In this document: piece by piece, positions 1 to 64,000 of the stretch
Numbering within the stretch: position 1 is the first letter of the stretch
How the letters are laid out: every line of letters starts with the position of its first letter
Source of the DNA: Opitutales bacterium
GTDB taxonomy: Bacteria; Verrucomicrobiota; Verrucomicrobiia; Opitutales; Oceanipulchritudinaceae
Direction of reading: 5' to 3'
Assembly: GCA_020831585.1 (NCBI GenBank)
Contig: JAFIGE010000001.1
Coordinates: forward strand, 62,001 to 126,000
Length of the DNA: 64,000 nt
Notes under the pieces: generated by a model
Told to the model about the DNA's origin: nothing
The model's database searches: none
The model's input: only the letters and a program-made list of their open reading frames with translations
Position numbers and translations under genes: made by a program

Positions 1-150
1 GGACATAACGAATTTGGAAAAGCTGAGGAAAACAGAGATACTGCCACCGAATGGCAAGCCTTTCTTGAGAAAATTCGGCGCAGCGGATCGACGAAGCCCT
101 TAAGCGCGAATTGGGTTGATCCGCCCGAAAGAATATCCAGCCTGCTGTAA
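1..150 (+). CDS. 3' end of an unidentified gene (partial)
   Basis: Frame 1 is open from the first base to a TAA at 148-150 and encodes 49 residues, including the stretch EWQAFLEKIRRSG and the tail DPPERISSLL. It reads like a genuine protein C-terminus, with charged helices and no low-complexity sequence. The start lies outside the window, so family and function cannot be assigned. The next gene begins 57 bases downstream on the same strand, so the two could be co-transcribed with the GH88-like hydrolase. Confidence 0.45.
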   Translation, partial: GHNEFGKAEENRDTATEWQAFLEKIRRSGSTKPLSANWVDPPERISSLL

Positions 151-206
151 GTGGGTTTGGCGGGCACCTTGCCGCCGATCTCCCCCAATCCCCGTTTTCC
201 ATCCCC

Positions 207-2453
207 ATGAAGCTCCTAAAATTCCTTCCGGCTATGCTATTGCCGGTTACCTTTGTTTCCGCCGCGCCAGACGCGGCGGAGATCATCTTCGCCGGTGAAG
301 CCTACGCCGCCGAACGGGCGGCCCTCACCCGCGACCACATTTTCGCAAACCTGTGGGGTGTCACGGGCGATGCCTTTCCCTTTGAAACAGTGGATGGCGG
401 GGTTTGGCGCTACCGTGCCGAAAACACCTGGCCGGCGGGGTTCTACGGGGGCATCTTCTGGCACTTCGCCGATCTGACGGGCGATGAATCTTGGGCCGAC
501 CCCGCCCGCCAATACACCCAGGCCCTCTCCGCCTGGAGGACGCGGGCGAATGACCACGATATCGGCTTCAATCTCCTGACCACCTTCGGGCGGGCTTATT
601 CGATCACCGGCGACGCGGCCGACCGCGCCGCCCTCGTCACGGGAGCGAACACCTTTTCGACAGCGCACTGGATGGAGGTGGTTGGATCGTTGTGGTCCTT
701 CAATTTCAACAATTCCCGAATCACTCCGTCCGGTAGCGACCGCCGCGTCGGCCCCATCCGCCAGGGTCAAAATGTCATCATCGATACCGCGATGAACATC
801 GAGCTGCTCTTTCAGGGAGCACGTTACAGCGGCGAACGGTTGCTGTGGGAACGGGGCTTGAGTCACATGCAAAACACCGTGCGCGATATGATCCGCGAGG
901 ATGGCGGGAATATCCAGGTGGTTGATTACTGGCTCACGGACAGATTTGAGGACGGCGAGTTGGTCGCCGAAGCCGGGTCGCTCCGCGGTGCCTACGCCTG
1001 GCAGGGCCTTTCCAACGAGAGTGCCTGGTCGCGGGGCCAGGGATGGGCCATTCACGGCCTCGCCTCGGCTTATCGGGAGACAGGCGATCCGGTCATTCTC
1101 GAAGGCCTTCTGCGCGCGGTCGATTTCTACATCCGTGAAACACCGGAGGACGGCGTAGCCTGGTGGGATTTTGACGCGCCGGTGATCGATCCGGCCGATT
1201 GGGTAGGCACGGGCTGGGAGGGGGCGGATTTTCTCGCGCGCGATTCCTCCGCCGCCGCCATCACGGCTGCCGGGATGCTCGAACTGAGCCGCCTGCTGGA
1301 AGATCCGGCCCTGCGGCAGCACTATTTCGATTATGCCGAGCGCATCCTTGTGAGCCTCTCCACGCCGGATGCGGACGGCGGTTACCTTTCCGTGAACACC
1401 GCCTTTGAGAGCATCCTCACAAAAGGCACGTATTCCTTCACCGGATACGATAAAGGTCTCCCTTGGGGCGACTTCTATTACATCCAGGCGCTCCAGCGCT
1501 ACCGCGAGATCGTGGATCCGTTTCCGATGTGGGGTGCGCATCCCGAAACCGCGCGAACAGCCCGCTGGGGTGCCCTGCCCGCTCACGTATGGACGGTGCG
1601 CAGCCACGCGGGCCGCCGTGCCCTGGGGACGGTGCACGGTCTCTACTCAAATGGTGTGGGCGGGTACGCCCAGGCGGTGGCATTGTACGATGAACCGGTC
1701 GAGGGCGATTTCTCCTTTGCGGTGGATTTCGTTTCTGATGAAAACTTTGCCCTGCGTGCGGACGCTTCGGCCAAAATCGTTTTCGACTGGATAGGCGAAG
1801 CCGACTATCACTTTGTCCTGCTCAGTGCGATGGAGGGTGCCTCCGGCATCTACCGGGTGCAGGGCGACCACCCCGCGTTCATGGTCCCCTTTCACGGGCC
1901 GCTGATCACCGATCACGAATGGCAACGGGTGGAGATCACCCGCAGCGGAAAAACCTACGCGGTCTCCATCGGCAATGAGCTCATCTTCAATGGCGTCTAC
2001 AACGTTGCGCCCGGCAGCGGCCTCGTCGGCGTCGGATCGCTTGGGCACTCGGCTTACTTTGCTTCGCCAGAGCTGACGATCCCGGCTTCCCTGCCAACAA
2101 CGTTCGCCACATGGGCCGCCGCCCATATCCCCAATCCTGCGGACCGCGCGCCCACCGCCGATGGCAATGGCAACGGCTTGGCCAATCTGCTCGACTACGC
2201 TCTGGGTGGTCCGGGACCCGCCCTCCAAGTCGCCGGTGTGGGCGATGGCTGGACAGAGGTGCGCTTTCCTTCCCGACCCCGCGCGGATGTGAATTTGATC
2301 CTGGAAGCGTCCGGGGATCTTGTGCACTGGCGCTCGGTCCGCACCGGTTCGCCCCTGCTCCATTTGCCCGGGCCCGATGGTCGGCGGGTCATCACCGCGT
2401 CCGCTCCGGCGGGCACCTTCTTCCGGTTGCGGGCAGAGTTTGCGGAGGATTGA
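207..2453 (+). CDS. Secreted GH88-family unsaturated glucuronyl hydrolase-like protein
   Basis: 748 residues with an N-terminal signal peptide (residues 1-19, ending SAA). The alpha/alpha-barrel part (about 25-440) carries GH88 landmarks: a His-Asp pair in DHDIGF (about 116-121), IDTAMNIELL (about 192-201), SRGQGWA (about 275-281), DSSAAAITAAGMLEL (about 346-360) and WGDFYYIQAL (about 420-429). GH88 enzymes remove the unsaturated uronic acid left by polysaccharide lyases. Residues 460-630 resemble a concanavalin/laminin-G-like beta-sandwich. The C-terminus has DGNGNGLANLLDYAL (about 649-663) and ends FFRLRAEFAED, a style frequent in secreted Verrucomicrobiota proteins. Likely exported and acting on uronic-acid polysaccharide. 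Family is fairly sure; exact substrate is unknown. It is convergent with the ExbB operon. Confidence 0.8.
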   Translation: MKLLKFLPAMLLPVTFVSAAPDAAEIIFAGEAYAAERAALTRDHIFANLWGVTGDAFPFETVDGGVWRYRAENTWPAGFYGGIFWHFADLTGDESWADPARQYTQALSAWRTRANDHDIGFNLLTTFGRAYSITGDAADRAALVTGANTFSTAHWMEVVGSLWSFNFNNSRITPSGSDRRVGPIRQGQNVIIDTAMNIELLFQGARYSGERLLWERGLSHMQNTVRDMIREDGGNIQVVDYWLTDRFEDGELVAEAGSLRGAYAWQGLSNESAWSRGQGWAIHGLASAYRETGDPVILEGLLRAVDFYIRETPEDGVAWWDFDAPVIDPADWVGTGWEGADFLARDSSAAAITAAGMLELSRLLEDPALRQHYFDYAERILVSLSTPDADGGYLSVNTAFESILTKGTYSFTGYDKGLPWGDFYYIQALQRYREIVDPFPMWGAHPETARTARWGALPAHVWTVRSHAGRRALGTVHGLYSNGVGGYAQAVALYDEPVEGDFSFAVDFVSDENFALRADASAKIVFDWIGEADYHFVLLSAMEGASGIYRVQGDHPAFMVPFHGPLITDHEWQRVEITRSGKTYAVSIGNELIFNGVYNVAPGSGLVGVGSLGHSAYFASPELTIPASLPTTFATWAAAHIPNPADRAPTADGNGNGLANLLDYALGGPGPALQVAGVGDGWTEVRFPSRPRADVNLILEASGDLVHWRSVRTGSPLLHLPGPDGRRVITASAPAGTFFRLRAEFAED

Positions 2454-2467
2454 TCGGTGTGGAAGGG

Positions 2468-2504
2468 GCACCTTGCCACTTCTCTCCCTTCCCCAACAAG
2501 GTGC
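2468..2504. repeat. Inverted repeat between convergent genes
   Basis: A perfect 8-bp inverted repeat, GCACCTTG (2468-2475) and CAAGGTGC (2497-2504), is separated by 21 bases in the 70-bp gap between the convergent GH88-like and ExbB genes. It could form a hairpin in transcripts from either strand. No T-run follows either arm, so a classical intrinsic terminator is not supported. Confidence 0.35.
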
Positions 2505-2523
2505 AGGATGCCGCTTCCCCTCT

Positions 2524-3249
2524 CTATTTTTTGGCCGGCGGGCTGTCGCAGAGGGCATCGAAGAGCTCTCCGGCGGCCTGGTGAGTCTTGAGCATGCGCG
2601 CGTTGAGGCGGTTGCGATAGATAAAGTAAGCGATCATCGCGGGGATTCCGATGACCAAGCCGGTCGCCGTGGTGATGAGCGCCTCTCCGATGTTGCCGGC
2701 CAACTCCTCCGGGCGTCCCATGCCCGCCTGGCCGATTTTCTGGAAGGCCCCGATCATTCCGCTCACAGTGCCGAGCAGGCCGACCATGGGAGCGACGGTG
2801 GCGACAACGTTCAGGTAATTGATCCATTGCCCGACATCGTTTTCCTCGCCCTCGGCGGCCTCTGCGTAGGCTTGCTCCATGGCCGCGCGGCGGGCATCGG
2901 TCTCGTCCACACGGGCCTTGCCGAGAGAGATCCGCATGAGCCGGGAAAGCGCGGTGGAGCCCTTTTCAAAGACACTTTGCGCACCCGCCACATCGCGCTT
3001 GGCCAGCGCTTCCCGCGCCGAGGAGAGGTCGGCCGGATCAAAAAAACGCTTTGTCTGCGTTTGCTGGAAGCAGTGAAAGAGCAGGTAAAACATCGCTAGG
3101 GAGAGGGCACCGAGTGGATACATGGCCCACCCACCCTGCCGAAGCAGATCAAAGAGGCTCGCCCCACCCTCTTCAGTGGCCGCTTGCAGCAAAGCAGCCG
3201 GAAGGGTCGCGAGAAGGAAACAGAGAAAGATGCGCAAGCGAATGTTCAT
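2524..3249 (-). CDS. MotA/TolQ/ExbB proton channel family protein
   Basis: 241 residues. An N-terminal hydrophobic signal-like stretch (about 1-23) is followed by a first membrane segment around 40-60 (WAMYPLGALSLAMFYLLF), a cytoplasmic region, and the conserved membrane pair at about 147-170 (VATVAPMVGLLGTVSGMIGAF) and 187-210 (GEALITTATGLVIGIPAMIAYF). The glycine/threonine-rich LLGTVSGM and ALITTATGLVIGIPA blocks are the diagnostic ExbB/TolQ signatures. Such proteins form inner-membrane proton channels powering TonB- or Tol-type envelope machines. It is last in a three-gene minus-strand operon, 6 bases after its neighbour. No ExbD/TolR partner is visible here, which is unusual for this family. 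Confidence 0.92.
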   Translation of the reverse strand: MNIRLRIFLCFLLATLPAALLQAATEEGGASLFDLLRQGGWAMYPLGALSLAMFYLLFHCFQQTQTKRFFDPADLSSAREALAKRDVAGAQSVFEKGSTALSRLMRISLGKARVDETDARRAAMEQAYAEAAEGEENDVGQWINYLNVVATVAPMVGLLGTVSGMIGAFQKIGQAGMGRPEELAGNIGEALITTATGLVIGIPAMIAYFIYRNRLNARMLKTHQAAGELFDALCDSPPAKK

Positions 3250-3255
3250 GGGAAA

Positions 3256-4080
3256 TCAGGGTGATGGAGACGCGCCCGACAAATCCCGCCGGAGGCCTTC
3301 GAGGGTTGCGGTATCGCCGATCTCGGCGGCGAGTTCAAGCGCAAGGGCACGCGCCCGGTTAATTTCCGCCGCTCCCGGCTGCGCGAAAACAAGCGCTTCG
3401 AGCAAATGATCGAGCGCCCGTTCCGTTTCATTTTCCGCCAGAGCCAGGCGGGCAAGCGCATAGTGCCCGAGGGCCGAGGTGACAAAAAACGGTTCGGCAG
3501 CCACCCAACTGCGCGCTTCTTCCCGCGCGTCTTCGGCAAAATCGAGATTCAGAAGCCCCTTCAGTCGGATGGCGTGCAGGCGACGGGCGACCTCGGTCCC
3601 TGTGAGGCGGGCTTCGAGTTGACGCCCCAGGCTGACCGCCATGAGCGGGTCTCCCGCCGCGAGCAGATGCTCCGCCACCTCCACCAATTCGAGGCCCTCC
3701 GCCGGACTGAGGTAGGGGAGAAAGGGCGTGCGCCGATTGGTGAAGGCCCGGAGGAGGCGCAGGCCGTCGGTCGTCTGGCCCGTCTCAATCAACTCCACGG
3801 CAACCAACAAAACGCCCGATCCCGGCAAGCGCAGGCTGCGGATATCGGCGCGCTCAAAAGACACCTCCACTTCGCCCGCATCCACCCGGCTACGGATGGC
3901 GATACGCTCCGGCGTAACGCTCGACGGGATGCCGGTGAATGTGCGGTTTTGGCGGGTCTCGATGCGGATGGGACCGGCGAGTTCGGCCTCCAGGGCGGCG
4001 AAGTCGAAGCTGGCCAAAGCACCGGATGCCGCGCAAACGGCCGCAAGCGAGCAAAACAGAAATTTCCGCAAGGCAATCAT
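3256..4080 (-). CDS. Secreted TPR-like hypothetical protein of the ExbB operon
   Basis: 274 residues with a clear signal peptide (MIALRKFLFCSLAAVCAASGALA). Residues about 35-85 are beta-rich (IRIETRQNRTFTG, RIAIRSRVDAGEVEVSFE). The rest is alanine/leucine-rich helical repeats resembling tetratricopeptide repeats (about 90-260), including ALGHYALARLALAENETERALDHLLEAL. Function is not known. Position between a large TPR protein and ExbB, with gaps of only 6 bases on both sides, implies a shared periplasmic complex driven by the proton channel. That link is inferred from context, not from a catalytic motif. Confidence 0.75.
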   Translation of the reverse strand: MIALRKFLFCSLAAVCAASGALASFDFAALEAELAGPIRIETRQNRTFTGIPSSVTPERIAIRSRVDAGEVEVSFERADIRSLRLPGSGVLLVAVELIETGQTTDGLRLLRAFTNRRTPFLPYLSPAEGLELVEVAEHLLAAGDPLMAVSLGRQLEARLTGTEVARRLHAIRLKGLLNLDFAEDAREEARSWVAAEPFFVTSALGHYALARLALAENETERALDHLLEALVFAQPGAAEINRARALALELAAEIGDTATLEGLRRDLSGASPSP

Positions 4081-4086
4081 GGGTCG

Positions 4087-6966
4087 TCAGGCGCCCTCCA
4101 TGGCGGACGCTTCCACAGGTTCAGGCTCGGGTGGCAGGAGGGGTTCCAGGCGGCGGCGGTTTTCCCGGGCGACGGCTCTCAGGCCGGGAAGGCGGTCGCC
4201 CGCGAAACTCTCGGCCTCCGCCCAAGTGCGAAAAGCGCCCCGCAAATCACCCAACTCCTCCAAAATACGCGCCGCGCCGCGGTAGGCGATATCCGCCTCC
4301 TCGGGAAAACCCCGGTACATGTTGAACACCCGCACATAAAAGGCACTCGCCCGGGCCGGTCGGCCCGCCCGCTCCTCGGCGCGCGCGATTCCGAGCAGTG
4401 CCTGCGCGTGCGGCCGCCCCCGTGCATCACGCAAACGAAGGAGCTCCTCAAAGACTTCGATAGTCCGGTCGGGGCGATTATCGGCAAGGAGGGCCTCGCC
4501 CAGCAGCAGGCGCACTTCGTGGGCGCGCGGATGCACGGGCAATTCCGAGAGAAAACGTTCCGCCCAAATCACGCCCCCCGCGTGATCGCCCTCCCGCATC
4601 GCCATCCGCGCGAAGCCGAGATAAGCGTGCCCTCGAAAGACCGATTGCGGGAAGCGATCCAGCAAGCTTTCGAGATAAGCGTCTGCCTGGAAGAGTCCGG
4701 CCTCGGCCATGGCCAGCGCCACCATGCCGAGTTCCTCCGCCCCGAAGACTTCCGGTCCAAACTGATCGCTCAGGGTGATGAGAATGGCCGTCGCCTCATC
4801 CGTGCGGCCCCGCTGGCGCAGGCTCTCCGCGAGGTAAGCCCGCAGACGGGCGTAGTAAGTGAATTGGTCCCGGGCGAGGGCTTCTGTTGCCTCTCTATCG
4901 ATCCAGGCGGCAAAGGACCGGTCGTCCCTCCCCCCTCCGGCGGCCGCGTCGATGCGCCATTGAACTTCGGCAAGGGAACCGAGGATGGCCTGGATCTCGT
5001 GTTGATCCGGATCGTTGCCGAAGCGGCGAAGGGCGTCTTCAAACACTGGCAGGGCCTCCGCCGGCTGCCCCTCCTGCATCCGCGCCCAGCCCAGCCAATA
5101 CAGGGCTTCGCTCAAGCGCGGGTGCGGATCGAGATCGCGGCGGTTGGCGTAGCTCTCGAAATGCTCCGCCATTTCGCCAAAAGCCTCCCGCGCACGGTGG
5201 ATTTTCCCCACCTGAAAGACACCGTAGGCAAAAAGCCGGGTCTGCTCCGGCGGTACCCGCGCGAAGGCCATCAGCGCCTCGTCCAGCCGCCCCATCGCCA
5301 TGAGCGTATCGCCCTCCAAAACAAGGGCCTCGAAGAAATTACCATCCTGCGGGAACTGCTCTGTGTAGAGGCGAATCTGCGCGAGCGCGTCCTCGTAGCG
5401 GCGCATCGCATACAACACCGCGCCGAGCCGGTAGGCCACCTCCGGATAGAGGTAGTGATCCTGCGGAAAACGTCTTTCCAAAGCCTGCAACTCCTCCAGC
5501 GCGCGCTCATTCTGCCGCTCGAAAAACCAGGCAAGGGCGTGCCAAAGAGCAGCATTGTCGACCAATGAACGCTCCTGCGAGACCCGCTGAAAGGTCGCAA
5601 AGTCCGCCCGCGCCCCCGCATAGGCCTCGGTGAAGAGCTGGTTGAACCCCCGCGCGAAGATCCAGCGGCTGTGCAGCCGGTGGTCCGCGAACTCATCGAC
5701 CAGGCGCGTGAGCACATCGACCGCCGCGTTGGAATCCCCCTGTTGCTGGTAGGCATTGGCGATGAGAAACAAGGTGAGGGGCAACTCCGGCGCGCCCGGG
5801 TAGCGCCGAAGGAAGACATCCGCCACCGCCAGCGCACCCGCCCAATCCGCTTCCTCCTGCAAAGTCAGAATCCACCGGTAATGGGCCTCGCGACGCAGCT
5901 CCTCGGGCCAACGGGCACTCTCCGCGAGCCGTTGGAAGACTATTCGCGCCTCGCGCAGACGCCCGTCTCCAAAAAATGCCATCCCGTAGCGCATGAGAAA
6001 CCCCGGCGTATAGTCCTCCATTTCCTCGAGCTGGGTCATGAGCGATTCCAACCGCGCCACCACGCCGGAAAAGTGTTCGATCCACGCGCCATCGCGGGCG
6101 GCATCGGCCCGCGCCCGCCGTGCCTCCACGCTCGCGCGCAGGTCGCGCAAACGCGCCGCCTGGCGTTCCCGCAGGATATCCAGGGGCGAAACCAACCGAT
6201 AAGCCTGGAGCGCCCGGCCAGGTTCCTCATTTTGCAGAAAATGGTCGCCCAGGCGAAGCGCGCTGAAAGAAAGCAGAGCCAACTCCGGCATCCCCTCCAT
6301 GGCCCACTGCGTTTGCAGCAGAATATCCGCCCCCACCTTCATAAGATCGTTGTCCAAGGCCAACTGGAGCGCGCGCAGACGGGCCTGCTGGCGCATCGTA
6401 AAAGGCCCGGGCGACCGATAGAATTGATTCAGGCCCTCAATTGCGGCATCAATCGCCCCGATGAGTACGCGCAACTCCGCCACCCGCAAAGTGGCAATAC
6501 CCGCCTCAGGCGCACGCGGGTGACGCTGGATATAGCGGATATAAGCCGCGATCGCATCCTCCGGTCGCCCCGCCGCCTGATAGGCCTGCGCCAGGGCAAA
6601 CTCCACAAACGAACGCCGCCGGTCATCTCCCGCCGCCGTCTCCAGATATCTTTCAAAAAACGGAATCGCCGCGCTCGCCCGCCCGCGCATCAGCTCCGCG
6701 TATCCCCGCATCGGCAAAATCGAACGCTGCAGCGTCTCGCTCCGGAACTCCGCCTCCCGACCGAAATCGCGTTCGATCTGCTCAAAGCGACTCGCCGCGC
6801 CCGCAAAATCCCCGGCGGCGAAAGCGGCAAACGCCTCCTGCACCGCCGCTTCCAGCGTCAACTGCCGCCGCGCCTGTCCCTCTACCGAAGAAACGCCGCA
6901 CAACACCAGGCATCCCAGCAGGAGCCAAGCGGTCCCGTTCCAAATCTGCGGAAAGATCAACTTCAC
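4087..6966 (-). CDS. Large secreted tetratricopeptide-repeat protein
   Basis: About 959 residues from the chosen GTG start at 6966. This start follows a GGGGGAG ribosome-binding site eight bases upstream and gives a proper signal peptide (KLIFPQIWNGTAWLLLGCLVLCG, ending SSVEGQ). An upstream in-frame ATG at 7140 would add 58 residues of non-protein-like sequence and is rejected. The mature chain is almost entirely TPR-like helical pairs, for example LTLFLIANAYQQQGDSNAAVD and ALIAMGRLDEAL-type units, similar to outer-membrane-associated TPR scaffolds such as YbgF/BamD-like proteins. It is first in the operon with a secreted hypothetical protein and ExbB. Role is probably a periplasmic scaffold; the precise function is unknown. 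Confidence 0.8.
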   Translation of the reverse strand: MKLIFPQIWNGTAWLLLGCLVLCGVSSVEGQARRQLTLEAAVQEAFAAFAAGDFAGAASRFEQIERDFGREAEFRSETLQRSILPMRGYAELMRGRASAAIPFFERYLETAAGDDRRRSFVEFALAQAYQAAGRPEDAIAAYIRYIQRHPRAPEAGIATLRVAELRVLIGAIDAAIEGLNQFYRSPGPFTMRQQARLRALQLALDNDLMKVGADILLQTQWAMEGMPELALLSFSALRLGDHFLQNEEPGRALQAYRLVSPLDILRERQAARLRDLRASVEARRARADAARDGAWIEHFSGVVARLESLMTQLEEMEDYTPGFLMRYGMAFFGDGRLREARIVFQRLAESARWPEELRREAHYRWILTLQEEADWAGALAVADVFLRRYPGAPELPLTLFLIANAYQQQGDSNAAVDVLTRLVDEFADHRLHSRWIFARGFNQLFTEAYAGARADFATFQRVSQERSLVDNAALWHALAWFFERQNERALEELQALERRFPQDHYLYPEVAYRLGAVLYAMRRYEDALAQIRLYTEQFPQDGNFFEALVLEGDTLMAMGRLDEALMAFARVPPEQTRLFAYGVFQVGKIHRAREAFGEMAEHFESYANRRDLDPHPRLSEALYWLGWARMQEGQPAEALPVFEDALRRFGNDPDQHEIQAILGSLAEVQWRIDAAAGGGRDDRSFAAWIDREATEALARDQFTYYARLRAYLAESLRQRGRTDEATAILITLSDQFGPEVFGAEELGMVALAMAEAGLFQADAYLESLLDRFPQSVFRGHAYLGFARMAMREGDHAGGVIWAERFLSELPVHPRAHEVRLLLGEALLADNRPDRTIEVFEELLRLRDARGRPHAQALLGIARAEERAGRPARASAFYVRVFNMYRGFPEEADIAYRGAARILEELGDLRGAFRTWAEAESFAGDRLPGLRAVARENRRRLEPLLPPEPEPVEASAMEGA

Positions 6967-7274
6967 AACGGCAACTCCCCCAACAACAAAACCCTTCCCC
7001 TCCCCTTGGCAAGGGCCTTTCCTGAAATAGCCCTTCCCGACTTGGCCACCCACCAAGCTCCTCGGCCACATCCGCCGGTGTATCCGGAAGCGTTTTTCAG
7101 AGAGCTGCATTCGCCCGACATTAAATCCCCACGCACCCATGCAAGAACAAAAATCTCACAAAGCCCACCATAGGCTCAGGCCTGCAACAGGAATAATGAG
7201 AGCGCTTTGCGACTTTTTTAATGTTCTGAACATTTGCGTCTTGACAGAGGGTAACCAAACATTTGGGTGGAGAA
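6967..7274. other. Divergent intergenic region
   Basis: About 308 bases lie between the diverging TPR gene and the transposase gene. It must hold the start signals of the TPR/ExbB operon. It contains a compact inverted repeat, CCCTTG-G-CAAGGG, at 7003-7015, a TTGACA hexamer at 7241-7246, and two similar short words (gaacatttgcg, aaacatttggg) near 7228-7268. I see no convincing complete promoter and no gene. Confidence 0.4.
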
Positions 7275-8270
7275 ATGAGCAGGAGGTTTTGCAGGCGGCT
7301 ACGGTATCCACGATTGGCGTGTCACCACCTTATTTCGAGGGTCGTGCAGAAGAGACGATTGATGGATGAGGAGGCGATGGAGGCAATGCGCTATATCATG
7401 CGCTCGCAGGCGGCGTTCGCGGGGATGGAGGTTCTGACCTATTGCTTTATGGCAAATCACTTTCACATCTTCGTGCGGCTGGATCCGAAGGAGACGGAGC
7501 ATCTGGACGATGCGGGCCTGGTCGCGCGGTTTCGGGCGCTCTATGGGGGGACGCGTTGTGCGTCGCTGGGATTGGATGCGGATGATTTGGAAGTCATTCT
7601 GAAGAATGACGGGGAATCGGCTGAGGGAATCCGTCGACGCCTGAAGGCTCGGATGGGCGATGTCTCTGTCTTTATGCGGGAGGTGAAAACGCGCTTTACT
7701 TTGTGGTATAATGGGGAGCGTGGCACGGTGGGCACTTTCTGGGCGGAGCGGTTCCGCAGTGTAATCGTGGAGGCGGATACGGAGGCGCAAAGGATGGTGG
7801 CGGCGTATATCGATTTGAATCCGGTGCGGGCGGGGCTGGTGGAGGACGCGGGCGACTATGGATTCAGCGGGTTCGGGGAGGCCTGCGCAGGTGGCTCGGC
7901 CGCGCGACGGGGGATCGCCCGGATCGAGGGCAGGAAAACCTGGTCGACGAAATGGCATGAGCGCTACCGGGCACGGTTGTGTAGCCGGATGGGTCCGGGA
8001 ATGCGACCTCCCAGAAGAGATGACCAGCGACATTCCGGAAAGGCCAAGGGGGAAGATCGGCAAGGAGCCGTTGTGAGCGAGAGATCGCGGCTTCTGTCGA
8101 AGATCCGCGCTTTCAGCGAGGGCTGGGTGGTCGGATCGGTTGCATGGGTGGAGCGCTGCTGTGCGGCCAACGGCTGGCTCGGCTTTCGGAGGGGGAGGAA
8201 GGCCAAACCGGTTCTTGAGGACGGTGGGCCGGAATTCGTGAAAGTCGCGGTCGCCCTGAAACGACACTGA
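7275..8270 (+). CDS. REP-associated tyrosine transposase-like protein (Y1_Tnp, IS200-like)
   Basis: 331 residues from ATG 7275; an in-frame TTG at 7263 is a weaker alternative. The Y1 transposase core is recognisable: HHLISRVV near the N-terminus, the metal-binding His-x-His in CFMANHFHIFVRL (about 60-72), and AYIDLNPVRAGLV (about 180-192), a sequence typical of RAYT proteins. These single-strand-specific HUH enzymes handle short palindromic REP-type sequences rather than forming classical insertion sequences. The C-terminal extension (about 220-331) is basic and without a recognised domain. No flanking inverted repeats of an IS were seen, consistent with a domesticated RAYT. Confidence 0.85.
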   Translation: MSRRFCRRLRYPRLACHHLISRVVQKRRLMDEEAMEAMRYIMRSQAAFAGMEVLTYCFMANHFHIFVRLDPKETEHLDDAGLVARFRALYGGTRCASLGLDADDLEVILKNDGESAEGIRRRLKARMGDVSVFMREVKTRFTLWYNGERGTVGTFWAERFRSVIVEADTEAQRMVAAYIDLNPVRAGLVEDAGDYGFSGFGEACAGGSAARRGIARIEGRKTWSTKWHERYRARLCSRMGPGMRPPRRDDQRHSGKAKGEDRQGAVVSERSRLLSKIRAFSEGWVVGSVAWVERCCAANGWLGFRRGRKAKPVLEDGGPEFVKVAVALKRH

Positions 8271-8393
8271 GGAGGGCCCACATCCTCGGGGAAGCATCGA
8301 GCAGACCCGCGCTCCTTTGTCCTCCGTTTGGTCGTTCGCCTTGTTGAACACGATTCCGTTCCCGTTTAGCGCCATCCGGCATCCGTCAAGTGA

Positions 8394-8414
8394 GACGAAC
8401 TTCGTGATCACACC
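8394..8414. repeat. Solitary insertion-sequence-like terminal repeat
   Basis: The segment aacttcgtgatcacacc and its left context closely match the right terminal repeat of the ISKra4-like element at 33229-33250 (aacttcgtgattacacc), with a few mismatches. No transposase remnant is adjacent; the transposase gene upstream belongs to a different family. It may be a scar or solo end of an excised or deleted element between the RAYT gene and pyrE. Confidence 0.45.
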
Positions 8415-8428
8415 AGATCGCCGCTTGG

Positions 8429-9010
8429 TCAAGACCCTGGCTTGACGGCCGGGATATTGCGCAAACCCACGGGCAACTGGTCGGGCGAATAGGTCGGGAA
8501 ATCCATACGTAGCAAAGAAATGAGCGGAACGTCTGCGAAAGAAGCTGCCCCCGCGCTGCGATCAACGAGCACCGCGACCGCCACGGCCCGCCCCCCGCGG
8601 CTTTCGATCAAGTCCAAGGTTTCCTGAACGCGACCGCCACGGGTAATAACATCTTCCACCACGAGCAGGCGTTCGCCATCGGCGATGCGGAAATTTCGGC
8701 GCAGAGCGAGCCGATCATCGACCTTTTCCGCAAAAAGGAAGCGGCTACCCGTCTGCCGGGCGACCTCTTGGCCGATCACAAGGCCGCCCATGGCCGGCGC
8801 GATAACCGTCGAAAACTCCAGATCCGCCGGCAGGCGGGTCAGGAGCATCTCCGCAAGACGGGTAATCTTGTCCAAATGCTCGCCCACGCGGGCGCATTGG
8901 AAAAAGTGCCCACTCCGCAAGCCGGACCGAAGGATAAAGTGGCCCTCCAGCAAAGCTCCCGTTTCACGGAAAATATTCAATACCTCTTCGTCCTGATCAC
9001 GCTCACTCAT
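8429..9010 (-). CDS. pyrE: Orotate phosphoribosyltransferase
   Basis: 193 residues from the ATG at 9010, which has a GGAGGG ribosome-binding site five bases upstream; a longer in-frame start at 9049 is less likely. The enzyme transfers ribose-5-phosphate from PRPP to orotate to make OMP in pyrimidine synthesis. The PRPP-binding loop LLVVEDVITRGG (about 123-134) is intact, as are FSTVIAPAMGGLVIG (about 66-80) and the substrate-side motif ILRSGLRSGHFFQ (about 26-38). Length fits the family. It appears monocistronic and is cytoplasmic. Confidence 0.92.
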   Translation of the reverse strand: MSERDQDEEVLNIFRETGALLEGHFILRSGLRSGHFFQCARVGEHLDKITRLAEMLLTRLPADLEFSTVIAPAMGGLVIGQEVARQTGSRFLFAEKVDDRLALRRNFRIADGERLLVVEDVITRGGRVQETLDLIESRGGRAVAVAVLVDRSAGAASFADVPLISLLRMDFPTYSPDQLPVGLRNIPAVKPGS

Positions 9011-9137
9011 AAAACCCTCCACCGAAACCACCACATGAAGGTTGGCCAAGCCAATTCTTCGAGTCCCCGGTGCGCCCCACTCTCTTCGCCCTCGGGTAAT
9101 CGCAGTCGACGGGGTTTTCTGTCTGTCTGCCGCAATT

Positions 9138-9151
9138 CTCTATTATAATAG
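9138..9151. promoter_or_regulatory. AT-rich palindrome with -10-like core upstream of pyrE
   Basis: The perfect 14-bp palindrome TCTATTATAATAGA sits about 130 bases upstream of the pyrE start and contains a TATAAT match readable on either strand. It could be a promoter core or an operator for pyrE. A good -35 partner was not found, so the assignment is tentative. Confidence 0.3.
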
Positions 9152-9252
9152 ATGCACCCCGCAGGCTGGAGGCTGAACTTCCCCTTTTAAACACTTCCGA
9201 CGAAGCCCCGCAGAAATGCACTCAGGCCACTGTATATTAAGAGAGCCGACCC

Positions 9253-9741
9253 TCAATCCCCGTCCAGTTCATCCTCTTGCAAAGACGAGTGAATACTCTC
9301 ATCCAATGCATGCACCACCGCCTCCTGCAGAGCTGCCCAGAACAGATAGACCCCCAAAATGGCGCGCATCGGCGGCGGCAATTTACCCGGCTGCCAACCG
9401 CCCGACTCCAGAACCTCATCTGAAAGAAAACCCAACTTGCCATTTCTCAGCGCCAGGCGGATGCCCGCCGCAGCCTGCAAAAGTCGTTCGGCGGCGGCCT
9501 CGTCGAGAACAACCGGCCCCTTTTCAAACTGTGCCTGCCCTAACAGATTTTCCACCAGCTCCCGCTCGTGCTCAAAAGCGGCCATCTGCTCCTCCGCTAT
9601 CGCCTCCTGCAAGTCTGCGTCCATGCCTTCCCCCGAACGCACATCCAAAGAAAACTCTGGCGACACCCAGACCTCACGGGTGATCGCGAGAACAGCGGCA
9701 CTCACCCCCGGGCCAACGGCAAACTCAATTCTCGCTGCCAT
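9253..9741 (-). CDS. ClpS-linked hypothetical protein (DUF2017-like)
   Basis: 162 residues from the ATG at 9741, overlapping the end of clpS by 17 bases; an extended in-frame start at 9873 lies inside clpS and is rejected. The chain is acidic and helical. The C-terminal half has LRNGKLGFL (about 99-107) and YLFWAALQEAVVHALDES (about 131-148), resembling the C-terminal pattern of the DUF2017 proteins that follow clpS in actinobacteria. That relationship is my inference from the motif pattern and gene order. Function is unknown; translational coupling suggests a role with ClpS/ClpP proteolysis. Confidence 0.6.
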   Translation of the reverse strand: MAARIEFAVGPGVSAAVLAITREVWVSPEFSLDVRSGEGMDADLQEAIAEEQMAAFEHERELVENLLGQAQFEKGPVVLDEAAAERLLQAAAGIRLALRNGKLGFLSDEVLESGGWQPGKLPPPMRAILGVYLFWAALQEAVVHALDESIHSSLQEDELDGD

Positions 9742-10021
9742 TTTCGAGGATCGCCGTGAGTTTCCAGCTCTGTAATTGCTGCACGTAGAGTTCGGCCCGC
9801 TCGCGCGCCCCCGTCCAGACGACCGATCTCCCCGCCTCGTGAACTTCCAGCATGTGTTTACGCGCGCGCTCATTGCTCATGCCCAAGACCCGCTTGAAGA
9901 CCAGAACGACATAACTCATCAGGTTCACCGGATCGTTGAGCACGACGACCCGCCACGGCGGCACCGTCGCGGTCTCGGTCTTTTGCTCAGGCAATGTCAG
10001 GATGTTGGGAGATTCACCCAT
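9725..10021 (-). CDS. clpS: ATP-dependent Clp protease adaptor protein ClpS
   Basis: 98 residues from the ATG at 10021, preceded by GGAG five bases upstream. The conserved adaptor core is intact: PPWRVVVLNDPVNLMSYVV (about 21-39), where the N-D-P region binds N-degron residues, followed by KRVLGMSNERARKHMLEVHEAGRS-type helices (about 43-66). ClpS hands N-end-rule substrates to ClpA/ClpC-ClpP in the cytoplasm. It overlaps the downstream DUF2017-like gene and is divergent from a tiny membrane ORF at 10091. No clpA or clpC is in the window. Confidence 0.92.
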   Translation of the reverse strand: MGESPNILTLPEQKTETATVPPWRVVVLNDPVNLMSYVVLVFKRVLGMSNERARKHMLEVHEAGRSVVWTGARERAELYVQQLQSWKLTAILENGSEN

Positions 10022-10090
10022 GCAGCTCCAAAAAGTGGCACAGCCCGCTTGCCCCGCCAAGCCAAACCTGCTTCGCTCTGCACCCAGACT

Positions 10091-10219
10091 ATGGAAGAAC
10101 AGACAAGAAAGCGCGAACCCATCACGCCCGAAGGAAAGCCCTGGCCCCTGCGTTACATCTTTATTATCGTTCTCTCTTATATAACCCTTCAGACCGCCTA
10201 CTTTCTCCTTTTCGGATAA
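10091..10219 (+). CDS. Small single-span membrane protein, hypothetical
   Basis: 42 residues starting MEEQTRKREPITPEGKPWP and followed by one hydrophobic helix (YIFIIVLSYITLQTAYFLLF, about 22-41). The layout, a charged N-terminus plus one membrane span, is typical of real small membrane proteins. It starts 70 bases from clpS on the opposite strand. No strong ribosome-binding site is visible and no family is recognised, so this is tentative. A longer reading through the same frame overlaps clpS antisense and is not credible. Confidence 0.4.
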   Translation: MEEQTRKREPITPEGKPWPLRYIFIIVLSYITLQTAYFLLFG

Positions 10220-10588
10220 ATGCCCCCACCACCCCCTTCCATTCCCCCGCCAAAACCGCGAAAACTACTTATGCAAAATGCGGGAAATGAGAATTTTCGA
10301 CGTCGCAAACCGCAGAAATCTCCCCCTCCTGCCCCCGAAAACCCCGAAAAATCAGCAAATCAACGTCCACAAGTCCAGTATCCGGCAGCTGGCAATAAGC
10401 CGCAAACCCCTCTTGTTCAAAGCCTAACGAATTCAATGATCCCTCCAAAAGGAAATCACCCGCATACCTGAGCGCCCCGCAAAAAAAAGATGAAGAAAAC
10501 CAAAATAGCGCTTGACCCAGAGAGCGGAATGAAGACGATCACTCCTGACTTATCGGACTCAACATCCTGAATGCGACTTTCCAAGACT
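10220..10588. other. Non-coding gap before the PEP-CTERM gene
   Basis: About 370 bases of C- and A-rich sequence with no convincing gene; the few short open frames are proline/lysine-biased and lack starts with ribosome-binding sites. The part nearest the PEP-CTERM gene has a TTGACC word near 10511 that could be a -35 element, but no matching -10 was found. Confidence 0.4.
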
Positions 10589-11416
10589 ATGAAAATCAAA
10601 TCGAAACTATCACTCGCTTGCGCCTCGAGCGCCTTGCTGTTCGCGACCACCACCAACGCCATTGTCATCTACGCCGGCCCTCCCGGAACGACCACGTCCG
10701 GGTTTGCTTCCGGCGTCTCCGTAGAGACCTTCAACGCAGACGGAATCGGCTTCACAACGCCTTCTCCAAATCCCGCCCAGCGCCAGCTCTACTCGACTCC
10801 TCAGGTCTATTCGGGTAATGTGGGCACCTATACGCCTAACACCCGGATGGAAACCGCCCGCTTTACCTCCGAGGGCTTTGACCTCTCAGGGGACGGCTCC
10901 CGCTTTTTCGGCGTTCGCTTTGATGACAATCAAGCCGTTCTCACGCTGAATCCGCACGCCACCAACCCGAATGGTATGCACAACTACTTCGGCTTCCACT
11001 GGATTGCGGCTGATCCGTTCAATCGTCTGACCCTGCGGAACTCGATCACCAACCAGCAGTTCATCTGGACGAGTGCGAATGTTCTCTCTGAAATTGGCGC
11101 TGCTGGACAGGGGAATACTCTGTTCGCCATAAACGGAACCGAGTACGATTCTGATGATTACTACGGCTCGCCTTTCTCCGGATTCAATACTGCCGAGATC
11201 TACGCCTTCCTTCACTTCTACACGGAATTTTACTTCGACACCGTCATCTTCGACCAAGGTCCGCAATTCCGTTTCGAGTCTGACAATCACACCATTATGC
11301 TCGGTGCTCGTCTCGATCCTGATGATTCTTGGGTAGTCGTGCCCGAGCCCTCGACCTACGCAGCAGCTTTTGGCATCTTGGCTCTACTCTTCGCGATCCG
11401 CCGTCGCCGGAAATAA
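10589..11416 (+). CDS. PEP-CTERM sorting domain protein
   Basis: 275 residues from ATG 10589 (MKIKSKLSLACASSALLFATTTNA, a good signal peptide); the ATG at 10571 adds six residues. The middle is a glycine/aspartate/asparagine-rich secreted domain with no recognised enzyme motif. The C-terminus has the complete tripartite PEP-CTERM signal: VPEPSTY, a hydrophobic stretch (AAAFGILALLFAI) and a basic tail (RRRRK). In this system exosortase recognises the signal at the inner membrane, and the protein usually appears with an exopolysaccharide locus, as here. No exosortase gene lies in the window. A strong terminator follows. Confidence 0.88.
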   Translation: MKIKSKLSLACASSALLFATTTNAIVIYAGPPGTTTSGFASGVSVETFNADGIGFTTPSPNPAQRQLYSTPQVYSGNVGTYTPNTRMETARFTSEGFDLSGDGSRFFGVRFDDNQAVLTLNPHATNPNGMHNYFGFHWIAADPFNRLTLRNSITNQQFIWTSANVLSEIGAAGQGNTLFAINGTEYDSDDYYGSPFSGFNTAEIYAFLHFYTEFYFDTVIFDQGPQFRFESDNHTIMLGARLDPDDSWVVVPEPSTYAAAFGILALLFAIRRRRK

Positions 11417-11441
11417 TTTCTGATTTTCATTTTTTCAATCC

Positions 11442-11470
11442 AACCTCCCGGAAACGGGAGGTTTTTTTTT
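11442..11470 (+). terminator. Intrinsic terminator after the PEP-CTERM gene
   Basis: A 9-bp stem AACCTCCCG / CGGGAGGTT closes on a GAAA tetraloop and runs directly into a T-tract of about nine Ts. It lies 25 bases after the PEP-CTERM stop codon and separates that gene from the polysaccharide locus. Confidence 0.93.
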
Positions 11471-11497
11471 GGATACAGGTAATTTGGTCACGTTCCT

Positions 11498-12514
11498 ATG
11501 TCAGCGTTACGCCATCTCTTTCAATTCATCCCGCGCGATTTCCGCGAATCCCTCCGGAACCTCTGGCGTTCCTTGCGCATCCGCTTCAAATGGAAGAGAG
11601 ACAAGGCCCGCCTTCCCCTCGAACCCGATCACTGGGAGCTCTATGAGATCATCCACGAGGTCCACCACCGCCAACTTGGAACCTTCCCTAACCTCATCCA
11701 ATGTCCGGGATTCAATGACCAGATTAACTGGTTAAAGCTATTTGATCAACGACCGGAGATGATCGGTTGTTGCGACAAACTTCTGGTCCGGAATTACCTT
11801 GCCGAAAGATTGGGCAAGGATCTCGCCCCAAAACTTCTGCACACATTTTCCAGCGTCGATGAAATCAAATGGGGCGAGCTGCCGAAGACTTTTGTCATCA
11901 AATGCAACCATGACAGCGGATCCACGATTGTCGTGAGAGATCGGGATATGGCTGAGGCCCCGACGATTCTTCAAAAATTGAAGCGTGCCCTGGAAACGGA
12001 ATATGGCTGGAAGAACGGTGAATGGCCATACAGACTGGTACCCCGCAAGATAATCGTTGAAGAGATGATGCTGGATGCCACTGGCAGCCTGCCAGTGGAC
12101 TACAAGATGCATTGTTGCGAGGGCAAGGTAGTCCGCGTTCAGGTGATAGACCGTCATTCTCCGAAGGGAGAGGCTCAGATTTTCACGGACCGCGGTGGGG
12201 AGGTCGTGGGTAATCGTCTACTGCATGATCGACGTGCCTTTTCGGAATTTGCGCGCCCGGAGGGCTGGGAAGAACTCGTTTCCATTGCCGAGAGGCTCGC
12301 CAGCGGGTGGAAGTATGTTCGCGTCGATCTCTACCTCCTCGGTGAGACGGCATACTTTGGCGAGATGACTTTTTTCCCTTTCTACGGATGCTATCCGGGA
12401 GAGGGTCAAAAATCGCTGGGTCGGTGTATCCATTTTGACCGAACAACCACCTTCCCACCCATTTACAAGTCCCCGCGGTATTTAAAACGGCTCGACCCGG
12501 CAAGCGGAGACTGA
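11498..12514 (+). CDS. TupA-like ATP-grasp protein
   Basis: 338 residues. Matches the TupA-like ATP-grasp style seen in polysaccharide loci: FVIKCNHDSGSTIVV (about 129-143), PRKIIVEEMM (about 182-191), DYKMHCCEGKVVRVQVIDRH (about 201-220) and YVRVDLYLLGETAYFGEMTFFP (about 272-293), which supplies the metal-binding Asp and Glu. ATP-grasp enzymes ligate a carboxylate to an amine via acyl phosphate; TupA makes teichuronopeptide, so an amino-acid or peptide decoration of the polysaccharide is plausible. It begins only 28 bases after the terminator and is separated by about 200 bases from wzm. Substrate unknown. Confidence 0.8.
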   Translation: MSALRHLFQFIPRDFRESLRNLWRSLRIRFKWKRDKARLPLEPDHWELYEIIHEVHHRQLGTFPNLIQCPGFNDQINWLKLFDQRPEMIGCCDKLLVRNYLAERLGKDLAPKLLHTFSSVDEIKWGELPKTFVIKCNHDSGSTIVVRDRDMAEAPTILQKLKRALETEYGWKNGEWPYRLVPRKIIVEEMMLDATGSLPVDYKMHCCEGKVVRVQVIDRHSPKGEAQIFTDRGGEVVGNRLLHDRRAFSEFARPEGWEELVSIAERLASGWKYVRVDLYLLGETAYFGEMTFFPFYGCYPGEGQKSLGRCIHFDRTTTFPPIYKSPRYLKRLDPASGD

Positions 12515-12721
12515 TTTGCCTCCCAGCCTCATCTCGATGAATTCTGCAAGATAGACTTGTCGGAGTGGCTGGTCGGCCATCACCTTACGCATCAGTTTTC
12601 CAACGCTGCCCCTTTAGTCTTCATGGTCTTTTCAAACTTCATTTTTGGAAACCGACCAATGGCGGCAGCGTCTCTGGTCTAATGCTCCCACGCAAAATTT
12701 TGTGCTAACCTCCATGTATCC

Positions 12722-13609
12722 GTGAACCCATCCACAGACACGCCCATATCCGACCCGGCCCAGCCCGCTTCCGAAGTGGTCATTCGAGCCTCGGACTCTC
12801 TGTTCCACTTCGACTGGCGCGGACTTTGGAGATACCGGGATCTGCTCTTCCTTCTCGTCCGCCGCGATTTTCTGGCGAAATACAAGCAAACGGTCCTGGG
12901 ACCCATCTGGTTTGTTGTGCAGCCATTGGCAACCACCCTGATATTCACGATTGTCTTCAGTCGCATTGCCAATATCTCGACCGACGGCATTCCCGCGCCC
13001 ATCTTTTATCTCACGGGTTTGCTGGTTTGGAACTATTTTCAAACGGCCTTCGCCGGAGTCGCGGGCTCTCTTTTGGCTAACGCGGGGGTCTTTGGAAAAG
13101 TATTCTTTCCGCGCCTGATTCCGTCACTCGCGACGACAGTTTCGGCAGTAATCAGCGTGGTGATCCAGTGTGTGACGTGGGTGGCCGTGTACCTGATGAT
13201 TAAGGCAAGCCATCCGGAGCCGGATTCGTTTGGCATCACACCCTATGCCCTCTTTTTTCCACTTCTTCTGGTACATGCGGCTGCCCTGGCAATGGGCTTT
13301 GGTCTTCTCATGGCTTCCGTGACGGCCAAATACCGCGATTTGTCCTTCACCATGGGATTCATCCTTCAAGCCTGGCTCTATCTGACCCCAGTCATTTACC
13401 CTCTCTCGAGCGTTCCGGAACGCTGGCAATGGCTTGCCGCCATCAATCCGATGACGGCGGTTGTTGAGAGCTGCCGGGCTATCTTGCTGGGAGAATCCGT
13501 CCTCACTGCGCAGATGTTTGCTGTTTCCCTCGGAATGACCGTTTTTGTGCTGCTTGCCGGCATTCTTCTCTTCAACCGGGTGCAGCGCACATTTGTGGAT
13601 ATTCTCTGA
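12722..13609 (+). CDS. wzm: ABC-2 type polysaccharide export permease (Wzm-like)
   Basis: 295 residues from a GTG start. About 35 soluble N-terminal residues precede the amphipathic WRYRDLLFLLVRRDFLAKYKQTVLGPIWFVVQP segment, the hallmark of polysaccharide ABC permeases. Six membrane helices follow, and LYLTPVIYPLSSVPERWQWLAAINPMT-type residues (about 220-245) form the typical periplasmic re-entrant region before the last helices. It would pair with the adjacent ATPase (3-base gap) to flip a lipid-linked glycan across the inner membrane. Confidence 0.92.
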   Translation: MNPSTDTPISDPAQPASEVVIRASDSLFHFDWRGLWRYRDLLFLLVRRDFLAKYKQTVLGPIWFVVQPLATTLIFTIVFSRIANISTDGIPAPIFYLTGLLVWNYFQTAFAGVAGSLLANAGVFGKVFFPRLIPSLATTVSAVISVVIQCVTWVAVYLMIKASHPEPDSFGITPYALFFPLLLVHAAALAMGFGLLMASVTAKYRDLSFTMGFILQAWLYLTPVIYPLSSVPERWQWLAAINPMTAVVESCRAILLGESVLTAQMFAVSLGMTVFVLLAGILLFNRVQRTFVDIL

Positions 13610-13612
13610 ACC

Positions 13613-14872
13613 ATGGCCGAAAAACCTATTATAGAAGTCGACTCGCTTTCCAAATGTTACCGTCTGGGTCAGATTGGAATGACTTCGCTCCGGGACGATC
13701 TCGAACGGCTGTGGGACCGCCTGCGTAACCGTGGCGGCAACCAGCCGGACACCCGAACCTTTTGGGCTTTGCGTGATGTGTCCTTTCGCCTCAATCAAGG
13801 GCAGGTGCTTGGGGTGGTTGGCAAGAACGGAGCGGGCAAAAGCACCTTGCTGAAGCTGCTCAGCCGGATCACCGAGCCGACATCCGGACATGCGATCCTG
13901 CGGGGCCGCGTGGCCTCTCTCCTTGAGGTCGGCACAGGGTTTCACCACGACCTGACCGGACGGGAAAATATATTCCTCAACGGGGCTACACTCGGCATGA
14001 CCAAGCGGGAGATCACCCGCAAGTTTGATGAGATTGTCGCCTTCTCCGGGGTCGAAAAGTTCATCGACACGCCAGTGAAGCGCTACTCAAGCGGGATGAC
14101 AGTGCGTCTCGGCTTTGCTGTAGCCGCGCACCTTGAACCGGAAATTCTTATCGTCGACGAGGTCCTCGCCGTGGGCGATGCCGACTTTCAGCGCAAGTGC
14201 ATCGGAAAGATGAAGGATGTGGCAAGTGGTGGACGTACGGTCCTCTTTGTCAGCCACAACATGGCCTCCATCGTGAATCTGTGCACGCGGGCGATTTTTC
14301 TCAAAGGAGGACAACTCGTCGGGGAGGGCACGCCGGAGGAGATTGTCGGGCAATACATGTCGGATACCCTGACCGCGACCAGTGAGGAGGTCTTCACCGG
14401 GGAGACGCCCCGGAAGGGATCCGGGCAAGTGCGTTTCACCGATGCGCGGTTGGATTTTTCGGACTCTCCGGCGAAGGTTGGCTACCACATCGGCGACCGC
14501 TTTGTCCTCGAGTTCGGACTTCAGGTGAACTCCGACAGAGCGGGTTTGCTCTCGCTTGCGGTGGAGTTGGCCACGGCTGAAGGGCTGAAGCTGACGAACA
14601 TGGTGGACCGGGATTCCGGGTTTCAGGTAGATAGTCCCCTTCCCGGCCTCTACCGTTTTCGGGTCGAGCTTCCGGATCTTCGATTGTATCCGGATCGCTA
14701 TACCGTCGGCCTATTTGTGGGAACGCTGAATGGGAGTGTTTGTTACGACTACCTCCCGGAGGCACTGACCTTTGATGTTGTCGAAGGTGGTAAGGTAGCC
14801 ATCCGCCACCTTCCAACCTCCGCCGGGCATGTTTACCTCGTGCCGCAATGGAGTTACAGCCACGCAAAATGA
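13613..14872 (+). CDS. wzt: ABC transporter ATPase with Wzt-like C-terminal domain
   Basis: 419 residues. N-terminal nucleotide-binding domain with Walker [10 protein letters not shown] (about 70-78), signature YSSGM (about 157-161), Walker [14 protein letters not shown] (about 180-192) and the switch His in SHN (about 216). Residues about 255-419 form an immunoglobulin-like Wzt C-terminal domain that in characterised systems recognises the modified end of the O-polysaccharide. With Wzm it forms the exporter. The stop overlaps the start of the next gene (ATGA), so the genes are translationally coupled. Confidence 0.93.
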
Positions 14873-15939
14873 CGACAAACCCGCGCTCCATTCTCGTTAC
14901 CGGTTCCTCGGGTTTGATCGGCTCGGAAGTCTGCGTTTTCTTCTCTGAGAGAGGGTGGACGGTTCACGGTGTCGATAACAACCAGCGGGCGATTTTCTTC
15001 GGCCCACAGGGAGATACCCGTTGGAATCAGCAGCGGTTGCAAACCTCGCTCCGTGGGTTCGAGCATCACGAGCTGGACATCCGCGACCGAGCCGGAGTGC
15101 AGGAATTGATCGCGCGGCTTCGTCCGGATGCGATTGTTCACACCGCCGCGCAGCCGAGCCACGACCGTGCAGCCGCCATTCCCTTCGACGACTTTGATAC
15201 GAATGCCGTCGGGACGCTGAATCTCCTTGAGGCGGCACGGTTATTCTGTCCGGAGTCGCCTTTTGTCCACATGTCGACCAACAAGGTCTACGGGGACCGC
15301 CCGAACACGCTCCCCCTGCATGAGCTGGAAACCCGCTGGGACTTCGCGGCCCCCGGTGATGCCTATGGCATCGCCGAGGACTTTCCCATTGATCAGAGCA
15401 AGCACTCCCTCTTCGGTGCTTCAAAGGTGGCGGCCGATATCATGGTGCAAGAGTATGGTCGCTACTTCGGAATGCCGACCTGCTGCCTGCGCGGTGGGTG
15501 CCTCACCGGTCCCAACCATAGCGGAGTCGAGTTGCATGGCTTTTTGAGTTATCTCGTGAAAGCGAATGTTGAAGGGAGAACGTATACGGTCTTTGGATAC
15601 AAAGGAAAACAGGTGCGGGACAATATTCACAGCTTTGACGTTGCCCGCTTCATCGACGCGTTCATCGCCGCTCCGCGCTGCGGGGAGGTCTACAATATCG
15701 GCGGAGGCAAGGCCAATTCCTGTTCGATTCTGGAGGCGTTTTCCCTCGTGGAGGAGTTCTCCGGGAAGCGGCAAACCTACGTCTACTCGGACACCCACCG
15801 CATCGGTGACCATATCTGCTATTACAGCGACTTGCGCAAGATGCGGGCACACTATCCAAGCTGGGATATTTCCGTCTCCCTTCGTGAGACCATTCGCCAG
15901 ATTGTTGCGGCCACACTCGCCAAGCAGTCGGTCGACTAA
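14869..15939 (+). CDS. NAD-dependent sugar-nucleotide epimerase (CDP-paratose 2-epimerase-like)
   Basis: 356 residues from the ATG at 14869, in ATGA overlap with wzt; a start at 14848 inside wzt is rejected. Short-chain-dehydrogenase fold with the NAD loop TGSSGLIGS (about 11-19). The motifs [23 protein letters not shown] and [17 protein letters not shown] are typical of the CDP-paratose/tyvelose 2-epimerase branch. The usual catalytic Tyr-x-x-x-Lys reads LFGASK here, with Phe in the Tyr position. The product probably supplies an activated deoxysugar, though the exact substrate is unproven. Confidence 0.82.
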
Positions 15940-15981
15940 GTTGGGGTCGCTGCGGTGAAGGTAACAATCAGATTTCAGTAA

Positions 15982-16902
15982 ATGATTGTCGTTCGATTGA
16001 TGGGTGGGCTGGGAAACCAAATGTTCCAGGTGGCCTGGGGCTTGAGGCTTGCGCAGCATCACAGAACACGACTTTACCTCGACACCAGCTTTTTGCTGGA
16101 TCGAACTCCGCAACCCGATCCGACCTTTGTCTACCGAGGTTATGATCTGGATGTCTTCGAGCATTCGTTTCGTCACCGGGTTCCGCTCACCCTTGCCCGC
16201 GCCTTGGCACGTCTTCGGAAAAAGCGTGTTCATGACTGGATGTTTCGTTGGGCGAGTCGCGGGCTGCGGCACATCCGCGAACGGCGGGTGGGGCTGCATC
16301 CAGAGCTCCTCCGTGAACTTCCCAATAACTGCATCCTTGATGGCTACTGGCAAAGCATCCACTACTTTGCACCCATCGAAGGTGAGTTGAAAGCGAGTTA
16401 CTTTCGCTTTCGCTTACCGATGTCCTCTGAAGCACTCCAATTGCAGGAGGAAATTTCCTCGGTTCAATCAATTTGCATCAACGTGCGACGAACGGATTTC
16501 CTCACCAACTCATTTCATGGAGCGATGGGTGGTGACTATTTTCAAGAAGGTGTCGAACGCCTCGGCGCTACCGTTTCCGATCCCCGGATTTACATCTTCT
16601 CCGACGATGTGGAATGGTGTCGCGACAACTTGAAGTTCGATCATCCGACGACGGTGGTCGATCACACCTACCAAGGCTTTAAATTCTCTACCTACCTTCG
16701 ACTCATGGCCTCGTGCCGCCATTTCGTCATTCCCAACAGCACTTTTGCCTGGTGGGCAGCCTGGCTCGGTAATCATCCGGAGAAACGCGTGATCGCTCCC
16801 CGTTTTTGGTTTAATCCCGAACGTGAGGCGGATTTCTATGGGGCGAAAGATTTCGACCGCGAAGGCCGCAACCTCGTGCCCGCCGAGTGGGAGCGGTTGT
16901 GA
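15982..16902 (+). CDS. Alpha-1,2-fucosyltransferase-like (GT11)
   Basis: 306 residues. N-terminal MIVVRLMGGLGNQMFQVAWG is the GT11 signature; the GDP-fucose-binding region CINVRRTDF (about 158-166) and the C-terminal FVIPNSTFAWWAAWLG (about 249-264) are also present. GT11 enzymes transfer fucose from GDP-fucose, usually in alpha-1,2 linkage to galactose. The conserved His of the H-x-R-R motif is Asn here (INVRR). GDP-fucose synthesis genes (gmd, fcl) are not in the window. The stop overlaps the next gene's ATG (TGATG). Confidence 0.9.
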   Translation: MIVVRLMGGLGNQMFQVAWGLRLAQHHRTRLYLDTSFLLDRTPQPDPTFVYRGYDLDVFEHSFRHRVPLTLARALARLRKKRVHDWMFRWASRGLRHIRERRVGLHPELLRELPNNCILDGYWQSIHYFAPIEGELKASYFRFRLPMSSEALQLQEEISSVQSICINVRRTDFLTNSFHGAMGGDYFQEGVERLGATVSDPRIYIFSDDVEWCRDNLKFDHPTTVVDHTYQGFKFSTYLRLMASCRHFVIPNSTFAWWAAWLGNHPEKRVIAPRFWFNPEREADFYGAKDFDREGRNLVPAEWERL

Positions 16903-17831
16903 TGGACACGACGGTGCCTACAGTATCGGTGCTGCTCCCGGTCTATAATGCGGAGCGCTACCTCAAGACGGCAGTCTCGAGTATACTTGGACAGACCTTC
17001 CTGGACTTTGAGCTCATCATTATCAATGACGGTTCGACCGATAGCACCGCCGCAATTTTGGATCGTATTGCCGGTTCCGATACACGGGTCCGCCTAGTCC
17101 ACCGGGCGAACCAGGGCTACTCGCGTTGCCTTAACCAGGCGCTCGGGATGGCCCGCGCTCCATTGCTTGCGCGGATGGACGCCGATGATGAGTCGCTGCC
17201 AGACCGGTTCGCCACCCAGGTTGCTTTCCTTGATACGCATCCGGAAATTGTTGCGGTAAGTGGACAATGGATACGTATCGACCCGAATGGGCGCGTTCTT
17301 TCGGATACACGGGATTTGCCAACCGGGCACGATGCTATAGTGAACGAGTTATTGAAAGGGTATGGGGTCATGCCCCATCCGGGGGTCATGATGCGTGCGG
17401 ATGCCGTGCGGCAAGTCGGCGGCTACCGGGTCGAGTTTGAGCCGGCCGAGGATCTGGACCTCTGGTTGCGTTTGGCCGATATCGGACGTCTCGCCAATCT
17501 CGACAAACACCTTCTTCGCTACCGACTCCACCCTGGTGCGACGTCTTCGGCGCGGCGCGAAGAGCAGCGCGAATCGGCCCGGCGGGCCGTCCTCGAGGCG
17601 CGTGAGCGCCGGGGCGAAGCCGTTCCCGCAGACTTTGTTCCCGCCCTTTCGCGGGCGGACGACCGCGCGGCCGTCCTTGCCGAGTGGTCGCGACTCGCGA
17701 TGGCTTCCGGGCGTTACCGGACAGCCGCGCTCTATGCCGCGAAAGCGTGGATGGCGCGCCCGACCCTTTCCCACGGGCTTCTCTTCCGGGACATTGTTCG
17801 TTTTTATCGGTTAAGCCGCGCAACACGTTAG
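16902..17831 (+). CDS. Glycosyltransferase family 2
   Basis: 309 residues from the ATG at 16902, which shares its A with the preceding stop codon; a GTG at 16887 would extend into that gene. GT-A fold: VSVLLPVYNAERYL (about 8-21), IIINDGSTDST (about 40-50), the DxD-like LARMDADDESLPDR (about 89-102) and EPAEDLDLWLRL (about 179-190). It should add one sugar from a nucleotide donor at the cytoplasmic face. The C-terminal third is arginine/alanine-rich helix. Sugar specificity cannot be read from sequence. Confidence 0.9.
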   Translation: MDTTVPTVSVLLPVYNAERYLKTAVSSILGQTFLDFELIIINDGSTDSTAAILDRIAGSDTRVRLVHRANQGYSRCLNQALGMARAPLLARMDADDESLPDRFATQVAFLDTHPEIVAVSGQWIRIDPNGRVLSDTRDLPTGHDAIVNELLKGYGVMPHPGVMMRADAVRQVGGYRVEFEPAEDLDLWLRLADIGRLANLDKHLLRYRLHPGATSSARREEQRESARRAVLEARERRGEAVPADFVPALSRADDRAAVLAEWSRLAMASGRYRTAALYAAKAWMARPTLSHGLLFRDIVRFYRLSRATR

Positions 17832-17860
17832 GCTGCGCGGTCGTTTTTACGTTTCCCCTT

Positions 17861-18997
17861 ATGCCTCGCTTTCTCTTCATCGCCGCGCAGAATAAACCGC
17901 TTTCCGGAGGCAGCGAGTTGCTTTGGTCGCGGGTGGCTTCGGCGCTGGCGGGGCAAGGACATTCGGTCGTCGTCAGCGTCCCGCCGGAGGGTGCTTTTTC
18001 CGGCGAGCCGACGCCCGGGTTGCGTATTTGTGTGCGCCAAAGTCCTTCCGCTTCGCTGCCGAACCGCTTGCTGGGCAAGTTGGGACGGCGGTTTCCATCG
18101 GTCGAGGAAGCAGCCTTCACGGAGGCCCTGCGGGAGGGCACGCCCGATCTCATCGTGATCAACCAGCCGGGGTTCATTGAGGGCGTGTCCTGGGCAAGTG
18201 AAGCGGGTAAGCGTGGCTTGCCTTACGTGCTGATAGTGCACAACACGCACCGCTGGGCTTGGCTTCATCCTAAATTTGCAGGCGAAGTTGCGGCAATCTA
18301 CCGGGCGGCGGCAAGGATCGATCTCTTGTCGGATCAGGCCGAGAACGACCTGACTGATATTCTTGGAGTTGATTTCCGGCAAGCGGCGAGGTTCCGTAAC
18401 CCTTACAATGTTTCCTTCGGCGATTGCCCGCCGTTTCCTCCGCACACGGAGGGCCTTTCTTTGGCAATGGTCGGTCGTCTGGATATGCGGCAGAAGGGAT
18501 ACGATCTCGCTCTGAGAGCGCTTTCCGGGCCCGCCTGGAAAACGCGTAACGTTACCCTCAATATGTATGGAGGAGGGGAATTCAAAGAATTCATTCAGGC
18601 GATGGCCTCCCGATTGGGGGTTGCCCGTTTTAATCTCCATGGTCATGTAACTGACATCGAAGGTGTCTGGCGAACAAACCATGCTCTGCTGATGCCCTCC
18701 AGGTATGAAGGGCTTCCCATTGCGATGGTGGAAGCCATGCTTTCAGCCCGTCTTGTGATTGCCACCGATGTCGGCGGTATCGCCGGTTGGATACGGCATG
18801 GGGAAAATGGCTTTCTTATCCCCGCCGCGACTCCCAGATCGGTCTCGCGGAGCCTCGATGAAGCCTGGCAGGCCCGGCACCGCTGGGAGGAGATGGGGCA
18901 GGTGGCGCGCCGCGATGCCTTGCGCCTGACGTCATCCGATCCAGTCACTGAATACGCGGAAGGGCTGCTTTCGCTGGTAGTGGAGGTGCGGCGATGA
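17861..18997 (+). CDS. Glycosyltransferase family 4 (GT-B)
   Basis: 378 residues from ATG 17861 (MPRFLFIAAQNKPLSGGSELL). The longer open frame starting at 17684 overlaps the previous gene and is not used. The C-terminal Rossmann domain has LAMVGRLDMRQKGYDLALRAL (about 204-224) and LLMPSRYEGLPIAMVEAML (about 276-294), the E-x7-E-type motif that binds the nucleotide sugar. Retaining GT-B glycosyltransferase of the polysaccharide assembly. Overlaps the following acyltransferase gene by ATGA. Confidence 0.9.
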   Translation: MPRFLFIAAQNKPLSGGSELLWSRVASALAGQGHSVVVSVPPEGAFSGEPTPGLRICVRQSPSASLPNRLLGKLGRRFPSVEEAAFTEALREGTPDLIVINQPGFIEGVSWASEAGKRGLPYVLIVHNTHRWAWLHPKFAGEVAAIYRAAARIDLLSDQAENDLTDILGVDFRQAARFRNPYNVSFGDCPPFPPHTEGLSLAMVGRLDMRQKGYDLALRALSGPAWKTRNVTLNMYGGGEFKEFIQAMASRLGVARFNLHGHVTDIEGVWRTNHALLMPSRYEGLPIAMVEAMLSARLVIATDVGGIAGWIRHGENGFLIPAATPRSVSRSLDEAWQARHRWEEMGQVARRDALRLTSSDPVTEYAEGLLSLVVEVRR

Positions 18998-19560
18998 ATG
19001 CTCCTTTCCGAGGTCTGAAGCAGCGGGTCCGCAGCCGGATGCTTGCATGGTGTCTATCCCGGGCCGACTGTGTGGTGGACGGCCAGCCGTGCCTGATCGG
19101 CCGGGTCTTTCCCCGTATTGAAAATCTGGGGACAATTCGTATCGGCGCGGCTTTTCGGCTGCGTGGAATCGCCCATCCGGTCGAGATCTACACCACGCAC
19201 GGGGGCTTGCTGGAGGTCGGGGAGGATGTATTTCTCAACCAGGGTGTGTCGATTTCGGTGAAGCAACACGTGGTGATTGGTTCGCGGACAAACATCGCCG
19301 AATTCGTCTCAATTGCGGACTGCGGGTTCCATGCCGTTGCCCCGGATAAACCGATGAAAGTGGCTCCGGTAAGGATCGGTCGCAATGTCTGGATCGGCAC
19401 ACGGGCAATCATCCTTCCCGGCGTAGCAATCGGCGATCATTCGGTCATTGGTGCCGGTACGGTGGTCGCCAGGGATGTCCCGGAGCGCTCTGTGGTGGTG
19501 GGTGTTCCCGCAAGAGTGATTTCGACCTTCGAATGCCGCGATGATTGGAAACGCGCTTGA
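18994..19560 (+). CDS. Hexapeptide-repeat acyltransferase
   Basis: 188 residues. Left-handed beta-helix repeats are visible (VGEDVFLNQGVSI, IGSRTNIAEF, IGRNVWIGTRAIILPGVAIGDHSVIGAGTVV), ending in the VPERSVVVGVPARVI loop typical of the WbbJ/LacA/maltose acetyltransferase group. The catalytic His is probably in DCGFHAV (about 110-116). It likely O-acetylates a sugar of the polysaccharide using acetyl-CoA. The start is in ATGA overlap with the GT4 gene. After it comes a 275-bp gap with no gene, then the toxin-antitoxin genes. Confidence 0.88.
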   Translation: MNAPFRGLKQRVRSRMLAWCLSRADCVVDGQPCLIGRVFPRIENLGTIRIGAAFRLRGIAHPVEIYTTHGGLLEVGEDVFLNQGVSISVKQHVVIGSRTNIAEFVSIADCGFHAVAPDKPMKVAPVRIGRNVWIGTRAIILPGVAIGDHSVIGAGTVVARDVPERSVVVGVPARVISTFECRDDWKRA

Positions 19561-19835
19561 CATGCGGCTCTCGGTTACACGGAGGGAGTGAACTCTGAAT
19601 GCGACCGCTATCAAGCATTGGGCGAGGCCGCTTGCTCAACCGTCCGGTCCCGCAGGGTTTATGCGAAGGGTTTGGCGGCGATGGGACCTGTGGTTTAGGT
19701 AGGAATCGCTACCAGTGGACGTATAAAAATGCTTTGGTCAAAAGAGAGGAAAGCCCGCGATGTGGAAAGTCGTTGACTGCTTGCTCTTCAGCAAATCTCT
19801 TGACGATTCCTAAATTCTGACCATTCTGACTAGAA

Positions 19836-20126
19836 ATGAAGGATGGATCTTACAAAAACTCAAAACTTCCCTTGTCGGGCTCAGCATGGCAGCTTCAAGA
19901 GGCCAAAGCCTGCTTCAGTGAGGTAGTGCGGCGGGCCGCCAACGCGCCTCAGACCGTCACTGTCCATGGCAAACCTTCCGCCGTGGTGGTATCGGCTGAT
20001 TATTTTGAGCGAATGCGTCCTAAAGCGGGAAGCGATTTGGTCGAATTGATGGCAAGGGCACCCTTGGAGGGCATTGAATTTGGTGAGCGGGGAACGGCGA
20101 TGCCGGTCCGGGAGGTCAATCTGTGA
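19836..20126 (+). CDS. Phd/YefM-family antitoxin
   Basis: 96 residues. The Phd/YefM DNA-binding fold is suggested by SAWQLQEAKACFSEVVRRAA (about 16-35) and TVTVHGKPSAVVVSADYFERM (about 40-60), both family hallmarks. The C-terminal third is the toxin-binding tail. It precedes a PIN-domain toxin whose GTG start overlaps its stop (GTGA), the usual antitoxin-first order. The pair probably represses its own promoter in the preceding gap, though no clear operator was identified. Confidence 0.88.
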   Translation: MKDGSYKNSKLPLSGSAWQLQEAKACFSEVVRRAANAPQTVTVHGKPSAVVVSADYFERMRPKAGSDLVELMARAPLEGIEFGERGTAMPVREVNL

Positions 20127-20548
20127 GCGGTTGGCTCTTGGACACCAACGTCCTTTCCGAGCTTCGAAAGCCAAAATGTTCGGCCCGGGTGAAGTCCTGG
20201 ATCACCCGACGTTCAGCCAGCGAGCTGTTCGTGAGTCGCGTTACCTTCGCAGAAATCCGCTTCGGCATTCAGCAATGTCCGGATGTTCAACGGCGACACC
20301 AACTAAATCACTGGCTTGATTCGGAACTGCGTCCTTGGTTCGGCGAACGCGTTATTGAAATCGATGAAGGTGTCCTGCTCCGCTGGCGGGAACTCGTGGA
20401 AATGGGCCGTAAACGCGGACATCCTTTCAGTCAGCCTGACCTCTTTATCGCCGCCTCCGCTGATTTGCATGGTCTTTGTGTGGCGACCCGAAACACCCCC
20501 GATTTTGAACAGGCGGGAGTAGCGGTGATTAACCCCTGGTTGAGCTAA
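20123..20548 (+). CDS. vapC: PIN-domain ribonuclease toxin (VapC-like)
   Basis: 141 residues from a GTG start coupled to the antitoxin. The PIN active-site acids are all present: Asp in LLDTNVLSE (about 7), Glu in VTFAEIRFG (about 44), Asp in SQPDLFIAASA (about 100), plus ATRNTPDF near the C-terminus. VapC toxins are metal-dependent RNases, often cutting tRNA. It is unusual only in its setting, inside a polysaccharide locus and directly before a second toxin-antitoxin pair. Confidence 0.92.
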   Translation: MSGWLLDTNVLSELRKPKCSARVKSWITRRSASELFVSRVTFAEIRFGIQQCPDVQRRHQLNHWLDSELRPWFGERVIEIDEGVLLRWRELVEMGRKRGHPFSQPDLFIAASADLHGLCVATRNTPDFEQAGVAVINPWLS

Positions 20549-20593
20549 AAATGGTAACTTGACCTATGAAGGCTGAGGCTCGAAAATCAGTTC

Positions 20594-20905
20594 ATGTTTA
20601 TGTCCCGCAAAAAAAAATTCCTTGAGATCGTCAGGAACGAGTCGGAACTCCTTAAAGCCCATGGTGTCAAGGAAATAGGAATTTTTGGTTCTGTGAGCAG
20701 AGAAGAAGATATTGGTCGGAGTGATTACGATGTTCTGATCGTATTCGAGGAGGGAAAGAAGAGCTTCCGAAATTTTGTCGCAATCTCCGATCTGCTGGAG
20801 GAAAAATTGGGCGCGCCGGTCGACCTTGTAACTCGGGAAGGTCTAAGCCCGCATATAGGACCGCATATTTTGAAAGAAGCGGAGTATGTCCCGGTTGCCC
20901 CTTGA
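20594..20905 (+). CDS. mntA: MntA-like minimal nucleotidyltransferase antitoxin
   Basis: 103 residues (an alternative ATG is two codons downstream). Nucleotidyltransferase motif GIFGSVSREEDIGRSDYDVLIVF (G-S then D-x-D) at about 28-50 and a third acid in PVDLVTREGL (about 75-84). MntA proteins neutralise the HepT toxin by adding AMP to it. The next gene overlaps by 20 bases and encodes that toxin type. It begins 45 bases after vapC on the same strand. Confidence 0.9.
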   Translation: MFMSRKKKFLEIVRNESELLKAHGVKEIGIFGSVSREEDIGRSDYDVLIVFEEGKKSFRNFVAISDLLEEKLGAPVDLVTREGLSPHIGPHILKEAEYVPVAP

Positions 20906-21230
20906 GTTTTTGAAGCACATTCATGATGAATTGTGCTATCTGGATGAGACGAGTCGAATGATCTCGCACGAAGAGTTTTCACGAAATGCAACGTATCAGC
21001 GGGCCTTTGCCAGGAGTTTTGAAATTATTGGTGGAGCAACAAAACAATTGGACGACGAATTTCGCAAACAGCCCCCAAAGATTCTATGGTCTTACATGGC
21101 AAAGATGCGTGATAAATTGATACATCATTACTTTGGTATCGATTATCAAATGGTTTGGCATACGGTGGAGGAGGATGTGCCCGAGCTGAAGGCGTCTGTG
21201 CGACAGATCCTCGGACAGGCTCAACAATAA
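20886..21230 (+). CDS. hepT: HEPN-domain toxin (HepT/DUF86)
   Basis: 114 residues, ATG at 20886 overlapping mntA by 20 bases. The helical HEPN core ends with MRDKLIHHYFGID (about 76-88), giving the RNase motif R-x4-H followed by x-Tyr. This is the R-x4-H-x-Y form whose tyrosine is the AMPylation target of MntA. It is expected to be an RNase toxin. The family and pairing are clear; activity is inferred from motif conservation. Confidence 0.9.
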   Translation: MSRLPLEFLKHIHDELCYLDETSRMISHEEFSRNATYQRAFARSFEIIGGATKQLDDEFRKQPPKILWSYMAKMRDKLIHHYFGIDYQMVWHTVEEDVPELKASVRQILGQAQQ

Positions 21231-21279
21231 ATATCCATATCCGAGCCAAGCGCGCCCCGCCGCGAGGCCACTTTTCTTC

Positions 21280-22230
21280 ATGCCCGACGAAAACCCGCTT
21301 TGTGTCGCCGTCTGCACGCACAATCCAAATCCAGCGTTCCTCGCGGAAACGCTGGAGGCTTTGGCTCGGCAGACGCTCCCGCTGGAGGCGTGGGATTTTC
21401 TCCTTGTCGACAATGCGTCGACGACAGCAACTGCCCGCAAAGCGGACCTCTCCTGGCATCCCCGCGGCCACTGCATTGCCGAGCCTCAGCCCGGATTAAC
21501 GGCGGCGCGGGTTCGCGTGATCCAGGAGGCCGCCGCCTTCGGCGCGGGCACGATCCTTTTCGTCGACGATGACAATATTCTCGCGCCCGACTACCTGGAG
21601 CAAGGCCTCGCCTTGGCCGCGAAAGATCCGAAACTCGGCTGCTGGGGCGGGCAGTTGATCCCCCGCTTTGAGAAAACGCCGCCGGATTGGTTCGCGCCCT
21701 TCGCCAAATACCTCGCCTTGTTTCAGCTTGAAAACGACGTCGTCTCCGAGGCGTTCTCGGGAAACCACGATAGCCTTCCCGCCGGAGCCGGGATGTTTTT
21801 GCGGGTGGCTCTCGCCTCCGCTTACGTGGAGTCTCTGAATACCCATCCCTTGCGCCGTTTGCTGGGGGTCAATGGAAAAGACCCCATGCGTGGCGAGGAT
21901 ACCGACATTGGTTTGTTTGCGCTGGCGGCGGGCTGGCGGGTAGGGCGATTTCGCGATTTGCGGCTCACTCACATTACCCCCGCCGGACGCATCACCCGCG
22001 ACTATGTCGCGCGGGTCCTTGAGGGCACGGCGTGCTCAGACGTGCTGCTCCAGAAGATTTACGGACGTCCCCTCCCTAAAGTCGGCGGCTGGCTATCCCG
22101 CTTGCGTGAGCACTGGCAGGCCTGGCGTCTGCCCGAACCCTACGGACCGTTTCATGCCGCGCAATGCCGGGGACGCCGAAGGGGCCTTGAAATTGTAAAA
22201 ATATCAAAATTTAAAAATCGAGCAGACTGA
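21280..22230 (+). CDS. Glycosyltransferase family 2
   Basis: 316 residues. GT-A features: VAVCTHNPNPAFLAETLEALARQ (about 9-31), LLVDNAST (about 42-49), the DxD-type ILFVDDDNILAPDYLEQ (about 91-107) and a late GEDTDIGLFALAAGW (about 205-219), which contains the acidic catalytic ED pair. Length and motifs fit the family. It starts 49 bases after hepT, resuming the polysaccharide operon. Donor sugar unknown. Confidence 0.9.
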   Translation: MPDENPLCVAVCTHNPNPAFLAETLEALARQTLPLEAWDFLLVDNASTTATARKADLSWHPRGHCIAEPQPGLTAARVRVIQEAAAFGAGTILFVDDDNILAPDYLEQGLALAAKDPKLGCWGGQLIPRFEKTPPDWFAPFAKYLALFQLENDVVSEAFSGNHDSLPAGAGMFLRVALASAYVESLNTHPLRRLLGVNGKDPMRGEDTDIGLFALAAGWRVGRFRDLRLTHITPAGRITRDYVARVLEGTACSDVLLQKIYGRPLPKVGGWLSRLREHWQAWRLPEPYGPFHAAQCRGRRRGLEIVKISKFKNRAD

Positions 22231-22241
22231 TTTTTAGCGAC

Positions 22242-23186
22242 ATGTATCCCATCAAAATAGTTTCATGGAAAGGCGACGTGTGGGCGCTTCGAATCTGTAT
22301 TGCGAGTATTCGTTACTGGTATCCGGATGTCAGAATAGAAATTTATAAAGACATTGCGCGCGGAGATTTTGCTCTTGGAGATTTGGTAACTCAATTCAAC
22401 TGCATTGAAAAAACACTGCAGAAAAAATATGGTTCAGCGATCTCTAAGTTAGAGCTTTTGTTCAGCGAAAAAAGGGAGCGATATTTCGTCTTGGACACAG
22501 ATTGTGTTCTAGTTGGAAGGGTTTTTGATGGGATTAGTACGGAAGCGGACTTCGTGGTCTCGGCAGACTATGTGGATGATCCCAATTGCGACTGGTTTCG
22601 TGAAACTTATTATGATATTGCTAAGCTTGTAAATCAGTTTGATTCTGATTTCGTGTATCCCGGTTACGTCTTTAACACAGGTCAGATGGTAGCCACGTCA
22701 GGTATTTTAAAGGAGAGTGATTTTAGGCCACTCATCGATTTTTCGGCAGACAATCCATCTCTCCGCGAGCCCGGAATTTTTTCTCTATATGACCAAGGTG
22801 TGCTGAATTATACTCTTGTAAAACGTGCACAGGAAGGGCAACTCAGCCTTTCACCGCATGTGAATTTTCATCTATGGCCCCTTACGAAAGATCCTGTAAA
22901 TCATGCATTTGCACGAGAAAACCAGCCTTCTATTGAGGCTGTTAGATATCGCGCAAACAAGCACCCTTTCATTATTCACTGGGCCGGATTATTTCGTCAT
23001 GATTCGTATCAACATTCTCTGCGGCTTTTGCCATGGGGATACCTTCTCGAGTTTTACGAAAATCTGTATTATTCTAAGGCTGAAAAAAACCTTGGTCGCC
23101 GTCTTAAAATTGAACGATTCAAAAACCGAGTAGCTGGTGCGATTAAGCGGCGTTTTCGTTCTTTTAAGCCTTCGAAAGAATGCTAG
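22242..23186 (+). CDS. Putative GT-A glycosyltransferase, AT-rich
   Basis: 314 residues without a confidently named family. It has a GT-A look: an N-terminal VSWKGDVWALRICIASIRYWYPD, a metal-binding-type D-x-D in FVLDTDCVLVG (about 83-93), FNTGQMVA (about 143-150), YDQGVLNYTL (about 181-190) and IIHWAG (about 246-251), an order resembling GT8-like retaining enzymes. The gene is clearly AT-richer than its neighbours, suggesting recent acquisition. Likely a cytoplasmic sugar transferase; specificity unknown. Confidence 0.7.
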   Translation: MYPIKIVSWKGDVWALRICIASIRYWYPDVRIEIYKDIARGDFALGDLVTQFNCIEKTLQKKYGSAISKLELLFSEKRERYFVLDTDCVLVGRVFDGISTEADFVVSADYVDDPNCDWFRETYYDIAKLVNQFDSDFVYPGYVFNTGQMVATSGILKESDFRPLIDFSADNPSLREPGIFSLYDQGVLNYTLVKRAQEGQLSLSPHVNFHLWPLTKDPVNHAFARENQPSIEAVRYRANKHPFIIHWAGLFRHDSYQHSLRLLPWGYLLEFYENLYYSKAEKNLGRRLKIERFKNRVAGAIKRRFRSFKPSKEC

Positions 23187-23229
23187 GTAAGGGTTTTTCG
23201 GAGTTCACCATTTCGGGATAATTGATTTC

Positions 23230-24078
23230 GTGGACCCACACGTATCCGTGATCATGCCCGCCTGCCGGGCGGAGCGCTTTCTCGCAGCGGCGCTCGATTC
23301 TCTCGCCGCGCAGACCCACGAATCGTGGGAGCTGCGGGTGCATGAAGACGGCGTTTTTGACGAATCCGCAAAAGTCATCGCCGGATTCGCCGCCCGGCAT
23401 CCCGGGCGGGTCTTCCACACCGCAACCCCGCAAAACCGGGGGGTCTCCCGGACGCGCAACCGGTTGCTCGATGATGCTGCGGGAAACTGCATCGCATTTC
23501 TCGACGCGGACGACACCTGGGAGCCGGACCACCTCGCCACCGCGCTCGCCGCGATGGATGGGGCTGCAGCGGACTGGTATATCGCCGGAATGAATGAAGT
23601 CGGGACTGACGGTCGGGTCCGGCGGGCCAATGTGTGTCCGCCACCGCTCCCGGTTGAGGCGTTGCCAGCAGCTTTGCTTGCCCACAATTTCATTCCCACC
23701 ACTTTTGTGGTGCTCCGACGAAAGATTGTTGATGCGGGTTTCCGGTTTGATCCGCAGATCGTGGTCGGGGAGGATCTTGATTTGTGGCTCCGGATGCTTG
23801 GGGCCGGATACGTCCCCGCACTGGGCAGCCATGCCACCGTCAACTATCGTCGCCACGATTCTAATACAACCAACGACACCATCCGTTTCCACGAAGAGTT
23901 CACCCGCGTATTTGAAAAACACTTACTCAATTCAGCGCTCCCCCGCGGCCACTGCCTCCGGGGGGTTCGCCTAATGCTTAGTATGGCGATTCGGATGACC
24001 TGGCGGAACGAGCCGAAACGGGCGCTAAATTCGCTCGGGCGGATTTGCCGGGCTTATTGGATTAGTTTCTTTGGGTAA
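23230..24078 (+). CDS. Glycosyltransferase family 2
   Basis: 282 residues from a GTG start. VSVIMPACRAERFLAAALDSLAAQ (about 5-28), ELRVHEDG (about 35-42), a DxD-type IAFLDADDTWEPDHL (about 90-104) and VGEDLDLWLRML (about 177-188) define a GT-A GT2. Its organisation matches the GT2 gene at 41886. The next gene follows immediately (stop codon then ATG). Sugar specificity is not predictable. Confidence 0.9.
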   Translation: MDPHVSVIMPACRAERFLAAALDSLAAQTHESWELRVHEDGVFDESAKVIAGFAARHPGRVFHTATPQNRGVSRTRNRLLDDAAGNCIAFLDADDTWEPDHLATALAAMDGAAADWYIAGMNEVGTDGRVRRANVCPPPLPVEALPAALLAHNFIPTTFVVLRRKIVDAGFRFDPQIVVGEDLDLWLRMLGAGYVPALGSHATVNYRRHDSNTTNDTIRFHEEFTRVFEKHLLNSALPRGHCLRGVRLMLSMAIRMTWRNEPKRALNSLGRICRAYWISFFG

Positions 24079-25257
24079 ATGAAGGTTCGCGCACAACCCA
24101 ACGTCGTCCAGCGCTCCTTTGCCGCCGCTAAAATGCTGTTGCGGCACGGTGGTCTGGGAGTGGCATCTCCGATTGAAGGTCTCTGGAATATCGGTGGCTC
24201 GGATGATGTCGGCGGATGGACGGTGTCGGGAATTCTCCCGGCGGCAAACATGCCGAAACAACTTTCCGGCGTTGCCGATCCGGCTCTGCGCAGGCGCTTG
24301 CGCGCTGGATTGAACACGCCCAAGAAAATCGATGGTGCAATCTTTCGTAACGGCCGCTTTTTTCAACCGTCGCTTGCGACCATGGACCAGGCGAACCGAT
24401 TGCTCTATGATTACTCCTTTGGCTGGACCGATTTGGTGGCGGGCAACAACGGGGTTTTTGCCCTTAGCCGCTTGCCGCCGATTTATCATCTCAAGGGGCG
24501 AGCGTTGGTGCTGGATACCCGCGGGCATGCAGGTAATTACTTTCACTGGTTGATTGAGGCTGCCCCCCGGATGGCATGGGTTGAGGCGATAACCGGGGCA
24601 TTGTCTCAGGTCGATCACTACATTCTTGGTCTGACCGACTCTAAGTATGTGCGGGACACCTTGGGACGCCTTGGGTTTGAGGATCGCAAATGGATCGATT
24701 CCCGCCGTTATCCGCATCTCCAAGCGGACGAGCTGATTGTTTTTTCCGATACCCGGGAGTTCGTTCATCCCGAAACGGCCAGGCGGTTGCAGGAGTGGTT
24801 TTTGAGTCGGGAGAAAGTTGCCGGGCCCTCTCCACGGGCGATCTACGTAAGCCGCGGACCAAAAAGCAGTCGTCAGGCTCTCAATGAAGCGGAGGCAGTC
24901 GCGTTCTTCGAGACCGAGGGTGTTTCCGTAGTTGAAATGGACGATTTATCCGTATCGGAGCAGGCAAACCTGTTTCACGGTGCCGAAGTTGTCATCGCCC
25001 ATCACGGTGCCGCATTGGCGAATCTCGTATTTTGTAAGCAGGGCACCCGCGTGCTGGAAATATTCCCGCCCCTCTATCAAAAACCGATTTACTGGGCTGC
25101 TGCGGAGACCTTGGGGTTGTCGTATCACGCTGTTACCGGTTTGCCGCCTGGGGGAGAAACGACTGAAAGCGCATCGTCACTCCATTGCTCCGCCCCTTTC
25201 TCACTCGATATGGAAGCCATTCGTGTGGCTTGGAAATCAGTTTGCGAAGGTCTTTAA
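24079..25257 (+). CDS. GT61-family (DUF563) glycosyltransferase
   Basis: 392 residues. The GT61/DUF563 region is recognisable: GHAGNYFHWLIEAAPRMAW (about 151-169), AIYVSRGPKSSRQALNEAE (about 254-272), and HGAEVVIAHHGAALANLVFC (about 301-320), where the H-H-G-A-x-L-x-N motif is diagnostic. Family members in bacteria are often labelled capsular polysaccharide biosynthesis proteins and in eukaryotes add xylose, arabinose or GlcNAc. Directly follows the GT2 gene and is probably co-transcribed. Confidence 0.88.
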   Translation: MKVRAQPNVVQRSFAAAKMLLRHGGLGVASPIEGLWNIGGSDDVGGWTVSGILPAANMPKQLSGVADPALRRRLRAGLNTPKKIDGAIFRNGRFFQPSLATMDQANRLLYDYSFGWTDLVAGNNGVFALSRLPPIYHLKGRALVLDTRGHAGNYFHWLIEAAPRMAWVEAITGALSQVDHYILGLTDSKYVRDTLGRLGFEDRKWIDSRRYPHLQADELIVFSDTREFVHPETARRLQEWFLSREKVAGPSPRAIYVSRGPKSSRQALNEAEAVAFFETEGVSVVEMDDLSVSEQANLFHGAEVVIAHHGAALANLVFCKQGTRVLEIFPPLYQKPIYWAAAETLGLSYHAVTGLPPGGETTESASSLHCSAPFSLDMEAIRVAWKSVCEGL

Positions 25258-25269
25258 TCCCTTTTCGGT

Positions 25270-26334
25270 GTGAAACAAAAAAATCAAACACGCATCTCCA
25301 TTGTCGGCTGTGGAGCGATCAGTCAGCTCTTCTATGCCGAGGCCCTGTCGTCTCTGGAGGCGCAAGGTGAGGCGCGCGTCGTTCGCTTGTTCGATCCGGT
25401 TGCCGCCAACCGTGCGGCACTGGGCCGCATGTTCCCTCAGGCGTCCCAGACAGATCGATTCAAGGCGGAGGGCCTTGGTTATGAGGACCTGGTAATTGTC
25501 GCCTCGCCGCCGCGTTTCCATGCTGAACAGTCTATTGCGGCACTGAAGGCTGGGGCGTCCGTCCTTTGCGAGAAGCCGATGGCGATGAGTGCGGCCGAGT
25601 GCCAAGCAATGGTCGAGGGAGCCGGGGCCGCCAAGGGGCACCTCGCGATTGGGCTTTATCGGCGCTTTTTCCCCGCCTTCGCCGCTCTCCGGGAAATCAT
25701 CGAAACGCAACCCTACGGCCCCCTTCAGTCATTCGCCGTGCGTGAGGGCTCGGCCTATCGCTGGGCCGCCGCCTCGGCCTCGTTTTCCGATCCCAAGGCA
25801 AGTCGCGGGGGTGTCTTTTTTGATGTCGGCCCCCACGTCATGGATATCCTCCTCTGGCTTTTCGGCGAGCCGGCGAACTGGAGCTATGCCGATGACGCCC
25901 TTGGCGGGCTCGAAGTAAATGCATCGTTGGATCTTCAATACAACAACGGCATCTCCGGCAGCGTGCGCCTGAGCAAAGACTGGGATCTCGGGAACACCCA
26001 CACCTTCGTCTTTGAAAAGGCGGATGTGGTCTGGCCGGTCGGACAGGCGGATCGCCTGCGGGTGCGGCCTCACGGGAGCGCGTTCATGCAAGAACTGGTG
26101 TTGAAGCAACCCAATGGCAAACCGGTCCTCAACGAACCCCAGTGCTTCACCCAGCAGATTGACAACCTCATCCGCGCCATGCGCGGCACCGAGGACGTCC
26201 TCGTCACCGGCGAAGAGGGTGCCCGCTCCCTCCGCTTCATCGACGCCGCCTACGCCCGCCGCCAGCCGATGGAGATGGGGTGGCTGAGTGAGGACGAAGC
26301 CGCTGCCCTGTCTGGTCGGGCCGTGGCGCGCTGA
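25270..26334 (+). CDS. Gfo/Idh/MocA-family oxidoreductase
   Basis: 354 residues from a GTG start. N-terminal Rossmann fold with RISIVGCGAISQLFY (about 8-22), the family motif VLCEKPMAMSAAEC (about 98-111), and the substrate domain with LYRRFFPAF and FFDVGPHVMDILLWLFGEP (about 180-198), containing the catalytic-type Gly-x-His. NAD(P)-dependent oxidation or epimerisation of a sugar or sugar nucleotide is the usual role; in such loci it often makes keto- or amino-sugar precursors. Convergent with rmlA, 106 bases apart. Confidence 0.88.
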   Translation: MKQKNQTRISIVGCGAISQLFYAEALSSLEAQGEARVVRLFDPVAANRAALGRMFPQASQTDRFKAEGLGYEDLVIVASPPRFHAEQSIAALKAGASVLCEKPMAMSAAECQAMVEGAGAAKGHLAIGLYRRFFPAFAALREIIETQPYGPLQSFAVREGSAYRWAAASASFSDPKASRGGVFFDVGPHVMDILLWLFGEPANWSYADDALGGLEVNASLDLQYNNGISGSVRLSKDWDLGNTHTFVFEKADVVWPVGQADRLRVRPHGSAFMQELVLKQPNGKPVLNEPQCFTQQIDNLIRAMRGTEDVLVTGEEGARSLRFIDAAYARRQPMEMGWLSEDEAAALSGRAVAR

Positions 26335-26440
26335 GGTGGCAATTCGCCTTTTTGGGTGCTGTTCTTTGAAGGATTTTTGTAGGAACACCCTTTGTCGGAA
26401 AGATGTATCGCAATAAGACAAAGATACTGCCCTGCACCTC

Positions 26441-27301
26441 CTACCGCGCAACGCGCGATAGGTAATCACCGTAGTCCGATTTCGCGAATTTGTTAGCCAG
26501 TCGGAGCAACTGATCGCGGTCGATGAACTTGCTGTTGTAGGCAACCTCCTCGATGCAGCCGATCTTGAGATCCTGGCGTTCCTCAATGACGCGAACGAAG
26601 GTGGAGGCGTCGTTCAGAGAGGCAAAGGTTCCCGTATCCAGCCAGGCAATACCACGACTGAAGAGCCCCACCTTTAATCGCCCTCGCTGAAGATACACCT
26701 GGTTTATGCTGGTGATTTCATATTCCCCCCGAGCCGACTGCTCTATCTGCTCAGCAATTTCGATTACTTCATTATCGTAAAAATAAAGCCCTGGAACCGC
26801 ATAATGAGACTTTGGAACAGCGGGCTTTTCTTCAATCGAAACAGCCCGGCGATCCGCGTCAAATTCAACGACCCCGTAGTGTTCGGGATCATGCACAGGA
26901 GCGGCAAAAATGACGGCTCCATCGGGGTCGGTGTGTTGCCGAAGCAAATGAACGAAGCCCGACCCGTAAAAGATGTTATCGCCCAGAATGAGAGCCACCT
27001 TGTCTTGCCCCACAAACTCTTTGCCGATTACGAAAGCTTGCGCCAGGCCATTGGGGACATGCTGGACAGCATATTCGAAGCGGCACCCCAGCTCGCTGCC
27101 GTCCCCCAGAAGTTTTTCAAAGGCAGGCCGGTCTTCCGGAGTGGTGATGATGAGAATTTCCCGAATCTTCGCGAGCATGAGAACCGACAGGGGATAGTAG
27201 ATCATCGGCTTGTCGTAAACCGGCATGAGCTGCTTGGAAACCGCCAGCGTGATCGGGTAGAGGCGGGTTCCGGAGCCGCCGGCAAGGATGATGCCTTTCA
27301 T
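26441..27301 (-). CDS. rmlA: Glucose-1-phosphate thymidylyltransferase
   Basis: 286 residues from the ATG at 27301; a longer frame starts at 27355 inside rmlB. The nucleotidyltransferase signature [16 protein letters not shown] is at the very N-terminus, with [17 protein letters not shown] (about 25-41), [11 protein letters not shown] (about 107-117) and [13 protein letters not shown] (about 219-231). It makes dTDP-glucose from dTTP and glucose-1-phosphate, the entry step to dTDP-deoxysugars. It lies 29 bases after rmlB on the minus strand; rmlC and rmlD are absent from the window. Confidence 0.96.
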
Positions 27302-27330
27302 GGTGATTAGGTTGGAGAGTTCTTCGGGTT

Positions 27331-28371
27331 TTAATTGAGAATATTTTCCCACCATTGGCGGTTGTCGAGATACCAGCGCACGGTCTTGCGCAAGCCACTT
27401 TCAAAGGTCTCCTTCGGGGTCCAGTGCAGTTCCCGGCGAATCTTGGAGCCATTGATGGCGTAGCGCAGATCGTGGCCGGGGCGGTCGGCAACAAAGGTGA
27501 TCAGCTCATCAAAATTTTGTCCTCCGGTCGCGCCCTCCTCTGCCATGAGGCGGCATATCATACGCACGATGTCGATGTTGCGCCTTTCATTGCTTCCGCC
27601 AATGTTGTAAGTTTCACCCACGCGGCCTCGGGTAAGGACCGAGTAAAGCGCGCCGACATGATCTTCGACGTAAAGCCAATCCCGGATGTTTTCACCCTTC
27701 CCATATACGGGGATCGGCTCGCCCCGAAGGCATTTTAAAATGACCACCGGAATCAGTTTCTCGGGAAACTGATAAGGACCGTAGTTGTTCGAGCAATTGG
27801 TCACGAGCGTTGGGAAGTCGTAGGTGCTGTGCCACGCACGCACGAGATGGTCCGATGCGGCTTTGGAAGCAGAGTAAGGCGAATGTGGATCGTAGGGCGT
27901 TGTTTCCCTGAACGCCGGGTCCGCAGAACCGAGCGATCCATAGACTTCATCCGTCGAAACATGCAAAAAACGAAACGCCGCCTGGCTCAACCGCTTTCCT
28001 GTTTCCTGAGACCGGGCAAAACCATTCCAGTAGGCGAGTGCCGTCTGAAGCAGGTTGTAGGTGCCGACGACATTGGTTTGGATAAACTCCCCCGGACCTT
28101 CAATTGAACGGTCCACATGCGACTCCGCTGCGAGGTGCATAATCGCATCCGGGGCATAAGCGAAAACCGCTTCCCGTAACGCCGCCGCATCAATCAGATC
28201 GACTTGGGCAAAGCGATAGCGGTCATTCCCCTCCACATCTGCCAAAGAGCATAGGTTTCCCGCATAAGTTAGCTTATCGAGGTTCAGAACGGCATGTTCC
28301 GTATTTTTCAGCAGGAAACGGATCAGGTGAGAGCCGATGAATCCGGCTCCTCCGGTGACTAAAATTTTCAT
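27331..28371 (-). CDS. rmlB: dTDP-glucose 4,6-dehydratase
   Basis: 346 residues. NAD-binding [19 protein letters not shown] (1-19), the active-site region [11 protein letters not shown] (about 136-146) and the catalytic [12 protein letters not shown] (about 171-182) with Tyr-x-x-x-Lys. It converts dTDP-glucose to dTDP-4-keto-6-deoxyglucose. It precedes rmlA in a two-gene minus-strand unit, opposite to the surrounding locus. With no rmlCD nearby, its product may feed rhamnose genes elsewhere or another deoxysugar. Confidence 0.97.
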
Positions 28372-28575
28372 GGGTTTTGCTCCCGATAGTAATTGGGCAA
28401 AGCCACTAAGTTTTCAGGTGAAAAGTCAAAGTTTATGAAAATTCCAAAAGTCGAATTGCCGGTTGAAAAGACAACACCGATTTCAATTTTCGTAAAAAAC
28501 CTGACAATCACTCTGGAAAAGAATATTGCGCGGCGGAGTATGAGACTGAGGTTTCTCGACTACTGGGGAAACCGT

Positions 28576-28593
28576 TTCTTGAAATGTGGGGTT
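28576..28593 (+). repeat. 18-bp direct repeat, remnant copy of an epimerase 5' end
   Basis: The 18 bases here (ttcttgaaatgtggggtt) recur exactly at 28837-28854 inside the following epimerase gene. In the same reading phase the upstream copy gives a peptide ending LLGKPFLEMWG, versus FLGTRLLEMWG in the gene, with other aligned identities just before. It is best read as a decayed duplicate of the epimerase N-terminus, not a chance match. Confidence 0.6.
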
Positions 28594-28648
28594 GTGGAGG
28601 ACTGGGGGCTGCGATTAACCATTTCTGACGGTCTCCGTGTTTTTACGT

Positions 28649-28755
28649 GGCAGCAGAATGCAGCCACTCCTTGCCTTGCCGAATCGTTGAAGGCGGCGAT
28701 CAATGTAATTCAATCAAGCGGTTCAAATTCCAAGGAGGGGCTGCATTCTGCTGCC
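28649..28755. repeat. Long imperfect palindrome (25-bp arms) between rmlB and an epimerase gene
   Basis: The left arm 28649-28673 and right arm 28731-28755 are inverted copies with 24 of 25 positions matching (core gcagcagaatgcagcc). The 57-base loop and the right flank hold further short inverted matches (ttgccgaatc at about 28676 and gattcggcaa at about 28768). The 419-bp gap 28372-28790 otherwise has no credible gene: an open frame at 28393-28782 runs through the palindrome and has no recognisable domain. A mobile palindromic element (REP- or MITE-like) is possible. Confidence 0.65.
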
Positions 28756-28790
28756 CTCCAGGCAGTGATTCGGCAACAGTAAATAAATCT

Positions 28791-29870
28791 ATGAAAACAG
28801 CCCTCACCGGAGCCAGTGGCTTTCTCGGCACCCGCCTTCTTGAAATGTGGGGTTTGACCGGGCGTGTCGACTTTGTGCCGATCCTGCGTGGCTACGGCAG
28901 TGCGGCACCGGTCGGGCGGCTGGCCTTGCCGTCGCGCGTCGCTGATGTGTGTGATGCGGAGGCGCTGGTGCCCGCGTTGGAGGGGTGCGATGCCATCGTG
29001 CATGCGGCCCTCGGCGATCCCGCCCAGATCGTTGCCATGGCGGAGGCGGTCTGCGCGGCGGCCGAGCGCACCGGTATCCGGCGCATTGTTAACCTCAGTT
29101 CGGCGGTTGCCCTCGGGATGGTCCCTCCGCCGGGCAGTGGCGATACGACGCCGGGCCTGACGAATCGCCCCCTTGACTACTGCTCAGCTAAGGGGATCGC
29201 TGAAGCGGTGTTTTCAAAGTATGCGGCGAAATCCGGTGCCTCGGTGATTCAGTTGCGTCCATTTACGATCTACGGCCCGCGCTCGCGACTCGTCGGACGT
29301 ATCCTCGCCGCGATGGAATCCGGCGAGGCCTGGTTGTTGAACGGAGGTTCCGGTGTGTGCAATGCGGTGTATGTGGACAATGTTATCCACGGCATAGAGC
29401 GCGCGCTCGCCGCGCCGGAGACGGTCAGCGGGGTCTTTCACCTGAACGATGCGGAGTCGTTGACGTGGGCGGAGGTTTATCGGGAGTTGGGCAACGCGGC
29501 AGGTCTTCCGGCGGGACCCTGGCCGGAGCCGCCCTCGCGTCCAGCGGCTCCCCGTCGACTTTCCCTGCCGGAGCGGGTGAAGATGCATACTTCGAAGCCA
29601 CTGCCACAAGCCGTCTTCCGCCATGTTCCGGAGCGGGCCAAACGGATCGTGAAGGGCATGATCGCGGGCTGGTCGGAGCCGGTTTATGCCAACTCGCGTG
29701 CGCTCCCCGCGAACGGGGTGGGCGCCGTGGATTCGGAATTGTATCAGCTCCAAAGTGGCGTCTGGAGATTTTCCACGAAGGGTGCGGCGGATAAACTTGG
29801 GTATGCGCCGCAAGTCCCGTTTGCGGAGGGGATTCGGCGGACGGTTGGGTGGTATCGCGTATTCGGATGA
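28791..29870 (+). CDS. NAD-dependent epimerase/dehydratase
   Basis: 359 residues from ATG 28791 (MKTALTGASGFLGTRLLEMW). Extended SDR with the NAD loop TGASGFLG (about 6-13), DAIVHAALGDP, NLSSAVALG and the catalytic DYCSAKGIAEAVF (about 126-138; Tyr-x-x-x-Lys intact). It is longer than the minimal family, with an extra segment at about 240-320 before the conserved end LGYAPQVPFAEGIRRTVGWY. It likely acts on a sugar nucleotide. The stop overlaps the GT4 start (ATGA). A truncated second copy of its 3' end occurs at 33319-33405. Confidence 0.88.
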   Translation: MKTALTGASGFLGTRLLEMWGLTGRVDFVPILRGYGSAAPVGRLALPSRVADVCDAEALVPALEGCDAIVHAALGDPAQIVAMAEAVCAAAERTGIRRIVNLSSAVALGMVPPPGSGDTTPGLTNRPLDYCSAKGIAEAVFSKYAAKSGASVIQLRPFTIYGPRSRLVGRILAAMESGEAWLLNGGSGVCNAVYVDNVIHGIERALAAPETVSGVFHLNDAESLTWAEVYRELGNAAGLPAGPWPEPPSRPAAPRRLSLPERVKMHTSKPLPQAVFRHVPERAKRIVKGMIAGWSEPVYANSRALPANGVGAVDSELYQLQSGVWRFSTKGAADKLGYAPQVPFAEGIRRTVGWYRVFG

Positions 29871-30982
29871 GACGTCTGCTCTTTGTCAGCCGAAACCTCG
29901 CCTGCCCGGATTTTCACGGGGGTTGCGTTTATCCTTACCGGGTTTTGGAAGCGCTCTCCCGCCATGGGTTTGCTGTTGAATATCTGTGGATTCCGGAAAA
30001 GGTATCGCAGCGTCCTTTCCGCCTGCCGTTTCGGCCTGCCTTCTGTCGCCGCGTGTTCGTGGCAGGGGCATTTCAGATTGGGCCAACCTATTGGCAAAAC
30101 CCGTTGCAGGGGAGGGATTTGAAACGAGCCCTTAACGGGTGGATACAATCTCCCGGCGATGTCGTCGTTTTGGACTATCTCTGGGACGCGGAGCTTCTGC
30201 AGGGACTACCCGCTTCGACCTGGATACTGACTCACGAGCGGATGTACCGGCGGAGCGAGAGCTATCAAGCCGCCGGGGTGGTCCCGGATTTCAAGGTGCT
30301 CGGCGAGGCCGAGGAAAGGCGTCTGCTCGAAGCTGCGAAGGGGCTAATTGCGATCCAGGAAGAGGATGCCTCGTGGATGCGGCAGAGCTTTCCGGATAAA
30401 CCAGTGGTGGTGGTGCCGCCACCATTTTCCGTTTCCGCCGTTGAGGAAAACAACAACCGGGGCGACACTGTCCTCTTTATCGGTGGCAGAACGGCGCACA
30501 ATCGCGGTGCCTTGGAGTGGCTTGTCGGCGAGGTGTGGCCGAGGGTGATTGCCCGCAAGCCAGATGCGCGTTTGCGTGTCTATGGCACCGTGGATATCAG
30601 CGGCCTCGGAAACGCCAAGGGCCTCGATTTTCGCGGGGCGGTGGAAGACTTGAGCAGGGCCTATGGCGAAAACGCGATCGCGGTGGTGCCCGTGCGTTTC
30701 GGATCGGGGCTCAAACTCAAATTGCTGGAGGCCTTTGCCCATGCCTTACCCGTGGTCGCCACATCGGTGGGGGCGGAGGGATTTGCGGAGGTAAAAGCGG
30801 GAACTATCTGCCCGGTTTCCGACGATCCTGAGGCCTACGCACAGAACATTCTCCGGCTATTTAATGAGCCTGGCTTTCAGGATGCCGTGCGCCAGCGGCA
30901 GTTTGAGTGGCTCAAGGTAAATGCGGATCCCGCGCTTCTTGGCCGACGCTTTGCTGATGCCATCGCGAGTTACCGAACTTAA
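29867..30982 (+). CDS. Glycosyltransferase family 4 (GT-B)
   Basis: 371 residues from the ATG at 29867, in ATGA overlap with the epimerase gene. N-terminal MRRLLFVSRNLACPDFHGGCVYPYRVLEAL and C-terminal VLFIGGRTAHNRGALEWLV (about 204-222), VVPVRFGSGLKLKLLEAFAHALPVVATSVGAEGF (about 275-308) define the Glyco_trans_1_4-type enzymes with a shortened E-x7-E region. It has a close, frameshifted paralogue at 33402. Likely transfers one sugar during repeat-unit assembly. Confidence 0.9.
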   Translation: MRRLLFVSRNLACPDFHGGCVYPYRVLEALSRHGFAVEYLWIPEKVSQRPFRLPFRPAFCRRVFVAGAFQIGPTYWQNPLQGRDLKRALNGWIQSPGDVVVLDYLWDAELLQGLPASTWILTHERMYRRSESYQAAGVVPDFKVLGEAEERRLLEAAKGLIAIQEEDASWMRQSFPDKPVVVVPPPFSVSAVEENNNRGDTVLFIGGRTAHNRGALEWLVGEVWPRVIARKPDARLRVYGTVDISGLGNAKGLDFRGAVEDLSRAYGENAIAVVPVRFGSGLKLKLLEAFAHALPVVATSVGAEGFAEVKAGTICPVSDDPEAYAQNILRLFNEPGFQDAVRQRQFEWLKVNADPALLGRRFADAIASYRT

Positions 30983-30990
30983 AACTTTTT

Positions 30991-31851
30991 ATGATGAACC
31001 AACGTCCTTTCTTTCTTTTTGTTCACGTGCCGAAAACCGGGGGTGAGAGTTTTCGCCGCGCCCTAGTGCGCTGTCTCGGCCACCGTTGTGTCTTTGATTA
31101 CGGGATGTTTGATAACGTCCGTTACCCGGCGGATCAGGTGGGAATCGCGATCAACCAGCGTCCGGACCACGATTGTCTTTGTGCGCATCACCTTACCTTC
31201 GATCTTCCGTATGATCTGCCAGGCCGCCCGTTTGTCGCCTTCACTTTGCTCCGCGATCCGGTGGCGCGGGTCCTTTCGTGGTTTTTCGCGGTGCGCAACC
31301 ACACCAAGCTCGCGCCGCGTTTTCGCGAGATGACAGTTAGCGACTTTGTTCGGGAAGAGGTCCGGCAGGGTTCCCATTGGTTTTTGGCAAATGGTCAGCT
31401 GCGCCATTTGATGGGGGAAGTCAGCGAGCAAAGTCTGCGGCGCTTTGAGGAAATCATCCGACGGGATAACGTGCTGGCCATCCCGCTCACCAAGATTGCC
31501 CTGGCCGCATGTTTGCTCGAACACCGTTTTCCGGATCAATTTTCGGATTTGTCCAGCAGGCATACCAATATATCCAAGAAGGATAGCGCCCTGGATCCGG
31601 AGGCGGAGGCATTGTTGCGGGAGCTGGTTTCCTTTGATCTGAAAGCGCTCGCCTTGGCGGAGGCGATTTTTGCGGAAAAGGTCGAGGTCGCCCGGAAGGC
31701 GGAGGGCTTTAATCCCGAGGCCGCGCTGGAGGATTTTCAGCGTCGTGCCGCCGCACGCAATGTCGCGGCGAACTCCGGCCTCACCCGCTTGCGCAAGCTC
31801 ATGGCACGGGCGCTCAGTTCTGCCGCCCATCGGATAGATGTTGATTATTGA
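30991..31851 (+). CDS. Sulfotransferase family protein
   Basis: 286 residues. The PAPS 5'-phosphosulfate loop is FVHVPKTGGESFRRAL (about 10-25) and the 3'-phosphate region is FTLLRDPVARVLSWF (about 82-96). These match the sulfotransferase family 2 (Sulfotransfer_2) pattern of carbohydrate sulfotransferases. It would transfer sulfate from PAPS to a glycan hydroxyl, implying a sulfated polysaccharide. It starts 8 bases after the GT4 gene. The ISKra4-like element begins 23 bases after its stop codon. Confidence 0.87.
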   Translation: MMNQRPFFLFVHVPKTGGESFRRALVRCLGHRCVFDYGMFDNVRYPADQVGIAINQRPDHDCLCAHHLTFDLPYDLPGRPFVAFTLLRDPVARVLSWFFAVRNHTKLAPRFREMTVSDFVREEVRQGSHWFLANGQLRHLMGEVSEQSLRRFEEIIRRDNVLAIPLTKIALAACLLEHRFPDQFSDLSSRHTNISKKDSALDPEAEALLRELVSFDLKALALAEAIFAEKVEVARKAEGFNPEAALEDFQRRAAARNVAANSGLTRLRKLMARALSSAAHRIDVDY

Positions 31852-31874
31852 TGCGCCCCAGGCCGGTTTCCCTT

Positions 31875-33250
31875 GGTGTAATCACGAGGTTTGTCAGCCC
31901 GGACTAAATTAGACTCGGCCTCACTGCACATCGTACGGCCTTTCTGTTTTAAGGTTGGGATGGCCCCTATGCAAAAAGATGAAAGTGCGCTCTACGAATG
32001 GTTGAACAAGCGCCCATCCCTGCGCTCCCAACTCCAGCACTTGCGCCGGTTGGAAGAAGACCGCGAAGACCTGAATCAAGCGGCCATCGAGCCCTCCACG
32101 CGCGAAATCGTCCGCGCCATTGGACGCGATTGCTTTGAGCAGGCCCTTCAGCAGCGCAAGACCGCGGCCTTCGAGGCGCAGAGCAAACCGGGCGATCGTC
32201 GGCACGGTAAAAAAACTGAACTTCACGAGTCTTTTCGGGGATATCTCGCTTGTGGAGCGTTTGCTGCGCCGCAGCAGCTCGACGGTGCGGCCGCTGGCCC
32301 TGCTACTGCAACGCATGGCGGTCGACTTCGCCGCCGAGGGAGCATTCGAGGGGGCGAGCAAACGATTGCTCAGTCATCACGCCGTGAGCCTCTCGCCCGG
32401 ATGCGTGCGCAAGATAACCCTGAAGCATGCCGGGGCCATGGGCGCATCCGAGACCCCTTCGGGCACGCGGGGAGACCTCCCCGCAGAGGGGGCCCGAGGC
32501 CCTTGTCGCAGAGATAGATGGAAGCATGCTCCCGATCGTCGAAACAGGCATCCGAGGCAAGGGGCGCAAACGCCGGCGCTGCCGCTGGAAGGAGTTCCGC
32601 TTGCGCGCGGCACGACGCCGCGGCGAGGCACGCACGCACTACGGAGTCAGTGCCGGCAAAGTTCGACGAGGCCGGGTTCACTCTCGCGCAGATGGCTGCC
32701 CGCGCGGGCTGGGCCTTGCACACGAAGCTGCAATGTGTGGCCGACGGGGCGTAATGGATACAGCGGCAATGGCAGGGCAACTTTGGCACACGGGCACGCT
32801 TTCTCCTCGATCTCTACCACCTGTGCGAATACCTGGCCGCAGCCAAGACGGCCCATACCCATGGCCGCTGGCTCGACGTTCAGAAATCACGCCTGAAGCG
32901 CAACCGCCATGACCTCGTGCTCAAAAGCCTGCGCGCCTTTGCCGAACCGGCGGATCTTCCCGAAAAAGAAGCCCCCGTGCGCGCGGCCATACGCTACCTG
33001 TTCAACCACGCCCATTGCCTCGACTATGCAGGGGCTCTCGCCGACGAGCTGCCTCTGGGATCCGGACTCATTGAGAGCGGCCATCGACATGTCCTGCAAA
33101 AGCGCCTGAAGATCGCCGGTGCATGGTGGCTCTGGAACAACGCCCGGTCCATGGCCCACCTTCGAGTCCTCAGAGCAAACCAAGATGAGGATGCCTACTG
33201 GAAATCCATCTGGCACAAGCACGCTCCATGACAAACTTCGTGATTACACC
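31875..33250 (+). mobile_element. Degraded ISKra4-like insertion element
   Basis: About 1.38 kb bounded by matching inverted ends: left ggtgtaatcacgaggtttgtc (31875-31895) and right gacaaacttcgtgattacacc (33230-33250), which are reverse complements apart from one mismatch. Inside is a disrupted transposase. No target-site duplication is obvious. It lies between the sulfotransferase gene and a truncated epimerase, so its insertion or a later recombination probably deleted part of that epimerase. Confidence 0.8.
31960..33231 (+). pseudogene. ISKra4-family-like transposase, frameshifted
   Basis: Starting at ATG 31960, recognisable transposase pieces appear in successive frames: an N-terminal helix region, KLNFTSLFGDISLVERLL near 32210, LVAEIDGSMLPIVETGI near 32505, AGFTLAQMAARAGWALHTKLQCVADGA ending at an in-frame TAA (32752-32754), then WIQRQWQGNFGTRARFLLDLYHLCEYL to the end HKHAP. 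At least three frameshifts plus one stop break it. The CVADGA...W-I...LDLYH block is typical of ISKra4-group DDE transposases. Not functional as it stands. Confidence 0.82.
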
Positions 33251-33318
33251 CGACGCCGTCGGGCGTGAGTTATTTGACTTGCAGGGAGGGTGATACATGG
33301 TGTTTAGGCTGCGGGCAT

Positions 33319-33405
33319 GCGAAAGACATTTTCGGTTACGCACCGTCAGTTCCTTTTGCTGAGAGCGTTCGGCGGACAATCGCCTGGTATCAAACTTTCG
33401 GATGA
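33319..33405 (+). pseudogene. 3' fragment of a second NAD-dependent epimerase gene
   Basis: From 33331 the frame reads FGYAPSVPFAESVRRTIAWYQTFG followed by TGA, against LGYAPQVPFAEGIRRTVGWYRVFG at the end of the intact epimerase at 28791-29870. The TGA overlaps the ATG of the following GT4 gene exactly as in the intact copy. The fragment's upstream part is lost, replaced by the ISKra4-like element. This shows that the epimerase/GT4 pair was duplicated. Confidence 0.88.
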
Positions 33406-34572
33406 AGCGAATCCTCTTTATCAGCCGGAACCTTGCCTGTCCGAATTACCATGGCGGATGCGTGTATCCTTACCGGTTTCTTGAGGCAATGGCGGCTGCA
33501 GGCGTGCCCATCCACTATCTTTGGTTGCCGGATTCCTTGCCCAACCGCCCTTTTCGCCTGCCCTTTCGCCCCATCTTTGCGGAAAAAGTTTCCGTGCTGG
33601 GAGCTTTGTCGCAAGGTTCTTTTTTTTGTGAAGATTCCGTTCTGTAGAGTGGACCGCAGTGCAGCGATTCGTTCCATCCTTCGCTCTAGCCCGGCAGAAA
33701 TCGTGCTCGACTTCCTCTGGGATGCAGCGTTGCTTCGCGACCTGCCTATGCGAAAGTGGATTCTCACTCATGAATTGATTCACCAGCGAGCACGCAGCTA
33801 TCGGGACGCTGGGGTGACGCCCGATTTTACTGTGCTTGATGAAGCTAGGGAAGTGGAGTTGTTGGAAAACGCCGATGGGTTAATCGCAATCCAAGATGAA
33901 GATGCGGCGTGGATGCGGGGCCATTTTCCAACTAAGCAGATTGTGGTGCTCCCGCCGCCTTGCGCGCGGAGAAAATTGCCCCCACCCCCCGCCGCACCGC
34001 CTTCCGTGCTCTTTATCGGCGGCAAAACAGCGCATAACCGCTATGGACTCGAATGGCTGGCGGGCGACGTATGGCCCCACGTGCTCAGCCGCCTGCCCGA
34101 CGCCCGCCTTCGGATCTACGGAACGGTGCCGTGTGGAGGCATAGCTTCCTCCGGGAGCATCGAGGTCAAAGGTCCCGTTGCCGAAGTCTCCAGTGCTTAC
34201 GCGGAAAACCAGGTCGCGGCGGTGCCGTTCCGGTTTGGTTCCGGGCTCAAAATCAAGCTGCTCGAAGCAATGAGCATTGGTCTGCCCGCAGTGGCTACGC
34301 CAATAGGTGCCCAAGGATTCGCCGACCTCCGCACGGGACTGGTGTGTCCCGTCTATGAGGATGCTCCTTCGTTTTCAGATGCGCTCGTTCGATCATTAAC
34401 GGACACTCCCTTCCGCAAAGAAATCGTCGCTAAACAAGATGCGTGGTTAAAAAAAAATGACCGACCCGGTGCATTTGGCCACGCGGTTTCGCAAAGCTAT
34501 AAAGGGTTAGACTCATGCCACTCGCATTTTGCATCCTTGCCCACAAAAATCCGAGGCAGTTGCGCGGCTTGA
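33402..34572 (+). pseudogene. Glycosyltransferase family 4 paralogue with a T8 frameshift
   Basis: The first frame (33402-33647) gives MKRILFISRNLACPNYHGGCVYPYRFLEA and then stops after 81 residues. From a run of eight Ts at 33620-33627 the next frame continues the protein without loss: FCRVDRSAAIRSILRSSPAEIVLDFLWDAALL, VLFIGGKTAHNRYGLEWLA and VAAVPFRFGSGLKIKLLEAMSIGLP. Removing one T aligns the whole with the intact GT4 at 29867. It may be a pseudogene, a phase-variable gene, a case of transcriptional slippage, or a sequencing error. The end overlaps the next gene by about 58 bases. Confidence 0.8.
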
Positions 34573-35432
34573 TCGAGCAACTGAATACGGGGCGGTGTGG
34601 CATTTTCGTCCATTACGACAAGCACTCACCCGCTTCCGAACATGCGGAACTCCAGGCTCTCGCTCGGGAACTTCCACGACTCACCCTGATCCGACCGCGA
34701 AAGGTCAACTGGGGACGCTGGAGCCAAATGCAGGCCCAGCTCGATATGATGGAGACAGCGCTCGCAACAGATTTATCGTGGACCCACCTTCTGACCATTT
34801 CAGGACAGGATTTTCCGCTCCAGACGGTCGATTTCATGGAACAGGTGCTGAACGAGCGCCCGGCGAATTCAATGATCGAATGGTTTGATCCCTTTGCGCC
34901 CGGTCGTTGGAAAAATGCCCGCGAGCGCATCATGCGCTGGCACTTTGATAGTGATGTGTTGCATCGGATTTTGCGCATCCCAGGGGTCGGGCGTAGAATC
35001 GGGACCGCGCTGGGCTGGCAAAACCGCATTCCCTTTTTCCCGGGAATCCGCCGGAGAATTCCGGAATTCTTCCGATGGTTTGGCGGCTCCAACCACTACA
35101 ATCTATCGCGAGACGCGGTCGAGTATGTGCTGCATCATGACAATTCAAAGCGTATTGCGAGAAGGCTTCGGCGCACCGGTTCGCCCGATGAGAGCTTCGT
35201 CCAGTCGGTTTTACTCAACAGCCCTCTGGTCCCGAGCCTTCAAAATGATGACCGCCGGGCCATCATTTGGGATGCTCCCGATAATCCCAGCCCGCGCCTA
35301 CTCTCAATGACAGACTGGCCCCTGCTGGAGGAGGCCCGCTCAGCGGGTAAATTGTTTGCCCGGAAGTTTGATTCCGCCGTTGATGCGCAGGTGCTTGAGA
35401 AATTGTCACAGCGTCTTTCCGAAAAACCATGA
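34515..35432 (+). CDS. Core-2/I-branching enzyme-like glycosyltransferase (GT14)
   Basis: 305 residues. N-terminal MPLAFCILAHKNPRQLRGLIEQL, FVHYDKHS (about 31-38), WGRWSQMQAQLDMMETAL (about 66-83), HLLTISGQDFPLQ (about 94-106) and the mid-domain FFRWFGGSNHYNLSRDAVEYVL (about 184-205) follow the Branch-domain family. These enzymes add beta-1,6-GlcNAc (animal core-2/I branching) or xylose; bacterial members sit in polysaccharide loci. It likely makes a branch point. ATGA overlap with the downstream GT8. Confidence 0.87.
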   Translation: MPLAFCILAHKNPRQLRGLIEQLNTGRCGIFVHYDKHSPASEHAELQALARELPRLTLIRPRKVNWGRWSQMQAQLDMMETALATDLSWTHLLTISGQDFPLQTVDFMEQVLNERPANSMIEWFDPFAPGRWKNARERIMRWHFDSDVLHRILRIPGVGRRIGTALGWQNRIPFFPGIRRRIPEFFRWFGGSNHYNLSRDAVEYVLHHDNSKRIARRLRRTGSPDESFVQSVLLNSPLVPSLQNDDRRAIIWDAPDNPSPRLLSMTDWPLLEEARSAGKLFARKFDSAVDAQVLEKLSQRLSEKP

Positions 35433-36328
35433 GTGCCCCTGTTCTTTGCACTGCGACCAATCACACCTACGCGATGGGCGCCGCTGTTGTCCTGTGCTCG
35501 GCGCTGCGCCAGCTGCCTGTGAGCGCGGGCATGGCGCGCGTCTATGTCTTGGACGGCGGCCTGCGGCCGCGCGATTGGCGAAAGCTGACGATTAGCGTTG
35601 AGCGCGCACGGCCGCAAACCCGCTTGATCCGACTGCGTCCGGAAATGGCCCGGTTCGACGGGCTTCCCCATGATTGGGGTTCGAGCGTGATGACTTATGC
35701 GCGTCTTGCCTTGCCGGAGTTGGTCGATGAGGACCGTATCCTCTACCTGGATGCGGACATGATCGTGCAGGCGGATCTCTCCCCCTTCATGCAGCTCGAT
35801 CTTGCGGGTAAAACAGTCGCAGCCGCCCGCGATGTCATCACGCGGACGCTCGGCGGAGACCATCTACCCTGTGAGGCTCTGAATCTCGATCCCGGGGCCG
35901 ACTACTTTCAAGCCGGCTTCCTCGTGATCGACATGGCTTTGTGGCGTAACGAGCGGGTGAGTGAACGAGTTTTGGAGTATCTGCGCGAATTCCCTGAACA
36001 CACCCGCTATTGGGACCAAAGCGCTCTCAACGCCATCCTCTATCGCCGTTGGCACCGACTCGAAGACCGATGGAACACTCCCGCCTGGTGGGCTGATCAG
36101 GCAAAGGAGCAGGCCTCTCTGGAGGATCCTCTCCTCCATTTTATCGGGCCGCATAAAGCTTGGTTGCTGGGTCATCATCAGAAGCCGGCAGCGCTGCGGT
36201 TCTTCGGTGAATTGGACCGGACGGCCTGGAAGGGCTGGCGACCGCGCAAATGGCGCGAGCATCTAAAATGGTTGAAATACCGGGCCAGCCTGCTCCTGCA
36301 GTCGATGCGCCAAGGGAGGGATTCATGA
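35429..36328 (+). CDS. Glycosyltransferase family 8
   Basis: 299 residues, coupled to the preceding gene by ATGA. GT8 landmarks: ATNHTYAMGAAVVLCSAL (about 9-26), RVYVLDGGL, SSVMTYARLALPEL (about 88-101), the metal-binding D-x-D in RILYLDADMIVQADLSP (about 107-123), YWDQSALNAIL (about 193-203) and a late LLHFIGPHKAWL (about 234-245) with the second metal-ligand His. Retaining transferase using UDP-Glc or UDP-Gal type donors. One of three close GT8 paralogues here (also 37282 and 39202). Confidence 0.92.
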   Translation: MSAPVLCTATNHTYAMGAAVVLCSALRQLPVSAGMARVYVLDGGLRPRDWRKLTISVERARPQTRLIRLRPEMARFDGLPHDWGSSVMTYARLALPELVDEDRILYLDADMIVQADLSPFMQLDLAGKTVAAARDVITRTLGGDHLPCEALNLDPGADYFQAGFLVIDMALWRNERVSERVLEYLREFPEHTRYWDQSALNAILYRRWHRLEDRWNTPAWWADQAKEQASLEDPLLHFIGPHKAWLLGHHQKPAALRFFGELDRTAWKGWRPRKWREHLKWLKYRASLLLQSMRQGRDS

Positions 36329-37266
36329 TGAAATCCGACGATCCGGAAATCGTTTACATCCACACAGGTACCGATATCGTCCACGCAGAATTGCTTTGGG
36401 CGGCGCTGCTTTCGGCACACTGCATCCAACCGGGTTCACGCCTTCGTTGCCTGGTCCCGGAGGATGATCTGGCATCACTCGACGCAATGGTGCCGCCCCC
36501 CCTTCGGGGCACCTTCGAGTGGGCTCCGCTGGCCGTTCCCGATGGGACGCCCGCCTACCGAAACCGATGGATAAAATTACAGTTCCCAAAGTGGCTGAGG
36601 GGCCCCTCGTTGTATTTGGATTCCGATACGCTGATTGTTCGACCCCTCGATTGGAAATTGTGTCGAGGCCTTCATTTTGCCACGACGCGCAATCGCGACT
36701 CCGACGGCTTCCTCAACCCCATCTCCTCGAAATATTATGCCAGCGGACACTTCGAGCGGGCGGGCTGGCCTTGGGTTGATGGTTTGGAGGACGATTACCG
36801 CAATGGGGGGGTCGTTTTCGTGCAACCCGGAGCCGAGGCAGAGCGGCTCTTCGGCCTGTGGTTTGAGCGTTGGCAGGCCTACCATCGCGCATCCGGCAGC
36901 CATCTGGACCAGCCTGCCCTTAACCTTACCTTGCATGAGGCCAACTGGAATGAACAATTGCCCGACTCGTGGAATGCACCGGTCTTTGTGCTGCCAAAAA
37001 CAGCGCGGGGTGCCTGTATTTTCCACTACTATTTCTCCGGCATTTGCGACAAGCTCGAAGACTCCACTCTCCTGCGCACCCTGCAATCAAAGATTCGTTC
37101 GGGTCGTCTGAGCGTGGAGGAGGCCACCGCCTTGCTCCGCTCCGGCAAACCCTACCACGGGCCGGGGGCGCGGGCGCGGGCCTATTTTGAAGCGGGTCAG
37201 TACGGCTGGGCTGCCCGGGCCATGACCACAAAATACGTGAACAAGCTCACCAGACGCTCCCATTGA
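36325..37266 (+). CDS. GT-A-type glycosyltransferase, family unassigned
   Basis: 313 residues from ATG 36325, with GGGAGGG upstream and ATGA overlap with the GT8; a longer frame from 36250 is rejected. GT-A-like features: SLYLDSDTLIVRPLDW (about 93-108), DDYRNGGVVFVQPGAEAERLF (about 156-176) and SHLDQPALNLTL (about 192-203), matching the DxD / NGG / DQxALN order of GT8-like enzymes. The coding sequence contains a C7 tract (about 36495) and a G7 tract (about 36805), possible slippage sites. Specificity unknown. Confidence 0.78.
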   Translation: MMKSDDPEIVYIHTGTDIVHAELLWAALLSAHCIQPGSRLRCLVPEDDLASLDAMVPPPLRGTFEWAPLAVPDGTPAYRNRWIKLQFPKWLRGPSLYLDSDTLIVRPLDWKLCRGLHFATTRNRDSDGFLNPISSKYYASGHFERAGWPWVDGLEDDYRNGGVVFVQPGAEAERLFGLWFERWQAYHRASGSHLDQPALNLTLHEANWNEQLPDSWNAPVFVLPKTARGACIFHYYFSGICDKLEDSTLLRTLQSKIRSGRLSVEEATALLRSGKPYHGPGARARAYFEAGQYGWAARAMTTKYVNKLTRRSH

Positions 37267-37281
37267 GAAAAGACAGTCACT

Positions 37282-38184
37282 GTGCCTGAAACTATATCCA
37301 ACGAGCCCCTCACCGTCTGTTCCGCAGCGGAGGACAACTATGCAATGGGCCTCACGGTCGCGGTGGTTTCCGTTCTCAAACACGCGCCGAAAACCTCCGT
37401 GCCGGTACGGTTGGTCATTCTCGACGGCGGTATTCAGCCGAAAAACTGGCTTCGCTTCGAGCAAAGTATCGCCCGTGCCACGACAAAGGTCGAGATCCAG
37501 CGTATTCGCCCGGATCTATCCACTTTCGAGGGCTTCAAACGGGACTACGGAAACAGCTGCATGACCTACGCCCGGCTGCTTCTCCCGAAGTTATTACCGG
37601 ACACCGGGCGACTTCTCTATTTCGATTCCGACTTAGTGGTCACCCGAAGCTGGAAGCCTCTTTGGGAAATGAATCTCGGGGAAAACCTGCTCAGTGCCGC
37701 CGTTTGTCAGCAAGTCCAAACGATCGGTCAGGGCGGATTGCCCTTGGATGATCTGGGCTTGGATCCTTGTGGACGCTATTTGCAGGCGGGCTTCATGCTT
37801 GTGAATCTGAATGCTTGGCGTCACGCGGACTTCGATGAGCAGTGCATCCGTTATTTGAAGCGATTCCCCAATCATGCGCCAAACTGGGACCAAAGCGCAA
37901 TTAACGCCACCGTTGACGGACGATGGATTGAACTGAACAGGGCATGGAACACGCCGGCCGGCTTTTACGAAGAGGCTATCCCGCGCGGGGCGGACTTACC
38001 CGCTGTCATTCATTTTTCCGGCCCCTACAAGCCCTGGCAATATGGCATTCACCGTTGGAAGAGTGCCCGCGCTTTTTATGACCTACTCGACGAAACCGCT
38101 TGGCGTGGATGGCGTCCTAGCACGCTCAGGCACTTTGCCCGGCAGCTGAAATGGCGGGCAGGGAAATTGCTCGGAAAATGGTAA
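37282..38184 (+). CDS. Glycosyltransferase family 8
   Basis: 300 residues from a GTG start. NYAMGLTVAVVSVLKHA (about 19-35), LVILDGGIQPKNWLRF, RDYGNSCMTYARLLLPKLL (about 91-109), the D-x-D in RLLYFDSDLVVTRSW (about 114-128), NWDQSAINATV (about 206-216) and VIHFSGPYKPWQYG (about 250-263). Closely parallels the GT8 at 39202, and both are followed by a DUF6625-like gene, so the pair looks duplicated. Retaining sugar transferase of the polysaccharide. Confidence 0.92.
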   Translation: MPETISNEPLTVCSAAEDNYAMGLTVAVVSVLKHAPKTSVPVRLVILDGGIQPKNWLRFEQSIARATTKVEIQRIRPDLSTFEGFKRDYGNSCMTYARLLLPKLLPDTGRLLYFDSDLVVTRSWKPLWEMNLGENLLSAAVCQQVQTIGQGGLPLDDLGLDPCGRYLQAGFMLVNLNAWRHADFDEQCIRYLKRFPNHAPNWDQSAINATVDGRWIELNRAWNTPAGFYEEAIPRGADLPAVIHFSGPYKPWQYGIHRWKSARAFYDLLDETAWRGWRPSTLRHFARQLKWRAGKLLGKW

Positions 38185-38237
38185 ACAATGCAACCAAAGC
38201 CCTTCCCACCCGTGTTTAGCACCCACTCAATCCTTCA

Positions 38238-39188
38238 GTGAAAGCCGCTGTTCTCATCGCTTGGTATGGACCATTTCCGGTGTGGATCAAAGGATTTTTG
38301 CGTAGTTGTACACCAATTCGGTCCGTCGAATGGATCGTTTTCCATGAGGCACCCGTTCCTTCACCCTGTCCGGCGAATGTACGTTTTGTTTATCTACCAT
38401 GGACGACGTTTCAGGAGCGTATAAGGAAAAGTAGCGGAGCCGCGCCACCCTCCAAACCAGACTATAAGCTCTGCGACGCGAAAGTGTTTCTTGGAGATGC
38501 TTTTGCTGACTTGATCGAGGGATTTGATTATTTTGGATGGGGTGACTTGGATATCATCTATGGCGACTTGGATCGATTTCTGGAATCGCTGTTCGGTAAG
38601 TGGAACATAATTTCGTTCCACAAAGACATGATTTCAAATCACCTGGTATTTTTCCGAAACACGCCCGAATTGCGACAACTCTACACAAAAATTCCCGACT
38701 ACAAATCGGCTATGCTTAAATCCGAATACGCAAGTCTCGACGATACCCACCTGAGCTCGGTTGCGAAACAGTACCCGAACGCATTCTTTGCGGAGTTCCA
38801 CACGACACCATTTGTTAACTGGATTCCGTGGTGCGACGGCACCTATAATTTCCCTGCGAGGTGGTATTGGAACCAAGGAAAGATCACTAACGACTTGGAC
38901 CGGGGTTATGAATTTCCTTACTTTCATTTTATGGTGTGGAAAGGGGGATCAAAGTTCTATTACTGCGAGTCTGCTAACTGGATCAATCTTCCAGTCGATT
39001 CATTTTCTCTCGATTCCAAGTGTAACGCATTTTCGATTACGGCAAGAGGATTTACTGAGGTTGCCTTGGGCAATCCAGTGAAGTGTAAACGAATCACTTT
39101 GGAGGGCAAACCATCCTATTCAATTATGCGAAGGCTCCGAATCAAGGGACAGCGCCTTTTGAAAAATCTATTAACCGAGTGTAGTTGA
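38238..39188 (+). CDS. DUF6625-like putative glycosyltransferase
   Basis: 316 residues from a GTG start. Motifs AAVLIAWYGPFPVWIKGFLRSC (about 3-24), YKLCDAKVFLGDAFADLIEGFDYFGWGDLDIIYGDL (about 75-110) with a D-x-D in a GWGDLDIIYG context, and EFPYFHFMVWKGG (about 227-239) are strongly shared with the gene at 40927. The arrangement matches the DUF6625 group of putative GT-A transferases in polysaccharide loci. Function is not established. Notably AT-richer than the genes before it. Confidence 0.75.
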   Translation: MKAAVLIAWYGPFPVWIKGFLRSCTPIRSVEWIVFHEAPVPSPCPANVRFVYLPWTTFQERIRKSSGAAPPSKPDYKLCDAKVFLGDAFADLIEGFDYFGWGDLDIIYGDLDRFLESLFGKWNIISFHKDMISNHLVFFRNTPELRQLYTKIPDYKSAMLKSEYASLDDTHLSSVAKQYPNAFFAEFHTTPFVNWIPWCDGTYNFPARWYWNQGKITNDLDRGYEFPYFHFMVWKGGSKFYYCESANWINLPVDSFSLDSKCNAFSITARGFTEVALGNPVKCKRITLEGKPSYSIMRRLRIKGQRLLKNLLTECS

Positions 39189-39201
39189 ATTTATCCGAAT
39201 T

Positions 39202-40119
39202 ATGAAGCTCGCACCATCACCTCTTGTAATTGCAACATCTACTAATGCAAAGTACGCTTTAGGTGCGTTCGCTGCGCTCAAATCTGCTTTGATTCATTCA
39301 CCACCTACAATTGATGTAATTCAGGTGTTTGTTCTCGACGGAGGCCTATCAAGGAGGCAATGGAAATCCATGTCCGAAGGGTTGGATCAAGTTGGTAAAA
39401 ACATCAAACTCGAACGCATCGTTCCAGATCTATCGATTTTTAAGGAGTTGCCACGGGACTATGGCAACAGTCTTATGGCCTATGCCCGCCTCGCACTTCC
39501 TTGGATGTTGTCTACAGAAATCAAGCGTTTGCTTTATTTCGATTCTGATATTGTCTTCCTGCGCGAGTGGTCCGCCCTTTGGAACGTCGACTTAGGCAAA
39601 TCTTTGGTCGCGGCTGCGGTCTGCCCTGTGGTGCAGACATTGCAACGCGAAAACCTTCCTTTGAACGAACTGGGGTTACCGCCTGACGCGCCTTACCTTC
39701 AGTCGGGTATCATGGTGATGGATCTTGATCGCTGGAGAGACCAGCAAATCAGTGAGCATGCAGTAAAATACTTAACCCGCTTTCCAAGCAATGCCCGATA
39801 TTGGGACCAAAGCGCCTTGAATGCCGTTTTGCTTGGACAATGGCTAGAAATTGCCGAAGAGTGGAATATGGCAGCTTTTCGCTACCGTGAGCTTACATCC
39901 GGCCAGAAGGGTTCGGTAGGGGTTATCCATTACACTGGACCACAAAAACCGTGGCATTTTAATAAGTCGAAGGATGAGTGTAATGCCTTCTTTTTTCAAC
40001 AATTAGAGAATACTGTCTGGAAAAAATGGCGTCCGTCGCGGATTCGATCACATCTCCGATTTTTAAAATACATAGCCGATCAATTTTGTGAAAAAATAGG
40101 GACTCTTCGTAGATTTTGA
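39202..40119 (+). CDS. Glycosyltransferase family 8
   Basis: 305 residues. KYALGAFAALKSALIH (about 14-29), VFVLDGGLSRRQWKSM, RDYGNSLMAYARLALPWML (about 88-106), RLLYFDSDIVFLREW (about 112-126), YWDQSALNAVLLGQWLEI (about 204-221) and VIHYTGPQKPWHF (about 247-259). The paralogue at 37282 has the same motifs at the same spacings; the shared LLYFDSD and DQSALNA-type blocks suggest a recent duplication. AT-richer than flanking genes. An ISL3-like remnant follows it. Confidence 0.92.
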   Translation: MKLAPSPLVIATSTNAKYALGAFAALKSALIHSPPTIDVIQVFVLDGGLSRRQWKSMSEGLDQVGKNIKLERIVPDLSIFKELPRDYGNSLMAYARLALPWMLSTEIKRLLYFDSDIVFLREWSALWNVDLGKSLVAAAVCPVVQTLQRENLPLNELGLPPDAPYLQSGIMVMDLDRWRDQQISEHAVKYLTRFPSNARYWDQSALNAVLLGQWLEIAEEWNMAAFRYRELTSGQKGSVGVIHYTGPQKPWHFNKSKDECNAFFFQQLENTVWKKWRPSRIRSHLRFLKYIADQFCEKIGTLRRF

Positions 40120-40159
40120 TGAAACATCTGGGCCTAAGGTTGAGCTTGCCACACTAAAA

Positions 40160-40850
40160 TAGAATGGCGACGCGCTATTTCGCGAAGTTTTGAATGCTGC
40201 GACCCAGTCTTTAATGTTTTAATCACGCCCTTAAAGCCTTTTATGGGCGCCTTGGAGGTGCCGTGCTTGAGATAAGTTATATTATTTGCTCAAAGCCCTT
40301 ATGGTCTATCTTAGCTGCACGCTTTAGAGGCTTCAGTTGACTGCGTCGCCCCCAGCCGTTCCATTTCCTAAGGAACTTCCCTCCGTAACTCGGGAATGGG
40401 TAATCTAAAAGCGGTCAAAGGTTTCCTTCATGGCATACGCGCGTTCCACTTTAGGGCCCAGCGACTATTGCTCTTCGCAGCGGGCCTACGTTTTCTCAGT
40501 AAGGTTCTCGAAGATCCTAAGCCGAAAATTGTTTCTGTCCTCTACTGTCTTGTCCTTGCAATTCAACAACATTTTGTGTTCGTTTCGGCGGACATGATCA
40601 ATGGCTTCATTAAGGTGTTAGCTGATATAAAAGCGGCTATTCACGATATCCATAGTCGGCAGATGCCCCACCGGCGCGTTGATGTAAGCCCGCCGCATAT
40701 CCATCGCAATCGCTTGGACCTCCTTGCGGTCCTTTTGCATGCACGTTCCGAAAAACTTTTCACAGGCGGCCACACCAATAGCTCTGAGCTGCGGTTGCAG
40801 TTTAGACACATGTTGCGCACATGAAATGAGCGCAGAGCCTAAAGCCACGC
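40160..40850 (-). mobile_element. Decayed ISL3-like transposase remnant
   Basis: Read on the minus strand, from 40848 down to about 40160, broken frames give CEKFFGTCMQKDRKEVQAIAMDM, then HLNEAIDHVRRNEHKML and later AIKGFKGVIKTLKT-like sequence, the order and style of ISL3-group transposases (the V-x-A-I-A-M-D-M, H-L-N-E-A and E-G-L-N-x-K-I-type blocks). It has many stops and frameshifts. The 800-bp gap 40120-40926 thus holds a dead insertion sequence between the second GT8 and its DUF6625-like partner. Exact ends could not be found. Confidence 0.75.
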
Positions 40851-40926
40851 TGCCGAAAGAACTGCTTTAGTCCCTTCGTGTGAGCGCTGTTCAAATCCTC
40901 CCCCCTTTTTCAAGTCAGGAAATTCT

Positions 40927-41856
40927 TTGAAAGCTGGTATCATCATTGTTTGGTTTGGACCGTTCCCCCCGTGGGTGAGCGCATTTCTTGTATCCTGTGC
41001 GCAGGTTAAATGCGTCGATTGGCACATTTTTCACGATCAACCAGTGGAATTGAACCCACCAAAAAACGTAATATTTCGCCTATTTTCTTTAGACGATTTT
41101 CGATTTCGTATCAAGGAGTCGTTAGGAGTGAATGGTAGCTTGGTCGAGCCCTATAAATTAACTGACTTCAAGCCTTCCTATGGTGTTCTCTTCGAGGATT
41201 ATATTCGACAATACGATTATTTTGGATGGGGAGATATCGATGTCGTTTTTGGAAGGGTCGACCACTTTTTAGATGCTTCCCTCGGGCGATGGAACGTTCT
41301 TTCTTTTTCGGAAGGCATACCTTCTAACCATTTTTTACTTTTGCGAAACACGATCCAAAATCGAACACTCTTTCAAAAGATCGAAGGTTATCGCCACCTT
41401 CTTCAATCGGCCGAACACCATGCAATGGATGATGTCGCATTCAATCGTGTATTGATGAGTCAACCAAAGGTGTGGTCTAAGGAGTTGTATGCGACCCCCC
41501 ATGTCAACTGGCGTACTTGGATGGATGGAACATTCAATTTTCCAACGAAATGGAAATGGAACAAAGGGCAACTTACCAATAACCTGGACGTTGGCTACGA
41601 ATTTCTCTATTTTCATTTTATGGTTTTGAAGGGTGGTTATCGCGATTACTATGTGCGAACGCGAAATTGGGAGGGCTTGTCCGCGCCTCGACTGACTGTC
41701 GATGCTGCAACCGAAGCCTTCTCGATTACTCCAAGAGGCCTTCAGAGTATGGTTCCAGCAAGAGTCTCCAAACTCCTCAGAGCTGGAATTGATCCCGCAC
41801 CGTATTACTCGCTTCGAAGGCGCATTCGAATAAAGAAGTTGGGTCTTGGACTTTGA
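40927..41856 (+). CDS. DUF6625-like putative glycosyltransferase
   Basis: 309 residues from a TTG start with AGGAAA a few bases upstream. It parallels the gene at 38238: AGIIIVWFGPFPPWVSAFLVSC (about 3-24), YKLTDFKPSYGVLFEDYIRQYDYFGWGDIDVVFG (about 76-109) and EFLYFHFMVLKGGYRDYY (about 226-243). The shared GWGD-(I/L)-D core is a candidate donor/metal site. It appears to be the partner of the GT8 at 39202, split from it by the ISL3-like remnant. AT-richer than average for the window. Confidence 0.75.
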   Translation: MKAGIIIVWFGPFPPWVSAFLVSCAQVKCVDWHIFHDQPVELNPPKNVIFRLFSLDDFRFRIKESLGVNGSLVEPYKLTDFKPSYGVLFEDYIRQYDYFGWGDIDVVFGRVDHFLDASLGRWNVLSFSEGIPSNHFLLLRNTIQNRTLFQKIEGYRHLLQSAEHHAMDDVAFNRVLMSQPKVWSKELYATPHVNWRTWMDGTFNFPTKWKWNKGQLTNNLDVGYEFLYFHFMVLKGGYRDYYVRTRNWEGLSAPRLTVDAATEAFSITPRGLQSMVPARVSKLLRAGIDPAPYYSLRRRIRIKKLGLGL

Positions 41857-41885
41857 TGCTTTGAGGAAAGCGCCAATCTGCCTAT

Positions 41886-42737
41886 ATGATTTCCATTTGC
41901 ATACCCGCTTACAAAGCGGCCCGGTTTCTCCCCAAAACATTGGCCAGTGTCCGGGAGCAGCTCTTCACGGATTGGGAACTTATCCTCGTCGAGGATGGTT
42001 CGGATGACGGCACCCGGGGAATCATTGAAACTTTTGCAACCTCGGTGCGGCAGACAGTGCGCTACCTGCGGCACGAGCAAAACCGGGGCCTGACGGCCAC
42101 CCGAAACACCGGAATCTCGGCGGCCCGCAGTGACTGGATTGCCATCCTCGATGCGGACGATGTCTGGACACCGGAACACCTCTCCGCTTGTGCCGAAGCG
42201 GCGCAAGCAAGCGATGCGGACGTCGTGCACGGGGGTTCGCAGCTCTTCGACAGTGACACCGGGAGAGACCTCGAGACCCGGGTTCCCGATGACGCCGCCC
42301 TCGCCACCGTGCCGCTCTCTGTATTCACCCAGCAATACATCATTCAGCCCTCTTCAATCGTAATGAAAAGAGCGCTCTGGGAGCAGGTTGGCGGATTCGA
42401 TACGACCTTCCAACATGTCGAGGATTTGGAGATGTGGCTGCGTTGCCTTCGGGCGGGTGCCGCTATCCACTACTCGGGAAAGGTGACCTGCCGCTACCGC
42501 AAACATGCGTCCGCGATGTCCGGAGAATCGTATCCGATGGCGGCGGCTTTCGCGCGGGTGTATGCCCGACACCTGGACTGGGAAGCCATCCCCAGGAGGG
42601 TTCGTCGCGAGCGCGCAATGGCTGGTTTCGTCGCTGCCGCACGGTTGTGTTGGCGAAAGAAACCCGCCCGCGCCACCCTCCACCTCTTTTCCGCCCTATG
42701 CAGTGTTCTGGGGCTTCGCGTCGTTTCGTCCACTTAA
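41886..42737 (+). CDS. Glycosyltransferase family 2
   Basis: 283 residues. ISICIPAYKAARFLPKTLASVREQ (about 2-25), LILVEDGSDDGTRG (about 32-45), the DxD-type WIAILDADDVWTPEHLSAC (about 84-102) and QHVEDLEMWLRCL (about 178-190). Standard GT-A GT2 of the same layout as the one at 23230. It follows a 29-base gap after the DUF6625-like gene and precedes a run of GT8-like genes. Donor unknown. Confidence 0.9.
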   Translation: MISICIPAYKAARFLPKTLASVREQLFTDWELILVEDGSDDGTRGIIETFATSVRQTVRYLRHEQNRGLTATRNTGISAARSDWIAILDADDVWTPEHLSACAEAAQASDADVVHGGSQLFDSDTGRDLETRVPDDAALATVPLSVFTQQYIIQPSSIVMKRALWEQVGGFDTTFQHVEDLEMWLRCLRAGAAIHYSGKVTCRYRKHASAMSGESYPMAAAFARVYARHLDWEAIPRRVRRERAMAGFVAAARLCWRKKPARATLHLFSALCSVLGLRVVSST

Positions 42738-42752
42738 TCCCGCGCTCGAAAA

Positions 42753-43688
42753 ATGCACCTCGTTGCCACCCTTGTAGAAGGTCATTTCCTGAAGGGCGCC
42801 GCTGCGCTCTATAACAGTCTCGTCGCCCACGGATTCGACGGATGTTTTGTCGTCGGGCACCGCGGAAAGGGGGATTTGCCCGCCGATTTAGTGCAACGCA
42901 TGTCCGGTCTGCCGGGCGACTCGCCTGCAATCGAGTTTGTTTCCCTGGACACGCCGCTTCACTTCACCAACTACAAGCCCCATTTCCTCGAATCACTTTT
43001 TGCGAATCGTCCCGGCGTAACCGCCATCACTTACCTTGATCCTGATATCGTTTGCTTGGCTCCCTGGCATTGGCTGCGTTCGTGGCCGGAGCACAGCGTG
43101 ACGGTGGCGGGCGATGTAAATTGGCGGATGGGGCCGGAGCACCCGATCCGTCATGCCTGGATGAAGCGGGTGGCTTCGCTGAACCTGCCGGTAAAGCGTA
43201 AACCGGAGACTTACTACAATGGTGGATTGCTGGCGATCCCGCGCCGGGATGCCGCATTTCTCGGGCTTTGGAGAACAATCATCGACGACTTCGCGGGGAA
43301 AGAAACGGCGCTCGATGGTCAGGGGGAGATTACGCTCTGGCGGAAAGAGGGCCGCTGGAATCTCTTTCACACACCCGATCAGGACGCGCTCAATATCGCC
43401 GTGATGCTTTGGAGCGGAGAGATCTGCGCCTTGGGTCCGGATGCGATGGGATTTGCGCCGGGAGGTGCGCCCTTGATTCCCCATGCCGTCGGCCCGGATA
43501 AACCGTGGCTTCGGGCAAACCTGAAGGAAGCCCTGCGGGGTCGACCCCCGCGTGTCGTGGACAAGGCCTTTTGGGAATTTTGCGGGGGGCCGGTTCAGGT
43601 TTGTTCGCCGATCCAATTGCGCCGTCAGCGGCGGATCCTCGCCCTTTGCGCGCTGCTCGGACGCTTCTACCGACGCGGCGGCCTTTGA
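42753..43688 (+). CDS. Putative GT-A glycosyltransferase
   Basis: 311 residues. MHLVATLVEGHFLKGAAALYNSLVAHGF at the N-terminus, a D-P-D in AITYLDPDIVCLAPWHWL (about 91-108), YYNGGLLAIPR (about 152-162) and TPDQDALNIAVM (about 208-219) follow the order found in GT8-like retaining GT-A enzymes, but no family is firmly recognised. Late residues IPHAVGPDKPWL (about 242-253) resemble the GT8 metal-ligand H-x-x-G-x-x-K-P-W motif. Likely sugar transfer in repeat-unit assembly. Confidence 0.8.
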   Translation: MHLVATLVEGHFLKGAAALYNSLVAHGFDGCFVVGHRGKGDLPADLVQRMSGLPGDSPAIEFVSLDTPLHFTNYKPHFLESLFANRPGVTAITYLDPDIVCLAPWHWLRSWPEHSVTVAGDVNWRMGPEHPIRHAWMKRVASLNLPVKRKPETYYNGGLLAIPRRDAAFLGLWRTIIDDFAGKETALDGQGEITLWRKEGRWNLFHTPDQDALNIAVMLWSGEICALGPDAMGFAPGGAPLIPHAVGPDKPWLRANLKEALRGRPPRVVDKAFWEFCGGPVQVCSPIQLRRQRRILALCALLGRFYRRGGL

Positions 43689-43709
43689 GGATCATTGAAA
43701 GCGGAACCC

Positions 43710-44606
43710 ATGCCCTTACCCATTGCCTTTTTCTCCGACCAGCACATGCTGCCCGGTTTGCATGTGGCTTTGCTTTCGTTGCTGGAGGCACTGGATGATC
43801 CGGACCGCGAGGCGGTGTCCATTTACCTGTTTCTCGACAATGTTCCTTCGGAGGAGACACGACGGCTCCGCGAGACCGCTTCACTTGCAAGGCACAAGCG
43901 GTTCGAGCTATCCGTTTCCGAGTTCTCGCCCAAAGCGCCCGAGGGGGCCGTGGGTCTGCACGGAAATGCAACGGTTTATGGGCGACTCCGGCTCCCTGAG
44001 TTGCTGCCGAATGCAGTCCGTTGCCTCTACCTCGATTCGGATTTGGTGATTCACCGGGATGTTCGAGAGGTGTTTGACCACTTCGATGGCGAACATATCT
44101 TGCTAGTTGATGGTGCAGGCACCCGGGAATACGCTTTGGAGCGAGACCTCTTCGCAAAAGCAGGGTTGAGCCTCCAGGGGCCCGTCTTCAATTCCGGTGT
44201 GATGGGGATCGATCTTGCCCTTTGGCGGTCAACTGATGTTGCCGGAAAATGTGCCGATACCGCACGGGTTTACGGTCAGGAACTGCTCTCCGCCGATCAG
44301 GCCTTGCTCAACATAGTGCTTTCAGATGCCTTCAAAGCACTCGGCGATGCCTACAACACGCAACTCTTCCCTTGGGCCCCACCGGTGGATCATTTGGAGA
44401 GGCGTATCTACCACTTCGTGGGATCACCCAAACCATGGGATCCCTTCGGCGCTTGGTTTTCCTCGCATTACCGGCTCTGGTGGCCGATCTATAAACGCAC
44501 CGCCATCGGGCATCGTTCGCCGCTGCGCTACGCCACGCGCGGCCGCACCCTCAGTATCGCACGGCAAATTGTCCGTAGCGCCGTGAGAAAATTCAGGCGC
44601 GGCTAA
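43710..44606 (+). CDS. Glycosyltransferase family 8
   Basis: 298 residues from ATG 43710; a TTG at 43695 would add five. PIAFFSDQHMLPGLHVALLSLLEAL (about 4-28), the D-x-D in RCLYLDSDLVIHRDVREVF (about 107-125), FNSGVMGIDLALWRS (about 158-172), SADQALLNIVL (about 195-205) and IYHFVGSPKPWDP (about 232-244). The H-x-x-G-x-x-K-P-W end is the GT8 signature. Only moderately similar to the three-GT8 cluster upstream. A 12-base gap separates it from the next gene. Confidence 0.92.
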   Translation: MPLPIAFFSDQHMLPGLHVALLSLLEALDDPDREAVSIYLFLDNVPSEETRRLRETASLARHKRFELSVSEFSPKAPEGAVGLHGNATVYGRLRLPELLPNAVRCLYLDSDLVIHRDVREVFDHFDGEHILLVDGAGTREYALERDLFAKAGLSLQGPVFNSGVMGIDLALWRSTDVAGKCADTARVYGQELLSADQALLNIVLSDAFKALGDAYNTQLFPWAPPVDHLERRIYHFVGSPKPWDPFGAWFSSHYRLWWPIYKRTAIGHRSPLRYATRGRTLSIARQIVRSAVRKFRRG

Positions 44607-44618
44607 GATAACGAAAGC

Positions 44619-45779
44619 ATGTTGCAGCGAATTCTCTTCATTTGCCCATCCGCAGACTTTGGTCGATGTGGTGTGGCGGACTATGTGAGGCGTCTCGCAG
44701 AAGCCTGCGGAGCCTCGCACGTGCGCTGCGCGATTCTCGCCCTTAACTCTGCGAAGGATGCAGCGACCGGTACTTCTCCATCGCTCCCTGTTTGGAATTG
44801 TATGGGGATTCTGGATGCAAAAGCCCGGGTATCCTCTTTACGGGACCAAATCCAAGATTTTTGCCCGGATTGGATCAGCCTGCAGTTCGTCCCGTATGGG
44901 TATCATCCCAAGGGCCTTCCCTGGAGTCTCGGACCCTTGCTACAAGAGATTTCGGGCCATGCGCGCCGACACATCTTTTTCCACGAACTGACCCTCGGGC
45001 TGCATCGTGAAGAGACTCTCAAAAACCGTGCTTACGGCATTTTGCAGCGCATGGCCCTACGGAAATTGCTGAATGATTGGAAGCCGCATGCCCTGCACAC
45101 CCATACGGCCCCCTATTTGGCTTGGCTGAAAAACCATGGCCATCCGGCGGAAGCGTTGCCCCTCTTTGGCAACATCCCCATCGCTGGTCGACCAGGCAAT
45201 CCTCCCCCGGTCCACCCGTCTTTCGATGAAGTGGTCCGCGATCGTAAGCCTATGCATCCGGCATTACTGGGCGGTTATTTCGGCACCTTTTACCCCGGAG
45301 CGGGAAATCCTGATTTCGTTGAAAGAATGCGTACCTTCGCCATTCGCTCAGGAAAGCAGATCGTGTTGTTCCTGGCGGGTCGCCAAGACCCGAACGCACG
45401 AGCCCGATGGGAACATCTCGCGGCCACATCGGACGACATCCTGCGCTTCATATTCCTCGGCGAGCTGCCCGATTCGGCAGTATCCAGCTACCTCCAGCAA
45501 CTTGATTTCGGCGTTGCCGCGACACCCTTTGCTCTCATCGAAAAAAGCGGCAGTGTCGCGGCGATGCGCGATCACGGGTTGCCCATGCTGGTACCGCGCA
45601 ACGACTGGACCCCGCGCTTTGCCGTTCCCGGGAATGCCCCGCGCAACATTTTTCCCGCATGGGGTGGGCATTCATTGGATCGTTTGCCGGAGGCGATCCA
45701 TTTGCGTGGCCCGGCGAGAGAATCGCTGCCCACTGTGGCCCAATCCTTCCTCACCCACCTGGCGAACCACGACGATTAA
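44619..45779 (+). CDS. GT4-like glycosyltransferase
   Basis: 386 residues. N-terminal LFICPSADFGRCGVADYVRRLAEAC, a CGVxDY pattern of GT-B transferases, and DWISLQFVPYGYHPKG (about 84-99). The C-terminal half has LGGYFGTFYPG and FIFLGELPDSAVSSYLQQLDFGVAATPFALIEKSGSVAAMRDHGLP (about 275-320), a GT4-like donor domain in which the usual E-x7-E is replaced. It could be a divergent GT4 or a related GT-B family. It likely acts at the cytoplasmic face. Confidence 0.75.
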   Translation: MLQRILFICPSADFGRCGVADYVRRLAEACGASHVRCAILALNSAKDAATGTSPSLPVWNCMGILDAKARVSSLRDQIQDFCPDWISLQFVPYGYHPKGLPWSLGPLLQEISGHARRHIFFHELTLGLHREETLKNRAYGILQRMALRKLLNDWKPHALHTHTAPYLAWLKNHGHPAEALPLFGNIPIAGRPGNPPPVHPSFDEVVRDRKPMHPALLGGYFGTFYPGAGNPDFVERMRTFAIRSGKQIVLFLAGRQDPNARARWEHLAATSDDILRFIFLGELPDSAVSSYLQQLDFGVAATPFALIEKSGSVAAMRDHGLPMLVPRNDWTPRFAVPGNAPRNIFPAWGGHSLDRLPEAIHLRGPARESLPTVAQSFLTHLANHDD

Positions 45780-45878
45780 ACATCCCCCGCTCCAGTCACG
45801 CTTTTACACCATCTCTTGGATAAAGAGTGCGTGAGCGAAATTTCGATGCAATAAGCAATCAAAGGCGCTCAGCGTAAA

Positions 45879-46850
45879 ATGAATTCACCAATCAGATACA
45901 GCAACTTCCGGTCGAACTACAGCCCCTTCGCGGTCCCGGCTTTCCGGGAAAAACTGGCGGAGTGCGGGTTTCTTCAAAGCAGCCTTTGGCATGCAGACGT
46001 CGTCTTTTGCCGTCACCGCAAAGCTGCTTCTGTCGCCGCCCGCCTCTTCCCCTTCAAGCAAGTGGTGATTTGGACACACGAGCCCGGTTACGATGAGACC
46101 GACCGGCTGCGGGTCCGATTTTGGCCTGGACGGACAACGCTCGTTTGCAACGTCTTTACCGGCAATGTGTTTTGGCACAACGCGCACTTTTTAGGCAGCT
46201 ATCACTACGATACGCGGGTGGATCTGGGGTTGCCCCTGGTCGAGCTGAATCCGTCGGCAATAGCCAACGCCGGCGAGTTTTCCCGGCGTCGCGGCGGACT
46301 CGCTGTCTTCGCAAAAAAGAATACTGAAGAGGAGCGTCGGATCGGTGGTGTCGACATTGATTTAAATGAGAAACGCCAACATATCGCGGAGGTCGGTCAC
46401 AGTCTTGGGGAATGCGTAATTGTCGGGCAGGGCTGGGGTGAAAAAGCGATGGAAGCCTCCGGGTGGGAGTCTGGCAAGGAGGAGCCGTGGTGGACCCGCA
46501 AGCTTAGCCTCTTGCGGGATGTTCGCTTTTCCATTGCCCTTGAAAACACCCTTTGGCCTCACTACGTCACCGAGAAAATCTGGCATGCGATCGTAGCCGG
46601 AGCGTTGCCGGTTTACTGGGGGCGGGGAAGCTCGATTTATGAATCGTTCGACCGGGAGAGCTTCGTCGATGCGGCGGACTACCCGACACCGGAAGCACTT
46701 TGGAACGGCCTGAGCACGATGGCGTGCGAAGAATGGTGTGCCCGGATGTCGCGCTGCGTCGAGGGGTTCAACCGCGCGGTTCGCCAGCGGGCCGCCGGAC
46801 CGCATCCCCTGGAGGAGGTGGTCGGGCGTCTGGCTTCCTTGCTGAAGTGA
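45879..46850 (+). CDS. Alpha-1,3-fucosyltransferase-like (GT10)
   Basis: 323 residues. The GT10 core is unmistakable: RFSIALENTLWPHYVTEKIWHAIVAGALPVYWG (about 216-248), containing the E-N and T-E-K-I residues that hold GDP-fucose. The acceptor-side domain includes WTHEPGYDET (about 69-78) and the FAKKNT-type linker. GT10 enzymes transfer fucose in alpha-1,3 or alpha-1,4 linkage, usually to GlcNAc. With the GT11 gene, two fucose linkages are predicted. A partial ORF with GTGA coupling follows. Confidence 0.93.
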   Translation: MNSPIRYSNFRSNYSPFAVPAFREKLAECGFLQSSLWHADVVFCRHRKAASVAARLFPFKQVVIWTHEPGYDETDRLRVRFWPGRTTLVCNVFTGNVFWHNAHFLGSYHYDTRVDLGLPLVELNPSAIANAGEFSRRRGGLAVFAKKNTEEERRIGGVDIDLNEKRQHIAEVGHSLGECVIVGQGWGEKAMEASGWESGKEEPWWTRKLSLLRDVRFSIALENTLWPHYVTEKIWHAIVAGALPVYWGRGSSIYESFDRESFVDAADYPTPEALWNGLSTMACEEWCARMSRCVEGFNRAVRQRAAGPHPLEEVVGRLASLLK

Positions 46851-47236
46851 TCCGGAGAGAATCCGTCCAACTCCAAACCGCCGGGTTCCCGAAAGCCCGG
46901 CTGGACCTTGAACTCATGGAAGACTATCTCGGTCGCGACGATCTGGTGGTGCAGCCCGGCATGGTCGAGCAAACACTCTTTTGCCTGATGATGGGAAGTG
47001 GTCCGACCTGGCAAACGACGCCGGAGGATGTTCATTGCTCCTACCGCCAGACCACAGTGAGTCCGTCCGCGCTCGCCGTGCATTTCATTTACTCGATGAA
47101 GCCCCATTGGCGCAAATATCTTTCCTTTCAACCCGCCAATCGTGTTGCGAAGATCAACCTGGTAAAAGCTAAACCGCTGACCTACAGTGCAATAGCTGTG
47201 CGCAAAGCAAGGAGGCTTCTACGCAGGCGACCTTAA
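46847..47236 (+). CDS. Short hypothetical protein, possibly a truncated gene
   Basis: 129 residues if read from the GTG at 46847, which overlaps the GT10 stop codon (GTGA). The sequence contains LELMEDYLGRDDLVVQPGMVEQTLFCLMMGSG (about 22-53) and HFIYSMKPHWRKYLSF (about 83-98). It reads like the C-terminal half of a larger GT-A-like enzyme, but no family is recognised and no N-terminal half is visible upstream. It may be a degraded gene or a small functional protein. An internal ATG at 46917 is another possible start. Confidence 0.45.
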   Translation: MIRRESVQLQTAGFPKARLDLELMEDYLGRDDLVVQPGMVEQTLFCLMMGSGPTWQTTPEDVHCSYRQTTVSPSALAVHFIYSMKPHWRKYLSFQPANRVAKINLVKAKPLTYSAIAVRKARRLLRRRP

Positions 47237-47248
47237 GAGTAAATCTAT

Positions 47249-48253
47249 TTGAAAATTTTAATATCCAGTCACGCCTTTGCCCCTTCGGTCGGTGGCATCG
47301 AGACGGTTTCTGCAATTCTCGCCCGCGAATGGAGCGCGGCTGGGCACGCGGTAACGATTACGACGGAGACGCCTGGAGACGATACGTGGGAGAACCTCCG
47401 GGTCCTCCGCTCACCAGAGAGAGCCGTTCTGCGTCGTCATATTGCCAAAGCGGATTTGTATTTTCAGAACCACATCAGCCTGCGTTCGCTGCTCCCGGCA
47501 TTCGGGTTGAAGACACCCGTCGCCGTCCTTCACCAAACCTACCTGTGGCCCTGGAACAAGCGGGCCGGACTTGCCGGGATCGCGAAATGGCTGATGGCAA
47601 GACGGCTCCGCAACCTGGCGATCAGCCGGGCAGTCGCTACCGCGCTCCCGGCCAACACACCGATCGTCGGAAATCCCTATGATGCAGCGACCTTCCAACT
47701 CCTTCCCGAGGTCGAACGCGGGAAGGAATTTTTGTTTGTCGGCCGGTTTGTCAGTGACAAGGGCATCGGACTTTTGCTGGAAGCCATGCGGTTCCTCCAC
47801 GCACGCAAGCCGGAGCCTGGTCCGCTTCGCCTCACTCTCGTTGGCGGCGGACCCGATGAGGCGTCCCTCCGGGCGGAGGTTGCCGCGATGGGGTTGGGCC
47901 ATGCCGTGACCTTTGCCGGTCCAAAAACGGGGCATGCGCTCGCCCGCGAATACAACGCCCATCGCGTCCTTGTTGTCCCCTCGCTCTGGCCGGAGCCCTT
48001 TGGAATCGTCGCTCTGGAGGGCGCGGGCTGTGGGTGCTATGTCATCGGGTCTTCGGCGGGCGGGCTGTCCGAAGCAATTGGACCCGCCGGGAGAACCTTT
48101 CCCAATGGCAATGCCGAAGCCCTCGCCGAATCAATGGCAACGGCGCTGGAGGATAATGACCTTCCCGCTGGAGAAATCCAGCGGCACCTCGAACCGTTTG
48201 CCCCGGCGACCTACGCCGCACAGATCCTCAAGCTGGCCTTGCTGAAACGATGA
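47249..48253 (+). CDS. Glycosyltransferase family 4
   Basis: 334 residues from a TTG start (MKILISSHAFAPSVGGIETVSAILA). GT-B domains: FLFVGRFVSDKGIGLLLEAMRFL (about 166-188), LTLVGGGPDEASLRAEV, and VVPSLWPEPFGIVALEGAGCGCYVIGS (about 242-268) with the E-P-F-G-x-x-x-L-E nucleotide-sugar motif. A classic GT4. The ATG of the next gene overlaps its TGA. Confidence 0.93.
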   Translation: MKILISSHAFAPSVGGIETVSAILAREWSAAGHAVTITTETPGDDTWENLRVLRSPERAVLRRHIAKADLYFQNHISLRSLLPAFGLKTPVAVLHQTYLWPWNKRAGLAGIAKWLMARRLRNLAISRAVATALPANTPIVGNPYDAATFQLLPEVERGKEFLFVGRFVSDKGIGLLLEAMRFLHARKPEPGPLRLTLVGGGPDEASLRAEVAAMGLGHAVTFAGPKTGHALAREYNAHRVLVVPSLWPEPFGIVALEGAGCGCYVIGSSAGGLSEAIGPAGRTFPNGNAEALAESMATALEDNDLPAGEIQRHLEPFAPATYAAQILKLALLKR

Positions 48254-49509
48254 TCCGTCTTATCCATCCGACCGGCAACGCCAACGTGCGCGCCGTGGCC
48301 GACGCTCTTGCACGGCATCAATTGCTGGAACAGTTCCACACCTGCCTCGCCGACGGAGTCGGTGTATCGGGAAAAGTATTACGCAAGCTCGCCCCCGATA
48401 CCTCCGCCCGCCGCCGCTTCGATTTGCCGACGGAGTGCATCCGGACGCATCCACTGCGTGAACTCACGCGGCAACTGGCTCCCCGCCTGAAGCTCCCCGC
48501 GCTCACCCGCCATGAAACCGGTTGGGCAAGTGTCGATGCAATCTACCACGCGCTGGACCGCACGGCCGCGAAGGGCTTGGATGCTTCCGGCTTGCGCGGC
48601 GTTTATGCCTACGAGGATGGAGCGCTGGCCACCTTCACGGCGGCCCGCAAGCGCGGCTTGCTCTGCGCCTACGACCTGCCCATCGCCTATTGGCGTCTCG
48701 GTCGCCAGATCCAATCCGAAGAAGCCGAACTCCAACCAGAGTGGGCCGGGACCCTGGATGCAATGCGCGACTCCCCGGAAAAGCTGGAGCGGAAGGACCG
48801 CGAACTCGCCGCCGCCAACATCGTGTTTTGCGCCAGCACGTTCACCCAGCGCTCCCTTGAGTTGTATCCAGGCGGCCTCGACAAACCAGTCATCCAAATC
48901 ACCTACGGTGCCCCCCCGCTGCCTCCAACTGAAAACCGAACACCGAACACCGAACACCGAACACCGCGAAGTCCTTTGCGCGTGCTCTTCGTCGGAGGCC
49001 TCTCCCAACGCAAGGGGCTTTCTTATCTCTTCGAGGCAGTCGGGCAAGCGCACAAGGCCATCGAACTGACGATCATCGGGCGCCGCCCCGGCCGGACCTG
49101 CGCGGCTCTGGAAGCGGCCCTCGCACAGCACCGCCACATTGACACCCTCCCCCACAGCGGTGTTCTGGAGGAAATGGCGCGCGCGGATGTATTCGTTTTC
49201 CCCTCACTTTTCGAAGGCTTCGGCCTCGTTCTCCTCGAAGCGATGAGCCGGGGGCTTCCCTGCATCACCACCCCCCACACGGCCGGACCGGATATCATCA
49301 CTGATGGAAGGGATGGCTATATCGTGCCGATACGGGATGCCGCCGCCATTGCCTCCCGATTGGAGTATCTGCACGCTGACCGGGACGCCCTGGGCGCGCT
49401 AGGACTGGCTGCCCAGGCAACCGCCAACCGGCTCTCCTGGGAAGCCTATGGCGACGCGACAGCGGCTGCCCTCGTGGAGCACCTGGATGGGCAAAAAATG
49501 CACCAATGA
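48250..49509 (+). CDS. Glycosyltransferase family 4 with an in-frame heptanucleotide repeat
   Basis: 419 residues. The C-terminal GT-B domain has LRVLFVGGLSQRKGLSYLFEAVG (about 242-264) and DVFVFPSLFEGFGLVLLEAMSRGLPCIT (about 314-341; E-G-F-G-x-x-x-x-E). Between the two domains, at 48935-48966, four perfect copies of the 7-bp unit ACCGAAC encode an ENRTPNTEHRTPRSP-type linker. A C7 tract lies just upstream (48911-48917). Gain or loss of one 7-bp unit would shift the frame, so phase variation is possible. Coupled at both ends by ATGA overlaps. Confidence 0.9.
   Translation: MIRLIHPTGNANVRAVADALARHQLLEQFHTCLADGVGVSGKVLRKLAPDTSARRRFDLPTECIRTHPLRELTRQLAPRLKLPALTRHETGWASVDAIYHALDRTAAKGLDASGLRGVYAYEDGALATFTAARKRGLLCAYDLPIAYWRLGRQIQSEEAELQPEWAGTLDAMRDSPEKLERKDRELAAANIVFCASTFTQRSLELYPGGLDKPVIQITYGAPPLPPTENRTPNTEHRTPRSPLRVLFVGGLSQRKGLSYLFEAVGQAHKAIELTIIGRRPGRTCAALEAALAQHRHIDTLPHSGVLEEMARADVFVFPSLFEGFGLVLLEAMSRGLPCITTPHTAGPDIITDGRDGYIVPIRDAAAIASRLEYLHADRDALGALGLAAQATANRLSWEAYGDATAAALVEHLDGQKMHQ
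48935..48966 (+). repeat. 7-bp tandem repeat in a GT4 gene
   Basis: Four exact tandem copies of ACCGAAC (48935-48962) followed by ACCG lie within the interdomain linker of the GT4 gene at 48250-49509. The unit length is not divisible by three, so change in copy number would frameshift the downstream donor-binding domain. Confidence 0.92.
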
Positions 49510-50777
49510 TTCTCAAACGCCTCATTTTCCTCTACTTTATCCTCCTCATATTGGAGGGCGCGCTTCGGAAGTGGTTTTTGCCGGGCTTGGCGACGCCCTT
49601 GCTGCTGGTGCGGGACCCGGTGGTTCTGGCGATCTATTTCATTGCCTTCCAGCAGAGGCTCTTTCCGCTGAACAATTGGGTCATGGCAGCGTTGGGCATG
49701 GCAGGCCTGGCTTCTTTGACGACTTTGGTCGTCGGGCACGGACACATCCCCACAATCGCCTTCGGGGTGCGTGCCAACTTTCTCCATGTGCCCCTGATTT
49801 TCGTGATGGCGCGCGCGCTGGATGTTTCCGATGTATGGCGTTACGCGACGTGGATGCTCTACATCGCGCTGCCAATGACGGTGCTCCTTGCCGTGCAGTT
49901 TCTTTCCCCGCCCACCGCCTGGGTAAATGTGGGCATCGGAGGAGAGGGCACGGCCAGTTTCGACGGCGTGGGTGACCGCATGCGCTCCTCGGGAACCTTC
50001 AGCTTCATCAACGGTCTCGTGGCCTTCTACACCCTCGCCTTTTCATGTTGGCTGGCGCACCTTCTTAATAGCGACCGGCGCACGGCCGTGCCCGGCTGGT
50101 TACTGGCCGCGTGCGGGGCGGCCCTGATTCTGAGCATCCCCCTTTCCATCAGTCGCCACCTGATGGTGGGCGCGGGCATCGTCGCAGCCGGAGCCGCTGC
50201 CGTCTTTCTCCGCTCCCCCGGGGGCGGGAAGCTCTTGGCGCGTGTGGTCCTGGTTGTCGGGATCGCTTTGGTCGTGGCCAGCCAACTGCCCATCTTCGAT
50301 GAGGCCCTCGGGGTGATGGAGCAACGGGTGGAACAAGCCGCCGAAATCGAGGGAACCGCCGACGAAGTCTTTGTCCACCGCATCTGGAACGATCTGGCGG
50401 GACCGCTGCGGGCGATCGATTTTGGCGAACCCTTCGGCATCGGCTTGGGCGCGGGCACGCAAGCGGGGGCGCAGCTGTTTATGGGGCAACGCGGATTCCA
50501 CGGGGGCGAGGGTGAGTGGTGGCGGCTCCTCTGGGAAATGGGCTTCCTCCTGGGCGGTTTCTTTATCCTATACCGCTTCTGGCTCACCGTGCGCATGGCG
50601 CTCTTCGGATGGTATTGGCTCAAGGGAGGCAATCCCCTCCCCTGGCTCATTTTCCTTGCGGCCGGTCCCCTTGTGCTCAATGGGCAATGGGGACAGTCCA
50701 CCGCCCTTGGATTTGCCGTCTTCGGAGCCGGCTTATGCCTCGCCGCAGGAAGACTCGCCCCGACAGCGCAAGACTGA
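49506..50777 (+). CDS. O-antigen polymerase-like multispan membrane protein (Wzy-like)
   Basis: 423 residues with about ten hydrophobic spans, including FLYFILLILEGALRKWF, AIYFIAFQ, LPMTVLLAVQFL, LVVGIALVVASQLP and a large loop (about 260-340) with conserved-looking charged residues (HRIWNDLAGPLRAIDFGEP; GHGEG-type FHGGEGEWW). This architecture fits Wzy/O-antigen polymerase or a related ligase, which acts at the periplasmic face on lipid-linked repeat units. Wzy sequences diverge strongly, so the assignment rests on topology and position. ATGA overlap with the GT4 upstream. Confidence 0.7.
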   Translation: MILKRLIFLYFILLILEGALRKWFLPGLATPLLLVRDPVVLAIYFIAFQQRLFPLNNWVMAALGMAGLASLTTLVVGHGHIPTIAFGVRANFLHVPLIFVMARALDVSDVWRYATWMLYIALPMTVLLAVQFLSPPTAWVNVGIGGEGTASFDGVGDRMRSSGTFSFINGLVAFYTLAFSCWLAHLLNSDRRTAVPGWLLAACGAALILSIPLSISRHLMVGAGIVAAGAAAVFLRSPGGGKLLARVVLVVGIALVVASQLPIFDEALGVMEQRVEQAAEIEGTADEVFVHRIWNDLAGPLRAIDFGEPFGIGLGAGTQAGAQLFMGQRGFHGGEGEWWRLLWEMGFLLGGFFILYRFWLTVRMALFGWYWLKGGNPLPWLIFLAAGPLVLNGQWGQSTALGFAVFGAGLCLAAGRLAPTAQD

Positions 50778-50837
50778 TGCCCTGCTTCCGGTATTTTCCG
50801 GATTTCCCGAAAACCCTGCTTCCAGCCGCTGCCTTCC

Positions 50838-52037
50838 ATGCACATCGTCCTCTTCACCCATCCCTCCTTCCTGGGGTCGTTGAGCATGCCCCGGTTTGCT
50901 GAGATGATCCGGGCAGGGATGACCGAGAGGGCTCACTCGGTCGAAGTCTGGTCGCCGAGAGCCCGGTTTTTTCGTTCGGATGCCCCGCGTCCGCTTCGCA
51001 AATGGCTGGGCTACCTGGACCAGTTTCTCCTCTTCCCCCTGGAGGTCCGGAGACGTCTGCGGACGATTCCTCCGGATACGCTCTTCGTTTTCGCGGATCA
51101 AGCGCTGGGCCCATGGATCCCGATGGTTTCCGGGCGACCCCATGTGATTCATTGCCATGACTTTCTCGCCCAATGGTCCGCCTTGAACGAAATTCCGGAA
51201 AACCCGACACGGTGGTCCGGGCGCCAATACCAGAAATATATCCGCCGGGGGTTTCAGCGCGGGAAACATTTTGTTTCGATTTCCGAAGCCACCCGATCGG
51301 ATTTACACAAGCTATTGGGTCGGGTTCCTCCGGTTTCCGAAGTCGTCTACAATGGCCTGAACGGAGACTTTCACCCGGTCGACCACGAAGCCGCTCTTGC
51401 CGAACAGCCCGCAGACTGGAGGGAGTTTTTGCGCGAGGGTTGCCTCCTTCACGTGGGCGGTGCGCAGTGGTATAAAAATCGGGCCGGGCTGGTGGAAGCG
51501 TATGCGGCCTACATCGACGCCAGGCGATACCGCGCGGAAAGCGCGGGCGGGGTTTTGCCCCTCGTGCTTGTGGGCGATCCCGTGGAACCGACTTTGCAGC
51601 AAAGAATTCTGCGTCTCCCCAAGGAAGGCAAAGTCCTCGCGGCCAATGGCATTTCGTTCCCCCGGCTGAGGGCGCTTTATTCCCTCGGAGAGGTGTTTTT
51701 GTTCCCCTCGCTGGCAGAGGGGTTCGGCTGGCCCATCGCGGAAGCCATGGCCTGCGGCTGCCCCGTCCTGACCACCGCCACCGCCCCCATGACAGAGGTC
51801 GCCGGAGGCGCGGCCGAGCTGGTCCCCGTTATGCCTGCCGAGTCCGCCAAGCGCGCCGGCTGGGCAAAATCCACCGGCGAAAAAATTGCCGAAATCCTTG
51901 CTTGGTCACCCGGCAAACGATCCGCGCAAATCGCTGCTGGACTGGAGAACGCGCGCCGGTTTGATCCCACCAGGGCGCTGGACGCCTACGCCCGCATCTA
52001 TGAACGTGTCCAGCAGGATTCGACGGCCACACGATGA
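50838..52037 (+). CDS. Glycosyltransferase family 4
   Basis: 399 residues. N-terminal MHIVLFTHPSFLGSLSMPRFAEMI with HFVSISEATRSDLHKLLG (about 140-157), then a GT-B donor domain LHVGGAQWYKNRAGLVEAYAAYI (about 201-223), VFLFPSLAEGFGWPIAEAMACGCPVLTT (about 289-316; E-G-F-G-x-x-x-x-E). Typical retaining GT4. The next gene starts in ATGA overlap. Confidence 0.93.
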   Translation: MHIVLFTHPSFLGSLSMPRFAEMIRAGMTERAHSVEVWSPRARFFRSDAPRPLRKWLGYLDQFLLFPLEVRRRLRTIPPDTLFVFADQALGPWIPMVSGRPHVIHCHDFLAQWSALNEIPENPTRWSGRQYQKYIRRGFQRGKHFVSISEATRSDLHKLLGRVPPVSEVVYNGLNGDFHPVDHEAALAEQPADWREFLREGCLLHVGGAQWYKNRAGLVEAYAAYIDARRYRAESAGGVLPLVLVGDPVEPTLQQRILRLPKEGKVLAANGISFPRLRALYSLGEVFLFPSLAEGFGWPIAEAMACGCPVLTTATAPMTEVAGGAAELVPVMPAESAKRAGWAKSTGEKIAEILAWSPGKRSAQIAAGLENARRFDPTRALDAYARIYERVQQDSTATR

Positions 52038-53242
52038 AGCGAATTCTCCACATTGTCGCCAGCATGGACCCGGCGGGCGGAGGGGTGGCACAAGCCATCC
52101 GAACCCTTGCCGATGCGCTGAAGGCGTATGGCTATGTGAGCGAAGCGGTCTCGGTGGATGCTCCCGATGCCCCCTTCCTTTCGACGGGGCGGCCACCGGA
52201 TCTGCCCATTCACGCAGTCGGCCCCGGTCGCTTCGGCTGGGCTTACCACAGAAACCTGAAGATGTGGCTGGAGACAGACGGACGGGGATACGACATCTGG
52301 ATCATCCACGGGCTTTGGCTCTACCCATCCGCAGCCGCCCTGCGAACAGCGGCGGCTCGGACCCGAAAGGTCTTTATCTTCCCGCACGGTATGCTCGATC
52401 CGTGGTTCCAAAGTTGGAAGAGACGGCCGACCAAAACCTTGCGCAACACCCTCTACTGGCACTTACTGGAATCCGGCACGGTGCGTCGGGCCGACGGATT
52501 GCTCTTCACGTGTGCGGAAGAACGGCGTCTGGCGAGCACCACCTTTGCCCGATACCGCCCGCAACGTGCGGAAGTTGTGGGATTGGGAAACGCCGATGTG
52601 CCCGCCGCAGGAGAATCGCCCCTATCCGCCTTCCTGCGGCACTGTCCGGCAGTGGAGGGTCAACGCTACCTCCTTTTCCTCGGGCGGATTCATCCCAAGA
52701 AAGGGCTCCCGCTCCTGCTCGAAGGCTGGGCGCGGGCAATCAGGGAAGCCCCGGCCGGGGAACCCCTTCACCTCGTCATTGCCGGGCCGGGTGCGGACTC
52801 CGCCCACGGTTTGGAGATGCAGGCCCTGGCCGGGCGAATCCTCCCGGAAGGCACGGTGCATTTCCCCGGGATGCTCAGCGGTTCGGCCAAATGGGCTGCT
52901 CTGCGGGGGGCCGATGCCTTTGTCTTGTTTTCTCATCAGGAAAACTTCGGCATCGCTGTCGTCGAGGCGCTGGCCAGCGGAACGCCTGTTCTCCTATCCA
53001 CGCAGGTGAATATCTGGCGCGAAGTTGTCGATGGCGGAGGCGGGCTGGCAGCGATGAACGATAGGGAAGGGGCGACCAAATGCCTCCAATCTTGGTTCAG
53101 TCTAAACGCCGCGCAGCGCGAAACCGCTCGGGCGCACGCGCGGGCCACTTACCTCGCTACCTTCTCGGCAGATGCCGCAGCGAGACGCCTCGACCAAGTC
53201 TTTTCGAACGAAAGCACAAGAGATGCCAGCCGCTGCAATTAA
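52034..53242 (+). CDS. Glycosyltransferase family 4
   Basis: 402 residues. MKRILHIVASMDPAGGGVAQAIRTLADAL, PHGMLDPWFQSWKRRPTKTLRNTLYW (about 119-144), LLFLGRIHPKKGLPLLLEGWARAI (about 215-238) and DAFVLFSHQENFGIAVVEALASGTPVLLST (about 294-323; E-N-F-G-x-x-x-x-E). Its PHGML...K motif is typical of colanic-type GT4. It overlaps the WcaF-like gene by 20 bases. Confidence 0.93.
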   Translation: MKRILHIVASMDPAGGGVAQAIRTLADALKAYGYVSEAVSVDAPDAPFLSTGRPPDLPIHAVGPGRFGWAYHRNLKMWLETDGRGYDIWIIHGLWLYPSAAALRTAAARTRKVFIFPHGMLDPWFQSWKRRPTKTLRNTLYWHLLESGTVRRADGLLFTCAEERRLASTTFARYRPQRAEVVGLGNADVPAAGESPLSAFLRHCPAVEGQRYLLFLGRIHPKKGLPLLLEGWARAIREAPAGEPLHLVIAGPGADSAHGLEMQALAGRILPEGTVHFPGMLSGSAKWAALRGADAFVLFSHQENFGIAVVEALASGTPVLLSTQVNIWREVVDGGGGLAAMNDREGATKCLQSWFSLNAAQRETARAHARATYLATFSADAAARRLDQVFSNESTRDASRCN

Positions 53243-53804
53243 CACCGACACCCGGACCGGCCCCTCGTTTGGGCTGGGGAATCGCCTGAAGCGAGTACTC
53301 TGGCTCGTCACCTGGACCGTCCTCTGCCGGTGGACACCGCCGCCCCTGCACCCGTGGCGGGCATTCGTTTTGCGCCTCTTTGGTGCTCGTCTGGGGCGAG
53401 GCGTGCATGTCTATAGCTCGGCGAAAATCTGGGCACCGTGGAACCTCGAACTGGCCGACGCCGCCGCCATTGGCCGGGGCGCGATCATCTATTCGCAAGG
53501 CCGCATCAGCATGGGGTGCCGCGCGGTGGTCTCACAAGGAGCCCACCTCTGCGCGGGCACTCACGACTTCGAAAAACCGGGCTTTCCCCTCCTCACGAAA
53601 CCCATCCGCTTGGAAGACGACGTGTGGATCGCTGCGGAAGCCTTTGTCCACCCGGGCGTAACCGTGGGTGAGGGCACGGTCGTCGGGGCGCGGTCCGTTG
53701 TCGTGAGTGATTTGCCTCCATGGACGGTTTGCTCCGGCTTCCCCGCAAAACCCCTGCGCCCGCGAAACCGCGGAAAGCTATCCGCCGACGCCAGGGATAA
53801 CTGA
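53223..53804 (+). CDS. WcaF-like colanic/EPS acetyltransferase
   Basis: 193 residues from the ATG at 53223; a longer frame starts at 53172 inside the GT4. N-terminal TWTVLCRWTPPPLHPWRAFVLRLFGARLG precedes hexapeptide beta-helix repeats (VYSSAKIWAPWNLELADAAAIGRGAIIYS...), the active-site CAGTHDF (about 102-108, His) and PLLTKPIRLEDDVWIAAEAFVHPGVTVGEGTVVGARS (about 113-149). It fits the WcaF group that acetylates sugars of exopolysaccharide. It is the last gene before a 164-bp gap. Confidence 0.9.
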   Translation: MPAAAINTDTRTGPSFGLGNRLKRVLWLVTWTVLCRWTPPPLHPWRAFVLRLFGARLGRGVHVYSSAKIWAPWNLELADAAAIGRGAIIYSQGRISMGCRAVVSQGAHLCAGTHDFEKPGFPLLTKPIRLEDDVWIAAEAFVHPGVTVGEGTVVGARSVVVSDLPPWTVCSGFPAKPLRPRNRGKLSADARDN

Positions 53805-53881
53805 GCCATTCAAAGCAATGACCTGTTCAGCAGGCACAAATCTTGCTTAGCTCCCATAGGTATCATCCGAGTCCAGCATTG

Positions 53882-53910
53882 ACAACTTCAGGAAGATTGC
53901 GATGCTCCAA
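53882..53910 (+). promoter_or_regulatory. Candidate promoter before the polyprenyl transferase gene
   Basis: In the 164-bp gap before the gene at 53969 a perfect -35 hexamer TTGACA (near 53880) is followed, about 16 bases later, by the weak -10-like GATGCT. The match is partial, so it is a candidate start for the export-block operon only. Confidence 0.3.
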
Positions 53911-53968
53911 ATCCTCATATGACTGCCGTAAAACTACGCATAAAAATCCAGGTGAATTCCTTAAATAA

Positions 53969-55372
53969 ATGATCACGAATCAACAGATTGGATTGCGTCA
54001 TTTTACTTGGGGGTGCTTGGCTGTAATCAGTTTGGCCTCCATGAGCGCCCTGCAAGTCTTTGAAGCTTACACGGGATTGTTTGGGCTCGGAGAGCGCTTC
54101 TATCTGCTCCCCTATCAAATCGGAGTTTTCGCTGCATTTCTGCACATGGGCAACATGATTGCCCGGCACGTCCAGCGGTTCGTGCCGGCCGGAATCGTCG
54201 AAGATACCTTTTTGGCGATTCGCATCACCGCCTACAAGGCTATGGGGATGGCCCTCATTTACGTTTTGCTGAAAGACATCGCCGCCAGCCGCGCGTTCCT
54301 CGCCTTCTATCTGTTTGCCAGCCTCCCCCTGACGGTGCTTCTCATTCGCCTGCTTCCACGCATCTACGAGCGGTTTTTCGTCGACCACAAGCGCTACCAA
54401 CGGGCGGCGCTGGTGGGAATGGGGCCCATGCCCAAGCAACTCAGGGAGTATGTGACGACGTGCCGGAGTTTTGGTATCCGCTTTGTCGGGATCTATGGGG
54501 AACAACCCTGCCCCGAACTGGGGCTGCCGTTGCTGGGAAGCCTCCATGACGCACAAAACCTGCCCGATTCCAGTCCAAAGCATATCGATCACATCCTCAT
54601 TTTTTCCAGTAACCTCATGGCACCCGGACTGAGTAGAGTGATTCGGCAAAGCCTGACCAAAGGCTTGCGCGTTCAGGCCTATTCCAACGTAGCCAATGCC
54701 TTCGACGAGCCGGTGAAGATCACCATGGACGGATCGGTGAACCTCATCAGCTTCGTCGATGAGCCCTTGCTGAATCCTTTCAACACGATCGCCAAACGGG
54801 CCATCGACATCGCCATATCGCTCCCTGTCGTCCTTTTCATTCTGCCGCCCCTTGCCCTTCTGGTGAAAGTCTTCCAATCGGCTCAGTCCCCCGGTCCCCT
54901 GCTCTTCCGTCAAAATCGATACGGGCACAACCGGCAGATCTTCCAAATTCTGAAGTTTCGGACGATGCAGGCCTTCAATCCCAACGAGTCCAAACAAGCC
55001 TCGGTCAACGACTCCCGTGTCTACCGCTTCGGCCGATTCCTGCGCCGGACGAGCTTGGACGAATTTCCCCAGTTCCTCAATGTCCTCCGGGGGGAGATGA
55101 GCTTGGTCGGCCCGCGTCCCCACCTGACCGTTCACGACGAGGAATTCGAAAAACACATTCACATTTACCGCTCCCGGCATTTCGTAAAGCCGGGCATCAC
55201 CGGCTACGCGCAGATTCACGGGCTTCGCGGCGAGATCTCGGATCCCCGGCAAATCCAGGAGCGCGTGAGAAAAGATGTCTATTATGTGACCCACTGGTCT
55301 GTGCAACTCGAGATCACTATCGTCTTCCGGACAATCAGCCAAATATTCTTCCCTCCGAAGAGTGCTTACTGA
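53969..55372 (+). CDS. Undecaprenyl-phosphate sugar phosphotransferase (WbaP/WcaJ-type)
   Basis: 467 residues. Four to five N-terminal membrane helices (about 10-140), a cytoplasmic Rossmann-like domain, one more helix around 275-300, then the catalytic domain: PLLFRQNRYGHNRQIFQILKFRTM (about 310-331), RRTSLDEFPQFLNVLRGEMSLVGPRPHL (about 353-388) and HFVKPGITGYAQIHGLRGEI (about 405-425). It transfers a sugar-1-phosphate from a nucleotide donor to undecaprenyl phosphate, the first step of lipid-linked glycan assembly. A strong terminator follows. Confidence 0.94.
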   Translation: MITNQQIGLRHFTWGCLAVISLASMSALQVFEAYTGLFGLGERFYLLPYQIGVFAAFLHMGNMIARHVQRFVPAGIVEDTFLAIRITAYKAMGMALIYVLLKDIAASRAFLAFYLFASLPLTVLLIRLLPRIYERFFVDHKRYQRAALVGMGPMPKQLREYVTTCRSFGIRFVGIYGEQPCPELGLPLLGSLHDAQNLPDSSPKHIDHILIFSSNLMAPGLSRVIRQSLTKGLRVQAYSNVANAFDEPVKITMDGSVNLISFVDEPLLNPFNTIAKRAIDIAISLPVVLFILPPLALLVKVFQSAQSPGPLLFRQNRYGHNRQIFQILKFRTMQAFNPNESKQASVNDSRVYRFGRFLRRTSLDEFPQFLNVLRGEMSLVGPRPHLTVHDEEFEKHIHIYRSRHFVKPGITGYAQIHGLRGEISDPRQIQERVRKDVYYVTHWSVQLEITIVFRTISQIFFPPKSAY

Positions 55373-55391
55373 ACAGCTTCTGGATCATTTG

Positions 55392-55437
55392 TAAGGCGGG
55401 CGCAGACTTTAATCGGTCGGCCCGCCTTATTTTTTTG
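55392..55437 (+). terminator. Intrinsic terminator after the initiating transferase gene
   Basis: A 10-bp GC-rich stem, TAAGGCGGGC and GCCCGCCTTA, with an 18-base loop, is followed by a T-run of seven to eight bases. It lies about 20 bases after the stop codon and separates the initiating transferase from the beta-barrel/Wza/Wzc genes. Confidence 0.92.
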
Positions 55438-55567
55438 CTTCACCGGGTTCCCTGCCCCAGCCTACCCGCTTTGGTCAAAAATCAGGGCGGCAACGCAAAC
55501 GCCCTAACCTGGACCGGACCCTCTCTGTCAACGGCCCTTCCACTTGCCCATAAAACCCTATATCAAG

Positions 55568-56815
55568 ATGCGAATCTGGTTCATCGGAGGGCTTCTTCTG
55601 CCCGTGACCGCCCTCCCAAACACGCTGGGAGAGCTCGGCATTCCCCAACGCCATACCTTCACCTACAGCCTTCTTTTGGAAGCGGAATACGACAGCAATG
55701 CCTTTGCGACCGCTGACAGTGAACGGGAAGGGGAGATCATTTACCGCGCGCGGCCACAAATCGGATTTGCGCGGCCGGGAACCCGCTTTGATCTGCGGTC
55801 CAGCGCAGGCCTCACCTACAACACGTTTCAAAACGCATCCAGTGCGGACACCTTCAACTGGAATTTGCTCCTTGGCCTAAGCAGTCCGGCGGTAAGACCA
55901 ACGTCCGTCAGGTATGGCCTGGAATTCCGCTACGAAGAAGATGAGGGAGCGGACCGGTTGCTCGGCGTGCGCCTCCAGAGCCGAACCCTCAGCTCAGGGG
56001 CGACAATCGATTTTCCGACCGGGGCCACCTCCTCGCTCGCTCTCGCGGCCGAGTGGAAGCGTTCCGACTTTTCCGCGGCCAACTCGGCGAAAAGCCAAGA
56101 CTACAATCTCGCCGCCCGCTGGTTCTACAACTACTCCCCCCGCCTCGGCGTCGGTATGGGCTATCGCTTTCAGGTGGGGGAAACCCGGCGGCCGCAGGCC
56201 GATCAAGCGAACACGCGAACACGCACCACCGGGCACGCCCTCTTCGCCACAGCCCGCACCGTCGTCTCCCCCCGTCTGCGCGGATCCATTGACGTGGGGA
56301 CGCAGTGGACCCAAAGCGACACGCAGGCGGATGAACTCTCACCCTACGTAGTGCTGAATCTGGATTGGCAAGCCACCAGTAAGGTCGATTTGAATATCTC
56401 CGTGAGGCACGACTTTGGCTCGGCGACGGACGCTGATGCCCGCCTCGGCGGAGGGCTCGATTTTCAGTGGTCTCCGACCGAACGCACCGCAATCATCTGG
56501 GCCATAAACGTCGAAAGTTCTCTCGGTGCCGATGGACGAAGGCGCGACCGCTACGAGACAGGTCTTCGCTTCCGGCACGCTGTCAGCCGTTTATGGGACT
56601 ACAACGTCGGCTTAACCGTCGGGCAGGACAGAATCGGCAGCTCGGACGACCGGCAGCGGGCGGAAACCTACACGCTGGGTGCCGCTCTGAATGTGCGCCC
56701 CTTTCGCCGGATCACTCTGTCAGCCGGCGTCGAGTATGACGTTCAGACTTCCGAAACAGAAAACCTCGACTTCGATCGGTTTCGTGGCAGAGTCGCGGGA
56801 ATCATCACGTTTTGA
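55568..56815 (+). CDS. Outer-membrane beta-barrel protein of the EPS export block
   Basis: About 415 residues from ATG 55568; an ATG at 55544 would add eight residues. Signal peptide MRIWFIGGLLLPVTALP, then alternating amphipathic strands of a barrel such as FTYSLLLEAEYDSNAFAT, FDLRSSAGLTYNTFQN, YNLAARWFYNYSPRLGVGMGYRF and a final GRVAGIITF ending in aromatic Phe. It resembles the BBP2/TIGR03016-type barrels found with exosortase-linked EPS genes. It probably forms an outer-membrane export pore or scaffold. TTGA overlap with the Wza-like gene. Confidence 0.8.
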   Translation: MRIWFIGGLLLPVTALPNTLGELGIPQRHTFTYSLLLEAEYDSNAFATADSEREGEIIYRARPQIGFARPGTRFDLRSSAGLTYNTFQNASSADTFNWNLLLGLSSPAVRPTSVRYGLEFRYEEDEGADRLLGVRLQSRTLSSGATIDFPTGATSSLALAAEWKRSDFSAANSAKSQDYNLAARWFYNYSPRLGVGMGYRFQVGETRRPQADQANTRTRTTGHALFATARTVVSPRLRGSIDVGTQWTQSDTQADELSPYVVLNLDWQATSKVDLNISVRHDFGSATDADARLGGGLDFQWSPTERTAIIWAINVESSLGADGRRRDRYETGLRFRHAVSRLWDYNVGLTVGQDRIGSSDDRQRAETYTLGAALNVRPFRRITLSAGVEYDVQTSETENLDFDRFRGRVAGIITF

Positions 56816-56823
56816 CTGCCGAA

Positions 56824-57453
56824 ATGGTTTTTCGCCTAAATAAGTACTTTTTAATCACGTTTCTAGTCTTTCTCCCGCATTTTCCCACATTAGACGCGTC
56901 GGAAAACGCTTCTGTGGAGCTCGCGCCCCCGAATGAAATTCTCATTCAGAGAGGGGATGAGGTGCAAATCAGCGTTCTCGGGGAGGCCGATTTATTGACG
57001 GTGCAACGCATTGACCCAAGTGGACAGATCCGCCTTCCCCTCCTCGGCTCCGTTTCCCTCGTCAACCTCACGCAAAGACAAGCGGAAAGCTATCTTGAAG
57101 GACTGTTCGTTGAACGCGAATTCCTTCGATACCCTCAAGTATCCGTCCGAATCGTGGCCTTCGCCGAGCGCGTCTACAGCATTTTCGGGCAAGTGCAGGC
57201 ACCGGGCCGCAAGACCTTCCCGCCCGGCGCAAATGCGCTCCGGCTAGTCGATGTGATTGCGGAATCAGGCGGGTTCACGCCGATTGCACGCTCCACGGCG
57301 GTGAGGGTCTCGCGCATCGACCCGAAAACGTCTGAAGAGGTCTCTTTTGTCATCAACGTCGAGCGCATGATCACGGGCCGGGGTTCGAGTGAAATCGAGG
57401 ACTTTAAGGTTCTTCCGGGCGATATCATCTTCATACCTGAGCGCCTGTTTTGA
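56824..57453 (+). CDS. Polysaccharide export protein (Wza-like)
   Basis: 209 residues from ATG 56824; a TTG at 56812 overlapping the previous stop is also possible. Hydrophobic N-terminal signal (FLITFLVFLPHF), then the Poly_export domain around 30-110 (LIQRGDEVQISVLGEADLL, GQIRLPLLGSVSLVNLTQ) and a SLBB-type beta-grasp domain (about 120-200; VYSIFGQVQAPGRKTFPP, VDVIAESGGFTPIAR). No lipobox cysteine is apparent. Such proteins form an outer-membrane export channel. The short length suggests a reduced Wza. Confidence 0.88.
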   Translation: MVFRLNKYFLITFLVFLPHFPTLDASENASVELAPPNEILIQRGDEVQISVLGEADLLTVQRIDPSGQIRLPLLGSVSLVNLTQRQAESYLEGLFVEREFLRYPQVSVRIVAFAERVYSIFGQVQAPGRKTFPPGANALRLVDVIAESGGFTPIARSTAVRVSRIDPKTSEEVSFVINVERMITGRGSSEIEDFKVLPGDIIFIPERLF

Positions 57454-57461
57454 GTCGGCCC

Positions 57462-59687
57462 ATGTCAAAATTGAAAAATCACCCACCCTCCGCGAAGTCG
57501 CCCCGTCCCGGGCAAGCGGATCCCTTTAGCGGCGGATCCTTCGACTTCGGGATTATCCTCAACTACCTTTACGTGATCAAGGAGAGGTGGTGGATCGGGC
57601 TCCTTGCCGGGCTCGCCGTGGCCAGCTTCTATGCCCATCGCTCCCTCCAGGAAATCCCGCTCTACCATTCCTCGGTCCACATTCTTTTTGAGCCCCGCGC
57701 GGACCGCGTAATCGATATCCAGCAAGTCGTTGAGACCACTGCGGCCGGTCAGGCGGAGAACCTGTTGGACTATCAGATGCGCATCATTCGCAGTCGGGCA
57801 TTTCGCGCCAACGTGGCCGCCAGTTTCAGCGAAGATGAGGTTGCCCAGATTATCGAGCCTTACCGCAACGCCGATGGTGACGCCCCGGGCCTCGAGGGGG
57901 TGCTGGGGGGTTCCGTTTTTTTTGGCCGCGATAATGCGGGCATCATCGTCAACGCGCATCATCGCGATCCCCATGCGGCCGCCCTGATCGTGAACCGGTA
58001 TGCGGAGCGGTACATCGCGAGTGTTGTCACGCGGACAGGCGTGGGCAATGCCGCCGCTATTGAGTTTCTGGAACAGCAGGCGGCGGAACTGCGTGGACGG
58101 ATTGAGGAGAGCGACCGGGCGCTGGTGGATTACCGCCGCCGCTACAACCTTGTCTCTCTCGAAGATAACCAGAATCTCATCGTCTCGCGCTTGCAGGCCC
58201 TCAATGCCGCCCATACCGCCGCGCGCATCCGCATCCTCGCCCTCGATGCCGATATCGCCATGGTCGAGGGGGCGAACGAACGCCAGGAGTCGCTCATTGA
58301 AGTGCCCTCCCTTGTGCGCTTTGGATCTGTGCCGGGGCTGCTTGAGCGCCTCAATGAAGCCCGCGCAGAGAGAAGCCGGTTGGATCTGCGCTACCTTCGC
58401 ATGCACCCGCTTATGGTGCAAAACGAGCGCCTCATCGCGGTTTACGAAGGGCGTTTGGCCGAGGAGTTGGACCGCGGCGTGCGCGACCTTCACCAGCGGC
58501 GGGCTCACCTCCAGGAGGAAATCGACAAACTCACGACCCAGCTCGCCGTGGCGGAAAACGAAGCCCTCCTCCTCGACTCCATGGCCATTGATTACAACGT
58601 TCTGCGGCGCAAACTTGAGAGCGACCGCCGCACTTTCGACGACATCGTCACCCGCCTCAATGAGACGAATGTGGCCAGCCAGTTGGATAACACCAACGTC
58701 CGCGTGCTCGACTCGGCGGAACCCGCGTGGATGCCCTTTACGCCCGATCGAAACAAGATTTTCCTCCTCACCGCTGTTCTCTTTCTTATGGGCTTTTGCG
58801 GAGTGCCGATCGCCGTGGAGTTTCTGGATAACCGCTTGAAATCCGCTGTCGATGTGGAGCAGTTCCTCGGGAAGCCTCTCCTCGCCGATATTCAGGCCGT
58901 CCGGGGTAAAAAAGATGAGGAGAGAGGACGACTGGTGCTGGATGAAAAAGATGACGCCATTGTCGAAGTCTACCGGGCCGTCTATGCGGGGCTCAAAATG
59001 CATGGCGTGGATCACTTCCCGAAAACCATCGTCGTCACGAGCGCCTTGCCCAAGGAGGGAAAGTCCTTTTTCGTCTCCAACTTCGCCGGGGCCTGCGCCC
59101 TCCACGGCCATCGGGTGCTGATTATCGACGCGGACTTCCGGCGTCCCTCTCAAGCGAAAAACTTCGGCATTTCCGGAAAGGTGGGCACTCTTTCATGGAT
59201 GGAGAGCGGCGACGAGCTTGCCGCCGAAGAGAACGCCCCCCTTCCCCCAGGCCTCGGCATTGTCCAAATCGCCCCTCTCCTTCACCTGCTCCCATCCGGC
59301 GGATCGACAAAGAAGTCGACGGAGATTCTCGAACACCCCAGGTTCGAAAACCTCCTGAAAGTGGCCAGCCGCGCATACGACTTCATTCTTATCGATACGC
59401 CCCCGGTCTCACTCTTCCCGGATGCCCTTTTCGCGGCCCGCCTCGCCGAAGAGAGTATTTTCATCTGCAAGCACAACGGAGTCAGCCGCCACCGTGTGAA
59501 ACAGTGCATCACCACCCTCGAAAACACCCAGACCCCGGTCTCCGGAGTGGTCATTAACAACCGGACCAGCTCGCAAGGCCTGCGCCCGGGCTACGGTGGA
59601 TCGCCTTACGGATACACCTACCGCTACGGGCCCAAGGAATACAAAACCTACGCCAAATACTACGAGGAGTCCGCCAAATCTTCCTGA
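57462..59687 (+). CDS. wzc: Polysaccharide co-polymerase/tyrosine autokinase (Wzc-like)
   Basis: 741 residues from ATG 57462 (TTG 57450 is an alternative). Two membrane spans at about 45-62 and 432-455 flank a periplasmic coiled-coil region. The cytoplasmic kinase has Walker A SALPKEGKS (about 526-534), the tyrosine-kinase-type LIIDADFRRPS (about 552-562) and Walker B FILIDTPPVSLFP (about 641-653). The tail (YGGSPYGYTYRYG...YKTYAKYYEES) holds about nine tyrosines, the expected autophosphorylation cluster. It would control chain length with Wza. The next gene follows after four bases. Confidence 0.94.
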   Translation: MSKLKNHPPSAKSPRPGQADPFSGGSFDFGIILNYLYVIKERWWIGLLAGLAVASFYAHRSLQEIPLYHSSVHILFEPRADRVIDIQQVVETTAAGQAENLLDYQMRIIRSRAFRANVAASFSEDEVAQIIEPYRNADGDAPGLEGVLGGSVFFGRDNAGIIVNAHHRDPHAAALIVNRYAERYIASVVTRTGVGNAAAIEFLEQQAAELRGRIEESDRALVDYRRRYNLVSLEDNQNLIVSRLQALNAAHTAARIRILALDADIAMVEGANERQESLIEVPSLVRFGSVPGLLERLNEARAERSRLDLRYLRMHPLMVQNERLIAVYEGRLAEELDRGVRDLHQRRAHLQEEIDKLTTQLAVAENEALLLDSMAIDYNVLRRKLESDRRTFDDIVTRLNETNVASQLDNTNVRVLDSAEPAWMPFTPDRNKIFLLTAVLFLMGFCGVPIAVEFLDNRLKSAVDVEQFLGKPLLADIQAVRGKKDEERGRLVLDEKDDAIVEVYRAVYAGLKMHGVDHFPKTIVVTSALPKEGKSFFVSNFAGACALHGHRVLIIDADFRRPSQAKNFGISGKVGTLSWMESGDELAAEENAPLPPGLGIVQIAPLLHLLPSGGSTKKSTEILEHPRFENLLKVASRAYDFILIDTPPVSLFPDALFAARLAEESIFICKHNGVSRHRVKQCITTLENTQTPVSGVVINNRTSSQGLRPGYGGSPYGYTYRYGPKEYKTYAKYYEESAKSS

Positions 59688-59691
59688 CGGC

Positions 59692-60537
59692 ATGGCGCTC
59701 GATCTCACGATTGCCATTCCCGTCCGCAATGAGGCGGCCAATCTACCCCGTTGTCTTGAGGCGATTGGGCAGGGTTTTGCGCGGCGCGTCGTGGTGATCG
59801 ATTCATCAAGCTCAGATGCCACTCCGCAGATCGCCCGTGAACAAGGCGCGGACCTGATTGATTTCGAGTGGAACGGCCAATTCCCCAAAAAACGCAACTG
59901 GTTCCTTCGGAACCATCCTCCGGATACGCAGTGGATTCTCTTTCTCGACGCCGATGAAATCCTCACTCCCGCCTTCAAGGAGGAAGCTGCCGCCAAACTC
60001 GGGAACCCCGGTCATTCCGTGGGATTTTGGCTGAGCTACAATATCTACTTCCTCGGGCAGCCCCTCAAGGGAGGCTATCCCTTGCGAAAACTCGCTTTAT
60101 TTCGGGTCGGTGCGGGCGAGTATGAACGCATCGAGGAAGAACGCTGGAGCCGCCTCGATATGGAAATACACGAGCATCCGGTGCTCGATGGATCCCTTGG
60201 CCTCATTCGCTCCCGCATCGATCACCGCGACCTGCGCGGGCTTGAACATTGGGCCGTGAAGCACGCGGCCTACGCCGACTGGGAAGCCCGGCGCTACCTC
60301 GCCCGGAGCGCGGAGGGCAAACCCGCCGACTGGACGCTCCCGCAGAAAATCAAATATCGCCTGATGGACACCCCTTTGCTCCCGGTTTGCTTTTTCTTCG
60401 GCTGCTACTTTCTCATGCTGGGCTTTCGCGATGGTCGCCGCGGTTTGGCCTGGGCCATCCTCAAAGCCGGATATTTCGCACAGGTCTACGCACGTATCCA
60501 GGAACTGAAGACCGAACGGGAGCCCGCCAATGGCTGA
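59692..60537 (+). CDS. Glycosyltransferase family 2
   Basis: 281 residues from ATG 59692; a longer frame from 59596 overlaps wzc. GT-A: LTIAIPVRNEAANLPRCLEAIGQ (about 5-27), VVVIDSSSSDATPQIA (about 34-49), the DxD-type WILFLDADEILTP (about 83-95), and an aromatic/basic FLGQPLKGGYPLRKLALFR (about 119-137). It is similar in style to WaaE/KdtX-type beta-1,4-glucosyl transferases, including a membrane segment near the C-terminus (LLPVCFFFGCYFLMLGF). Overlaps the next gene by 8 bases. Confidence 0.9.
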   Translation: MALDLTIAIPVRNEAANLPRCLEAIGQGFARRVVVIDSSSSDATPQIAREQGADLIDFEWNGQFPKKRNWFLRNHPPDTQWILFLDADEILTPAFKEEAAAKLGNPGHSVGFWLSYNIYFLGQPLKGGYPLRKLALFRVGAGEYERIEEERWSRLDMEIHEHPVLDGSLGLIRSRIDHRDLRGLEHWAVKHAAYADWEARRYLARSAEGKPADWTLPQKIKYRLMDTPLLPVCFFFGCYFLMLGFRDGRRGLAWAILKAGYFAQVYARIQELKTEREPANG

Positions 60538-61798
60538 AGGCCCGCGCACTGATCGTCCGCCCCGTCTCATCCTCGTCGGCATCAATTACACGCCGGAAGT
60601 CACGGGGATCGCGCCCTACAATGCCATGCTGGCCGAATGGCTCGTGCAAAACGGATGGGACGTCGAGGTCATCACCACTTTTCCCTACTACCCGGCATGG
60701 AAAAAAATCCCCGGGGACGCGGGTAAGCTGTATCGGCGCGAGGAGATGGAGGGCGTTACGGTGCACCGGTTGTGGCACTATGTGCCAGCGAGGGTCACCG
60801 CCCTGCGCCGGATGATCCACGAGGCGACCTTTCTCATGGGCGCTTTCCTACGCTTGGTCACACTCCGGCGGGCCGATGTCCTCTTTCTTGTTTCGCCCCC
60901 CCTCCCCCTTGGCCTTCTCGGCTGGATCTACCGGTTTTTCTTCCGGCGGCCCGCCGTCTTTCATGTGCAGGACCTGCAACCGGATGCCGCCGTCGGATTG
61001 GGTATGCTCAAGCCGGGAATCCTCATCCGCACCCTCTACCGCCTGGAAGCCTTCGCCTACCGGGCCGCCGCACGCGTTTCCGGCATCAGCCCCGGAATGA
61101 TCGACGCCTTTCACAAGAAGGGTGTCCCTCCGGCAAAGACCCTCTTTTTCCCGAATCCAGTTCAGTTACCCGATCAAAAAGCCATCCCTCCCCGCGGCTG
61201 CTTCAGGGAAGCTCACTCCATCCCGCAAGACGCCTTCCTCGTCAGCTACTCCGGCAACTTGGGTGTCAAACAAGGGCTCGGTCAGATCCTCGAAGCGGCC
61301 CAGTCTTTGCGGGACGATTCCTCGGTTCGGTTCATCATCTGCGGCGACGGTGCGGAACGGGAGAAACTCGAAAAATCGGTCGCCGCGCGCGGCCTCGATT
61401 CGGTAAAGGTTTTGCCGATCCAAAACATGAAGCTTTATCACGCGCTGCTGGTTGACTCAGATTTGTGTCTCGTCACCCAGCAAGCCAACTCGGGGGCCGC
61501 GTTTTTCCCCTCCAAACTGCTCACCTTGATGGCCTTTGCGCGACCGGTCTTGGCCACGGCTGACGAGGAAAGTGCCCTTGCGGAACTCTTTCGCGATGAG
61601 CAGTGCGGCTTACTCTGCACACCCAATGACGCCCAAAGCTTCAAAGAGGCTGTCCTCTTCGCCCGCAATCACCCAAAAGAGATCGCGCACATGGCACAAA
61701 GCGGGTACCAGTATGTCTCTCGCTTCCGACGCCGAAGCGTCCTCACCCGGATTAGTGAAAAACTGAACCTGCTCGTTAAGAAGAGGCACCGGGGCTGA
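60530..61798 (+). CDS. WcaI-like glycosyltransferase family 4
   Basis: 422 residues. N-terminal LILVGINYTPEVTGIAPYNAMLAEWL, TTFPYYPAWK (about 49-58), VFHVQDLQPDAAVGLGML (about 143-160), then VSYSGNLGVKQGLGQILEAA (about 238-257) and AFFPSKLLTLMAFARPVLAT (about 324-343). The HVQDLQPD motif is characteristic of the WcaI/colanic-acid-type GT4. It probably adds a sugar to lipid-linked glycan before export. Confidence 0.92.
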   Translation: MAEGPRTDRPPRLILVGINYTPEVTGIAPYNAMLAEWLVQNGWDVEVITTFPYYPAWKKIPGDAGKLYRREEMEGVTVHRLWHYVPARVTALRRMIHEATFLMGAFLRLVTLRRADVLFLVSPPLPLGLLGWIYRFFFRRPAVFHVQDLQPDAAVGLGMLKPGILIRTLYRLEAFAYRAAARVSGISPGMIDAFHKKGVPPAKTLFFPNPVQLPDQKAIPPRGCFREAHSIPQDAFLVSYSGNLGVKQGLGQILEAAQSLRDDSSVRFIICGDGAEREKLEKSVAARGLDSVKVLPIQNMKLYHALLVDSDLCLVTQQANSGAAFFPSKLLTLMAFARPVLATADEESALAELFRDEQCGLLCTPNDAQSFKEAVLFARNHPKEIAHMAQSGYQYVSRFRRRSVLTRISEKLNLLVKKRHRG

Positions 61799-61822
61799 CA
61801 CTCCCGCCAAATACTGCACGAC

Positions 61823-63358
61823 GTGTCCGTTCATATCCATCCCTGCCCCACCCACAATCCCGCTGCACAAATGCTCGAACGGATCTCAGCCTTCTGCCTT
61901 CTGGCCGGTCCTGCACTTCTCTTCTGGTTTCAAGGCGGTAATCATTCGAGCGTGGGATGGTTCGGTGCGGCCACTCTCGGGCTTGGAATCGCGATTTGGC
62001 TTCTGAGCAAATCCATCGGAGGCCCGAACATCAGCCTTCCCCGCATTCCTCTGATATGCGGCGGAATAGCTCTCGCCATCGGGCTCTTGGGAGTTCTCCA
62101 ACCGCCGGACCCCATCGCCGATCCGTTTGTGGCTCTCCATCAAGCCGCCCTAAAAGAGCGGTGGCCATCAACCGGCTTGGCATTCTCACCCTTTGCCTGG
62201 TGGAGCATCTGTGCTCTCGGCTGGATCAGTGCGCTGGCAGGAATCGATCTTCTCAAACGTCATCCGCAGTGGATTCAACCAGCCGCTTCAACGCTCGTCC
62301 TTTCCGTATGCGGCTTTGCCCTGATCGCGACTCACCACGGGGGAGCGGTTGAATGGATGTTTCTCTCCGAGCCCGCCTTTTCCGGTCATCCCTTTGGCGG
62401 TTTCTTTCACTATAGCCTTGCCGCTGCCTTATTCAATCTGTGCTGGCCCGTAGCCTTGGCCCTCGCCCTCCACACCGGCATGGATGCCCTCGCCACTTCC
62501 TCCCTTAGGCAGTGGCTTTTTTGTCTCTGCTTCTCTGCCGTAAGCGGTTTTCTCTTCGTCACGATCTTCATCCTCACGAATCGGGCTGCGCAAGTCGCTG
62601 CCGCTCTCGGCATGGCCGTCTTCAGTCTGATGCTGCTTTTGCGGCTGCGAAGCTATTTTGACGATAGGAAGAACTGGCCCGTTTTGCCTGGGTTCATGGG
62701 CCAAAAGAAAGTGGGCAACCTTCTCGGAGGTCTCACCCTCCTGGCCGTCGGATGGATCGCCTTTCATCTCAGCGACCGTTCTTTTCAATGGGGCTCATTG
62801 GAAGTCCCCCCACCAACTCGCTTACTCGAACCCCTGCCCGACCGGGGTGACTTCCTCGTCCCCTCTGAAAGCCCGCATAGCCACCTACCCTTTTTTCCCA
62901 GGCGTCTGTCTTGGGCAACTGCGGCAACGATGCTTCCCGACGCAGGCTTTCTGGGATTCGGGCCGGGGGCCTGGTCGTATCGCTATTCTGATTACACGGG
63001 CGACACCATGATGCTGAGCTTTCCCCTGCACATACACTTCGTCTACAACGATTCCCTTCGATACCTTGTCGAATGGGGATGGATTGGCGGATTAGCCTGG
63101 ATCGTATTTTGGTTGTGGGTGCTTGCGCGGGGTGGAAGACACGCGCTGAAATCTGCCTTGAATGGAAAAGTGTGGACCCGCTTGCAATGGATTCAGATGG
63201 GCGCGTGGACCGGCCTTGTCACATGCTTGATTCATGGCTTGGTCGATTTTCCTCTCCAGTCTCCGGGGGTTTTCCTCGCCGCTATGCTGATGGCTGTTCT
63301 TGCCACGGTCCGGCCATCGTCCAAATCTTGCCGTGAGACAAAATCCGGACTGACATAG
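61823..63358 (+). CDS. O-antigen ligase/Wzy-like membrane protein
   Basis: 511 residues from GTG 61823; an ATG at 61871 is an alternative. At least ten hydrophobic helices are visible (LLAGPALLFWF, ATLGLGIAIWLL, ICGGIALAIGLLGVL, LFCLCFSAVSGFLFVTIFILT...), with a large periplasmic loop around residues 340-420 containing DAGFLGFGPGAWSYRYSDYTGD and a following HIHFVYNDSLRYLVEWGWIGG, the typical Wzy_C/WaaL layout with a conserved His. Candidate ligase or polymerase at the periplasmic face. It closes the export block. Confidence 0.8.
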   Translation: MSVHIHPCPTHNPAAQMLERISAFCLLAGPALLFWFQGGNHSSVGWFGAATLGLGIAIWLLSKSIGGPNISLPRIPLICGGIALAIGLLGVLQPPDPIADPFVALHQAALKERWPSTGLAFSPFAWWSICALGWISALAGIDLLKRHPQWIQPAASTLVLSVCGFALIATHHGGAVEWMFLSEPAFSGHPFGGFFHYSLAAALFNLCWPVALALALHTGMDALATSSLRQWLFCLCFSAVSGFLFVTIFILTNRAAQVAAALGMAVFSLMLLLRLRSYFDDRKNWPVLPGFMGQKKVGNLLGGLTLLAVGWIAFHLSDRSFQWGSLEVPPPTRLLEPLPDRGDFLVPSESPHSHLPFFPRRLSWATAATMLPDAGFLGFGPGAWSYRYSDYTGDTMMLSFPLHIHFVYNDSLRYLVEWGWIGGLAWIVFWLWVLARGGRHALKSALNGKVWTRLQWIQMGAWTGLVTCLIHGLVDFPLQSPGVFLAAMLMAVLATVRPSSKSCRETKSGLT

Positions 63359-63362
63359 ACCC

Positions 63363-64000
63363 GTGCAAATTGAGAATTCGGAAAAACGCCGGGCGCGCAT
63401 CCACACCCTCGGATGCCGCCTCAATCAGGCGGAATCGCGTATTTTGGAGGACCAGTTGGTCGCTTCCGGCTACACCTTGGTTCGGAGCGAAGAGGCCGCT
63501 GACCTGGTCATCATCCACACCTGCACGGTGACGCTGGAGGCCGAAGCCAAGTGCCGCAAGGCCATCCGCCAGGCCATTCGCGCGCAGCCCAAGGCCTTTA
63601 TCGCGGTGATCGGTTGCTATTCACAGACCGGAGCCAAGGCCATCGCGGCGATTCCCGGAGTCGATCTCATCATCGGCAATGAGGACAAGATGAACGTGCT
63701 CCTTCACGCCCGGGGAGGGAAGAATCCGCACCCAGTGATCTTGCGCGACCGCATCAGCCGGGATGATTTCCGGATCGAAACCGTGGGCGACCGCCCGTTC
63801 CCGAAACGCGCCAACCTCAAAGTGCAGGACGGGTGCGACTTCGTCTGCTCCTTTTGCATCATTCCCTTTGCGCGGGGCCGGGCGCGCTCGCGGGATTGGG
63901 AGAACCTCCTCGAAGAAGCGCGCTCCGCTGTCCAACGGGGCGTCCGCGAACTCATTCTCACGGGTGTCAACATAGGCACCTTCCGCCAGGGCGCACGCGA
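63363..64000 (+). CDS. mtaB: tRNA t6A37 methylthiotransferase MtaB-like (partial)
   Basis: Begins at GTG 63363, only 4 bases after the O-antigen ligase-like gene, and is open to the window edge (212 codons seen). The MTTase domain starts RARIHTLGCRLNQAESRILEDQL (about 10-32) with cluster-binding Cys residues (also HTCTVT and IGCYSQ), followed by the radical-SAM C-x3-C-x2-C in QDGCDFVCSFCII (about 156-168). MtaB adds methylthio to t6A37 of tRNA; the MiaB/RimO relatives are alternatives. Housekeeping gene marking the end of the polysaccharide locus. Confidence 0.9.
   Translation, partial: MQIENSEKRRARIHTLGCRLNQAESRILEDQLVASGYTLVRSEEAADLVIIHTCTVTLEAEAKCRKAIRQAIRAQPKAFIAVIGCYSQTGAKAIAAIPGVDLIIGNEDKMNVLLHARGGKNPHPVILRDRISRDDFRIETVGDRPFPKRANLKVQDGCDFVCSFCIIPFARGRARSRDWENLLEEARSAVQRGVRELILTGVNIGTFRQGAR

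Follow-up and report, generated by a model that had tools for sequence, protein, structure and literature searches.

Within the window, by which we mean the whole 64,000-nucleotide stretch of Opitutales DNA analysed here, a GT4-type glycosyltransferase gene of a polysaccharide cluster changes reading frame twice, at a run of eight Ts and again at a run of nine As, and in our reading this gene was once functional and has probably lost its function recently through replication slippage. Ordinary gene breakage of recent date is the most likely interpretation, not a switch. The features concerned are as follows.

28647-29870, forward strand: intact NAD-dependent epimerase/dehydratase-like gene.
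29867-30982, forward strand: intact, diverged paralogue of the glycosyltransferase gene (about 50% identical), directly 3' of the intact epimerase.
31875-33250, forward strand: decayed insertion sequence of ISKra4/ISMich2 type, recognised from its inverted repeats (31875-31896 and 33229-33250), its relatives and a match to NF033572.
33251-33405, forward strand: what is left of a second epimerase copy, a 3' stub into which 4 nt have been inserted and whose TGA and the ATG of the glycosyltransferase gene overlap.
33402-34510, forward strand: gene for a GT4-type glycosyltransferase, split over three frames (33402 to T8, T8 to A9, A9 to TAG), recognised from tblastn frames, PF13692 and a collinear intact orthologue.
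33620-33627, forward strand: T8 run, first frame change, one base above what the frame of the orthologue allows.
33645-33647, forward strand: premature TAG closing an ORF of 81 residues.
34449-34457, forward strand: A9 run, second frame change, one base longer than in the orthologue.
34508-34510, forward strand: natural stop, reached in frame 2 only; the orthologue stops at the same place before its next gene.
34515-35432, forward strand: intact gene of the Core-2/I-branching enzyme family, syntenic with its counterpart beside the orthologue.

The first frame change lies near codon 73, in the run TTTTTTTT, which is bordered by C on its 5' side and G on its 3' side. The frame that begins at the ATG at 33402 (ORF 33402-33647) is closed shortly after it, while the next frame, offset by one base, crosses the run without a stop and codes for the remainder of the protein, its middle piece matching Pfam PF13692 (Glyco_trans_1_4), the nucleotide-sugar binding domain expected in the C-terminal part of a GT4-type enzyme, at 71.5 bits against a curated cut-off of 27. 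When the orthologue described below is used as a tblastn query, it aligns to 33402-33638 in one frame (81% identity) and to 33541-34467 in the next (62%), an alignment that places the break within the true coding frame and not there by chance. The second change lies near codon 349, at AAAAAAAAA, where homology shifts another base on, to frame 2; the tail read in that frame is KKMTDPVHLATRFRKAIKG, ending at the natural TAG four bases 5' of the next ATG. Only 2 of 5000 shuffles aligned to the C-terminus of the orthologue as well as this tail, and none of 5000 to that of the paralogue, whereas for the frame-1 tail the counts were 5000 of 5000 and 1450 of 5000, respectively. The two runs are the longest homopolymers of the gene, each is one base over the frame of the orthologue, and the idea that the two shifts might cancel each other is ruled out, as they act in the same direction and end in the third frame.

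An earlier note on this DNA had placed the T8 run and the 81-residue ORF correctly, and its observation that similarity to the paralogue at 29867 picks up again after the run, in a frame shifted by one base, also stands, but not its description of the gene as otherwise intact, given the second break. Nor does removal of a single T yield an end-to-end protein as it had claimed: undoing the T8 shift alone lets the frame overrun the natural stop and continue to 34572, 58 bases inside the next gene. The A9 shift alters just some 19 residues at the C-terminus, a change that the protein might tolerate, in which case T8 would be the sole inactivating change.

The nearest relative of the gene, and the only close orthologue found, is in a Puniceicoccaceae metagenome-assembled genome (L035), where it is intact, collinear and 69% identical. 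The gene order there (oxidoreductase, epimerase, glycosyltransferase, branching enzyme, GT8) is that of the window save for extra genes in between, so that a disrupted frame stands opposite an intact syntenic orthologue, as expected of a recent pseudogene. The frame change is not conserved, since the L035 gene and the paralogue are each read in a single frame. The L035 codons at the two sites are TCC TTC TTT (T8) and TTG GAG CGA (A9), with neither run present, and the T8 run is not conserved in the paralogue either; both runs probably arose through substitutions in the lineage of the window.

Against L035, pN/pS is 0.267 for the glycosyltransferase gene and 0.268, 0.262, 0.314 and 0.238 for four neighbours, all rough ratios given that synonymous sites are saturated, and when rates are compared with the paralogue as outgroup, the relative-rate test counts 28 unique changes against 19 (chi2 1.72, not significant) and gives no sign of acceleration. 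These two results rule out a long-decayed pseudogene, and because the ratio falls within the range of the neighbours and the rate test is not significant, the loss is taken to be recent, the pattern of substitutions indicating that selection kept the gene until then. The intact syntenic orthologue, the normal constraint and the absence of any stop beyond those due to the frame changes thus support the recent change suggested in the earlier note. That no further stops have accumulated is also a point against gene loss, since the same would be seen in a reversible state or with a consensus error confined to this locus.

The surroundings of the gene suggest how it may have become dispensable. In L035 the stop of the epimerase overlaps the start of the glycosyltransferase gene; in the window it is the diverged paralogue whose start is overlapped by the intact epimerase instead, and this paralogue is followed on its 3' side by a gene of the sulfotransferase family (30991-31851), the insertion sequence and then the epimerase stub. 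The transposase of the insertion sequence contains TAA where relatives hold a sense codon and changes frame near 32480-32494 and 32640-32662; its match to NF033572 at 32914-33231 (E 1.7e-22) stays under the curated full-length cut-off. This stretch is decaying, because the lesions of the insertion sequence and of the stub are not homopolymer miscalls. The rest of the cluster consists of full-length genes, and plasmid DNA searched with the glycosyltransferase gene and with the insertion sequence gave no match.

We infer from this layout that a further epimerase gene and a diverged glycosyltransferase gene arrived as a block beside the older pair, an event that would have left the insertion sequence and the stub of one epimerase copy upstream. 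The older glycosyltransferase would thereby have been deprived of the upstream gene to which its translation was coupled, and perhaps of its role, and selection on it would then have been relaxed. Replication slippage would have added one base to each of the hypermutable T8 and A9 runs, presumably leaving the cell with no functional product of this gene.

The insertion sequence has features of its own. An A-run of seven to nine bases is kept at the two-ORF junction of ISKra4/ISMich2-type transposases of this bacterial order, being A7 in the window (32209-32215) and longer in three relatives (L133:744-752, L135:745-753 and L136:743-750). To join the ORFs, the frame must move by -1 in L133 and L136 but by +1 in L135 and the window, a mixture that might be easier to explain by transcriptional slippage than by ribosomal frameshifting that is strictly -1. 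The A7 run was considered as a further decay indel and set aside, as relatives show a frame transition at the same run and the ISMich2 group has been described with one (PMC3942029). Further copies of the inverted repeat without a matching transposase occur at G000:C221:3642-3915 (L049, L050) and also in contigs C190, C196, C3 and C121; the pair in C221, spaced by about 270 bp, may constitute a short non-autonomous element. Elsewhere in the window, a nucleotidyltransferase-like ORF (MSRKKKFLEIV...) has an in-frame A9 run (20609-20617) immediately behind its start codon, and this run is a candidate slippage site.

Among the alternatives to recent loss, the one that survives best, although we regard it as unlikely, is a consensus or assembly error, with a true genome one base shorter at both runs and the gene intact. 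In its favour, each change consists of one additional base in a homopolymer, the gene has the appearance of full constraint and the assembly is a draft (5.28 Mb in 262 contigs). The frames of homopolymers were checked by a codon-usage method in 1.03 Mb of the same genome (about a fifth), using runs of at least 8 bases with coding sequence on both sides: all 18 classifiable in-gene runs elsewhere keep the frame, and the two runs that do change it are both ordinary gene junctions, by which pervasive homopolymer error is rejected. The check is blunt at the site itself, as the classifier has too little power in this compositionally atypical cluster and left the T8 run at 33620 unclassified. In the same window, T8 at 57916 and A9 at 20609 are read through in frame, and the neighbouring lesions in the insertion sequence and the stub are real and not in homopolymers. 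An error confined to the two runs is therefore unlikely, and the extra bases would be real.

Decidedly less probable is phase variation, which had been proposed in the earlier note and in which T8 would be a reversible on/off switch seen in its off state. A homopolymer early in a surface-glycan gene is a typical site for contingency loci, much as in the slipped-strand phase-variable surface-glycan genes of Campylobacter and Neisseria (for example PMC3025981), and frameshifts at homopolymers can outnumber point mutations about 1000-fold (PMC2831843). Unlike the runs in those genes, the run here is of A/T type, short at eight Ts, and not conserved in the paralogue or in the only close orthologue, and the on state would require the independent A9 run, also off by one, to change as well. 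Within the 1.03 Mb sampled, no further gene broken at a homopolymer came to light. Were the run a switch after all, it would be the sole contingency locus that this analysis met in the lineage.

The slippage on U8 that had also been suggested fares worse still. In this view some full-length protein would be produced from the stored sequence, either by slippage during transcription or by frameshifting of the ribosome, at U8 (and A9). Slippage on A/T runs of about nine bases is known in bacteria and in insertion sequence genes (PMC1088944); in the relatives of the insertion sequence from this order, A8-A9 runs are retained where the two ORFs join. The resemblance to dnaX of Thermus and to insertion sequence genes is limited to the A or T run at the frame change, as here the loss of one base would be needed at two runs, neither of which is conserved, whereas homopolymers in transcripts of E. 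coli and Buchnera mostly gain bases and rarely lose them (PMC5574713). RNA folding around the runs was no better than that of shuffles (z -0.12 and -0.75 around T8, -0.51 around A9), so hairpin-stimulated slippage is rejected, and terminator-like matches near the runs were within chance. We accordingly consider this explanation very improbable, and slighter yet the prospect that, with both runs real, a small amount of full-length glycosyltransferase made by slippage at U8 and A9 would produce cell-to-cell glycan variation without DNA change.

Recent gene loss, the reading that we prefer, has its closest parallel in the GeneTack study, in which non-clustered frame transitions are treated as indel mutations or sequencing errors (PMC3711429). 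As in its singleton and pseudogene classes, the frame transition is found in a single lineage, most of the product is truncated and a recoding signal is lacking; unlike in those classes, there are two changes in one gene, both lineage specific. The gene offers a small but clear case of the way in which a superseded gene may be lost from a polysaccharide cluster, its longest homopolymers failing first.
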